From the NCBI GenBank assembly GCA_016213895.1, contig JACQZJ010000013.1, positions 1 through 38,451 on the forward strand: DNA of 38,451 nucleotides, written 5' to 3'. The position numbers and the translations under genes are program-made. Origin of the DNA: Planctomycetota bacterium (GTDB lineage: Bacteria > Planctomycetota > B15-G4 > JADJEK01). Positions 1 through 38,451 of the stretch are shown here, in pieces. The notes beneath the pieces were generated by a model that did no database searches, was not told the DNA's origin, and saw only the letters and a program-made list of their open reading frames with translations. Every line of letters starts with the position of its first letter. Positions within the stretch are counted from its first letter, which is position 1.

Positions 1-392
1 CTGTGATCGATGTAGCTGGCGCCCCGGAAGCGGTGCCGCGCGGACAGGTACAGGCTCACGCGGGCGCGGGTGATCAGGTTGTTGATCCTGCCGCTGATCA
101 TGCGTTCGTGCTCGAGCGCCGCTTCGAAGCAGGCCTGCGGGCCCTGCCACTCGGCCGGCGGGCGCTCGATGGCGTCGAGGAGCACGCGGCCGCCGCGTTC
201 GACGATGAAGTCGAACAGCTTCTGGACGTGCACGTTCTCCTCCGCCGCCTGCACCCGCATCCAGTGCGCGCAGCCCGCCAGGTCGAGCGACTCGAAGTAG
301 GCGGACATCGCGAGATAAAGATGTGACGAGTGGATCTCCGCGCCGATCTGCCCGTTCAGGGCGTCGCGCATTCGGTTGCTGATCGAAGCCAT
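1..392 (-). CDS. Ferritin, partial (C-terminus beyond window edge)
   Basis: Non-heme bacterial ferritin that stores iron as a ferric core. The frame runs from an ATG at 392 off the window edge, giving 130 residues of about 165-175. The family pattern is visible: a first-helix Glu in GAEIHSSHLYLAM, a second-helix pair in AAEENVHVQKLFDF, and EHERM in the third helix, i.e. the ferroxidase Glu/Glu-His/Glu arrangement of FtnA-type ferritins. AGGAGG lies 8-13 bases upstream of the ATG. It follows the superoxide dismutase gene by 33 bases and appears to be the third gene of a peroxiredoxin-SOD-ferritin operon. Sequestering iron while superoxide and peroxide are removed limits Fenton chemistry. No heme-ligand Met of bacterioferritin was identified, so FtnA-like is preferred. 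Confidence 0.9.
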   Translation of the reverse strand, partial: MASISNRMRDALNGQIGAEIHSSHLYLAMSAYFESLDLAGCAHWMRVQAAEENVHVQKLFDFIVERGGRVLLDAIERPPAEWQGPQACFEAALEHERMISGRINNLITRARVSLYLSARHRFRGASYIDH

Positions 393-425
393 GTGTTCAC
401 CGCCTCCTGGCCGAGGGATCAGCCG

Positions 426-1028
426 TCACTTCACGTTCTTCATGTTCGCCAGGACGAAGTCCCAGTTGACCAGGTGGTCCAGGAAGGTCTTGACGAAGTC
501 GGGGCGGCGGTTCTGGTAGTCCAGGTAGTAGGCGTGCTCCCACACGTCGAGCGTGAAGAGCGGCGTCTTGCCGTCCGTCATGGGGTTGCCTGCGTTCGAA
601 GTCTGGACGATCTCGAGCTTGCCGCCGCTCGCCGTGAGCCAGGTCCAGCCGCTGCCGAACAGCGTGGTCGCCTTGGTGGAAAACTCCTCCTTGAACTTGT
701 CGAAGCCGCCGAAGGCCTGGACGAGGCGGTCCTTCACCTTGGCGGGCGGCTCGCCGCCGCCGCCGGGCCGCATGCTGTTCCAGAAGAAGGTGTGGTTCCA
801 CACCTGCGCGGCGTTGTTGAACACGCCCTTCTTGGCCGCGTCGTTGACCGTCTCCTGGATGATCTCCGGCAGGGACTTCCTCGCCAGCGGCGAGCCGTCG
901 ACGAGCTTGTTCAGGTTGTTGACGTAAGCCGCGTGGTGCTTGCCGTGGTGGAAGCTGAAGGTCTTGGCCGAGACGTGCGGCTCGAGCGCGTCGCTGGACC
1001 AGGGAAGGGGAGGCAGTTCGAAGGTCAT
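426..1028 (-). CDS. sodB: Superoxide dismutase, Fe/Mn family (probably Fe)
   Basis: Disproportionates superoxide to O2 and H2O2 in the cytoplasm. At 200 aa it is full length, and it begins like E. coli SodB (MTFELPPLPW). The metal ligands are visible: H27 in FHHGKHH, H79 in AAQVWNHTFFW, and D161/H165 in DVWEHAYY. The outer-sphere Gln sits at position 75 in AAQVWNH, which is the iron-enzyme position, so Fe is favoured over Mn; cambialism cannot be excluded. It lies 25 bases after the peroxiredoxin stop and 33 bases before ferritin. The H2O2 it makes would be removed by the peroxiredoxin encoded just upstream. Expression probably comes from the sigma54 promoter ahead of the peroxiredoxin gene. 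Confidence 0.95.
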   Translation of the reverse strand: MTFELPPLPWSSDALEPHVSAKTFSFHHGKHHAAYVNNLNKLVDGSPLARKSLPEIIQETVNDAAKKGVFNNAAQVWNHTFFWNSMRPGGGGEPPAKVKDRLVQAFGGFDKFKEEFSTKATTLFGSGWTWLTASGGKLEIVQTSNAGNPMTDGKTPLFTLDVWEHAYYLDYQNRRPDFVKTFLDHLVNWDFVLANMKNVK

Positions 1029-1053
1029 CTTTGATTCTCCTCGTGTGCTTCTT

Positions 1054-1650
1054 TCACTTGCCGTGCTTTGAGAGGTAGCGGGCCACGCCCTCGGGCGTGG
1101 GCTTCATGGCGTCCTCGCCCTCGTGCCAGTCGGCCGGGCAGACCTCACCGTGCTTCTCGAGGTGCTGCAGCGCGCGCAGCATGCGCAGCTCCTCGTCGAT
1201 GTTGCGGCCGAGGCCGAGGTCGTTGATCACCAGGTGCTTCACCACGCCCTGCCGGTCGATCAGGAAGGTGCCGCGGTAGGCGATGCCCGCGCCGTCGAGC
1301 AGGACGCCGTAGTCCCTGGAGATCTGCTTGGTCAGGTCGGCGACCAGCGGGAACTGGACGTTGCCGATGCCGCCCTTCTCGACCGGCGTGTGCTTCCAGG
1401 CCACGTGGCTGAACTGGCTGTCCACCGACACGCCCACGACCTCGGCGCCGAGTTCCTTGAAGTCGGCGATCCGGCGGTTGAAGGCGAGGATCTCGGTCGG
1501 GCAGACGAAGGTGAAGTCGAGGGGGTAGAAGAACAGGACGACGTACTTGCCCTTCAGGCTGCTCAGGGTGAAGGCCGGGTCGATGGTGTTGTCCGGCATC
1601 ACGGCGGTCGCCTTGAAGTCAGGAGCGGACTTGCCGATCAGGTCGCACAT
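1054..1650 (-). CDS. 2-Cys peroxiredoxin (AhpC/Prx1 type)
   Basis: Thiol peroxidase that reduces H2O2 and organic peroxides. At 198 aa it is full length. The peroxidatic Cys50 lies in [12 protein letters not shown] and the resolving Cys171 in EVCPADW; the GGIGN loop typical of sensitive Prx1/AhpC enzymes is at 93-97. The frame stays open 237 bases further upstream, but the ATG at 1650 is chosen because family homology starts there and AGAGGAAG lies at the correct distance. It is the first gene of a peroxiredoxin-SOD-ferritin operon. No AhpF or thioredoxin reductase is adjacent, so the electron donor is unknown; the neighbouring rubredoxins are possible but unproven. A sigma54 promoter at 1752-1767 and three palindromic upstream sites at 1841-1906 indicate activator-dependent expression. 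Confidence 0.94.
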
Positions 1651-1751
1651 AGTGTCTTCCTCTTTAGCTGAGAAGTGGGGACGCGCCCCGGTGTACTTGG
1701 AGGCCGGTGCCCGGCCTTCTTGTTGTCTGGAACGAGGGTCGCCAGAGGTAA

Positions 1752-1767
1752 AGCAGTTTGCGTGCCG
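1752..1767 (-). promoter_or_regulatory. Sigma54 (-24/-12) promoter of the peroxiredoxin operon
   Basis: The minus strand reads CGGCACGCAAACTGCT, against the consensus TGGCACG-N4-TTGCW (10 of 12 positions). The invariant GG and GC are spaced exactly as required. The predicted transcription start is near 1741, leaving a leader of about 90 bases before the ATG at 1650. Sigma54 promoters need a bacterial enhancer-binding protein, and one is encoded at 4070-5659. Confidence 0.75.
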
Positions 1768-1840
1768 CTCGCGCTGTTCCCCATAACTCCATTTCGACCC
1801 TGCCCTTGCGACCGCACCGTCACCCGTTCGGGCGGCGCGG

Positions 1841-1906
1841 TCGCGACATGTCGCGATGCCTGACCGCGACATGTCGCGAAAAGTCACGGGTACGCGACAT
1901 CTCGCG
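1841..1906. promoter_or_regulatory. Three CGCG-N6-CGCG palindromes: candidate upstream activating sites
   Basis: Site A, 1841-1856, is the perfect 16-base palindrome TCGCGACATGTCGCGA. Site B, 1865-1878, is CGCGACATGTCGCG. Site C, 1893-1906, is CGCGACATCTCGCG with one central change. Their centres lie about 107, 130 and 158 bases upstream of the predicted start of the peroxiredoxin operon, the usual range for enhancer sites of sigma54 activators. The same motif recurs before the ferritin-like gene, the rubrerythrin gene and the activator gene. The cluster sits between the rubredoxin stop and the peroxiredoxin promoter. Binding by the NorR-like protein is inference. Confidence 0.72.
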
Positions 1907-1909
1907 GCG

Positions 1910-2071
1910 TCACGGCTCAGGCGCGAATTCCGACTGGGTCGCGCCGCAGACCGGGCAGACCCAGCTCTCGGGCAGGTCCTCGAACGCGGTTCCAGGTTGG
2001 ACCCCGTTTTCAGGGTCGCCGTCCTCCGGGATGTACACGTAGCCGCACGGACCGCAGAAGTACCTCTTCAT
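1910..2071 (-). CDS. Rubredoxin
   Basis: One-iron electron carrier of 53 residues: starts [13 protein letters not shown] and ends EFAPEP. It has the two rubredoxin knuckles CGPCG (Cys6, Cys9) and CPVCG (Cys39, Cys42), with the conserved Y[17 protein letters not shown] segment between them and DLPESWVCP. It is a complete single-domain rubredoxin. It starts 21 bases after the rubrerythrin stop and is probably co-transcribed with it; rubredoxin is the usual electron donor to rubrerythrin. The ribosome-binding site is weak (AGGCAGG close to the ATG, GAGGG further off), so translation may be coupled to rubrerythrin. The gene ends only four bases before palindrome C. Confidence 0.95.
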
Positions 2072-2092
2072 GCGCCTGCCTGCAGGTTCCCT

Positions 2093-2668
2093 CTACCAGT
2101 TCTCGGCGAGCAGCTCGAAGTGCGCCTGCGGGTGGGCGCACGCCGGGCAGGCGCCGGGCGCCTCCGTGACTTCGTGCAGGTAGCCGCAGTTGCGGCAGCG
2201 CCAGACGACCTTCTCCTTCTTCTTGAAGACCGTGCCCGCCTCGACGTTGGCCAGCAGCCCGCGGTAGCGCTTCTCGTGCTGCTTCTCGGCCACGCTGATG
2301 GTCTCGAAGGCGCGGGCGATCGCCTCGAAGCCCTCCTTGCGCGCGATGCTCGCGAACTCGGGGTAGAGGGCGGTCCATTCGTGGTGTTCGCCGGCCGCCG
2401 CGGCCGCGAGGTTCTCGGCCGTGCCGCGGATGACGCCCGCCGGGAAGCTCGCGCGCACCTCGACCTCGCCCCCTTCGAGGAAGCTGAAGAAGCGCTTCGC
2501 GTGCTCCTTCTCCTGGTTGGCGGTCTCCTCGAAGATGTCCGCGATCTGGACGAGCCCTTCCTTGCGCGCGGCGCCGGCAGCGTACGTGTAGCGGTTTCGC
2601 GCCTGCGACTCGCCGGCGAAGGCCGCAAGCAGGTTCTTCTCGGTCGCGCTTCCCTTCAGACTGGCCAT
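2093..2668 (-). CDS. Rubrerythrin
   Basis: NAD(P)H-linked H2O2 reductase of the cytoplasm, fed by rubredoxin. 191 aa with the two classical domains. The four-helix diiron domain has ligands E20 (GESQARNRY), E53 and H56 (NQEKEHAKRF), E94/E97 (GEHHEWT), and E128 with H131 (AEKQHEKRY). The C-terminal rubredoxin domain has C158/C161 (CRNCG) and C174/C177 (CPACA). The start at 2668 is chosen over an in-frame ATG 84 bases upstream because AAGAGGAG precedes it and family homology starts there. Rubredoxin follows 21 bases later. A sigma54 promoter lies at 2748-2763 with an upstream palindrome at 2858-2871, so it appears to belong to the same regulon as the peroxiredoxin operon. Confidence 0.95.
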   Translation of the reverse strand: MASLKGSATEKNLLAAFAGESQARNRYTYAAGAARKEGLVQIADIFEETANQEKEHAKRFFSFLEGGEVEVRASFPAGVIRGTAENLAAAAAGEHHEWTALYPEFASIARKEGFEAIARAFETISVAEKQHEKRYRGLLANVEAGTVFKKKEKVVWRCRNCGYLHEVTEAPGACPACAHPQAHFELLAENW

Positions 2669-2747
2669 GTGCCGCGCTCCTCTTGGTGGGTTGGTCGAGG
2701 CGGGACATCCGCCCGGACCCGGTATCCTCGCGGCTTCGCTCCGCGAG

Positions 2748-2763
2748 AGCAAGCCGTCAGCCA
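2748..2763 (-). promoter_or_regulatory. Sigma54 (-24/-12) promoter of rubrerythrin-rubredoxin
   Basis: The minus strand reads TGGCTGACGGCTTGCT: TGGC and TTGCT are exact and the GG/GC spacing is correct (9 of 12 consensus positions). The predicted start is near 2737, about 70 bases ahead of the rubrerythrin ATG. A 7-bp stem (2727-2747, loop of 7) lies at the start of the transcript; its role is unknown. Confidence 0.65.
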
Positions 2764-2857
2764 GAGCTCGTGGGGCGCAGAGCTTCGTGCGAGGCTGCGG
2801 GCGCTCCAGGCCCGATCACGGCGAACGACGAGCGGGGTGACGTCTGCTGAAGGGGGA

Positions 2858-2871
2858 CGCGCGGAAACGCG
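2858..2871. promoter_or_regulatory. CGCG-N6-CGCG candidate activator site before rubrerythrin
   Basis: CGCGCGGAAACGCG, embedded in a GACGCG...CGCGTC palindrome with perfect 6-base arms. Its centre is about 127 bases upstream of the predicted rubrerythrin start, nearly the same place as the middle site of the peroxiredoxin operon. A lone CGCG half-site (2887-2890) falls where the distal site would be. The rest of 2764-2938 shows nothing else recognisable. Confidence 0.5.
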
Positions 2872-2938
2872 TCGACGGGGAATCGGCGCGGAGACGTTGG
2901 GGGAGCGTGAACGCGTAGATTGCCGGAAGCCGGGTTCT

Positions 2939-3277
2939 CTACCCCCACTTGCCCTCGCCCACGTGACTCTGCATCTCCGTCATCGAGAGCTTCATGATCT
3001 GGTAGGTGTGCTCGAGGCACTTGCGGTAGACGTCCGCGCAGCCGGGATCGAGGTCGTCGGCGAGGCCGTCCTTGCAGGCGCGCTCAATGCGGCGGCCCAG
3101 GTCCACGAGCAGACAGAGCACGGCGTTGCCGTGGCGCGAGCGCTCCACGGCATCGGCCGCGTCGTCGTCCAGGAGCGCAAAACGCGCGGCGGCCGCCGCG
3201 CACTTGGGGCAGCGCTGCGGCGGACCGTCGCCGTCGTGAATGAACCCGCAGACTCCGCACTTCCACTTCTTGTTCAT
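2939..3277 (-). CDS. Small rubredoxin-like zinc-ribbon/iron protein with helical C-terminus
   Basis: 112 aa. The N-terminal 30 residues form a minimal rubredoxin-like knuckle pair, CGVCGF (Cys7, Cys10) and CPKCA (Cys23, Cys26), of the short type seen at the end of rubrerythrins. The remaining 80 residues are predicted helical and contain two isolated Cys and no evident diiron motif. The family is not recognised beyond the rubredoxin-like domain. It starts 72 bases after the ferritin-like gene stop and is probably read from the same sigma54 promoter. It might shuttle electrons to the neighbouring diiron proteins; this is inference. GAGGTG precedes the ATG. An 8-bp GC-rich hairpin (3292-3312) lies just upstream of the ribosome-binding site. 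Confidence 0.75.
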   Translation of the reverse strand: MNKKWKCGVCGFIHDGDGPPQRCPKCAAAAARFALLDDDAADAVERSRHGNAVLCLLVDLGRRIERACKDGLADDLDPGCADVYRKCLEHTYQIMKLSMTEMQSHVGEGKWG

Positions 3278-3291
3278 GGCTTCACCTCGCG

Positions 3292-3312
3292 GCCGCGGCG
3301 CATGGCCGCGGC
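3292..3312 (-). repeat. Hairpin in the short intergenic region before the rubredoxin-like gene
   Basis: Two copies of the self-complementary octamer GCCGCGGC are separated by five bases, giving an 8-bp stem just upstream of the GAGGTG ribosome-binding site of the gene at 2939-3277. It could attenuate read-through from, or stabilise the end of, the upstream gene. No T-run follows, so it is not a standard terminator. Confidence 0.4.
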
Positions 3313-3349
3313 GTTTCTGCGGATCGAAGGGCGAATGGCGCCGGAGCGA

Positions 3350-3793
3350 TCAAGCGCCGGACGAGCGGGACATGCCCTTCTTGATCTGCCCGAGCTGATC
3401 GAGCAGGCCGTCGTGCTTCTTCTCGTCGTTCAGGAGGTAGTCGAGCATCTGCTTGTGGATCGGCGACCATGCCTCCTCCCTCAGCTCCTCGGCGAGCTTG
3501 AGCGTCTGCTTCTCCATCTTGTCGTGCAGCTCGATCTTCTCCCAGATGTTCGCCAGGTCCTCGCGGGACACGTTCACGTTTTCCCAGGTCACGCTGTCGA
3601 CGAGGAACTGCTGCACGCGGTGGTGCATGAGCGAGTCGTGGCGGATGATCTCCATGATCATGCGGACGAAGGGGTTGGTGGTCTCCTCCATGATCTCCGC
3701 GGTCATGTTCATGCTCTCGCGCTCGATCCCTTGCCAGCGGCGCAGGGTGTTCACGAACTTCTCGACGCGCTCGGGTCCTGACTTCTTGGGCAT
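3350..3793 (-). CDS. Ferritin-like four-helix protein (candidate diiron)
   Basis: 147 aa, strongly helical. Carboxylate/His pairs occur in the order expected of a ferritin-like bundle: ERESMNMTAEIMEE, then EIIRHDSLMHHRVQQF, then EKIELHDKMEK, then NDEKKHDGLLDQL. This E...ExxH...E...ExxH spacing suggests a diiron site, but the exact ligands cannot be fixed by eye, and the protein is not a standard ferritin or rubrerythrin. A sigma54 promoter lies at 3888-3903, with candidate activator sites at 3979-3992 and 4031-4044. It is the gene directly divergent from the NorR-like activator, the position held by norV in E. coli, so it is probably the primary target. No clear Shine-Dalgarno other than GAGGAGAG close to the ATG. 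Confidence 0.75.
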   Translation of the reverse strand: MPKKSGPERVEKFVNTLRRWQGIERESMNMTAEIMEETTNPFVRMIMEIIRHDSLMHHRVQQFLVDSVTWENVNVSREDLANIWEKIELHDKMEKQTLKLAEELREEAWSPIHKQMLDYLLNDEKKHDGLLDQLGQIKKGMSRSSGA

Positions 3794-3887
3794 GGAGTCC
3801 TCTCCTCGTGCTGTGGGCCCGCGTTCGCGGCCCAGGTGACTGGTTCTTCCGCGGAGGAGCTCCTGCTCCGTCCGTCTCCTAGTCTAA

Positions 3888-3903
3888 CGCAGATGGCGTG
3901 CCA
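3888..3903 (-). promoter_or_regulatory. Sigma54 (-24/-12) promoter of the ferritin-like gene
   Basis: The minus strand reads TGGCACGCCATCTGCG. The -24 block TGGCACG is perfect and the GC of the -12 block is correctly spaced (10 of 12). The predicted start is near 3877, with a leader of about 84 bases. An imperfect inverted repeat AGTGT-N6-ACACT (3913-3928) lies between promoter and activator sites; its factor is unknown. Confidence 0.75.
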
Positions 3904-3978
3904 GGTACACGAAGTGTTCTAAGACACTGGAGCAAGAAGATTTAGACGAAGGCACCTACGAAACCACCCGGGAACGAT

Positions 3979-4044
3979 CGCGATAGTTGGCGATGCGGGT
4001 TCTTGGAATCCCGCGATCGAGCGGCTATACCGCGATATTTCGCG
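3979..4044. promoter_or_regulatory. Candidate activator sites between the ferritin-like gene and norR
   Basis: 3979-3992 is CGCGATAGTTGGCG (one mismatch in the second arm) and 4031-4044 is CGCGATATTTCGCG (perfect arms). Their centres are about 108 and 160 bases upstream of the predicted ferritin-like gene start, matching the first and third sites of the peroxiredoxin operon (107 and 158) within two bases. The second site overlaps the expected transcription start of the activator gene, which would allow autorepression as described for E. coli NorR. Confidence 0.65.
4003..4031 (+). promoter_or_regulatory. Possible sigma70-type promoter of the NorR-like gene
   Basis: TTGGAA (4003-4008) and TATACC (4026-4031) are spaced 17 bases apart; each matches 4 of 6 consensus positions. 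The predicted start is near 4038, inside the palindrome at 4031-4044 and about 30 bases before the GTG start codon. Confidence 0.4.
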
Positions 4045-4069
4045 AACCGACCTTGGCCTCGGAGGAGCC

Positions 4070-5659
4070 GTGCCAACGAAGCTGCGGAACATCCTCGACT
4101 TGACGCGGGACGTGCAGGCCGCCGCGGGTATGGGCGCCACGGTCGAACAAGTGAACGACCTGCTCGGCCGCGCCGTGGAGGCGCTCGGCAGGCTCGTGCC
4201 CTTCGACCTCGCCACGATCATGGAACTCGAGGGCGAGGAGCTGGCGGTGCGCGTGGCGCGCGGCGCGCTCGCCGGCCCGGCCGTGGAGCGCCACCGCCTG
4301 CGGCTGCAGGACTTTCCCGCCATCCAGAAGCTCCTGAGGGACGACCACGCGCGCGCCTTCCGGGAGAGCGACCATCGCGACGGCGACGGCGACGCGTTCG
4401 ACGGCGTGCTCGACCTTCCCCACGGCCACTCGTGCATGGTCGTGCCGCTGCGCGTGAAGTCCGACGCGCTCGGCATCATGACCTTCGACCGCCGCGTGTG
4501 CCAGGAGTACGCGCCGGCCGTGGTGGAGCTGGCCGACGTGTTCGGCAAGCTGCTCGCCGTGGCCATGAGCTACGGCGAGCAGTCCGCGCTCTTGAAGCGG
4601 CTCGGCGACCAGCTCGTGGAGCAGAACCGCCTGCTCGGCGAACGCGTCGAGGGCCGGGTAGAGGCCTGCAGCATGCTGGAGGCGTGCCGCAGCCCGGCCA
4701 TGCTGCAGGTGGTGCATCTCGCGCGGCAGGTGGCCGCCGCAGGCACGCCGGTGCTCGTCACCGGCGAGACCGGCACGGGCAAGGAGGTGCTGGCCAACGC
4801 GATCCACGGCTGGAGCCCGCGCGCCGGCCGCCCCCTGGTCGGCATCAACTGCGCCGCGCTGCCGCCGAACCTGATCGAAAGCGAGCTGTTCGGCCACGTG
4901 AAGGGCGCCTTCAGCGGCGCCACGGCCCAGCGCATGGGACGCTTCCAGGCGGCGAACAGCGGCACCCTCTTCCTCGACGAGATCGGCGAGCTGCCCGTCG
5001 ACCTGCAGGCGAAGATCCTGCGCGCGCTGCAGGAAGGCTGTTTCGAGCCCGTGGGCAGCGACCGCACCGTGCGCGTGGACGTGCGCCTCATCGCGGCCAC
5101 CAACCTCGACCTGCTCGCGGCCGTGGCGAGCGGCCGCTTCCGCCAGGATCTCTACTACCGCCTGGCGGTCTTCCCCATCCACGTGCCGCCGCTGCGCAAC
5201 CGGCGCGAGGACGTCGCGGGCATCGCCGCGAGCTTCCTCGCGTCGCTCGCGCGCCGCACCGGCCGCGGGCCGTGGCGGCTTTCCGAGCGCGCGTTGCGCT
5301 GGCTCGAGGAGCAGGAGTGGCGCGGCAACGTGCGCGAGCTGGTCAACGCGCTGGAGCGCGCCACGATCCTGAGCCGCGGAGCGGAGCTGGATTTGGCCGC
5401 GAGCGCGGACCTCGCGGCCGGCGCGCCGCCGCTCTGCGCGCCCGCGCCGGACGCGGCTGAGGGGCCGCTTCCGACGCTCGAGGAGATGGAGCGCCGCCAC
5501 ATCCGGCGTGCGCTCGAGCTGACCGGCGGCAGGCTCTACGGGCCGGCGGGCTCGGCCCGCCTGCTCGGCATCAACCCGAGCACCCTGAGAAGCCGCATGC
5601 AGAAGCTCGGGCTCGGCCGCGCCCGCGACCACCGGGCTACCGGTCGAACCAGTTCCTGA
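4070..5659 (+). CDS. norR: NorR-like sigma54-dependent transcriptional activator (GAF-AAA+-Fis HTH)
   Basis: 529 aa. The N-terminal GAF domain (about 20-170) aligns with E. coli NorR: DAFDG (D108, D111), HSC (H120, C122) and MTFD (D140) match NorR Asp96, Asp99, His111, Cys113 and Asp131, residues assigned to the NO-binding mononuclear iron site. The AAA+ domain (about 205-440) has Walker A GETGTGKE (232-239), Walker B LFLDEIGE (300-307), and a sigma54-contacting loop GAFSGA (279-284) where GAFTGA is usual. A Fis-type helix-turn-helix is at 470-515. The GTG start has GGAGGA six bases before it. It is divergent from the ferritin-like gene and overlaps the end of sdhB by 23 bases, convergently. 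Likely role: NO- or iron-responsive activation of the three sigma54 units upstream. The canonical targets norVW are absent from the window. Confidence 0.85.
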   Translation: MPTKLRNILDLTRDVQAAAGMGATVEQVNDLLGRAVEALGRLVPFDLATIMELEGEELAVRVARGALAGPAVERHRLRLQDFPAIQKLLRDDHARAFRESDHRDGDGDAFDGVLDLPHGHSCMVVPLRVKSDALGIMTFDRRVCQEYAPAVVELADVFGKLLAVAMSYGEQSALLKRLGDQLVEQNRLLGERVEGRVEACSMLEACRSPAMLQVVHLARQVAAAGTPVLVTGETGTGKEVLANAIHGWSPRAGRPLVGINCAALPPNLIESELFGHVKGAFSGATAQRMGRFQAANSGTLFLDEIGELPVDLQAKILRALQEGCFEPVGSDRTVRVDVRLIAATNLDLLAAVASGRFRQDLYYRLAVFPIHVPPLRNRREDVAGIAASFLASLARRTGRGPWRLSERALRWLEEQEWRGNVRELVNALERATILSRGAELDLAASADLAAGAPPLCAPAPDAAEGPLPTLEEMERRHIRRALELTGGRLYGPAGSARLLGINPSTLRSRMQKLGLGRARDHRATGRTSS

Positions 5660-6488
5660 GCGCGTGCACGGTGGCGTGCCGGCCGGCGAGCGCGATGGCC
5701 CGCGTCAGCGGGATCTCCTTGGGGCAGACCTTTACGCAGTTCTGGGCGTTGCCGCAGTTCTGGATGCCTCCCTCGGAGACCAGGGCGTCGAGCCGCTCGC
5801 TCGCGCTCATCTTGCCGATGGGATTGGCGTTGAACAGCTCCACCTGGGCGATGGCGTGTGCTCCCATGAAGGAGCGGTCGTAGGCCGCGAAGCAGCGCGC
5901 GCGGAACGTCTCGGCGCTCTCGTCGCGGCCGCGCGCCAGCTCGATCTTCAGGAACTGCGGGCAGGCCTCGAGGCAGCAGCCGCAGCTCATGCACTTGCTG
6001 TAGAGGTAGGCCATCTGCTGCTCGTCCTGCGAGCGCCGCGGGCCGGACCCCATGTGGTGGTAGCTGTCCACCGGCACCCACGCCTTGACCTTGTGCAGGG
6101 CGGCGAAGATGCGCGTGCGGTCGACGAGGAGGTCGCGCAGCACCGGGAACTTGGTCATCGGCCTGAGCTCGATCTCGCCGGGCCGATCCGCGAGCAGGCG
6201 ATCGACCAGGGCGGTGCACGCCTGGCGCACGCGGCCGTTGATGATCATGGTGCACGCGCCGCACACTTCCTCGAGGCAGTTGCACTCCCAGACGACCGGC
6301 GCGACGCGCTTGCCCTCGACCGTCCGCGCCTGCTCGGCGATGCGCTGCAGCACGCTGATGACGTTCATGTCGGGCTCGTGGGCCACGCGGTGGCTCTCCC
6401 AGTACGCCTCGGCGCCCGGTCGGTCCTGGCGCAGGACGCGCACCAAGAAGGAGCGCGCGCCGCCCTCCGCTCGCGCCGCCCCGTTCAT
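5637..6488 (-). CDS. sdhB: Succinate dehydrogenase/fumarate reductase iron-sulfur subunit
   Basis: 283 aa subunit that carries electrons from the flavoprotein to the membrane cytochrome of respiratory complex II. An N-terminal plant-type ferredoxin domain holds the 2Fe-2S cysteines in CNCLEEVCGAC; the C-terminal bacterial-type ferredoxin domain holds CMSCGCCLEACP and CGNAQNCVKVCP for the 4Fe-4S and 3Fe-4S clusters. The start ATG at 6488 overlaps the sdhA stop as ATGA, so translation is coupled. The gene order C-A-B and the long, divergent sequence match the B. subtilis/Wolinella-type enzyme with a single di-heme cytochrome subunit. Confidence 0.95.
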   Translation of the reverse strand: MNGAARAEGGARSFLVRVLRQDRPGAEAYWESHRVAHEPDMNVISVLQRIAEQARTVEGKRVAPVVWECNCLEEVCGACTMIINGRVRQACTALVDRLLADRPGEIELRPMTKFPVLRDLLVDRTRIFAALHKVKAWVPVDSYHHMGSGPRRSQDEQQMAYLYSKCMSCGCCLEACPQFLKIELARGRDESAETFRARCFAAYDRSFMGAHAIAQVELFNANPIGKMSASERLDALVSEGGIQNCGNAQNCVKVCPKEIPLTRAIALAGRHATVHALRNWFDR

Positions 6489-8455
6489 GGCTTCCTCCCC
6501 GCCGCCTGGCGCGCCTGGCGCTCGGCAAAGGACTGCTCGATAGCGTCGCCGCCGACCACGCCGTAGAGGCGCGGCCGCGGCGCGATGAGCGACGTGTCGA
6601 CCTGCTCGTAGGCGAGTCGCGGTTCGCCGTCCTGGTCGAGCGTGGCCACGGTCGTCTTCAGCCAGCGCGCGTTGTTCTGTTCGAAGAGGTCGCACCACTC
6701 TTCCGCCTGGCGGCGGCGCTCGGCCGGATCCGCGGCGTCCACCCCAGGCATCTCGAACTCGGGCTTGTAGTGCGCGCCGCGGCACTCGTCGCGCGCCAGC
6801 GCGCCCTTGAGGATGGTCTTCGCCAGCGGGAACATGTCCTGCAGGGCGCGCACGAACACGACGTTCTGATTGGCCCAGTCGCCGCGGTCGCTGGGTGCGG
6901 CGCGCCGCGCCTCTTCCTCCAGCTCGCCCACGCGGCCGTAGGCCTGCTCCAACTCGCCGTTGTGGCGCACCACCGTGGCCACGCGCGTCATCAGCTCGCC
7001 GAGTTCGGCCTGCACGCGGTACGGGTTCGGCCCGGAGTCGGCGCGCGCGAGGATCTCGCGGAAGCGCGCCTCGTGGCGGCGGCGCTCGGCGGCGAAGAGC
7101 GCCGCGGACTGCTCGGCCGCCAGGCCGTTGGGCAGGGAGTGGACGTAGCTCACGACGCCGCCCGCCACGGACAGGCCGCTGAAGATGCACGCGACCAGCG
7201 AGTTGGCGCCGAGCCGGTTGGCGCCGTGGTACTGGTAGTCGCACTCGCCGATGGCGAAGACGCCCGGCAGGTTGGTCTGCTGGGTGCGCGGCGAGCAGAT
7301 GTTGAGGCCGCCCTCCGCGGTGCGCTCGAAGTCGCACCACAGCCCGCCCATCGAGTAGTGCACCGCGGGGAAGATGCGCATGGCGGCGGCGCGCGGGTCG
7401 ACCCCCTGGAACTTCTCGTAGATCTCCAGGATCCCGGCGAGCTTGGCGTCGAGCATCTCGCGCGGCAGGTGGCTCACGTCGAGGTAGACGCACATGCGCC
7501 CGCGGTCGACGCTGAGGCCTTCCTTGACGCACACGTTGAAGATCTCGCGCGTGGCGATATCGCGCGGCACCAGGTTGCCGTACTTCGGGTAGCGGTCCTC
7601 GAGGAAGTAGAGGCGCTCCTTCTCCGGGATGTCGCCCGGCGGCCGCGGGTCCTGCGGCTCGCGCGGCACCCACACCCGGCCGCCCTCGCCGCGCGCGCTC
7701 TCGCTGATCAGGCGCAGCTTGTCGGCGCCCGGGATGGCCGTGGGATGCACCTGCACGAACTCGCCGTTCGCGTAGCTCGCGCCCGCCTGAAAGACGCGGC
7801 TCACGGCGCTGCCGGTGCACGCCACGGAGTTGGTCGAGCGGCCAAAGATCCCGCCGCAGCCGCCGCTGGCGATGATGACCGCGTCCGCCGGGATGGCGCG
7901 GATTTCCATGGTCACCAGGTCCTGCGCCACGCAGCCGCGGCAGCGGCCGGACGAGTCCTGCACCAGGCCGAGGAAATCCCACGATTCGTACTTGGTGACG
8001 TGGCCGCTCGCCTGCCAGCGCCGCACCTGCTCGTCGAGGGCGTAGAGGAGCTGCTGGCCGGTCGTTGCGCCGGCGAAGGCGGTGCGCTTGAAGAGCGTGC
8101 CGCCGAAGCGCCGTTGGTCGCGGAACCCCTCCGGCGTGCGGTTGAACGTGACCCCGAGCCGGTCCATGAGGTCGATGATCTGCGGCGCCCAGTAGACCAG
8201 CTCCTTGACCGGCGGCTGGTTCTGCAGGAAGTCGCCGCCGTAGAGCGTGTCGTCCAGGTGGCGCCACTCGCTGTCGCCGAGCTGCCGCGTCAGGTCGTTG
8301 CAGCTGTTGATCCCCCCCTGGGCGCAGGCGCTGTGCGAGCGCTTGACGCGCGTCAGGCTCATCAAGCTGACGTCCGCGTCCAGCTCCGCCAGCTTCATGC
8401 ACGCCGCCAGGCCGGCGAGCCCGCCGCCGACGACCAAGACGCGCTTCTTCGCCAT
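6485..8455 (-). CDS. sdhA: Succinate dehydrogenase/fumarate reductase flavoprotein subunit
   Basis: 656 aa catalytic subunit that oxidises succinate to fumarate (or the reverse). Dinucleotide-binding motif VVGGGLAG near the N-terminus; SHSACAQGGIN contains the His that carries covalent FAD; the substrate-site motifs GEFVQVHPTAI, SESARGEGG, HYSMGG and HGANRLGANSL are all present. The ATG at 8455 follows the sdhC stop as TGATG and is the family start; the reading frame stays open further upstream only as antisense-like noise inside sdhC. The 3' end overlaps sdhB by four bases. No missing key residue was seen. Confidence 0.96.
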   Translation of the reverse strand: MAKKRVLVVGGGLAGLAACMKLAELDADVSLMSLTRVKRSHSACAQGGINSCNDLTRQLGDSEWRHLDDTLYGGDFLQNQPPVKELVYWAPQIIDLMDRLGVTFNRTPEGFRDQRRFGGTLFKRTAFAGATTGQQLLYALDEQVRRWQASGHVTKYESWDFLGLVQDSSGRCRGCVAQDLVTMEIRAIPADAVIIASGGCGGIFGRSTNSVACTGSAVSRVFQAGASYANGEFVQVHPTAIPGADKLRLISESARGEGGRVWVPREPQDPRPPGDIPEKERLYFLEDRYPKYGNLVPRDIATREIFNVCVKEGLSVDRGRMCVYLDVSHLPREMLDAKLAGILEIYEKFQGVDPRAAAMRIFPAVHYSMGGLWCDFERTAEGGLNICSPRTQQTNLPGVFAIGECDYQYHGANRLGANSLVACIFSGLSVAGGVVSYVHSLPNGLAAEQSAALFAAERRRHEARFREILARADSGPNPYRVQAELGELMTRVATVVRHNGELEQAYGRVGELEEEARRAAPSDRGDWANQNVVFVRALQDMFPLAKTILKGALARDECRGAHYKPEFEMPGVDAADPAERRRQAEEWCDLFEQNNARWLKTTVATLDQDGEPRLAYEQVDTSLIAPRPRLYGVVGGDAIEQSFAERQARQAAGRKP

Positions 8456-9201
8456 CAGCGGCCCTCCTCGAGCGGCGCGGCCGGCGCTGTCTGGGCGCTT
8501 CCCGCCGCCGTGTCCTGGGCCTGCATGCCGGCCAGGGCGCCGAGCCCCATGAGCGCCACGATGCACCCGAAGCCGAGGATGAGGATGTTGGCCGTGCGCT
8601 GCGAGCGCGGGCTGGTCCACACGCCCCAGGTGATCCCCATGGTCCACAGGCCGTGCGTGAAGTGGTAGACGCAGGCGAGCACGCCGACGAGGTAGATCGC
8701 GAAGACGAGGGGCGAGGCCTGGATCGCCGTTGCCGCGGTGAGCACGTTCTCCGGGTCGAAGCGCGCTCCGCCGAGCGGCAAGGCGACGTGCTCGGTCCAC
8801 CAAGGGAAGTGGAACCAGCCGTGCATGTGCAGGACGTGCCAGAGGATGAAGGGGAAGGCGATCGCCCCGGTCCAGCGCTGCAGGGTGTAGCGCCAGTTGG
8901 CCGCGTAAGGGTAGAGGCGGACGTTGCGCTTGCCGCGCGAGACGATGATCAGGCCGATGACGCCGTGGAACAGGATGGGCAGGAAGCTGAAAGCCCACTC
9001 GAGCGGCACGAGCGTGGTCGCCCCGAGGGAGTGGATCTGGCCCACGCGGCGCTGGAACAGCTCAGGACCGTCGAGGATGCTCGCGTTCGTCGCCAGGTGG
9101 AAGCAGAGGAACCCGCCGATGGGCAGGAGCCCGGTCAGGGAGTGCCAGCGGCGCAGGACGAACTCGTTCTGCCCGAAGACCGAGGCGGCGGAGTTGTTCA
9201 T
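8455..9201 (-). CDS. sdhC: Succinate dehydrogenase cytochrome b558 subunit
   Basis: 248 aa membrane anchor with about five hydrophobic segments, the size and layout of single-subunit di-heme cytochrome b558 anchors. Conserved heme-ligand histidines are visible in FLCFHLATNA, ILFHGVIGL, LWHVLHMHGW and YHFTHGLW. The start at 9201 (MNNSAASVFGQ) is preferred over an ATG 78 bases upstream because homology begins there; the ribosome-binding site is weak. It is the first gene of the sdhCAB operon. The C-terminal 25 residues (after GMQAQD) are Ala/Pro-rich and probably disordered. Confidence 0.92.
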   Translation of the reverse strand: MNNSAASVFGQNEFVLRRWHSLTGLLPIGGFLCFHLATNASILDGPELFQRRVGQIHSLGATTLVPLEWAFSFLPILFHGVIGLIIVSRGKRNVRLYPYAANWRYTLQRWTGAIAFPFILWHVLHMHGWFHFPWWTEHVALPLGGARFDPENVLTAATAIQASPLVFAIYLVGVLACVYHFTHGLWTMGITWGVWTSPRSQRTANILILGFGCIVALMGLGALAGMQAQDTAAGSAQTAPAAPLEEGR

Positions 9202-9342
9202 TTCCAGGTTCTGCGGACTCCAGCGCGGCCAGGCGCCCCGGCCGCGGCGAGCTGCATGCCCGGCGGGCCGCGCGTGCATGCTAGCAGCCCGCCGGGGAAG
9301 AGCGCCGCGATTCGCGCGCGCGGCCGGGGAGAGCCGCGGCGC

Positions 9343-10635
9343 TCAGCGGGCCATGACGGCCGCCAGGTCCTTCCTGGCATCCTTGCCCGTGAGGCGCAGG
9401 TCGAACTTCTCCTGCAGGATGGCGAACACGCCCGGGGACACGAACGCCGGCGGATTCGGGCCGATCGTGATTCCCTTGACGCCGAGAGCGAGGAGCGTGA
9501 GCAGCACCGCGACCGCCTTCTGCTCGAACCAGGAGACCACGAGCGTGAGCGGCAGGTCGTTGACTGTGCAGTTGAAGGCCTGGGCCAGGGCCGCCGCCAC
9601 CTGGATCGCGCCGTAGGCGTCGTTGCACTGTCCCATGTCCAGGAGTCGCGGCAGGCCGAGCAGCGTGCCGTAGTCGTGGTTGCGGATGCGGTACTTGCCG
9701 CAGCCGAGGGTGAGGATGAAGGAATCCGGCGGCGTGGCCTGGGCGTACTCCGAGAAGTAGTTGCGTCCGGTCTCGGCGCCGTCGCAGCCGCCGATGAGGA
9801 AGAAGCGGCTGATCTTGCCGTCTTTGACCGCCTGCACGATGGTGCCGGCCAGGCCGAGGATGACGTCCTTGTGGAAGCCGATCCGGGACTCGCGGACGAT
9901 CTTCTCGGGAAGCGGCGCGCAGCGCCTGGCCTTCTCGATGATTGGCGCGAAGTCGTTGGTCTTCAGGCAGCGGCCGCCCGGCACGGCGGTCACGCGCGTG
10001 GTGAAGACGCGATCGGCGTAGGTCTCGCGCGGGTGCAGGATGCAGTTGGTGGTGGCGAGGACTGGGCCCGCGAAGTTCTCGAAGTCCTTCCTCTGCTCCT
10101 GCCAGGCGCCGCCGTAGTGGCCGGCGAGGTGCGGGTGCTTCCGCAGCCCGGGGTACCCGTGGGCGGGGAGCATCTCGCCGTGGGTGTAGACGTTGCTGCC
10201 CGTGCCCTTGGTCTGGGGCAGCAGGTCGTCGAGATCGACCATGTCGTGGCCGGTGACCAGGATGCCCGGCCCGGCGAGCGACCCTTCCTTGACGTCCACG
10301 GGCGACGGCTTGCCGAAGCGCTCGACGTGCCCTTCTTCCAGGAGCTGCATGACGCGCAGGTTCTTGCGGCCGCACTCGAGGACCAGTTCGAGCAGGCTGT
10401 CCATGTCGAAGTTGACGTTGGTTACGGTGGCGAACAGCGCCTCCTCGACAAAGGCGTCGACCTCTTCGTCCACCTTGCCGAGGCGGCGGGCATGGTGCGC
10501 GTAGGAGCACATCCCCTTGAGGCCGTAGAGGAGCGTCTCCTGCAGCGACTGCACGTCCTCGTTCTTGCCGCACACTCCCGGACTCGTCTCGCACCCGGTT
10601 CCATGCCGAGTCTGCTCGCACTGATTGCAGAACAT
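9343..10635 (-). CDS. hcp: Hybrid cluster protein (hydroxylamine reductase / NO reductase), short class
   Basis: 430 aa. Binds a cubane cluster through C3, C6, C15 and C22 (CNQCEQT...CETSPGVC) and the hybrid Fe-S-O cluster through H130, E154, C198, C284, C312, C337, E371 and K373. The internal spacings (H to E 24, C to C 28 and 25, E to K 2) equal those of the D. vulgaris enzyme. It is about 120 residues shorter than class I/II Hcp because the second helical bundle is lacking, as in class III proteins. AAAGGAG lies before the ATG, which directly abuts the stop of the ferredoxin gene, so the two are co-translated. Likely role: protection against nitrosative stress by reducing NO or hydroxylamine. 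Confidence 0.95.
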   Translation of the reverse strand: MFCNQCEQTRHGTGCETSPGVCGKNEDVQSLQETLLYGLKGMCSYAHHARRLGKVDEEVDAFVEEALFATVTNVNFDMDSLLELVLECGRKNLRVMQLLEEGHVERFGKPSPVDVKEGSLAGPGILVTGHDMVDLDDLLPQTKGTGSNVYTHGEMLPAHGYPGLRKHPHLAGHYGGAWQEQRKDFENFAGPVLATTNCILHPRETYADRVFTTRVTAVPGGRCLKTNDFAPIIEKARRCAPLPEKIVRESRIGFHKDVILGLAGTIVQAVKDGKISRFFLIGGCDGAETGRNYFSEYAQATPPDSFILTLGCGKYRIRNHDYGTLLGLPRLLDMGQCNDAYGAIQVAAALAQAFNCTVNDLPLTLVVSWFEQKAVAVLLTLLALGVKGITIGPNPPAFVSPGVFAILQEKFDLRLTGKDARKDLAAVMAR

Positions 10636-11400
10636 CTACTTTCTCCTTTCGTCGCCCTGGCGGGCGTCCAGACAGGGGATCGGGGCGTCTCCGCGGACCC
10701 GGGCGCGCCCGAGCGGCGCCTCCTCCACGGCATGCCTCTTGAGAATAGCTCCGTCGTTGCCGACGACCACGTCGCGAATCTCCAGAGAGGAGCCGGCGGC
10801 GCGGCGCGCGCGCTCGACCAGGCGCAGCAGACCGGCGCAGCAGGGCACGAACATGCGGGCCACGGTCACGCTCTGCGGGCGAGCGTGCGCGAACAGGGCG
10901 GCGAGCTTCTCCTCATAGCCGGTCTGGTCATCCAGCTTGGGACAGGCGACCACGACAGCGCGGCCGGAGAGCAGCCGGGAGTGGAAGTCGGGCATCGCGA
11001 CCGGCACGCAGGTCGCGCACACCAGGAGGTCGGCGCCCTGGAAGAAGGGAGCGGCGGGTGGCAAGAGGTGGAGCTGGACCGGCCACTGGCGCAGGGCCGA
11101 GCTGCCGGACCTGCCGGCGGCGGGGCGGGCGGGCGCCGGCTTTGCGGCGTGCGCGGCCACGGCCTGCTCGTCGAAGGGCGCGCGGGCGCGCTTCTCGACG
11201 CGGATCGCCCCGCGCGGGCAATGGCCAAGACAGGCGCCGAGTCCGTCGCACAGGCGCTCCGCCACCAGGCGCGCCTTGCCGCCTGCGATCTCGATCGCCC
11301 CTTCGGCGCACGCGGGCACGCACTGGCCGCAGCCGTCGCACAGGTCCTCGTCGATGATCGCGATCTCGCGGACCACCGCCTGCCTTTCGTCTTGATCCAT
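10636..11400 (-). CDS. Hcp-associated ferredoxin-domain protein
   Basis: 254 aa. The N-terminal ferredoxin domain has a full 4Fe-4S motif (C21, C24, C27, C31). In the second motif, CDGLGACLGHCP, the second Cys is replaced by Leu54, leaving C51, C57 and C61, so that cluster is absent or altered. After a Pro/Ala linker (70-100) comes a C-terminal domain with Cys-containing motifs VCATCVPVAMPDFH, ACPKLDD and VPCCAGL that may hold a further metal site. The start at 11400 has GAGGT upstream; the open frame extends 16 codons further without support. Immediately upstream of hcp. Likely the electron donor to Hcp; this is inference from gene linkage. Confidence 0.85.
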   Translation of the reverse strand: MDQDERQAVVREIAIIDEDLCDGCGQCVPACAEGAIEIAGGKARLVAERLCDGLGACLGHCPRGAIRVEKRARAPFDEQAVAAHAAKPAPARPAAGRSGSSALRQWPVQLHLLPPAAPFFQGADLLVCATCVPVAMPDFHSRLLSGRAVVVACPKLDDQTGYEEKLAALFAHARPQSVTVARMFVPCCAGLLRLVERARRAAGSSLEIRDVVVGNDGAILKRHAVEEAPLGRARVRGDAPIPCLDARQGDERRK

Positions 11401-11447
11401 GGTCGTACCTCGCTGCCGCTCCGGCGCGGCGCCGGGCAACGGGCGCA

Positions 11448-11490
11448 ATGATGCCCCAGGCGCGGGGAGGCGTCCTTGACCTGGGTCAAG
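11448..11490 (-). promoter_or_regulatory. CRP/FNR (HcpR)-type operator and promoter of the ferredoxin-hcp operon
   Basis: CTTGACCTGGGTCAAG at 11475-11490 has 7-base perfect arms, of the form TTGACC-N2-GGTCAA recognised by FNR/HcpR-type regulators. A -10-like CATCAT on the minus strand (11448-11453) lies exactly 32 bases from the operator centre, so the operator would sit at -41.5, the class II activator position, with a start near 11441, 40 bases before the ATG. The cognate regulator is probably the protein encoded at 11952-12641. Confidence 0.7.
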
Positions 11491-11542
11491 CGGCGCCGGA
11501 TTTCTTGCTGCGCCGAGAAGCAGCGGCGAGGGGCGGTCCGGC

Positions 11543-11836
11543 TCACTCGCGCGACACGCCGAGCAGGAAGCGCCAGGCCGGCAGGACGGTGATCTTCTTG
11601 CCTTCGACCTCGATCCGCTCCTCGTGTCCGCGCGTGACGATCGTGCCCGAGCGCAGGCGCAGCTCGGCCATGGCTTCGCGCAGGGCCAGGACTTCGCGCT
11701 TGCGGGTCGCGGGCTCGGCCAGGGACTCGCAGGCCTGCACCAGCAGCCGGGAGCGGTTCGGCAGGCGAGCGATGAAGTCCACCTCGGCGCCGCTCCTGGT
11801 CTTGTAGTAGCAGATGTCGGGCGTCACGCGCCGCTC
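11543..11836 (-). pseudogene. C-terminal remnant of a DUF4143 (AAA+ ATPase-associated) protein
   Basis: About 95 residues beginning near DICYYKTRSGAEVDFIA and ending FLLGVSRE. The motif YYKTRSGAEVDFI is typical of the DUF4143 endonuclease-like C-terminal domain of mobile-type AAA+ ATPases. The N-terminal ATPase (Walker motifs) is absent; upstream codons read as low-complexity Arg/Pro noise and then run antisense to the regulator gene. Best read as a 3' fragment left by deletion. No start codon or ribosome-binding site can be assigned. Confidence 0.65.
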
Positions 11837-11951
11837 GCGCCCAGGTCCTTGACTCCGGCGCGGGCGCGGGATCTCCTGGCGATGCGCGGCCGCCGGGCGC
11901 TTTCGGCGGCGCGAGCTGGGCGCATCCGCGCCAGGAATCGAGGACGCTGCC

Positions 11952-12641
11952 GTGACGGACGCCGTGCGTGACATCCTCTCGTCGTGCCGCTTCTTCGCCC
12001 GGGTGCGCGGCCGGTCCTTCGAGCGGCTCGCGGCCATGGCCCTGCCGAAGCGCTTCGACAAGGGGGAGGTGATCTTCCGCCAGGGCGACCCGTGCCCGGG
12101 CGTGTACGTGGTCGGCTCCGGAACGGTGCGGGTGTTCAAGCGGGCCCCGAACGGCAAGGAGCACGTGCTGCATTTCGTGGACGCCGGGCTCACCTTTGCC
12201 GAGGTGGCCGCGATCGGCGGGTTCGACTGCCCGGCGTTCGCCGAGGCGGCGAGTGCGACCTCTTGCGTCCTCCTGCCCAGGGAGCCGTTCGCGCGCGCGC
12301 TGCGCGAGGATCACGAGCTCTGCCTGCAGCTCATGGAGAGCATGGCCTTCTGGGTGCGCCATCTCGTGGGGCTGATGGAGGACATCGTGCTGCGCGACGC
12401 GGCCGGCCGTCTGGCGCGCCTGCTGCTCGAGGCGGCCGGGCCCGGAGCGGAGCCGTTCACCCTCGCGAGCCTGAAGAAGGACCTGGCCAGCCACCTGAAC
12501 CTCACCAGCGAGACGTTCTCGCGCACCCTGAAGCGTCTGGAGCGGGAAGGGCTCATCGAGCAGCTCGAGGGCGGCGCGCTACGCGTCCTGCGCCGGGACG
12601 ACCTGAGAGATCTGGCGGATGGGTTGTATCCGACGATGTGA
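11952..12641 (+). CDS. CRP/FNR-family transcriptional regulator (HcpR-like)
   Basis: 229 aa. N-terminal cyclic-nucleotide-binding beta-roll (about 10-125: FDKGEVIFRQGDPCPGVYVVGSGTV), dimerisation helix (about 125-150), and C-terminal winged helix (LKKDLASHLNLTSETFSRTLKRLEREGLI) whose recognition helix SETFSR resembles the E-x-x-SR of FNR-type proteins that read TTGA half-sites. No N-terminal Cys cluster of FNR is present, so an oxygen-sensing 4Fe-4S cluster is unlikely; a heme or other ligand is possible. GTG start with GAGGACG ahead. It lies next to and divergent from ferredoxin-hcp, whose promoter holds the matching palindrome, so it is probably the hcp activator. No such site was found before its own gene. 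Confidence 0.85.
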   Translation: MTDAVRDILSSCRFFARVRGRSFERLAAMALPKRFDKGEVIFRQGDPCPGVYVVGSGTVRVFKRAPNGKEHVLHFVDAGLTFAEVAAIGGFDCPAFAEAASATSCVLLPREPFARALREDHELCLQLMESMAFWVRHLVGLMEDIVLRDAAGRLARLLLEAAGPGAEPFTLASLKKDLASHLNLTSETFSRTLKRLEREGLIEQLEGGALRVLRRDDLRDLADGLYPTM

Positions 12642-12698
12642 CGCGCTACTTCGTCTCGCGCCAGGCGGATGAACACCGCGCGCACTCAGGAGGAAGAT

Positions 12699-14310
<1,612 letters not shown>

Positions 14311-14333
<23 letters not shown>

Positions 14334-14709
14334 CCGGCCGGCGCGCGGCCCTGCCGCGCTGGCGCTGCTTCTGCTTCTGGTCCTCGCCTGCGACCAGGGC
14401 GGCGGCGTGGTGATCACGGACGGGGACCGGCGCAGCGCGCGCTCTCACTTCGACGAGTACTGCAGCACCTGCCACGGCGAGGGCGGCAAGGGGGACGGCC
14501 CGGCCGGCATCGGGCTGAAGCCGCGGCCGCGGAACTGGACCGACCGGGAGTGGCAGGAGTCGGTCAGCGACCGCCGGATACGCGACGTGATCCGCGAGGG
14601 CGGCGTGCCCGCCGGCCTGAGCGCGGAGATGAAGCCCAACGTGGAGTTCGCCGAGGAGCCGGGGGTCATCGCCGCGCTCGCTGAGATCGTGCGCGGCTTT
14701 CGCCGGTAG
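14311..14709 (+). CDS. Lipoprotein cytochrome c, class I
   Basis: 132 aa. An N-terminal hydrophobic segment ends in a lipobox-like LVLAC (Cys27), predicting lipidation and outer-face membrane attachment. One heme c motif CSTCH (51-55) is followed by GEGGKGDGPAG, typical of single-heme cytochromes; Met107 (AEMKPN) is the likely distal ligand. The start overlaps the end of the acyl-CoA dehydrogenase gene by 23 bases. Function as a periplasmic electron carrier is known for the family; the partner is unknown. A downstream convergent gene begins after 11 bases. Confidence 0.85.
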
Positions 14710-14720
14710 GGACGGCCGCT

Positions 14721-15566
14721 TCAGGCGAGCGGTGCGCGCAGCCCGGCGAAGGGGTCCGAAGGCGGGATGCCGTATTCGCGCTCGACCTTGCTCGAGTCGA
14801 GGCCGGCGTAGAGCGGCCGCCGCGCCACCCACTTGGCCATGAGCTGGTCCATGTCGATGCGGCGGATGCCTGACGGGTCGAGGCCGGCGGCCTGGGCCGC
14901 CTCGACGGCGAAGGCGTAGCGGCTGAGGAAGCGGCTGCCGGAGTGGTGGTAGGTGCCGGTCGCGTCCCGGTCGATGAGCGCGCGCATGCAGCGGCCGAAG
15001 TCGGCGACGCCTGTGGGCGTGGTCCAGAGCGCGTCCACGACGGTGATCTCCTTGCCCTGGCGCAGGGAATCGATCACCCAGTAGACGAAGCCGTAGCGCC
15101 GGCCGTTGCGGCAGCGGCCGTGGCACAGGCTGGTGCGCAGGATGAGGTGGTTGTCGTAGGACCGGACGTACTGCTCGGCCACGAAGTGCGTCAGACCGTA
15201 CTGCTGCAGTCCGCAGGCGGGATCGTCCTCGAGGTAGGGCGTCTTCTTCTGGCCGTCGAAGATGAGCTGCGTGCTCACGTAGACCAGCTTGGCGCCCACG
15301 GCGCGCGCGGCCTCGAGGACGTTCATCGTGCCGACCACGTTGACGCGGTAGCAGCCGAGGGGGTCCTTCTCGCACTGGTCGGGGTCGATCCACGCGGCGC
15401 AGTGCACGATGACCTCTGGCTTCCGTTCGGCGATGACGCGGCGCGTCTGCTCGGCGTCCGTGACGTCCAGGCGCTCGTCGCATCCGTCCACGATGTCGGT
15501 GAAGAGCAAGCCAGCTCCGGGGATGCTGCTGCCCACGAGGCCTTCGCCGCCGGTGACGAGGATCAT
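14721..15566 (-). CDS. RmlD-like NAD(P)-dependent sugar reductase (SDR family)
   Basis: 281 aa extended short-chain dehydrogenase related to dTDP-4-dehydrorhamnose reductase. N-terminal nucleotide motif TGGEGLVGS (5-13); VHCAAWIDPDQCEKDP matches the RmlD family segment around the substrate site; YVSTQLIFDG (96-105) replaces the usual YISTDYVFDG. The catalytic YxxxK is altered: YGLTH, with Y123 but His127 in the Lys position. Either His supports the Tyr or the activity has changed. It is the last gene of the four-gene glycan operon, 18 bases after the RmlC-like gene. No rmlA or rmlB is present in the window, so rhamnose synthesis is not established. Confidence 0.82.
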   Translation of the reverse strand: MILVTGGEGLVGSSIPGAGLLFTDIVDGCDERLDVTDAEQTRRVIAERKPEVIVHCAAWIDPDQCEKDPLGCYRVNVVGTMNVLEAARAVGAKLVYVSTQLIFDGQKKTPYLEDDPACGLQQYGLTHFVAEQYVRSYDNHLILRTSLCHGRCRNGRRYGFVYWVIDSLRQGKEITVVDALWTTPTGVADFGRCMRALIDRDATGTYHHSGSRFLSRYAFAVEAAQAAGLDPSGIRRIDMDQLMAKWVARRPLYAGLDSSKVEREYGIPPSDPFAGLRAPLA

Positions 15567-15584
15567 CCTGCTTCTCCGCGCCCG

Positions 15585-16076
15585 CTACTTCAGGTCCTTG
15601 CTCTCCGTGTGCCGGAACCACTCGTACGGCGCCAGCGAGCCGTCCGCGCGCTCGAGCGGCGTGTTCCACGGCACGCGGTGCTCGTCCGGGTTCTTATAGT
15701 CGTACAGGAAGTCCGGGAAGTTGATGATCCACACCGGCTCGTTGTTCAGGGCGATGATGCCGTGCAGCACGCGCGGCGGGAAGACGAGCAGCTTCTGGCG
15801 GTGCTCGCCAAAGGAGAACTCGTTCAGCTCGCGTTGCGTGGGCGAGCCCTTGCGGTTGTCGTAGAGCACGACCTTGGCCATGCCCTTGATCACGCAGAAA
15901 TGGTCGGACTGCTTCTCGTGGAAGTGCCAGCCCTTGATCACGCCGGGGTAGGTGGACGTGAGGTAGGCCTGGCCGAACTCCCGGAACTCGGGCCAGTCGG
16001 CGCGCAGCATCTCGTAGAGGTATCCGTGCTCGTCCGCGTGCACGACCAAGTCCCGGAAGACCACGCCGTCGATCAT
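15585..16076 (-). CDS. RmlC-like sugar 3,5-epimerase (cupin)
   Basis: 163 aa, about the length of RmlC-family epimerases. The cupin core shows the family motifs: GVIKGWHFHEKQSDHFCVI around the catalytic His, KVVLYDNRKGSPT, and VFPPRVLHGIIALNNEPVWIINFPDFLYDY. The normal RmlC segment GLHxQ is GWHFH here, a variant common in relatives that act on other NDP-sugars. It starts 3 bases after the flavoprotein stop; the RmlD-like reductase follows. Together they would epimerise and reduce a 4-keto sugar for a surface glycan; the exact sugar is unknown. Confidence 0.82.
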   Translation of the reverse strand: MIDGVVFRDLVVHADEHGYLYEMLRADWPEFREFGQAYLTSTYPGVIKGWHFHEKQSDHFCVIKGMAKVVLYDNRKGSPTQRELNEFSFGEHRQKLLVFPPRVLHGIIALNNEPVWIINFPDFLYDYKNPDEHRVPWNTPLERADGSLAPYEWFRHTESKDLK

Positions 16077-16079
16077 CGT

Positions 16080-17498
16080 TCACTCCTTCCACCGCGCGGG
16101 GTGCGATCCCATGCGCTGCAAGAGTTCCTGCGTCTGCCGCCACGCCAGGTGCATGGACGGGACCATGCTGGTGAACTGGAAGGCGCCCTGGCGGCCGGTG
16201 CTCGTGAGGTTAGCGTACCCGCGCACGTGTTCCAGAAGGCTCTCCAGGTCGCTCTCGAACCCGAGCGCGTATCGAGGATAGGCGTGCGCCGCCTTGAGAC
16301 AATGGGTCTCGAGCACGCCGCCGCGGTCGATGAGGCCCTCCGCGACCAGGTCCTCAACCACCGCCGCGCGCGCCGCCTCGGGGTCGTTCCACACGGCGTC
16401 GCCTTCGTCGCAGGTCAGTTCCGCCACGAGGATCGAGCATTCCGGCGGGTGCACTTGAGCCGGCGGGCCGGCCACTTCCGCCAGGCGGTGGAACACCCGG
16501 TCCGGGAAGTAGGTGAACAAGGCGTCGAGGCGGCGCTTCGGGCGCACGAGCAGGGCGACGACCAGGAGGGCGCGGAAGCCGAGGCGGTTCGCCGCCGCGA
16601 GGACCGGGGCGGGGGGCGCGGGCCGCAGGCGCTGCCCGAGGTGCGGGATGGGGATGGTGGAGACGAGCAGGTCGCAGGGGATCTCGCGCTCGCCCGCGGC
16701 CGAGCGGCAGACCACGGCGCGCACCCGGTCTCCGTCGCACAGGACCGCCGCGACCTCGGTGCCGGTTTCGACCGCGCCGCCAAGCCGGCGGATCGCGTCC
16801 CCGAGCGCCTCGAACACCGGCCCCACACCGCGCGCCGTGGTGTGCATCGCGCCGCTACCGATGACGGCGGTCTTGCCCAGGCGGGCCGCGCTGATCAGGC
16901 GCGCGCGCGCCAGGAGCCGCTTGAGCTTCTCGATGGCGTTGATGCCGGGCATGCGCTTGTCCACGAAAGTCTTCGAGATGCGCTCGACCGGCACGCCCCA
17001 GAAGCGCGCGGTGTAGTCACGGAACATCAGGTCGTAGAGCTTCCTGCCGTACAGTCGGATGATCGCCTCTTCGGCGTTCTCGGGCTCGCCGCGGGCGCCG
17101 CGGCCCAGGAGCGCGCGGCCGAGGCTGAAGAGCGAGCCGATCATCAGCGCGGGCGGCATGCCCAGGAGCAGGTCCCGCGCGCTCAGCGGGTAAGGGTAGA
17201 ACCTGTCCATGAACTTGATCTTGAGCCGCCGCTCGAGCGCGACCAACTCCGCGCCCACGAGGTCCTGGAACGGCGCGATCTGCGCCGGGTCCGGGCTATG
17301 CAGGTGATGCGTCCCGTAGGCGTAGACGTTCGCGCCGCGGCGCACGCTGGCCGCGAGGCCTCCCAGGACTTCCTCGCGCTCGAGGACGTGCACGCGGTGC
17401 CCGGCCTGGGCGAGCTTCCAGGCCGCGAAAAGCCCCGCCGGCCCTCCTCCGGCGACGACGGCGGCGAAGCGTCTCTCGTTCGCGGTTCCGGACGACAT
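16080..17498 (-). CDS. FAD-dependent oxidoreductase, UDP-galactopyranose mutase-like
   Basis: 472 aa. N-terminal Rossmann FAD motif VAGGGPAGLFAAWKLAQAG followed by ExxxxLGGLA. YGTHHLHSPD and DRFYPYPLSARDLL resemble segments around the flavin and sugar site of UDP-galactopyranose mutases and of the wider amine-oxidase/protoporphyrinogen-oxidase-like group common in polysaccharide clusters. The start at 17498 leaves ten bases after the glycosyltransferase stop; no good Shine-Dalgarno is visible, and the frame is open for 35 more codons that are antisense-like noise. The substrate cannot be named; context (RmlC/RmlD-like enzymes, GT-C transferase) points to a nucleotide-sugar or lipid-linked-sugar reaction. 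Confidence 0.8.
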   Translation of the reverse strand: MSSGTANERRFAAVVAGGGPAGLFAAWKLAQAGHRVHVLEREEVLGGLAASVRRGANVYAYGTHHLHSPDPAQIAPFQDLVGAELVALERRLKIKFMDRFYPYPLSARDLLLGMPPALMIGSLFSLGRALLGRGARGEPENAEEAIIRLYGRKLYDLMFRDYTARFWGVPVERISKTFVDKRMPGINAIEKLKRLLARARLISAARLGKTAVIGSGAMHTTARGVGPVFEALGDAIRRLGGAVETGTEVAAVLCDGDRVRAVVCRSAAGEREIPCDLLVSTIPIPHLGQRLRPAPPAPVLAAANRLGFRALLVVALLVRPKRRLDALFTYFPDRVFHRLAEVAGPPAQVHPPECSILVAELTCDEGDAVWNDPEAARAAVVEDLVAEGLIDRGGVLETHCLKAAHAYPRYALGFESDLESLLEHVRGYANLTSTGRQGAFQFTSMVPSMHLAWRQTQELLQRMGSHPARWKE

Positions 17499-17508
17499 GC
17501 GCGCGAAT

Positions 17509-19005
17509 CTACACGTCGCTCGCTTTCGCCGTCGCTGCAACCGGCGGGGCGCCCGCCAGGCCGGAGCGCACGGCCCGCGCGCCGAGCAGGAGCGCCAGTA
17601 CAAGAAGCAGGACGGTGGCGAGCAGGATCGCGGGCGGAATCCCCTCGCGCCAGAAGTGCACGAACCACAGGTCGAAGCTGCCGTCGCGGAGGAGATAGGC
17701 GTTGGCCGCGAGGTGTGACCTCTCGAAGGACCAGGACATCAGATCCCAGGAGCTGCCCGTGAAGCCGGGTTCCACCTCCTTCAGGAAGATGCTGTCGTAG
17801 TCGTGGTAGTTGGCGAGCACGCCGAGGAGCTGTACGGCAAGGCCGAGGAAGAAGAGGGGGAGAAGCAGAGCGCGCAGCACGCCGGAGATGAAGCCGCGCG
17901 CTGCGGCCGCGCGCTCGATGCCGAGCGCCACGGGGAAGAAGGCGAAGGGCACGACCGCCACCAGGTAGCGCGGCCCCCAGCAGTAGCCGCCCTGCCAGGC
18001 GTGGTAGGCGCCGTGGAAGAAGAGGAAGGCGAGGAAGAGGAGCGCGCAGAAGAGCGTCTCCGGGAAGAAGCGCCGCGCCGCGGTGAAGAGCAGCAGGACG
18101 GCGGCCGCGAGCAGGGGCGAGAAGAGGAAGACCGACTTCCCGGGACTGAGAAGCTGGCCGCGCACGCCCTCGAGGATGGCGGTGGAGAAGAGCCCGCCTT
18201 CCCGGGCGTACCCGGTCTCGAAGGGGCCGCCGAAGCGGATGTAGTTGAGGTAGAGGAAGACGCCGAGCGCGGCGGCGACCGGCAGGCAGAAGAGGACGGC
18301 GGCGCGCGCGCGCCGCCCCTTGCCGGCACGCTGCGCGAGGTAGATCAGGAAGACCGGGAGCGCCACGATTCCGCTGATCTTGACCAGGCAGGCACAGCCG
18401 AGGAACAGCCCCGCGGCCGCGGCGCTCAGCGCTCCTCCGCCGCGGCAGTGGCGGAGCGCGGCCAGGAAGGCGAGCAGCAGGCAGAGCATGAGCAGCGGTT
18501 CGGACAGGAAGTACTTGGCGTAGGGCCAGAGCGTGGTGGACAGGCCGAGCGCGAGCCCGGAGAGGAGCGCTCCGCGCAGCGAGAAGCCGAGCGCGAGGAG
18601 GATGGCGCAGAAGACGGCCACCGCCGCCGCGGTCACGAACTGGTTCAGCGTGTAGGTCACGGGCAGGCACAGGTCGGACTCGCTCTTCCGCGCCAGCGCC
18701 TCGCTGCCGAGGCTCTTCATGGCGGCGGCCGCGCCCTTGGCCGCCAGATAGAAGGGGATGGCGGCGACCGACTGGCCGATGCCGAACTTGCCGTAGAACT
18801 TCCCTTCCGGCCCGCGCGCGCCATACACGTAGTCGCCGGGATCGATGGCCAGCTCGCCGCGCTCGACCATGGCGCGCGTGGTCTGATAGATGGTGTGGCC
18901 GTCCCCGCTGTACACGTGGCCCCCGCCGGTCAGGAGAAAGAGGGCGGCGAGGAAGGCGAAGAGGCCGAGGAGGGCGCTGGCGCGCCGTGGTTCGTTCTCG
19001 TGCAT
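17509..19005 (-). CDS. GT-C-fold membrane glycosyltransferase (GT39-like)
   Basis: 498 aa polytopic membrane protein with about ten hydrophobic helices. The first periplasmic loop carries GDGHTIYQTTRAMVERGEL, the expected place of the catalytic Asp in GT-C transferases that use polyprenyl-phosphate sugars; KYFLSEPLLMLCLLLAFLAAL, WQGGYCWGPRYL and a long C-terminal loop follow. The start at 19005 has GAGGT seven bases ahead and leads straight into the first helix; a start 38 codons earlier would add an unlikely Arg/Pro-rich leader. First gene of the operon with the flavoprotein and the sugar-modifying enzymes. It probably transfers a sugar to a lipid, glycan or protein at the outer face. Confidence 0.78.
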   Translation of the reverse strand: MHENEPRRASALLGLFAFLAALFLLTGGGHVYSGDGHTIYQTTRAMVERGELAIDPGDYVYGARGPEGKFYGKFGIGQSVAAIPFYLAAKGAAAAMKSLGSEALARKSESDLCLPVTYTLNQFVTAAAVAVFCAILLALGFSLRGALLSGLALGLSTTLWPYAKYFLSEPLLMLCLLLAFLAALRHCRGGGALSAAAAGLFLGCACLVKISGIVALPVFLIYLAQRAGKGRRARAAVLFCLPVAAALGVFLYLNYIRFGGPFETGYAREGGLFSTAILEGVRGQLLSPGKSVFLFSPLLAAAVLLLFTAARRFFPETLFCALLFLAFLFFHGAYHAWQGGYCWGPRYLVAVVPFAFFPVALGIERAAAARGFISGVLRALLLPLFFLGLAVQLLGVLANYHDYDSIFLKEVEPGFTGSSWDLMSWSFERSHLAANAYLLRDGSFDLWFVHFWREGIPPAILLATVLLLVLALLLGARAVRSGLAGAPPVAATAKASDV

Positions 19006-19163
19006 TCCCGAAACCTCGCGAGGCTCTGGACGCGCGCCAGGATACGCCGCCCTGCGGCGCGCCGCGGCCGGATTCCGCTGGCGGGGCCGCGGCGCGGGCG
19101 GGTAAGACCGGCACAGCACGCTGCCGCCGGCGGCGGACTTGCCGGGGCGGCTGAGGAAGGAAC

Positions 19164-19754
19164 ATGACGCTCTTCTCGGCCACCGTCCTCCTCTTCCTGG
19201 TGTTGGATCCGTTCGGCAACATCCCGTTCTTCGTGGCGGCGCTCACGGCCTGCGAGCCGAGGCGCCACAGCCGCATCATCGCTCGCGAGCTGCTCATCGC
19301 CCTGGGCGTGCTGCTCGTGTTCCTCTTCTCCGGGCGGCACATCCTCCAGGTCCTTGGCATCTCCGAGCCGGCCCTCACCGTGGCCGGCGGGATCGTCCTC
19401 TTCCTGATCGCCGTGCGCATGGTCTTCCCGGCGCCGCATCACGCCGCGGGCGAGGAAGTCGAAGGGGAGCCTTTCATCGTGCCATTGGCGGTTCCCTACG
19501 TTGCCGGACCCTCTGCGCTCGCATCAGTGCTGCTCATCATGAGCCGCGAGCCGGAGCGCTGGCCGGAGTGGCTGGCGGCCTTGCTCGTTGCCTGGACCGG
19601 GACCGGCCTGATCCTGTCGTTGTCGGGCATCCTGGCCCGCAAGCTCGGCAAGAGGGTGCTGGTGGCGATCGAGCGCCTCATGGGCATGATCCTGGTCGCC
19701 ATCGCCGTGCAGATGGTCATGACCGGCGTGGGGCGCTTCCTGGACCTGAGGTAG
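19164..19754 (+). CDS. MarC family integral membrane protein
   Basis: 196 aa with about six transmembrane segments. The family signature at the N-terminus LFLVLDPFGNIPFF, the central VPLAVPYVAGPSALASVLL and the C-terminal helix LMGMILVAIAVQMVMTGV identify the MarC/YhgN (UPF0056) family. The biochemical role is not established for the family; linkage to antibiotic resistance in E. coli was not upheld. GAGGAAGG lies before the ATG. It is divergent from the glycosyltransferase operon across about 158 bases of GC-rich DNA and is followed six bases after its stop by the sulfatase gene. Confidence 0.92.
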   Translation: MTLFSATVLLFLVLDPFGNIPFFVAALTACEPRRHSRIIARELLIALGVLLVFLFSGRHILQVLGISEPALTVAGGIVLFLIAVRMVFPAPHHAAGEEVEGEPFIVPLAVPYVAGPSALASVLLIMSREPERWPEWLAALLVAWTGTGLILSLSGILARKLGKRVLVAIERLMGMILVAIAVQMVMTGVGRFLDLR

Positions 19755-19760
19755 CCGCTC

Positions 19761-21106
19761 ATGGCGCGCGCGCTCTGTTTCCTCGCCGCTGTTCTCGCCG
19801 CTGGCTGTGCGCCCGGAGCGCCTGCGCGGCCGAACGTGGTGCTGGTCATCGCTGACACGCTGCGCGCCGACGCCCTCGGTGCCTATGGCAACCGGCTCGC
19901 GGCCAGCCCAGAGCTGGACGCGATCGCCGCGGCCGGCGTGCTGTGCGAGCGCGTGGTCGCTCCGTGTTCCTGGACGCGCCCTTCCATCGGGGCGCTGCTC
20001 ACGGGCCAGTACCCGCGCACCCTCGGTCTCTACGAGGAGGAGGACGAGATCCTCAAGGAGTCCTGCCGCACGCTGGCCGACCGCCTGCGCGACCTGGGCT
20101 ACGCCACGTACGGGGCCACGGCGAATCCCATGATCAACGCGGCCTTCCACTTCGATCAGGGCTTCGACGTCTACCTCGACAGCGTCTCCCCGGAGATCCG
20201 GGGCGCGGCGCGCGCTGCGCCCCGGCGCGTGACCTGTTCGGCGCCGTGCTGAAGCGCCTGCGCCAGGAAGGGCGCCGGCCCGTCTTCCTGCAGCTCGCCG
20301 TCATGGAGACGCACGACTACTGGCGCGGCCCTCTCTCCCTCACGCGCCCGGAGTTCACCGGCCTGTTCCAGACGGTCGAGTCCGCCGCCTACCACCAGGC
20401 GCTGCGCCAGCTCTCGCGTGACACGGGCGAGTTCCTGCGCGAGCTCGGCGCGCTCCCGGGCTTCGAGGACACGCTCTTCGTCTTCACCAGCGATCACGGC
20501 GAGGGCCTGCACAGCCACCGCCCGCTGCCGTACACACAGTTCCACGGCGCGATCCTCTACGAGTCGAACACGCTCGTGCCCCTGATCTTCCGCCACTTGA
20601 GCGGAACGCTCGCGCCGCGCCGCGTCAGCCGCCCGGTGCGCCTCATCGACCTCGTGCCCACGCTGCTGGAGCTCGTTGGCGGCGCGGCGGACGCGGAGAT
20701 CGCGGGCGTGAGCCTCGTGCCGCTCCTGCGCGGGGAAGGCGCGCCCGCCGGCCTTCCCGAACTGCTCGTGGCCGAGACCTTCTTCCGCGACTACGAGAAG
20801 CAGGCGGTCTACGGCGGGGCGTGGAACTACTACGAGCACCGGGACGGCCACGAGGGCATGGACGCGCGGGAGGTGCAGGCCGCGGGATCTGTCGAACTCG
20901 GCCGTCTGAGCAACAAGCTGGCGGAGCAGCAGGGCGTGGCCGAGGGGGCGGCCGTGTTCCTGCGCGCGTTCGAGGCCGCCTATCCCCGGGCGGCGGCCCA
21001 GCACCGCGACGGCGAGCTGCCGGCGGACTTGGCGGAGGAGCTGCGCGGCCTGGGCTACCTGGGCGGGAAGCGCGCGCCAGAGCGGCCCGGCAGGGAGAGG
21101 CGCTGA
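19761..21106 (+). pseudogene. Sulfatase (alkaline phosphatase superfamily), frameshifted
   Basis: Two frames together encode one secreted sulfatase. Frame 1 (19761-20252) gives a lipoprotein signal with lipobox LAAGC, the metal site VVLVIADTLRAD (Asp32) and CSWTRPSIGALLTG with Cys69 in the formylglycine position (C-x-x-x-R, Trp replacing the usual Pro). Frame 2 (from about 20230 to 21106) continues DLFGAVLKRLRQEG, METHDYW, VFTSDHGEG and the C-terminal domain ending GYLGGKRAP. The switch lies between about 20195 and 20232 in a run of GCGC-rich sequence and is equivalent to loss of one base. Both halves are otherwise intact, so a sequencing or assembly error is as likely as a recent mutation. 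The natural substrate is unknown. Confidence 0.8.
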
Positions 21107-21222
21107 GCCGCGGCCTGGCCGCCTTGCGTCGCGGCGGGTTGATCGAGAGAGCGCGCCGGCGTAGGCTGGATGGCCCGCCCGCGCCCTTCGCGCGAGCGTG
21201 CTCTCGTGCAGAGGCAAGCGCC

Positions 21223-22455
21223 ATGACGCACCACGATGAACTTCGTCCCGACACCCTCGCGGTGCACGCCGGCATGACGCGGAACGAGTTCCAGGCGGTG
21301 GTGCCGCCCATCTACCAGACCTCCACGTTCGGCTTCACCAGCACGGGCGAGGGAGCGGCGCTCTTCGCGGGCGAGCAGAAGGGCTACATCTACAGCCGCA
21401 TGGGCAACCCCACGGTCGAGGGGCTGGAGAACGCGGTGGCGGCGCTGGAGGGGGGGAGCCGCGCGCTGGCCTGCTCGAGCGGCATGGCGGCGATCCACAC
21501 GGCGCTCGCCGCGCTGCTGAAGAGCGGGGACCACGTGGTGTGCAGCGAGGCCGTGTACGGTCCCACGTGCACCCTGGTGAGCGGGATTCTCACGCAGTTC
21601 GGCATCGAGGCATCGCTCGTGGACACCTCGAGCCTGGAGGCGGTGCGCGCGGCGCTCAGGCAGAACACCAAGGTCGTGTTCGTGGAGACGCCGTGCAACC
21701 CGACGCTCCTGATCAGCGACCTCGAGCAGGTGTCCAAGCTGGCGCACGGGCGCGGCGCGCACGTCCTGGTCGACAACACTTTCATGAGCCCGCTGCTGCA
21801 GCGGCCCTTCGAGTTCGGCGTGGACGTGGTGCTGCACAGCTTGACCAAGTTCTTGAACGGGCACGCCGACGTGGTCGGCGGCGTCATCGTCACGCGCGAC
21901 CAGGAGATGTACGCGCGCATGCGGCGCGCGCTCAACCACTACGGCGGCGTGCTGGCGCCGTTCGAGTCCTTCCTGGTGCATCGCGGCATCAAGACCCTCG
22001 CCCTGCGCATGGAGCGGCACTGCCGGAACGCCCAGGCGATCGCCGAGTTCCTCGAGGCGCGCCCCGAGGTGAAGTGGGTGCGCTATCCCGGCCTGAAGAG
22101 CCATCCGCAGCACGAGCTGGCCAAGCGGCAGATGAAGGGCCCCGGCGGCATGATCAGCTTCGAGCTGGCCGGCGGCCTCGAGGCCGGGCGCGCGATGATG
22201 AACTCGGTCAAGCTCTGCTCGCTGGCGGTGAGCCTGGGCGGCGTGGAGACGCTCATCCAGCATCCGGCGAGCATGACGCACGCCTCGATGGGCGCCGAGG
22301 CGCGCCAGCGCGCGCACATCAGCGACGGGCTGGTGCGCCTGAGCGTGGGCGTGGAGGACGTGGCCGACCTGATCGCCGACCTCGACCAGTCGCTCAAGGT
22401 CGCGGCGCGGGTGCGGCCGGGCGCGCGCGTCGTTCCCGAGCAGGCGGTGGGGTAG
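21223..22455 (+). CDS. PLP-dependent methionine gamma-lyase-like enzyme (Cys/Met metabolism family)
   Basis: 410 aa. PLP-binding Lys209 lies in LHSLTKFLNGHADVVGG; YSRMGNPT (57-64), ACSSGMAAI (83-91) and VDNTFMSPLLQRP are family motifs. The C-terminal half (RGIKTLALRMERHCRNAQ, YPGLKSHPQHELA, QHPASMTHASM, GLVRLSVGVED) follows methionine gamma-lyases closely. The active-site Cys that marks P. putida methionine gamma-lyase (YGC) is Pro here (YGPTC), so specificity could instead be homocysteine or cystathionine gamma-lyase/synthase. The start at 21223 has AGAGG upstream, and homology begins there; the frame is open about 130 codons further without support. No operon partner. Confidence 0.88.
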   Translation: MTHHDELRPDTLAVHAGMTRNEFQAVVPPIYQTSTFGFTSTGEGAALFAGEQKGYIYSRMGNPTVEGLENAVAALEGGSRALACSSGMAAIHTALAALLKSGDHVVCSEAVYGPTCTLVSGILTQFGIEASLVDTSSLEAVRAALRQNTKVVFVETPCNPTLLISDLEQVSKLAHGRGAHVLVDNTFMSPLLQRPFEFGVDVVLHSLTKFLNGHADVVGGVIVTRDQEMYARMRRALNHYGGVLAPFESFLVHRGIKTLALRMERHCRNAQAIAEFLEARPEVKWVRYPGLKSHPQHELAKRQMKGPGGMISFELAGGLEAGRAMMNSVKLCSLAVSLGGVETLIQHPASMTHASMGAEARQRAHISDGLVRLSVGVEDVADLIADLDQSLKVAARVRPGARVVPEQAVG

Positions 22456-22760
22456 AAGCCGCGCGCCGGCGAACGCCGCCGAATCGAAAGTCACGGTCTC
22501 GCTTCCGCCGTCGAGCTGGACGTTCCCGGCGGAGACCGCCAGAAGGCGGAACAGAGCAAACACACCGGGCGTGAGGCCCGCCACGGCCACGAGCAACAGG
22601 GCGGTCCGAAGCACTTGCTTCTTCATGGTGAGACCCTTTCCAACCCCCTGAGCATCCCTCCGCGCCCTCCCTGGGGGGCGGGGGGCTTGGGGCATCCTGG
22701 CCAGCGCGCCAGAAACCACCCCTTGGCGCAGCGCAGGAGATGCAGGCGCCGTCCGATGTG
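22456..22760. other. Intergenic region with a possible signal-peptide gene fragment
   Basis: On the minus strand an ATG at 22626, preceded by GGAAAGGG, starts an exported-looking sequence (MKKQVLRTALLLVAVAGL) that continues through GNVQLDGGSETVTFDSAAFAGA and then runs into DNA antisense to the PLP-enzyme gene without a stop. It resembles the 5' end of a secreted-protein gene cut off by rearrangement. The rest (22629-22760) shows no gene; a GC-rich C-run stretch at 22655-22690 is present. Confidence 0.35.
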
Positions 22761-24011
22761 TCAAGCGGAGAGTCGCCGAAACGGCTGGCGCCGCCAGTAG
22801 GTGAGCGTGCGCCACAGCCACTCGAGGGGACCGAAGCGGAAGCGCGCGAGCCACCAGGGGGAGTACCAGAGCTGCAGCGCGGCGATGGCGATCACGAGGC
22901 CGAGCTGCTCGAGGCGGTTCGTGCGGCCGAAGATTCCGAGGCCGTGGCCGTAGAAGACGGTCGTGCAGATCACGCTGTGCATGATGTAGTTGCTGAATGC
23001 CATGCGTCCCACGGCCGCGAGCCGGTCCTGGAAGGAGAGAAGCTGGCGCGAGCGGCAGAGCAGCAAGATTGCGCCGATCCAGCCCAAGGCCGCGAGCAGG
23101 CTGCCCGCGTAGTTGTAGAGCCCGCCCAGGCCGATCGAGTGCGTGACCTGCCAGCCGGCCGCGGCCTGATCGCGGATGCCGAGGGCGGCGAGCGGCATGC
23201 CGAGGCCGAAGCCGAGCACGGCGAGCGCGGCGTAGAAGCGCGCGGGCCGTTCGGCCGAGAACACCTTGGCCTTGAAGAGCGCCATGCCGAGCAGCATGCA
23301 GCCGAGGATGCGCCAGCCGAAGACCAGCAGGAACTGCAGCATGCCGAGCCATTCGCCGGCGCGGTGGGGAAGCTGCGTGAGCCACCCTGAGCGATAGATG
23401 GCCTCGGTCTTCTGGATCAGCTCGGGAGCGGGCGCGAACATGTCGATCATCTCCTGCTGCTCCGCGGGGGACATGTTGTGCTCGTAGTGGTAGCCGAACG
23501 TGGCGAGGAACAGGGCGGAGACGAGCAGCAGCAGTAGCGCGATGATGAGCAGGGTCCGCGGCCGGCGCCGGCGGAAGAGGTAGGCGGCCGCGCCGCACAC
23601 CGCATAGATGAACAGGATGTCCCCGTACCAGAGGAGCACGCCGTGCGTGGCGCCGAAGAGCGCGAGCCAGCCCATGCGGCGGTAGTGCAGTCCCGCGGAG
23701 CAGCCGGTCCGGGCCGCGGCGCTTTCGGTCATGAGCACGATGCCCGCGCCGAAGAGCATCGAGAAGATGGTGATGAACTTGGCGTCGGCGAGCACGTGGT
23801 TCACGCACCAGCACGAGAAGTCGAGGAGGGAGGCCGGGCCGAGGGCGTGCGGGTTCATGTAGGCCGCGAAGATCATGGCGTAGGCCTGCATGTTCATGAG
23901 CAGCACGCCGAGCAGGGCGAAGCCGCGCAGCACGTCGATCGAGCGCACGCGTGCGGCTTCGGCAACGGGCGCTGCCAGGTCTCGCGAAGTCAGCGTCGTG
24001 GGCGCGGGCAT
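22761..24011 (-). CDS. DUF418 family membrane protein
   Basis: 416 aa with about ten hydrophobic segments. The opening R-S-I-DVLRGFALLGVLLMNM is the N-terminal signature of YeiB/DUF418 proteins, which belong to the acyltransferase-3-like superfamily. The C-terminal DUF418 domain is recognised by GRMAFSNYIMHSVICTTVFYG and LQLWYSPWWLARFRFGPLEWLWRTLTYW. The family role is not established; transport or acyl modification has been suggested. GGAGG lies at the right distance from the ATG. The gene is divergent from the metallo-beta-lactamase-fold gene, 83 bases apart. Confidence 0.9.
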   Translation of the reverse strand: MPAPTTLTSRDLAAPVAEAARVRSIDVLRGFALLGVLLMNMQAYAMIFAAYMNPHALGPASLLDFSCWCVNHVLADAKFITIFSMLFGAGIVLMTESAAARTGCSAGLHYRRMGWLALFGATHGVLLWYGDILFIYAVCGAAAYLFRRRRPRTLLIIALLLLLVSALFLATFGYHYEHNMSPAEQQEMIDMFAPAPELIQKTEAIYRSGWLTQLPHRAGEWLGMLQFLLVFGWRILGCMLLGMALFKAKVFSAERPARFYAALAVLGFGLGMPLAALGIRDQAAAGWQVTHSIGLGGLYNYAGSLLAALGWIGAILLLCRSRQLLSFQDRLAAVGRMAFSNYIMHSVICTTVFYGHGLGIFGRTNRLEQLGLVIAIAALQLWYSPWWLARFRFGPLEWLWRTLTYWRRQPFRRLSA

Positions 24012-24094
24012 GGGCGGTCCTCCGCAAACTCTTCTGGCCGAGGATCGTAACAGGGCGGCGCCCGGCCCAGCAGCTTGGCGACAGAGGTGAGACC

Positions 24095-25003
24095 ATGAGC
24101 CATCGAGATGCGCCGCGAGCCGTCCTTGCCCTGGGCCTGGGCGCGCTGTTCGCCGCGCTGCCGGCTCAGGAGCCGGAGAAGAAAGGGATCAGCACGACGC
24201 ACCTCGCGGGCAGCGTGCACATGATGTCCTCGGGCTTTGGCGGGAACCTGGCCGCGTGCGCGGGAGACGACGGGGTGCTGCTGGTCGACGCCGAGTACGC
24301 CCGTCTTGCGGCGCAGGTCGGGGCCGCGGTCGATTCCCTCGGCGCCGGGCCGGTGGAGTACCTGGTCAACACGCACTGGCACCCGGATCACGTGGGCGGG
24401 AACGAGACCCTTGCGCGGGCAGGAGCAATGATCGTCGCGCAAGACAACGTGCGCCGGAGCATGTCCTCCGGCCAGCGCCTCGGCGTCCTGGAGATGGAGG
24501 TTCCCGCCTCGCCGGCCGCGGCATTGCCGGTCGTGACCTTCAGCGAGAGCGTCACGCTCCATCTGAACGGCGAGGAGGTCTGCGTGCAGCACATCGCGGG
24601 CGCGCACACGGACGGGGACAGCATCGTCCGCTTCCGGCGAGCGAACGTCATCCACGCGGGCGACATCGTCTTCCAGGGCGGCTACCCGTTCATCGACGTC
24701 ACGAACGGCGGGAGCATCGACGGCATGATCGCGGCCGTGGAGGCGATCGCCGCGCTTTGCGACGACGAGACGCGGATCATCCCCGGCCACGGGAGCGTGA
24801 TGGACAGGGCGGAGCTGCTGGACTACGGCGCGATGCTGCGCGCATTCCGCGAGGCGATCGCCGCGGAGATGGCGGCCGGAAGGGACCTGGCGGCCATCCA
24901 GGAGCGGCGGCCGACCGCGGCGCTCGACGAGCGCTGGGGGACGCTCCGCTTCTCGCCGGAGCGGTTCACCGAGCTGGTCTACCGCTCTCTGGCAGGGCGC
25001 TAG
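24095..25003 (+). CDS. Secreted metallo-beta-lactamase-fold hydrolase
   Basis: 302 aa. Signal peptide of about 24 residues (AVLALGLGALFAALPAQ), so periplasmic or exported. The zinc site is complete: H94, H96, D98 and H99 in NTHWHPDHVGG, H171 in GAHTDGDS, D190 in HAGD, H232 in IPGHG. Sequence and layout resemble the subclass of MBL-fold hydrolases (B3/SoxH-like); the substrate cannot be inferred. The start at 24095 has AGAGGTGAG upstream. Its last codons overlap the 3' end of the truncated Memo gene. The final 80 codons are repeated as broken copies at 32123-32352 and 34541-34672. Confidence 0.9.
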   Translation: MSHRDAPRAVLALGLGALFAALPAQEPEKKGISTTHLAGSVHMMSSGFGGNLAACAGDDGVLLVDAEYARLAAQVGAAVDSLGAGPVEYLVNTHWHPDHVGGNETLARAGAMIVAQDNVRRSMSSGQRLGVLEMEVPASPAAALPVVTFSESVTLHLNGEEVCVQHIAGAHTDGDSIVRFRRANVIHAGDIVFQGGYPFIDVTNGGSIDGMIAAVEAIAALCDDETRIIPGHGSVMDRAELLDYGAMLRAFREAIAAEMAAGRDLAAIQERRPTAALDERWGTLRFSPERFTELVYRSLAGR

Positions 25004-25563
25004 ACCGACTGGTGCGACGCCGAGGTCGCGCAGACGGACGAGGCGTTCTTCATCGAGTATCCGAGGTACGACGGCTCGGCGCGCAGCGCGTCGACCGGAA
25101 CGTCCCCCCACGGACCGTGCCACGCTTCGAACTCGTCGAACACGAGCCGTCCCTCGAGGTTCCAGAGGCGGGCCTTGTGGAACACGCCGAGGAGGATTAC
25201 GCGGGGGGCGGCGATGCGCTCCGTCAGGCGCAGGTAGAGCCGGCCGGCGCAGAGGTGATCGTCATGGGGACAGATGCCGCCAATGAAGTTGCTCTCCGGC
25301 GTCATGCCGAGACGTTCATCCTGCTCCGCCAGCGCCGGGCTCTCTTCCGCCATGAGGCAGCCGAGCACGTCCTCCGCTTGTGCTTGAGTCACGACGAAAC
25401 CCACGGCGTCAAGCTGGCCGCGAAGGCGATCGCCGTCCGACGGGAGCCGAAGCCGCGCGCCGATCTCCGCGCGCGAGGGCGGGCCAGCGTCCTGGGCTGT
25501 GAGCGGAAACCAGGGCAGCAGAAGCAGCGTGGCACAGACGGCGGTGCGGATCGTCGCTGGCAT
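25000..25563 (-). pseudogene. 3'-truncated Memo-like (AmmeMemoRadiSam system protein B) gene
   Basis: 187 residues with an intact start (GGAAGG before ATG), a signal peptide (ATLLLLPWFPLTAQ) and the N-terminal half of a Memo domain: GGICPHDDHLCAG with His100 and PRVILLGVFHKA with His129 correspond to two of the three metal-site residues of human MEMO1 (His49, His81). The half that would carry the third residue (Cys244) is missing: the frame stops where it meets the convergent metallo-beta-lactamase gene. Family members are about 270-300 residues. Truncation by rearrangement is the simplest reading. A secreted Memo protein is itself uncommon. Confidence 0.7.
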
Positions 25564-25742
25564 GTCGTCCGACCTTCCAGGGGCGCGACCGGGTGGAGAC
25601 TCCGAGCGGCCGGCGCGGGCCCGGCCGCGGGCAGGCCGGAGGCCCGTCGCGCCTCGCTGCCCGTCCGCGAAGCTGCCGGTGGACGGCGAACGTCTTTCCG
25701 GTTACATTCGTCTCTGCAAGGTAAACGGAGACCCGCAACTTC

Positions 25743-26630
25743 ATGAGGAACTGGATCGTGAACCGACTACTCTGGAAAACCTTCCTCGCGGCCGCGCTGG
25801 CCGCGCCGCTTGCGAGCGCCGGACAGACCTGGACGTTCGACGTGACCACCACGGGGCAGGACGTGACGTGGACCTCCCCGACCGCGGTGGATCCCGCGGC
25901 TTCCGTGTACGCCATCAAGTACCTGATCACCAAGGTCACGGTGGACGTCACCTGGATGGGCATCCCGTTCAACAACATCGACGTGACGAATCAGGTTCCC
26001 CCCGAGTATGTCGCCGCGACGGTCGAGGTGAACGGTCCGGCGCCGGTGGCTGCGATGAATCAGCCGATCGTGGTTCCCCCGCCGCCCGATCCGCCGGCGC
26101 TCTCCGCCATACTCTCCTTTGGGCTCAACGCCGGCGGCTACGGCTACGCCAGCGCCACCAACGTCGTTCTCGGCACGCTCGTCATCGACCTTGGGGGCAT
26201 CTTCGGCACGCAGACCGTGACCCTGAAGAAGGTGCGTATCGTCGGCCAGCTCACCATCCACCCGGCCTGGTACGACCTCGGCTACGCCATGGCAGGGAGC
26301 ATGGGGGTACCGTCGTTCGTGGGCTCGGGGGCGCTGGCCGCCAGCGATCCTCTGACCCTGACCCTCTCGAACGCCGCCCCGCTGGCTCCGACCCTGTTCG
26401 TGGTGGGACTGGCGCAGATCAACGTCCCGTTCCAGGGCGGCGTCATGGTGCCGTCGCTGAACGTCATCCTCTACGTGGCGACCGACGCGACTGGCGGCTT
26501 CGTTCTCCCGGCCACCTGGCCGAGCGGCATCCCGGCCAACACGTCGATCTACATGCAGTGCTGGATCCTGAACCCCGCTGGCACAGCCGTCGACGGCGCG
26601 TCCAACGGGTTGCGCGCCGTCGCCCAGTGA
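25743..26630 (+). CDS. Secreted protein of unknown function
   Basis: 295 aa with an N-terminal signal peptide (TFLAAALAAPLASA). No catalytic motif is seen. A Pro-rich linker (IVVPPPPDPP) splits an N-terminal beta-rich part from a Gly-rich middle. The last 95 residues (SDPLTLTLSNAAP, FVVGLAQINVPFQGGVMVP, ATWPSGIPANTSIYMQCWILNPAG, SNGLRAV) resemble a C-terminal beta-sandwich often seen on extracellular proteins of Planctomycetota; this is from memory and inference. The start at 25743 has a weak GGAG upstream. It stands alone between the Memo remnant and the repeat-containing intergenic region. Confidence 0.75.
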   Translation: MRNWIVNRLLWKTFLAAALAAPLASAGQTWTFDVTTTGQDVTWTSPTAVDPAASVYAIKYLITKVTVDVTWMGIPFNNIDVTNQVPPEYVAATVEVNGPAPVAAMNQPIVVPPPPDPPALSAILSFGLNAGGYGYASATNVVLGTLVIDLGGIFGTQTVTLKKVRIVGQLTIHPAWYDLGYAMAGSMGVPSFVGSGALAASDPLTLTLSNAAPLAPTLFVVGLAQINVPFQGGVMVPSLNVILYVATDATGGFVLPATWPSGIPANTSIYMQCWILNPAGTAVDGASNGLRAVAQ

Positions 26631-26890
26631 CACGGGCTTGACGTCGGCGCGGCAATGGCGGCGTGCGCGGCCTCCCCGCGTGCGCCACTGCCGGCGTCGG
26701 GACCGAGTCCTCCCGGACAGGGTGATCCGGTGTTCGTCGTCAGGAGAGCGCCACGCCGCGGCAGAGATGACTCAACGGGTTTCCGGCCTTCCATGCCGCC
26801 GCACGGCGAGGGGCGCATCGCGGCGGCGCTGCAGCCAAACCCGGCTGTTGGCATCGATCCGAGGCTCACGCCGCCGCCGAGGGCGGCGTC
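26631..26890. repeat. Intergenic region holding an orphan copy of the ECF-sigma gene 5' end
   Basis: On the minus strand 26721-26830 matches 31853-31965, the start codon region and upstream DNA of the ECF-sigma gene: shared blocks include GACGACGAACACCGGATCA (codons 2-7 of the sigma gene) and GTTGARTCATCTCTGCCG upstream. In this copy the start codon is CTG and no coding sequence follows. It is a broken duplicate of a promoter/start region. The rest of the interval has no gene. Confidence 0.65.
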
Positions 26891-27679
26891 GTGAGACGCC
26901 TGCTGCCGATCCTGCTCGCCGTGCTCCCGCCGGCCGGCTGCCGCACGGACGCCGCGGCTGTGCCGCCCGCGCCGCCAGCCGCATTCCGGCAGGACGCTTC
27001 TGCGCCGCCGCCGGCGCCCACTCTGCTGCCGGTGGTCTGCGAGTTCGGACGGTCGGCCGCCGGCGCGCCGCTCCAGGCGAGGATGTTCGGGCAGCCCGCG
27101 TCGAGTCCGGCGGTGTTTTTCCTGGCCTCGATCCACGGCGACGAGCCGGCCGGAACGCCGCTCCTCGAGCGGCTCTCCGACCACTTGTCCCGTCATCCCG
27201 AGGTCGTGGGGCAGCGCTGCATCGTGCTGGTTCCCGTCGCCAATCCTGACGGCCTGGCGCGGGGCACCCGCGCCAACCGGAACGGCGTCGACCTGAACCG
27301 AAACTTCCCCGCGCCCAACTTCAGGCCAAGCCGAACGCACGGCGGCTCTCCTCTGTGCGAGCCGGAATCCCAGGCGCTCTTCTCGCTGATCCGGGCCATC
27401 GACCCCGGCCGGGTCGTCAGCATCCACATGGCTGCGGCGCGGATCGACTTCGACGGGCCGGCCGCGGAACTGGCCGAGAGCATGGGGCAGGCCTCGGGGC
27501 TGCCGGTGAAGAGAATGGGCGCCCGGCCGGGCTCGCTCGGCTCCTACGTCGGGGTGCAGCTGGGCGTCCCCATCGTCACGGTGGAACTACGCCCTTCCGA
27601 TCGCGAGAGCCCGCCGGAGGCCTTGTGGCTGCGGTACGGCGACATGCTCCTCACGGCGGTGACGTGGCCCGGGCCTTGA
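26891..27679 (+). CDS. M14-family zinc peptidase (MpaA-like), lipoprotein
   Basis: 262 aa. The N-terminus ends in a lipobox-like PPAGC (Cys17), then a Pro/Ala-rich linker. The catalytic domain has zinc ligands H82 and E85 in SIHGDEP and H179 in VVSIHMAA, substrate-binding N-R in NGVDLNRNFP, and the likely general base E232 in VTVELRP. The short form and the NPDGLARGTRANRNGVD segment resemble murein tripeptide amidase MpaA and related gamma-D-Glu-Dap peptidases, so cell-wall peptide cleavage is possible. GTG start at 26891. A broken second copy of residues about 124-192 is at 34335-34540. Confidence 0.85.
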   Translation: MRRLLPILLAVLPPAGCRTDAAAVPPAPPAAFRQDASAPPPAPTLLPVVCEFGRSAAGAPLQARMFGQPASSPAVFFLASIHGDEPAGTPLLERLSDHLSRHPEVVGQRCIVLVPVANPDGLARGTRANRNGVDLNRNFPAPNFRPSRTHGGSPLCEPESQALFSLIRAIDPGRVVSIHMAAARIDFDGPAAELAESMGQASGLPVKRMGARPGSLGSYVGVQLGVPIVTVELRPSDRESPPEALWLRYGDMLLTAVTWPGP

Positions 27680-27812
27680 ACCGAGCCGGGGTCCGGCCCC
27701 GACCGGCCAGGGTCGCCGAAGGCGTTCGCTGCAGAATGAGCCCGAACGCGCTGATCAGCCGGACCGCGGCCGAATCCCTCCCTCCGTCCCGCGCTCGAGC
27801 CTCCGATCGCCC

Positions 27813-29807
27813 TCAACCGTCCTTCTCGTAGCCGCGATACGGCTGCTTCAAGAAGCGCCCGGCCAGCTCCTTCTGGTACTTCAGATTGGAGGCGTCCGGC
27901 AGGGCCACGACCTTCTCGTAGTGGTCCTCGGCAGCCGATCGCCTCCCCTTCAGGTCCGCGATGTTGCCGAGCCTGAGGTGGATCCAGCCCTGCCAGAAGG
28001 GCCCCGAGTCCCCCATGCCGATGGCGCGCTCGAGCTCCTCCTCGGCCTCGTCCAGCCGTCCGAGGCGGAACAGGCACCTCCCCTTGCCGGCAATGCACTC
28101 GCTCTTCTTGCCGCCGCCGAGCTCGATCAACCGGTCGAGGTCCTCGATCGTTCGTTCGAGGATGCTCCGGTCCGCCATCTTCGGGTTGTTGACCACGTCG
28201 AACGCCCGCTTCGCCAGGGCGTCGAGGTCCACGTCCGGATTGCCGCGGCCGAGCACCAGGAGACGGTCGGGATCGACCTCGATCCTCTCCGGCTCGAACG
28301 GGCAGGTGAGCTTGAAGGGGGTCTTCTCCTGCTTCACCTGCACCACCAGATCGACCGACTTCTCCTCGCAGGCCGCCCGCAGGGTCACGCTCATGCGGAA
28401 CGGCTTCTTCGTCCCTTCCTGAACCAGCGTGCCCCTGATGGAGAAGGACGAGCCGGCCTTCTTCACCTCGTGCTCCTCCCTGAGGGACGGGATCTCCGGC
28501 CCGCCCCACTGCTCGAAGACCCACTTGTGCCCCGATCCGCCGAGTGCGTCGCAGAGGGTCCGGTAGTCGACGACCTGGCCGCGGTGGCGCTCGCAGAACG
28601 CGGCGAGCGCCGCGTCGAACGCCTTGCGCCCCATCTCCCGCTCGAGCGCGACAAGGACCATCGCCCCCTTGTCGTAGGCGTGCGCCGTGTAGACCGCCGG
28701 ATCGAGCGGCCCGCCCCAGCCCTGGATGTCGTCCAGGGCCACCGCTCCCTTGGCGGCCACCGTCTCGAGCACGTTTCTGCAAAACCCCTCCCGCTCCGCC
28801 CGCGCCTTCTCCTCGCCGCCGAACCGCTCGATGTAGCGGTTGGTGGAGTAGGTGGCCAGCATCTCATTGGCGAAGTTCGAGAACCCCACCTCTCGGCCCC
28901 ACCAGGTGTGGGCGACCTCGTGGGCCACCAGCGACTCGGCCCAGGCCGCGCCGCCGCCCGCCGCGAAGGCGCCGGTGCCGATCAGGGCGTAGCCGGTCAT
29001 GCCGTACCCGCTCCCCTCGCCGAAGGCGGCCGGCATCTCCACCAGGGAGAACCGCTTCTCGCTCATCGGCCCGAAGAGGCCCTGGTAGAGCTCGATCGCC
29101 CGGGCCGCGAACTCGAGGAGCTGCCGTCCTCCCTCCTCGTGACCGGCGAAGACGAGGGCGTCGAGGGCGGTGCTCCCCTCGACCCTGCGCTCGACGCTGA
29201 CGTAGTCGCCGGCCGCGAGCCCGATGGCGCGGCAGGGCTTCTCCAGCACGAACCGCCACGCGGCGCGGTCTCCGGTCTCCGCCTTCTCCACCAGCTCGCC
29301 TTCCGTGCGCACCTGCCAGTCCTTGCGCACGTCGAGGGTCGTCTGATACAGCGCCAGGTCCTCGCGGACGCGGGGGTACCACGCGTACTGCGACCGGATG
29401 TAGGCGTGCTCTTTGGACACGGTCGTCCGGATGAACTGGTTGCGCTGGTTGTTGTACGGCCGGCCCTCGAGCTGGAAGACGACCTCGAACTCGCCCCGGG
29501 GAGCGCCCGCCTTGGCGAGGTCGAGGAGGAGGTTCCACCCGTCGCGCTCGAATGGCACGTCCGCCTCGCCGATCTTGCAGGAGCGGATCTCCATGCAGTC
29601 GGCCAGCTCCATCGCCAGCTCCCGGGCGGGCCGCGTCGCGGCCGCGCGGACCGACACGGTTTCGGTGATGGACTCGGCGCCGATCACGGCGTGGATCTCG
29701 TAGGAGAGCACGTCGACGTCCGAAGCGGCCCAGGCCGCCGCGGGAAGAGCGCCGCGAAGAAGCGCGCCGGACACGAGCAGAGTGAAGAGTCCGCTCCTGG
29801 TCATCAT
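27813..29807 (-). CDS. M1-family (gluzincin) metallopeptidase with C-terminal TPR, secreted
   Basis: 664 aa with a signal peptide (about 28 residues). An N-terminal beta domain (30-200) precedes the zinc site HEVAHTWW (H296, E297, H300); the third ligand is probably E315 in NEMLATY. The spacing HEXXH-x14-E is shorter than the x18 of aminopeptidase N. The exopeptidase GAMEN-like motif is not obvious; the matching region reads GEGSGYGMTGYALIG. TPR-like helices occur at about 575-650 (GRCLFRLGRLDEAEEELERA). Good GGAGG before an ATGATG start. It lies 23 bases after the ECF-sigma fusion gene and is probably co-transcribed. Role: extracytoplasmic peptide or protein cleavage; whether it processes the sigma fusion is speculation. 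Confidence 0.83.
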   Translation of the reverse strand: MMTRSGLFTLLVSGALLRGALPAAAWAASDVDVLSYEIHAVIGAESITETVSVRAAATRPARELAMELADCMEIRSCKIGEADVPFERDGWNLLLDLAKAGAPRGEFEVVFQLEGRPYNNQRNQFIRTTVSKEHAYIRSQYAWYPRVREDLALYQTTLDVRKDWQVRTEGELVEKAETGDRAAWRFVLEKPCRAIGLAAGDYVSVERRVEGSTALDALVFAGHEEGGRQLLEFAARAIELYQGLFGPMSEKRFSLVEMPAAFGEGSGYGMTGYALIGTGAFAAGGGAAWAESLVAHEVAHTWWGREVGFSNFANEMLATYSTNRYIERFGGEEKARAEREGFCRNVLETVAAKGAVALDDIQGWGGPLDPAVYTAHAYDKGAMVLVALEREMGRKAFDAALAAFCERHRGQVVDYRTLCDALGGSGHKWVFEQWGGPEIPSLREEHEVKKAGSSFSIRGTLVQEGTKKPFRMSVTLRAACEEKSVDLVVQVKQEKTPFKLTCPFEPERIEVDPDRLLVLGRGNPDVDLDALAKRAFDVVNNPKMADRSILERTIEDLDRLIELGGGKKSECIAGKGRCLFRLGRLDEAEEELERAIGMGDSGPFWQGWIHLRLGNIADLKGRRSAAEDHYEKVVALPDASNLKYQKELAGRFLKQPYRGYEKDG

Positions 29808-29830
29808 TCTCGTTCCTCCGTTGATCCGTC

Positions 29831-31876
29831 CTACGGCGAGGACAGCGTCAGCGTGGTTGTCTCGTCCGGCCGGATGTCGAAAAGCCGGGAGTACTCCTGT
29901 CCATTGACGCTGAACCGGATCACATAGCTTCCCGGAGCAAGCAGGCCGACGTGCCGGTACCTCCCGCCCGGTTTCAAGAGGAGCTCATCGGGGAACAAGA
30001 ACTTCCACGTGCCGACCTGCTCGAACGAGTGCTCCGACCGGTCCGCCGGCGAGGCCAGGGTGGAACGGAGATCGCTGACGTTCAACTCGCGACTGCCCGG
30101 GTCGACCTCGACGACCAGCGACCCTCCGACCTGCAGGACGATCCGCTGCCGCAGTGCGCCTTCCACGGGCATGACCACGTCGACCAGAGCGGGCACGAGC
30201 CTTCGGTCGCTCACTGAATGGACGGTGATCTTCGTCGGCCCGGGTTCGAGGTTCGTCGCGCGGAACATCCCGTCCACGACGGCGTCCCCTCCCTTGTCCA
30301 GCACGGTCCGCCCGTCCATGCCCGGCGGCGTGTCCGCGAGGATCACCCCGAGCTTCAGGATGGCTTCGGCAACCGCGCGCCCCTCCTCGTCCACCACCTC
30401 CAGGATCAGCTCGTTGGCGTAGTCGCGGGGGGTGAGGGGAATGGAGAGCGAGCGCACCCCCTGGGCCGCGGTCACGACGATGCCTGGGAGAACGACCGTG
30501 TGGATTCTCTTCCCCCACACCACGATGGTGACGGGCTCACCCGGGCGAATCCGCGCCCGGAAGGAGCAGGGGAAGCCCCCGCCATAGGAGCACCCTTCAC
30601 CGGCCCGTCCACTGTAGAGATGGAAGTCGCCACGGAAGCGCCTTTGGTCGTCTACCTCCGACTCGAGCCCGGGCGGGACCTCGAAGGTGATGTCGAGGAA
30701 GGCGCCGTCCAGGGCCAGCCGCACGTCCCGGGCCGGCGTAGTCACGCGCGCGACCGCCCGTCGGTCGCGATCGATGGTCCCGATTTGGCCGTATTCTTCC
30801 TCGACGACGTAGAGGTCGTACTCCGCTCCACCGGAAAGACCGAATAGGCCGAAGCGACCGTCCTCCTGGGCAAAGCCCTCCGCCCCGTCCGGGGGACTCG
30901 GAACTCCGCGTCTCTGGACCTCCCACAGTGGAGGCTGCTCGGCTTCGGGTGCTGGCCGGAGAGCGATTACGATCGCGCCCGGAGCGGGATGCCCCGCCGT
31001 GTCGACGACCATTCCCGTGATCCAGGAGCCCACGAGCTCGGCCACCTCCGGCGGGAGCGCGGCCGCAGGCCCGACCTCTTCACGGACCGCTTCCCGGTCG
31101 GCGGCATCCCGATCGGTCGCGGCCGAGTCGGACGGACCAGGGGCGGACGGACTCAAGGCGTCCGGCGCCTCCACCTCCGGGCCGCCCGCGACGGCAGATG
31201 GCGCCCGGGACTCCTCTGGCCGGTCGTAGACGACCCCGAGATAGAAGCCGACCGCCAGCAGCGCGGCAACGGCGATGAGGACCTTGAGGGTCGCCAGAGC
31301 GGCGCTCGCGGCCGCAGCGGCCTCCGGTGCCGGCCCCGCCAGGGGCGCGAGCACGCAGAGCAGCAGCGCGCGCGAGTCGCGGTACTCGCCGTCCAGCCTC
31401 CGCCGTAGCTGCTCGAGGCCGCGCCGGAACTGCGTGCGGACCGTGGGCTCCGGAACGTCGCGCTCCGCGGCGATCTCGCCGGGGCTCAGCTCGTCGAGGA
31501 AGCGCCGCGTGATCACCTCGCGGTACGGCTCATCGAGCGCTCTCAGCGCCGCGACGAGCCGGGTCAAGACCTCGAGACGCACGACGGCGTCCACCGTCGA
31601 GTCGACCCTCTCCGGCCGCGCCGCGGCCTGCTCGCGCCGCGTCCGGCCGGTCTCCTCCCGGACCTTGCGCAGCGACAGGTGGCGCACCACGCCCCTCAGC
31701 CAGCCCGCCGGAGACCGGAGCCTGGCGGGCGTGCTTTGCAGCGCGAGCAGCCAGGCCTGCTGCACCACGTCATCCGCGTGGCTCGCGTCGTACAGGAGCG
31801 CCCGCGCCAGGCGGTGCAGGTCAGAGCTCCTCTTCAGGAGATCGTCGAGGTCGAGTGATCCGGTGTTCGTCGTCAT
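29831..31876 (-). CDS. ECF sigma factor fused to a transmembrane helix and extracytoplasmic domains
   Basis: 681 aa. Residues 12-75 form sigma region 2 (LARALLYDASHADDVVQQAWLLAL) and 103-160 region 4 (LDEPYREVITRRFLDELSPGEIAAERDVPEPTVRTQFRRG). A hydrophobic stretch at 195-217 (ATLKVLIAVAALLAVGFYLGVV) is a single membrane helix. A Pro/Ser/Ala linker (218-285) leads to about 400 residues rich in beta-strands with carboxypeptidase-regulatory-like/Ig-like repeats (ITGMVVDTAGHPAPGAIVIAL; ELILEVVDEEGRAVAEA). The design puts sigma domain, anchor and external sensor on one chain, replacing a separate anti-sigma factor. The M1 peptidase gene follows 23 bases later. Such fusions are known mainly from Planctomycetota-type genomes (from memory). 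How the sigma domain is released is unknown. Confidence 0.88.
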   Translation of the reverse strand: MTTNTGSLDLDDLLKRSSDLHRLARALLYDASHADDVVQQAWLLALQSTPARLRSPAGWLRGVVRHLSLRKVREETGRTRREQAAARPERVDSTVDAVVRLEVLTRLVAALRALDEPYREVITRRFLDELSPGEIAAERDVPEPTVRTQFRRGLEQLRRRLDGEYRDSRALLLCVLAPLAGPAPEAAAAASAALATLKVLIAVAALLAVGFYLGVVYDRPEESRAPSAVAGGPEVEAPDALSPSAPGPSDSAATDRDAADREAVREEVGPAAALPPEVAELVGSWITGMVVDTAGHPAPGAIVIALRPAPEAEQPPLWEVQRRGVPSPPDGAEGFAQEDGRFGLFGLSGGAEYDLYVVEEEYGQIGTIDRDRRAVARVTTPARDVRLALDGAFLDITFEVPPGLESEVDDQRRFRGDFHLYSGRAGEGCSYGGGFPCSFRARIRPGEPVTIVVWGKRIHTVVLPGIVVTAAQGVRSLSIPLTPRDYANELILEVVDEEGRAVAEAILKLGVILADTPPGMDGRTVLDKGGDAVVDGMFRATNLEPGPTKITVHSVSDRRLVPALVDVVMPVEGALRQRIVLQVGGSLVVEVDPGSRELNVSDLRSTLASPADRSEHSFEQVGTWKFLFPDELLLKPGGRYRHVGLLAPGSYVIRFSVNGQEYSRLFDIRPDETTTLTLSSP

Positions 31877-32122
31877 TGCTCAACAGGGGAGTGCCACCCC
31901 ACGGCAGAGATGATTCAACGAATCTCCGGTATTCCACACTGCCGCGCAGCCAGGGGCAAAGAGCACTCTGCGTGCACCGAGACGCCGTGAGCATGCAGCC
32001 CCAGTACAGGTGCAGGCAGAGCAGGGCGTACGCGATCCCTGCCAGGAGCCGCGTCGTCCGCAGCACAGCGAGGGGCGCGAGCCGGAGCCCCCACGGAGAG
32101 GAACGCGGCCGCCGGATCCCGC
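31877..32122. promoter_or_regulatory. Upstream region of the ECF-sigma fusion gene
   Basis: No gene is seen. The part nearest the gene (to about 31965) is the intact version of the repeat found at 26721-26830, including GTTGAATCATCTCTGCCG on the minus strand, 40-60 bases before the start codon. Retention of this block in two copies suggests a promoter element, possibly one read by the sigma factor itself; this is inference. Confidence 0.4.
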
Positions 32123-32352
32123 TCGCCGCGCTTTGCGACGACGAGACGCGGATCATCCCCGGCCACGGGAGCGTGATGGGCAGGGCGGAGCTCCTGGACT
32201 ACGGCGGCGTGCTGCGCGCGTTCCGCGACGCGATGGCGGCCGGAAGGGACCTGGCGGCCTTTCGGGCGAGGCGGCCGACCGCTGCGCTCGACGCGCGCTG
32301 GGGGACGCTCCGCCTCTCGCCGGAGCGGTTCACCGAGGTGGTCTACCGCTCC
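32123..32352 (+). pseudogene. Fragment of the metallo-beta-lactamase-fold gene (C-terminal part)
   Basis: Encodes ALCDDETRIIPGHGSVM to RFTEVVYRS, a close copy of the last 80 residues of the intact gene at 24095-25003, with an internal 12-base deletion (IAAE lost before MAAGRDLAA). The N-terminal zinc motif is absent, and no start codon or ribosome-binding site precedes it. A remnant of a duplicated gene. Confidence 0.85.
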
Positions 32353-32353
32353 C

Positions 32354-32599
32354 ATGGGCAGCGCGCTCTACCGGCCTCTGGCCAGCCGCTTGCCCGAGAA
32401 CTGCCGCCGCGCTCACGCCAAGACGATCTACGACAACCTGCTCGACGTGGGCGGCAAGGTGGAGGTGGGCGACCGGCAGGTCGTGGTGACCTTGGACCAC
32501 AAGACGCACAACCCGATCCTCGTCGAAACCGGGTTCCTCGACCGGCCGACCCGAATGCCCTGGCTCTTCAACCGCGAGCGCATGCTTCGCTTGAGGTAG
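32354..32599 (+). pseudogene. C-terminal gene fragment, possibly of a transposase
   Basis: 81 codons directly abutting the metallo-beta-lactamase fragment: RPLASRLPENCRRAHAKTIYDNL, GGKVEVGDRQVVVTLDHK, THNPILVETGFLDRPTRMPWL. The short beta-hairpin text and its position at a rearrangement joint recall the tail of some DDE-type transposases, but the family is not recognised with certainty. The ATG at 32354 is probably chance. The interval 32600-32737 after it shows no gene. Confidence 0.35.
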
Positions 32600-32737
32600 G
32601 ATCGGGCCCCCGCCACGGCTCGGGCACGTCCGCCGTTAGCGGAACTCCGAACCGTGGAAATCCAGGCCAGGTGGAGTGGCGCTCCGCGCCGACCGCCGCG
32701 AAGTGCTCGCGTCGTGCCGTCCGTGTTGGTCAGGGTA

Positions 32738-32795
32738 TTGACGCTCGGGCGCCTCGGCGTCACAATTCATCGGCATGTAATCAACAAAGCCGAGG
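32738..32795 (+). promoter_or_regulatory. Promoter and inverted repeats of the abiE operon
   Basis: TTGACG (32738-32743), a 17-base spacer and CACAAT (32761-32766) form a plausible sigma70-type promoter 34 bases before the GTG start. Inverted repeats GACGC/GCGTC (32740-32744, 32756-32760) and CCTCGGC/GCCGAGG (32752-32758, 32789-32795) overlap it. AbiEi antitoxins are known to repress their own promoter by binding inverted repeats, so these are candidate operators. Confidence 0.45.
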
Positions 32796-32799
32796 AATC

Positions 32800-33405
32800 G
32801 TGACACCGACGCCCTCCACCGACCACGCGCTGCAGCTCCTGGAGAGCATGGGAATCGCCCGAACTCGCGATCTCGAGCGCGCCGGTATTTCCCGAACCCA
32901 GATCCGGCGCCTGCTCGAGCGCGGCCTGATCGAACGGGTCGGCCGGGGCCTCTACGGTCGCCCCAGCGCGCCCCTCACAGAGCGGCGGCACTTCGCCGAG
33001 GCGGCTCGTCGCGTGCCGGGCGGCGTCATCTGCCTGCTTTCGGCGCTGCGTTTCCATGGCCTTACGACACAGAGTCCTTTCGAGGTCTGGATGGCGATAG
33101 ACCGCAAGGCCTGGCGCCCCCGCTGCGAGCATCCGCCGTTGCGACTCGTGTACCTGTCAGGCCCGGCTTTGCGGGAAGGCGTCGAGGTGCACGACGCTGG
33201 AGGCGTAACCCTGCGCGTCTTCAGCGCAGCGAAGACCGTCGCCGACTGCTTCAAATTCCGCAACAAGATCGGCACGGACGTCGCGGTTGAGGCGCTGCGC
33301 GACTACTTGCGAGTCCACCCGAAGCACCTTGAGGCGGTCTGGCGCTTCGCCGCCGTGGACCGCGTCGCGCACGTGATCCGCCCCTACCTGGAAGCGATCG
33401 GATGA
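32800..33405 (+). CDS. abiEi: AbiEi-type antitoxin (type IV toxin-antitoxin)
   Basis: 201 aa. N-terminal winged-helix (about 1-60: ALQLLESMGIARTRDLERAGISRTQIRRLLERGLIERVGRGLY), the DNA-binding domain of AbiEi antitoxins; then the AbiEi C-terminal region with SALRFHGLTTQSPFEVWMAIDRKAW, GVTLRVFSAAKTVADCFKFRNKIG and DVAVEALRDYL. GTG start with GAGGA close by; an ATG at 32848 is an alternative. Its stop overlaps the toxin start by four bases (ATGA). Role: represses the operon and counteracts AbiEii; such pairs act in phage abortive infection and plasmid/element maintenance. Confidence 0.9.
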   Translation: MTPTPSTDHALQLLESMGIARTRDLERAGISRTQIRRLLERGLIERVGRGLYGRPSAPLTERRHFAEAARRVPGGVICLLSALRFHGLTTQSPFEVWMAIDRKAWRPRCEHPPLRLVYLSGPALREGVEVHDAGGVTLRVFSAAKTVADCFKFRNKIGTDVAVEALRDYLRVHPKHLEAVWRFAAVDRVAHVIRPYLEAIG

Positions 33406-34325
33406 GTCCGGCAAAGAAGCGGGCGAACCTGGCCGCCTCGGTCCGTGCGCGGCTGTTCGACCTCTCGCGCCACCGTGGTGTCGAGTTCCAGCTCGTCCTC
33501 TCGGAGTACGCCATCGAACGGCTGCTGTTCCGCCTTGGCGAGTCGGCGTATTCCGAGCGGTTCGTGCTCAAGGGAGCCACGCTCTTCAAGCTCTGGACGG
33601 GCGAGCACCATCGCGCCACCTGGGATCTGGACCTTCTCGGCCGGGGGAGAAGCACGGCCGCCGAAGTGGTGGCCGTCATCCAGGACGTGTGTTCGATCCG
33701 CGTCCAGGACGGGATCGAGTTCGACACGGTTTCCGTCGCTGCCGAGGAGATCCGCACAGCGGACGAGTACACGGGAGTGCGCGTACGGTTCCAGGCCCGG
33801 CTCGACGATGCGCTGATCCCCGTGCGGGTGGACGTGGGCTTCGGCGACGCGGTCGAGCCCGCGCCGAGCCGCCAGGTGTATCCGACCCTGCTTGACCATC
33901 CTCCGCCCCGGATCCTGGTCTACCCACGCGAGGCGGTCGTGGCCGAGAAGGTCGAGGCCATGATCTCGCTGGCAGTGACCAACAGCCGGATGAAGGACTT
34001 CTACGACGTGCACGTCCTGGCCTCGACCTTCGCTTTCGACGGTGCAACCCTCGCGCGCGCGGTCCGCGCGACGTTTCTTCGCCGGGCAACGCCATTTCCC
34101 GACGGTGAGCCCCTGGTGCTGAGTCCGGGATTCCTCTCGGCCCCGGAGCGGGATACCCAGTGGCGCGCCTTCCTCAAGCGCGGGCGGCTTGTCGTGCGGC
34201 TCGACGCAGCGCGGCTGGCCGATGGGTTACGCGAGTTCCTCGTTCCCGTGCTCCGGGCCGCGGCGGCCGGTGAGCCGTTCGCGGCAACGTGGCCGCCGGG
34301 CGGTCCGTGGAAAGGAAGCGCGTGA
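33402..34325 (+). CDS. abiEii: AbiEii-type nucleotidyltransferase toxin
   Basis: 307 aa. Nucleotidyltransferase core of the AbiEii/DUF1814 family: FVLKGATLFKLWTG (the K-G-G-T-A-L-like motif, here KGATL), then TWDLDLLG with the catalytic DxD, then VRVDVGFGD with the third acidic residue; downstream EAVVAEKVEAMI and RMKDFYDVHVLA are the conserved toxin motifs IV-like. Full length and apparently intact. Coupled to the antitoxin by a four-base overlap. Directly after its stop begins a broken copy of the M14 peptidase gene, so the pair sits in a rearranged island. AbiEii toxins are thought to modify nucleotides or tRNA ends; the exact target here is unknown. Confidence 0.9.
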   Translation: MSPAKKRANLAASVRARLFDLSRHRGVEFQLVLSEYAIERLLFRLGESAYSERFVLKGATLFKLWTGEHHRATWDLDLLGRGRSTAAEVVAVIQDVCSIRVQDGIEFDTVSVAAEEIRTADEYTGVRVRFQARLDDALIPVRVDVGFGDAVEPAPSRQVYPTLLDHPPPRILVYPREAVVAEKVEAMISLAVTNSRMKDFYDVHVLASTFAFDGATLARAVRATFLRRATPFPDGEPLVLSPGFLSAPERDTQWRAFLKRGRLVVRLDAARLADGLREFLVPVLRAAAAGEPFAATWPPGGPWKGSA

Positions 34326-34334
34326 GCGGGCCGA

Positions 34335-34672
34335 GGGGCACCCGCGCCAACCGGAACGGCGTCGACCTGAACCGGAACTTCCCCGCGCTCAGTTTCAGGG
34401 AGAGCCCGGCGCACGGCGGCTCTCCCCTGTGCGAACCGGAGTCCCAGGTGCTCTTCTCGCTGATTCGCACGATCCACCCCGGCCGCGTCGTCAGCATCCA
34501 CATGGCCGCGGCGCGGATCGACTTCGACGGGCCGGCGGCGGAGATGGCGGCCGGAAGGGACCTGGCGGCCATCCAGGCCAGGCGGCCGACCGCGTCGCTC
34601 GACGAGCAATGGGGATGGCTCCACTTCGCGCCGGGCCGTTCACCGAGGTGGTCTATCGTTCCCTGGGTGGGC
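34335..34672 (+). pseudogene. Chimeric remnant: M14 peptidase fragment joined to metallo-beta-lactamase fragment
   Basis: 34335-34540 copies the M14 gene from GTRANRNGVDLNRNFP to RIDFDGPAAE. At about 34541 it switches in frame to the metallo-beta-lactamase gene at MAAGRDLAAIQARRPTA and continues to WGWLHFAP, after which a one-base shift breaks the frame (FTEVVYRSLGG is in the next frame). The two parents both contain a GCCGCGGA-like sequence at the joint, suggesting recombination at microhomology. There is no start codon. Confidence 0.85.
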
Positions 34673-34703
34673 GCGAGGCGGGGCGGAATCGCGCCTGCAA
34701 GCG

Positions 34704-34753
34704 AGCCGGGGTGCGCCGTCGTGCTTCTCCGGCACGGGCGGCGCACCCCGGCT
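34704..34753 (-). terminator. Conserved GC-rich hairpin after the first beta-helix gene
   Basis: Arms AGCCGGGGTGCGCCG and CGGCGCACCCCGGCT (15 perfect pairs), with a second inner stem CGTGC/GCACG. It lies 24 bases past the stop of the beta-helix gene. No T-run follows on either strand, so it is an atypical or bidirectional terminator or an mRNA 3'-end stabiliser. A homologous hairpin follows the paralogous gene at 37147-37196. Confidence 0.7.
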
Positions 34754-34777
34754 TCCGCCAGGAGGCGGTCAAAGGAC

Positions 34778-35854
34778 CTAGTTCGAGGTGAAGAAGACGT
34801 TGTCGACGTAGATGTTGGCGGCCATGGGGACGAAGGAGAAGCGGTCGAGGCCGAGGCTGAACTTGCCCTTGTTCCTGGTGAAGGTGTTGCCCGCGCCCGC
34901 GACGTAGAAGCCGTCGTCCATGGAGAACATGACCTTGTTCTTGAAGTACATGCCGTTGTCGGCGTCGCTCTCGAGGCAGATGCCGTCGTCCCACGAGTTG
35001 TAGACCTTGTTGCGGCTGATGGTGGCGTTCGCGCCGTCCACCTCGATCCCTGCGTCGCCAGCGTTGTGGATGACGTTCTTGGTCAGGGAGTGGCCGTCGC
35101 TGAGCCAGCGGATGTCGATGGCGTCATTGGTCGTGTCGTAGATCTCGTTCTCGTTGATCGTGCAGCCAGACGCCATCCTGCGCAGCTCGATGCCATCCCA
35201 GCCGGTCAGGCTGATGTTGCAGAGCTGGACCAGGTTGCCGTCGGCCCCGACCGCGTCGTCGCCGATCTGGATGCCCTGGTGGCCCGTCTCGCGGATGGTC
35301 GTGCCGAGGATGGAGTTGAAGTCGCCGAACGCGAGCACGCCGGCCTCGCCGGTGCGCGCGATCTGGCACTTGTAGACCACGCAGGAGCTGGCGCCGATGT
35401 AGATGCCGTTCAGGGCCGCGTCCTTGACGCTCGTGTCTTCGATCCGGACGTTGCTCATCAGCACGAAGATCCCGTGCGACGTGGTGTTCTTGACCTTGCA
35501 GTCGGACACCTCGGTGTCCATGCCGGCGATGAGCATTCCCATCGAGCAGTCGCGAAACTGCATGTCGTCGATCACGCAGCCGGTCACGCCGATGGGAACG
35601 ATCAGGCCGGCCCCGCCGCCGGCATCGACCTTGACGTTGCCGTCGCCGCGGAGCGTCTGGTTGTCGAAGGCCATGACGACGTTCTCGTGGTAGGTGCCCT
35701 CATCCACGGTCACGGTCCCGCCTGGACCGGCCATGGCAAGACCGGCATTGATCGTGGCCGCCTGCTGGGGAACCAGGATGTTGGCGGCATCGGCCGCGCC
35801 GGCGAAGGTGAGGGCGAGCGAGAGGGCGAGGAAGGAGTAGGTCGAGCTGTTCAT
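34778..35854 (-). CDS. Secreted right-handed beta-helix repeat protein (paralog 1)
   Basis: 358 aa. Signal peptide (YSFLALSLALTFAGAADA, cleavage near residue 23), then ILVPQQAATINAGLAMAGPGGTVTVDEGTYHENVV, the usual opening of pectate-lyase-like beta-helix proteins. Repeating coils such as VRIEDTSVKDAALNGIYIG, NSILGTTIRETGHQGIQIG, TINENEIYDTTNDAIDIRW and ATISRNKVYNSWDDGICLE are PbH1-type rungs. No polysaccharide-lyase catalytic residues can be assigned. The start at 35854 has AAGGAC upstream. The paralog at 37222-38298 has exactly the same length and very similar DNA, including 5' leader and 3' hairpin. It ends FFTSN with no anchor or sorting tag. Confidence 0.88.
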   Translation of the reverse strand: MNSSTYSFLALSLALTFAGAADAANILVPQQAATINAGLAMAGPGGTVTVDEGTYHENVVMAFDNQTLRGDGNVKVDAGGGAGLIVPIGVTGCVIDDMQFRDCSMGMLIAGMDTEVSDCKVKNTTSHGIFVLMSNVRIEDTSVKDAALNGIYIGASSCVVYKCQIARTGEAGVLAFGDFNSILGTTIRETGHQGIQIGDDAVGADGNLVQLCNISLTGWDGIELRRMASGCTINENEIYDTTNDAIDIRWLSDGHSLTKNVIHNAGDAGIEVDGANATISRNKVYNSWDDGICLESDADNGMYFKNKVMFSMDDGFYVAGAGNTFTRNKGKFSLGLDRFSFVPMAANIYVDNVFFTSN

Positions 35855-36140
35855 TCTGGTGGTCCTTTGGGTTTTCACTTGGCCCTCTGTGTTCTGTCCC
35901 CCTTGATCCGGAAGCCAGCCCGGGCGTCTCGGTGATTCCCGGGCCTCTTCGAGGAATCCGCCGTAGGATCCGTCCATCCGTCTCCGCGGCTTCCGTAAAG
36001 TGTTGTGTGGAAAAGACGTGCTGCCCGTGCCGCCACTGGCCGACCTTCTCCGAGAATTCCAGACCTCGGCTCGCCGCCCCCCGGGGAGCACCGCTGCCAC
36101 GGAGTTGGCCCGGCGACCTCGGACCTGGGAAGGGGGAGGG
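35855..36140. promoter_or_regulatory. Leader region of beta-helix paralog 1
   Basis: No gene is seen. Parts of it match the region upstream of the second paralog (38299-38430): TGATCCGGAA.CCAGCC, CGGCGTCTCG, and a GAGAAGGTC element with GGAAT on the minus strand. The shared blocks show that the duplication included the promoter region; no exact promoter can be named. On the plus strand the last bases contain GGAAGGGGGAGGG before an ATG at 36141 (see the next gene). Confidence 0.45.
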
Positions 36141-36225
36141 ATGAGCCGCCAACCGTGGCGGCTTCGCCGGCTGTCTGGCAACCGCCTGCGGCTTCTTTGG
36201 GGATCTCTGGTGGCGTTTCGACCTT

Positions 36226-37074
36226 TTGTCCCACTTCCGGGTGCAGTACCTCGTCCTCTTGCTGACGGCCGCCGGCGTTTGCGCCCTCGCCCGACGGGTC
36301 CGCACCGCGTCGCTGTTCGCCGCCTTCGCCCTTCTCGATCTGGCGGTGATCGTGCCGTTCTACGTCGATCCGGCGCCGCTCCCGGAGGTCCGCGTCTCCC
36401 GGACCATCCGAGGCATGCTGCTGAACGTGTGCACGAGGCGGGGCGATCCCTCGCGCGTGCTGGCCGAGATCGTCTCTTGGGATCCGGACTTCGTGGTGCT
36501 GGAGGAGATCGATGAGGAGTGGCTGGTCCGCCTCGCCCCGCTGGCAGCGAGCCACCCCCATTCCGTCACCAGGCCGCGACCGGACAACTTCGGCATCGGC
36601 CTGTTCAGCAGGATCCCCTTCGCACGCGCGGAGATCGTGACCCTCGGCGCCGCGGATCCGCCGTCGGTCCTGGCGCGGTTCGACTTGGGCGGGCGGGCGC
36701 TCCACGTCTTCGGCACCCATCCAGTGCGGCCGGGAGAGCGGCGGTACACGCTCTGGCGGGACGAGCAACTGGAGCGGATCGCCGAGTTCCTGGCGGGGGC
36801 CGTTCGGCCTGTGCTGGTTCTCGGCGACCTGAACGTCACGCCGTGGTCCTGCCGCTTTTCCGAGCTGCTCGAGACGGCACGACTGTCGGACACGGCGCGA
36901 GGAAGGGGAGTGCAGGCGACCTGGCCGGTGGACGTGCCCCTGCTCCGGATCCCGGTTGATCACTGCCTTTGTTCGGAAGGAGTCGTGGTGGAGGAGCGGT
37001 GGGTCGGGTCAGACGTGGGGTCCGATCACTTCCCCTTGATCGTGGACTTCCATCTATCTGCCAGCGGCGATTGA
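36226..37074 (+). CDS. Membrane-anchored endonuclease/exonuclease/phosphatase (EEP) family protein
   Basis: 282 residues from a TTG start. One or two N-terminal membrane helices (VQYLVLLLTAAGVCALA; ASLFAAFALLDLAVIVPFYV) precede an EEP catalytic domain: LLNVCTRRGD, VVLEEIDEEW (metal Glu), GIGLFSRIPF, VFGTHPVRPG, LVLGDLNVTPWS (catalytic Asp/Asn) and GSDHFPLIVDF (catalytic Asp-His). The open frame extends upstream to 36145 and encodes GFFGDLWWRFDLLSHFRVQ, which fits the usual N-terminus of this group, but lacks ATG or GTG. A strong ribosome-binding site and ATG at 36141 are in another frame, so a one-base shift near the start, or a TTG start, must be assumed. Lies between the two beta-helix paralogs on the opposite strand. 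Substrate unknown. Confidence 0.8.
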   Translation: MSHFRVQYLVLLLTAAGVCALARRVRTASLFAAFALLDLAVIVPFYVDPAPLPEVRVSRTIRGMLLNVCTRRGDPSRVLAEIVSWDPDFVVLEEIDEEWLVRLAPLAASHPHSVTRPRPDNFGIGLFSRIPFARAEIVTLGAADPPSVLARFDLGGRALHVFGTHPVRPGERRYTLWRDEQLERIAEFLAGAVRPVLVLGDLNVTPWSCRFSELLETARLSDTARGRGVQATWPVDVPLLRIPVDHCLCSEGVVVEERWVGSDVGSDHFPLIVDFHLSASGD

Positions 37075-37146
37075 CCCGGCGCCTGGCGCTGAACGGCTCG
37101 CGGCGTCCTTGCCTGGTTCCTGGGGGCCGGCATGTGCCTGCAAGCG

Positions 37147-37196
37147 AGCCGGGGCGCGCCGTCGTGCTTCTTCGGCACGGGCGGCGCGCCCCGGCT
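37147..37196 (-). terminator. Conserved GC-rich hairpin after the second beta-helix gene
   Basis: Arms AGCCGGGGCGCGCCG and CGGCGCGCCCCGGCT (15 perfect pairs) with the same inner stem CGTGC/GCACG as at 34704-34753. One T-A pair there is a C-G pair here, a compensatory change that keeps the stem. It lies 25 bases past the beta-helix stop and 72 bases after the convergent EEP gene, so it may terminate both. Confidence 0.72.
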
Positions 37197-37221
37197 TCCG
37201 CCAGGAAGCGGGGAGGGGAGG

Positions 37222-38298
37222 CTAGTTCGAGGTGAAGAAGACGTTGTCGACGTAGATGTTGGCGGCCATGGGGACGAAGGAGTTGCGGTCGAGGCCGAGG
37301 CTGAACTTGCCCTTGTTCTTGGTGAAGGTGTTGCCCGTGCCCGAGACGTAGAGGCCGTCATCCCAGGAGAACATGACCTTGTTCTTGAAGTACATGCCGT
37401 TGTCCGCGTCGCCCTGGAGCCAGATGCCGTCGTTCCAGGAGTTGTAGATCTTGTTGCGGCTGATGGTGGCGTTGGCGGCGTCCACCTCGATGCCGCAGTC
37501 TCCGGCGTCATGGATCACGTTCTTGGTCAGCGAGTGGCCTTCGCTGAGCCAGCGCACGTCGATGGCGTCGTCGACCGTATCGTAGATGTCGTTCTCGTTG
37601 ATGGTGCAGCCGGACGCCATCCTGCGCAGCTCGATGCCGTCCCAGCCGGTCAGGCTGATGTCGCAGAGCTGGACCAGGCAGCCGACGGCCGCGTTGGCGT
37701 CGTCGCCGATCTGGATGCCCTGGTGGCCCGTCTCGCGGATGGTCGTGCCGAGGATGGAGATGAAGTCGCCGAGCGCGAGCACGCCGGCCTCGCCGGTGCG
37801 CGCAACCTGGCACTTGTAGACCACGGTGCCGTCGCCAGAGAGCCAGAAGCCGTTCAGGGCCACGTCCTTGACGCTCGTGTCCTCGATCCTCACGCTGGCC
37901 GCCACGGACATGATCCCGTGGGACGTGGCGTTCTTGACCTTGCAGTCCGACACCTCGGTGTCATCGCCGGCGATCAGGATCCCGAGCGAACAGTCGCGGA
38001 ACTGGATGTCCTCGATGACGGAACCGGTCACGGCAACCGGCACGATCAGGCCGACCCCGCCGCCCGCGTCGACCTTGACGTTGCCGTCGCCGCGGAGCGT
38101 CTGGTTGTCGAAGGCCATGACGACGTTCTCGTGGTAGGTGCCTTCATCCACGGTCACGGTCCCTCCAGGACCGGCCCAGGCAAGACCGGCATTGATCGTG
38201 GCCGCATGCTGGGGAACCAGGATGTTGGCGGCATCGGCCGCGCCGGAGAAGGAGAGGGCGAGCGAGAGGGCGAGGAAGGAGGAGGTCGAGCGGTTCAT
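37222..38298 (-). CDS. Secreted right-handed beta-helix repeat protein (paralog 2)
   Basis: 358 aa, same length and architecture as the gene at 34778-35854: signal peptide (SSFLALSLALSFSGAADA), opening ILVPQHAATINAGLAWAGPGGTVTVDEGTYHENVV, then PbH1-type rungs (VRIEDTSVKDVALNGFWLSG; ISILGTTIRETGHQGIQIG; TINENDIYDTVDDAIDVRW; ATISRNKIYNSWNDGIWLQ) to FFTSN. Differences cluster in the loop segments (for example IFVLMSNVRI against IMSVAASVRI, and YIGASSCVV against WLSGDGTVV), while the ends are nearly identical. AAAAAAAGGA precedes the ATG. Ligand or substrate unknown; surface binding or glycan recognition is possible. Confidence 0.88.
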   Translation of the reverse strand: MNRSTSSFLALSLALSFSGAADAANILVPQHAATINAGLAWAGPGGTVTVDEGTYHENVVMAFDNQTLRGDGNVKVDAGGGVGLIVPVAVTGSVIEDIQFRDCSLGILIAGDDTEVSDCKVKNATSHGIMSVAASVRIEDTSVKDVALNGFWLSGDGTVVYKCQVARTGEAGVLALGDFISILGTTIRETGHQGIQIGDDANAAVGCLVQLCDISLTGWDGIELRRMASGCTINENDIYDTVDDAIDVRWLSEGHSLTKNVIHDAGDCGIEVDAANATISRNKIYNSWNDGIWLQGDADNGMYFKNKVMFSWDDGLYVSGTGNTFTKNKGKFSLGLDRNSFVPMAANIYVDNVFFTSN

Positions 38299-38451
38299 CT
38301 TCGTAGTCCTTTTTTTGAGCTTGCGCTTGATCCTTTGGGGTCTGCTCGCCTGATCCGGAATCCAGCCGCGGCGTCTCGAAGAATCCGCGACCTTCTCCCG
38401 AGATTCCGCGGGTGAACCGGCCGACCAGGGCCGGATCCGCCGTAACCATAT
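38299..38451. promoter_or_regulatory. Leader region of beta-helix paralog 2, to the window edge
   Basis: No gene is seen. It shares blocks with the leader of paralog 1 (35855-36070): the segment with TGATCCGGAATCCAGCC and GGCGTCTCG, and on the minus strand GGAATCTCGGGAGAAGGTC. It probably contains the promoter. Confidence 0.4.

Follow-up and report, generated by a model that had tools for sequence, protein, structure and literature searches.

The palindromes clustered at 1841-1907 of the window (the whole 38,451-nucleotide stretch of Planctomycetota DNA analyzed here) and in a second array at 3978-4045 are most probably enhancer sites (upstream activator sequences) of a NorR-related sigma54 activator (EBP) encoded at 4070-5659 on the plus strand. 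Judging from sequence, EBP dimers would bind CGA-N4-TCG palindromes through a Fis-type helix-turn-helix (HTH) and the tandem sites would assemble a higher EBP oligomer. The GAF domain would sense an oxidant (or NO), probably at a NorR-like non-haem iron center, and the AAA+ ring, once released, would remodel the sigma54 RNA polymerase at boxes 1752-1767 and 3888-3903, switching on the prx-sod and the rubrerythrin-side genes. The least certain step is the signal: that it is an oxidant acting at the GAF iron is, taken alone, about an even call. The second array adjoins the start of the EBP gene, so autoregulation of the EBP through these sites would be possible.

Oxidant defence is usually regarded as being under the control of regulators such as OxyR, PerR or SoxR. 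The arrangement described here is also present in other Planctomycetes and many Myxobacteria, which suggests that oxidant defence can be induced in a way not yet described. If true, a dedicated sigma54 activator would imply a different kind of control, ATP-driven and all-or-none, and since many Myxococcota encode it, the idea could be tested in a laboratory species.

Two palindrome arrays and the defence genes

The array of the prx-sod genes is composed of three palindromes, which carry no strand: the promoter-proximal palindrome 1 (TCGCGACATGTCGCGA, 1841-1856), palindrome 2 (CCGCGACATGTCGCGA, 1864-1879) and palindrome 3 (ACGCGACATCTCGCGG, 1892-1907). The first-pass annotation had described three palindromes, the second 23 bases after the first and the third, with one change, after a further 28 bases, and all of these were found. 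The 14-mer CGCGACATGTCGCG is exact at 1842-1855 and 1865-1878 and bears one change at 1893-1906, and a single further match with up to two mismatches is present in the window (4031-4044; 0.97 expected). The 16-mer at 1841-1856 is one of three perfect palindromes in the window, the other two being plain GC runs. The motif, originally written as CGCG-N6-CGCG, is better described as TCGCGA-N4-TCGCGA, with the general core CGA-N4-TCG.

The array lies 74-140 bases from, and on the upstream side of, a sigma54 -24/-12 box on the minus strand (CGGCACGCAAACTGCT, 1752-1767; 10/12, a score reached by 2% of shuffles). This box precedes the genes, also on the minus strand, for a 2-Cys peroxiredoxin (1054-1650; AhpC-TSA and 1-cysPrx_C domain matches) and an Fe/Mn superoxide dismutase (426-1028; domain matches), and the gene order suggests that prx-sod is one operon. 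As previously proposed, the three sites form an array that precedes a sigma54 promoter and is close to a gene for a NorR-like activator, and orthologs keep both the arrays and the sigma54 box.

A second array, missed in the first-pass annotation, is located upstream of another minus-strand sigma54 box (TGGCACGCCATCTGCG, 3888-3903; 10/12, with 1.5% of shuffles as good) and adjoins the EBP gene. It contains site A (TCGCGATAGTTGGCGA, 3978-3993), an imperfect palindrome, and site B (CCGCGATATTTCGCGA, 4030-4045), both without strand; a third site is doubtful, the candidate being a weak, possibly degenerate middle copy, likewise strandless (CCGCGATCGAGCGGCT, 4011-4026), which is nearly identical in the sister genome. 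In both arrays the box is 74 or 75 bases from the nearest site, both boxes point into defence genes, and rpoN is present in the genome.

The rubrerythrin-side genes, all on the minus strand, comprise a rubredoxin (1910-2071; name read from the sequence), a rubrerythrin (2093-2668; domain matches), a 112-aa protein with a rubrerythrin-type rubredoxin domain (2939-3277; domain matches) and a 147-aa protein (3350-3793), probably the first gene behind the second array. The latter had no Pfam match, is 95% conserved in the sister genome and is all helical in a single-sequence model, with which a PDB fold search gave no significant match. Gene order suggests that rubrerythrin and rubredoxin are read from the 3888 box, although the 270-base gap upstream of rubrerythrin itself, in which no motif array was seen, counts against it. 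On the other side of the EBP gene, and convergent with it, genes of the succinate dehydrogenase/fumarate reductase type (read from the sequence) occupy the minus strand at ~5664-9279, in the same order as in the sister genome.

The activator and its relation to NorR

The targets of E. coli NorR are NO reductases. The EBP contains a GAF domain, an AAA+ sigma54-activation domain (PF00158, 227 bits) with a GAFTGA-type loop (GAFSGA in the alignment) and a C-terminal Fis-type HTH (HTH_8, 29 bits vs a cut-off of 22) with the recognition helix PSTLRSR; the HTH alone had no match in the PDB. The AAA+ domain, the Fis-type HTH, the tandem sites before a sigma54 promoter and rpoN are features shared with the bEBP class. 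The best NCBIfam model is NorR, and the curated NorR model PRK05022 scored 371 bits, below its cut-off of 476. In the tree, the supported clade of orthologs does not include E. coli NorR, whose long branch is of unsure placement.

The likeness to the NorR/norVW system of E. coli is considerable. In both cases a GAF-AAA-HTH activator is encoded near its target, and three tandem palindromes with similar spacing, 23 and 28 bases here and 21 and 24 bases in E. coli norV (recomputed from the E. coli sequence), lie upstream of a sigma54 box; the likeness of the triple arrangement to norV had been noticed in the first-pass annotation. NorR dimers on tandem palindromes form a higher oligomer (PMC2941729). 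Conversely, the EBP operator is CGA-N4-TCG and that of NorR is GT-N7-AC, the recognition helices differ, and oxidant-defence genes occur beside the EBP in place of NO reductase genes. The contrast between the two operators, already pointed out for the prx array, holds in both arrays: GT-N7-AC occurs once, as a chance-like copy at 1883, between the prx sites and not at all in the second array, compared with three copies in E. coli norV. As the EBP shows no NO-reductase targets and no tandem GT-N7-AC, scores below the NorR cut-off and is missing Arg75, although it keeps the His-x-Cys and Asp iron residues, it is not NorR proper, and a NorR in the functional sense is not supported by the peroxiredoxin, SOD, rubrerythrin, Dps and cytochrome genes found opposite the EBP gene in the loci read. 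In its way of working, with a tandem enhancer, a ring controlled by the GAF domain and sigma54, the system would nevertheless resemble NorR without being filed as such.

In a rather unlikely version of this scheme, the sites and the EBP are the same, and the EBP truly senses NO, as NorR does, inducing oxidant-defence enzymes as part of the defence against nitrosative stress. This would agree with the NorR model being the best match and with the GAF domain of the EBP family, in which the NorR residues Asp96, His111, Cys113 and Asp131 are invariant and Asp99 is mostly kept. Against it, Arg75, proposed to be the ligand that NO displaces in NorR (PMC2941729), is never kept, and no NO reductase, Hmp or Hcp was found opposite the EBP gene in any locus read. 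The missing Arg75 also indicates that the sensing step of an oxidant-responsive EBP may differ from that of NorR.

The HTH of the formate hydrogenlyase activator FhlA (LGLKRTTLLSRMKRLGI) is broadly similar in type, and its half-site letters ATTTCG/CGAAAT resemble CGATATTTCG. FhlA has another sensory part and other targets, and the palindromes of the present locus do not match its UAS, CATTTCGTACGAAATG, in which the half-sites are in reverse order and differently spaced (PMC4987338). In the open-licence literature no publication was found that matched the motif, a sigma54 peroxide regulator or NorR-like peroxide regulators, which is weak evidence of absence, and the text of a Desulfovibrio sigma54 regulome paper, whose motif logos are figures, names no such operator. 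A parallel is found in Myxococcus xanthus, where an NtrC-like activator (MXAN_1565) and AhpC (MXAN_1564) appear in the literature under adjacent locus numbers, and the Myxococcota orthologs of the EBP examined here mostly lie opposite a peroxiredoxin gene. MXAN_1565 is a candidate ortholog; no published operator or regulon was found for it.

Recurrence in relatives and the recognition helix

In the sister genome (L142, same contig as L047) the EBP is 91% identical, the three prx sites are kept at unchanged spacing (palindrome 1 with one change, palindrome 3 identical) and so are the two EBP-side sites, site B being identical. Sites and boxes are 92% identical between both genomes vs 70-72% for the remaining intergenic bases. 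In L048, with an EBP 74% identical, the EBP gene is divergent from prx-sod, and three sites and a sigma54 box lie between them. Neither a palindrome array nor a sigma54 box was seen beside the EBP in two other loci (L143 and L144, EBP 59-62% identical); if these EBPs have operators, they must lie elsewhere.

Orthologs of the EBP were detected in Planctomycetota, in a small related group and in Myxococcota, where 73 of 195 genomes encode one at a cut-off of E <= 1e-105. L047 and L051 are labelled Planctomycetota, and the genomes taken as the phylum of L057, a Phycisphaerae MAG, again include the sister contig, so a planctomycete lineage is the most likely source of the window, even if an individual MAG can be mislabelled. 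At most of the Myxococcota loci examined, a peroxiredoxin lies opposite the EBP, the sites are of the CACCGA type and the sigma54 box is strong. More distant orthologs follow the same plan with other genes, and the gene opposite encodes a peroxiredoxin in L146, L166, L162, L163 and L169, a Dps-type ferritin in L145 and L173 (the name Dps, within the ferritin family, is a reading from sequence), a rubrerythrin in L161, a SOD in L209 and a multihaem cytochrome in L179; for L230 the sequence suggests a di-haem cytochrome c peroxidase. A sigma54 box of at least 10/12 was present in 21 of 26 loci; in L167 and L172 the sites are there but a good box is not. In both L162 and L163, a sigma54-like box with a perfect -24 element (TGGCACG) and TTC for TGC at -12 is located ~137 bases before the EBP start.

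Upstream of the EBP gene the common core CGA-N4-TCG had 7 to 19 times the density that it has in EBP coding DNA. The outer bases vary by lineage, so that the one fixed new operator sequence suggested at first gives way to a family-wide motif, of which the window holds one version. EBPs with the helix TL-R-SR occur with CGCGA and those with TL-Q-SR with CACCGA/TAACGA; at position -2, C is found in 20/22 half-sites of the former and A in 36/46 of the latter (nominal Fisher p 2e-9, relatedness ignored), the three outer bases having been left out of site finding. In a tree from which the HTH was omitted, R and Q contrast independently in two places, and in each the operator changes to match. Two such pairs are too few for significance, which takes six or more, so the association between helix and operator is a strong lead and no proof; it offers a rule of recognition, open to direct test, for the Fis-type HTH, a common type whose operators are mostly unknown. 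Arrays of CGA-N4-TCG were also seen upstream of EBPs of a sister clade (A, S, D or T at the helix position) in L025, L028, L029, L030 and L032; an AhpD-like carboxymuconolactone decarboxylase, as read from the sequence, is encoded opposite the EBP in L025 and L032. Extension of the rule to all EBPs was dropped, as a cluster was present in just 6 of 106 other loci.

It is very improbable that the palindromes are operators of another factor, such as a peroxide- or iron-responsive repressor, with the EBP acting elsewhere. Palindromic operators of many regulators are similar and the EBP sites are predicted ones; but the outer bases track the recognition helix of the EBP itself, which ties the sites to the EBP, the sites adjoin the EBP gene in many lineages, and both arrays are at enhancer distance from the sigma54 boxes rather than over promoters. 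Even less credible is the idea that the repeats act as RNA, as a terminator or otherwise, at the rubredoxin 3' end: they do start right after the stop codon of the rubredoxin gene (1910, minus strand), but no terminator-like site was found at the prx array, the palindromes at 3978-4045 are not behind a gene end, and in orthologs the palindromes sit between divergent genes.

Returning to the EBP as the factor that would bind these sites, a broader proposal is put forward tentatively, at slightly less than even confidence: sigma54 activators with an iron-GAF domain may form a family of their own that spans phyla and acts as the master switch by which Planctomycetes and Myxobacteria turn on their defence against peroxide and superoxide, through a CGA-N4-TCG operator whose outer bases would be set mainly by one helix residue (Arg for C:G and Gln for A:T at -2).

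Motif counts across the genome

The genome (5.50 Mb in 218 contigs, 69% GC) contains two exact copies of CGCGACATGTCGCG, both in the prx array. Allowing two mismatches, 116 copies were counted genome-wide vs 119 for the control, and TCGCGA-N4-TCGCGA with one mismatch gave 35 vs 43, both at chance level. An exact-motif count had been suggested earlier, and the idea was to be refuted if the motif proved widespread within genes, as often as GC content predicts; single loosened copies do occur at the chance rate and mean nothing elsewhere in the genome, while the array stands. Extension of the regulon by single motif matches was dropped on account of this rate. A one-mismatch match (L004) was discarded as a target since it sits inside a gene reading as asparaginyl-tRNA synthetase, and no target could be tied to another match, L212, which has a site and a sigma54 box.

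The unusual feature is the clustering of the sites. Two GCGA-N4-TCGC elements separated by 6-36 bases occur genome-wide in the prx array alone (sites 1 and 2, and sites 2 and 3), with none in the control; together with the array and spacing kept in the sister genome and comparable arrays in other lineages, this leaves almost no credit to the idea of chance palindromes in a genome of 69% GC, in spite of the chance-like rate of loosened single sites.
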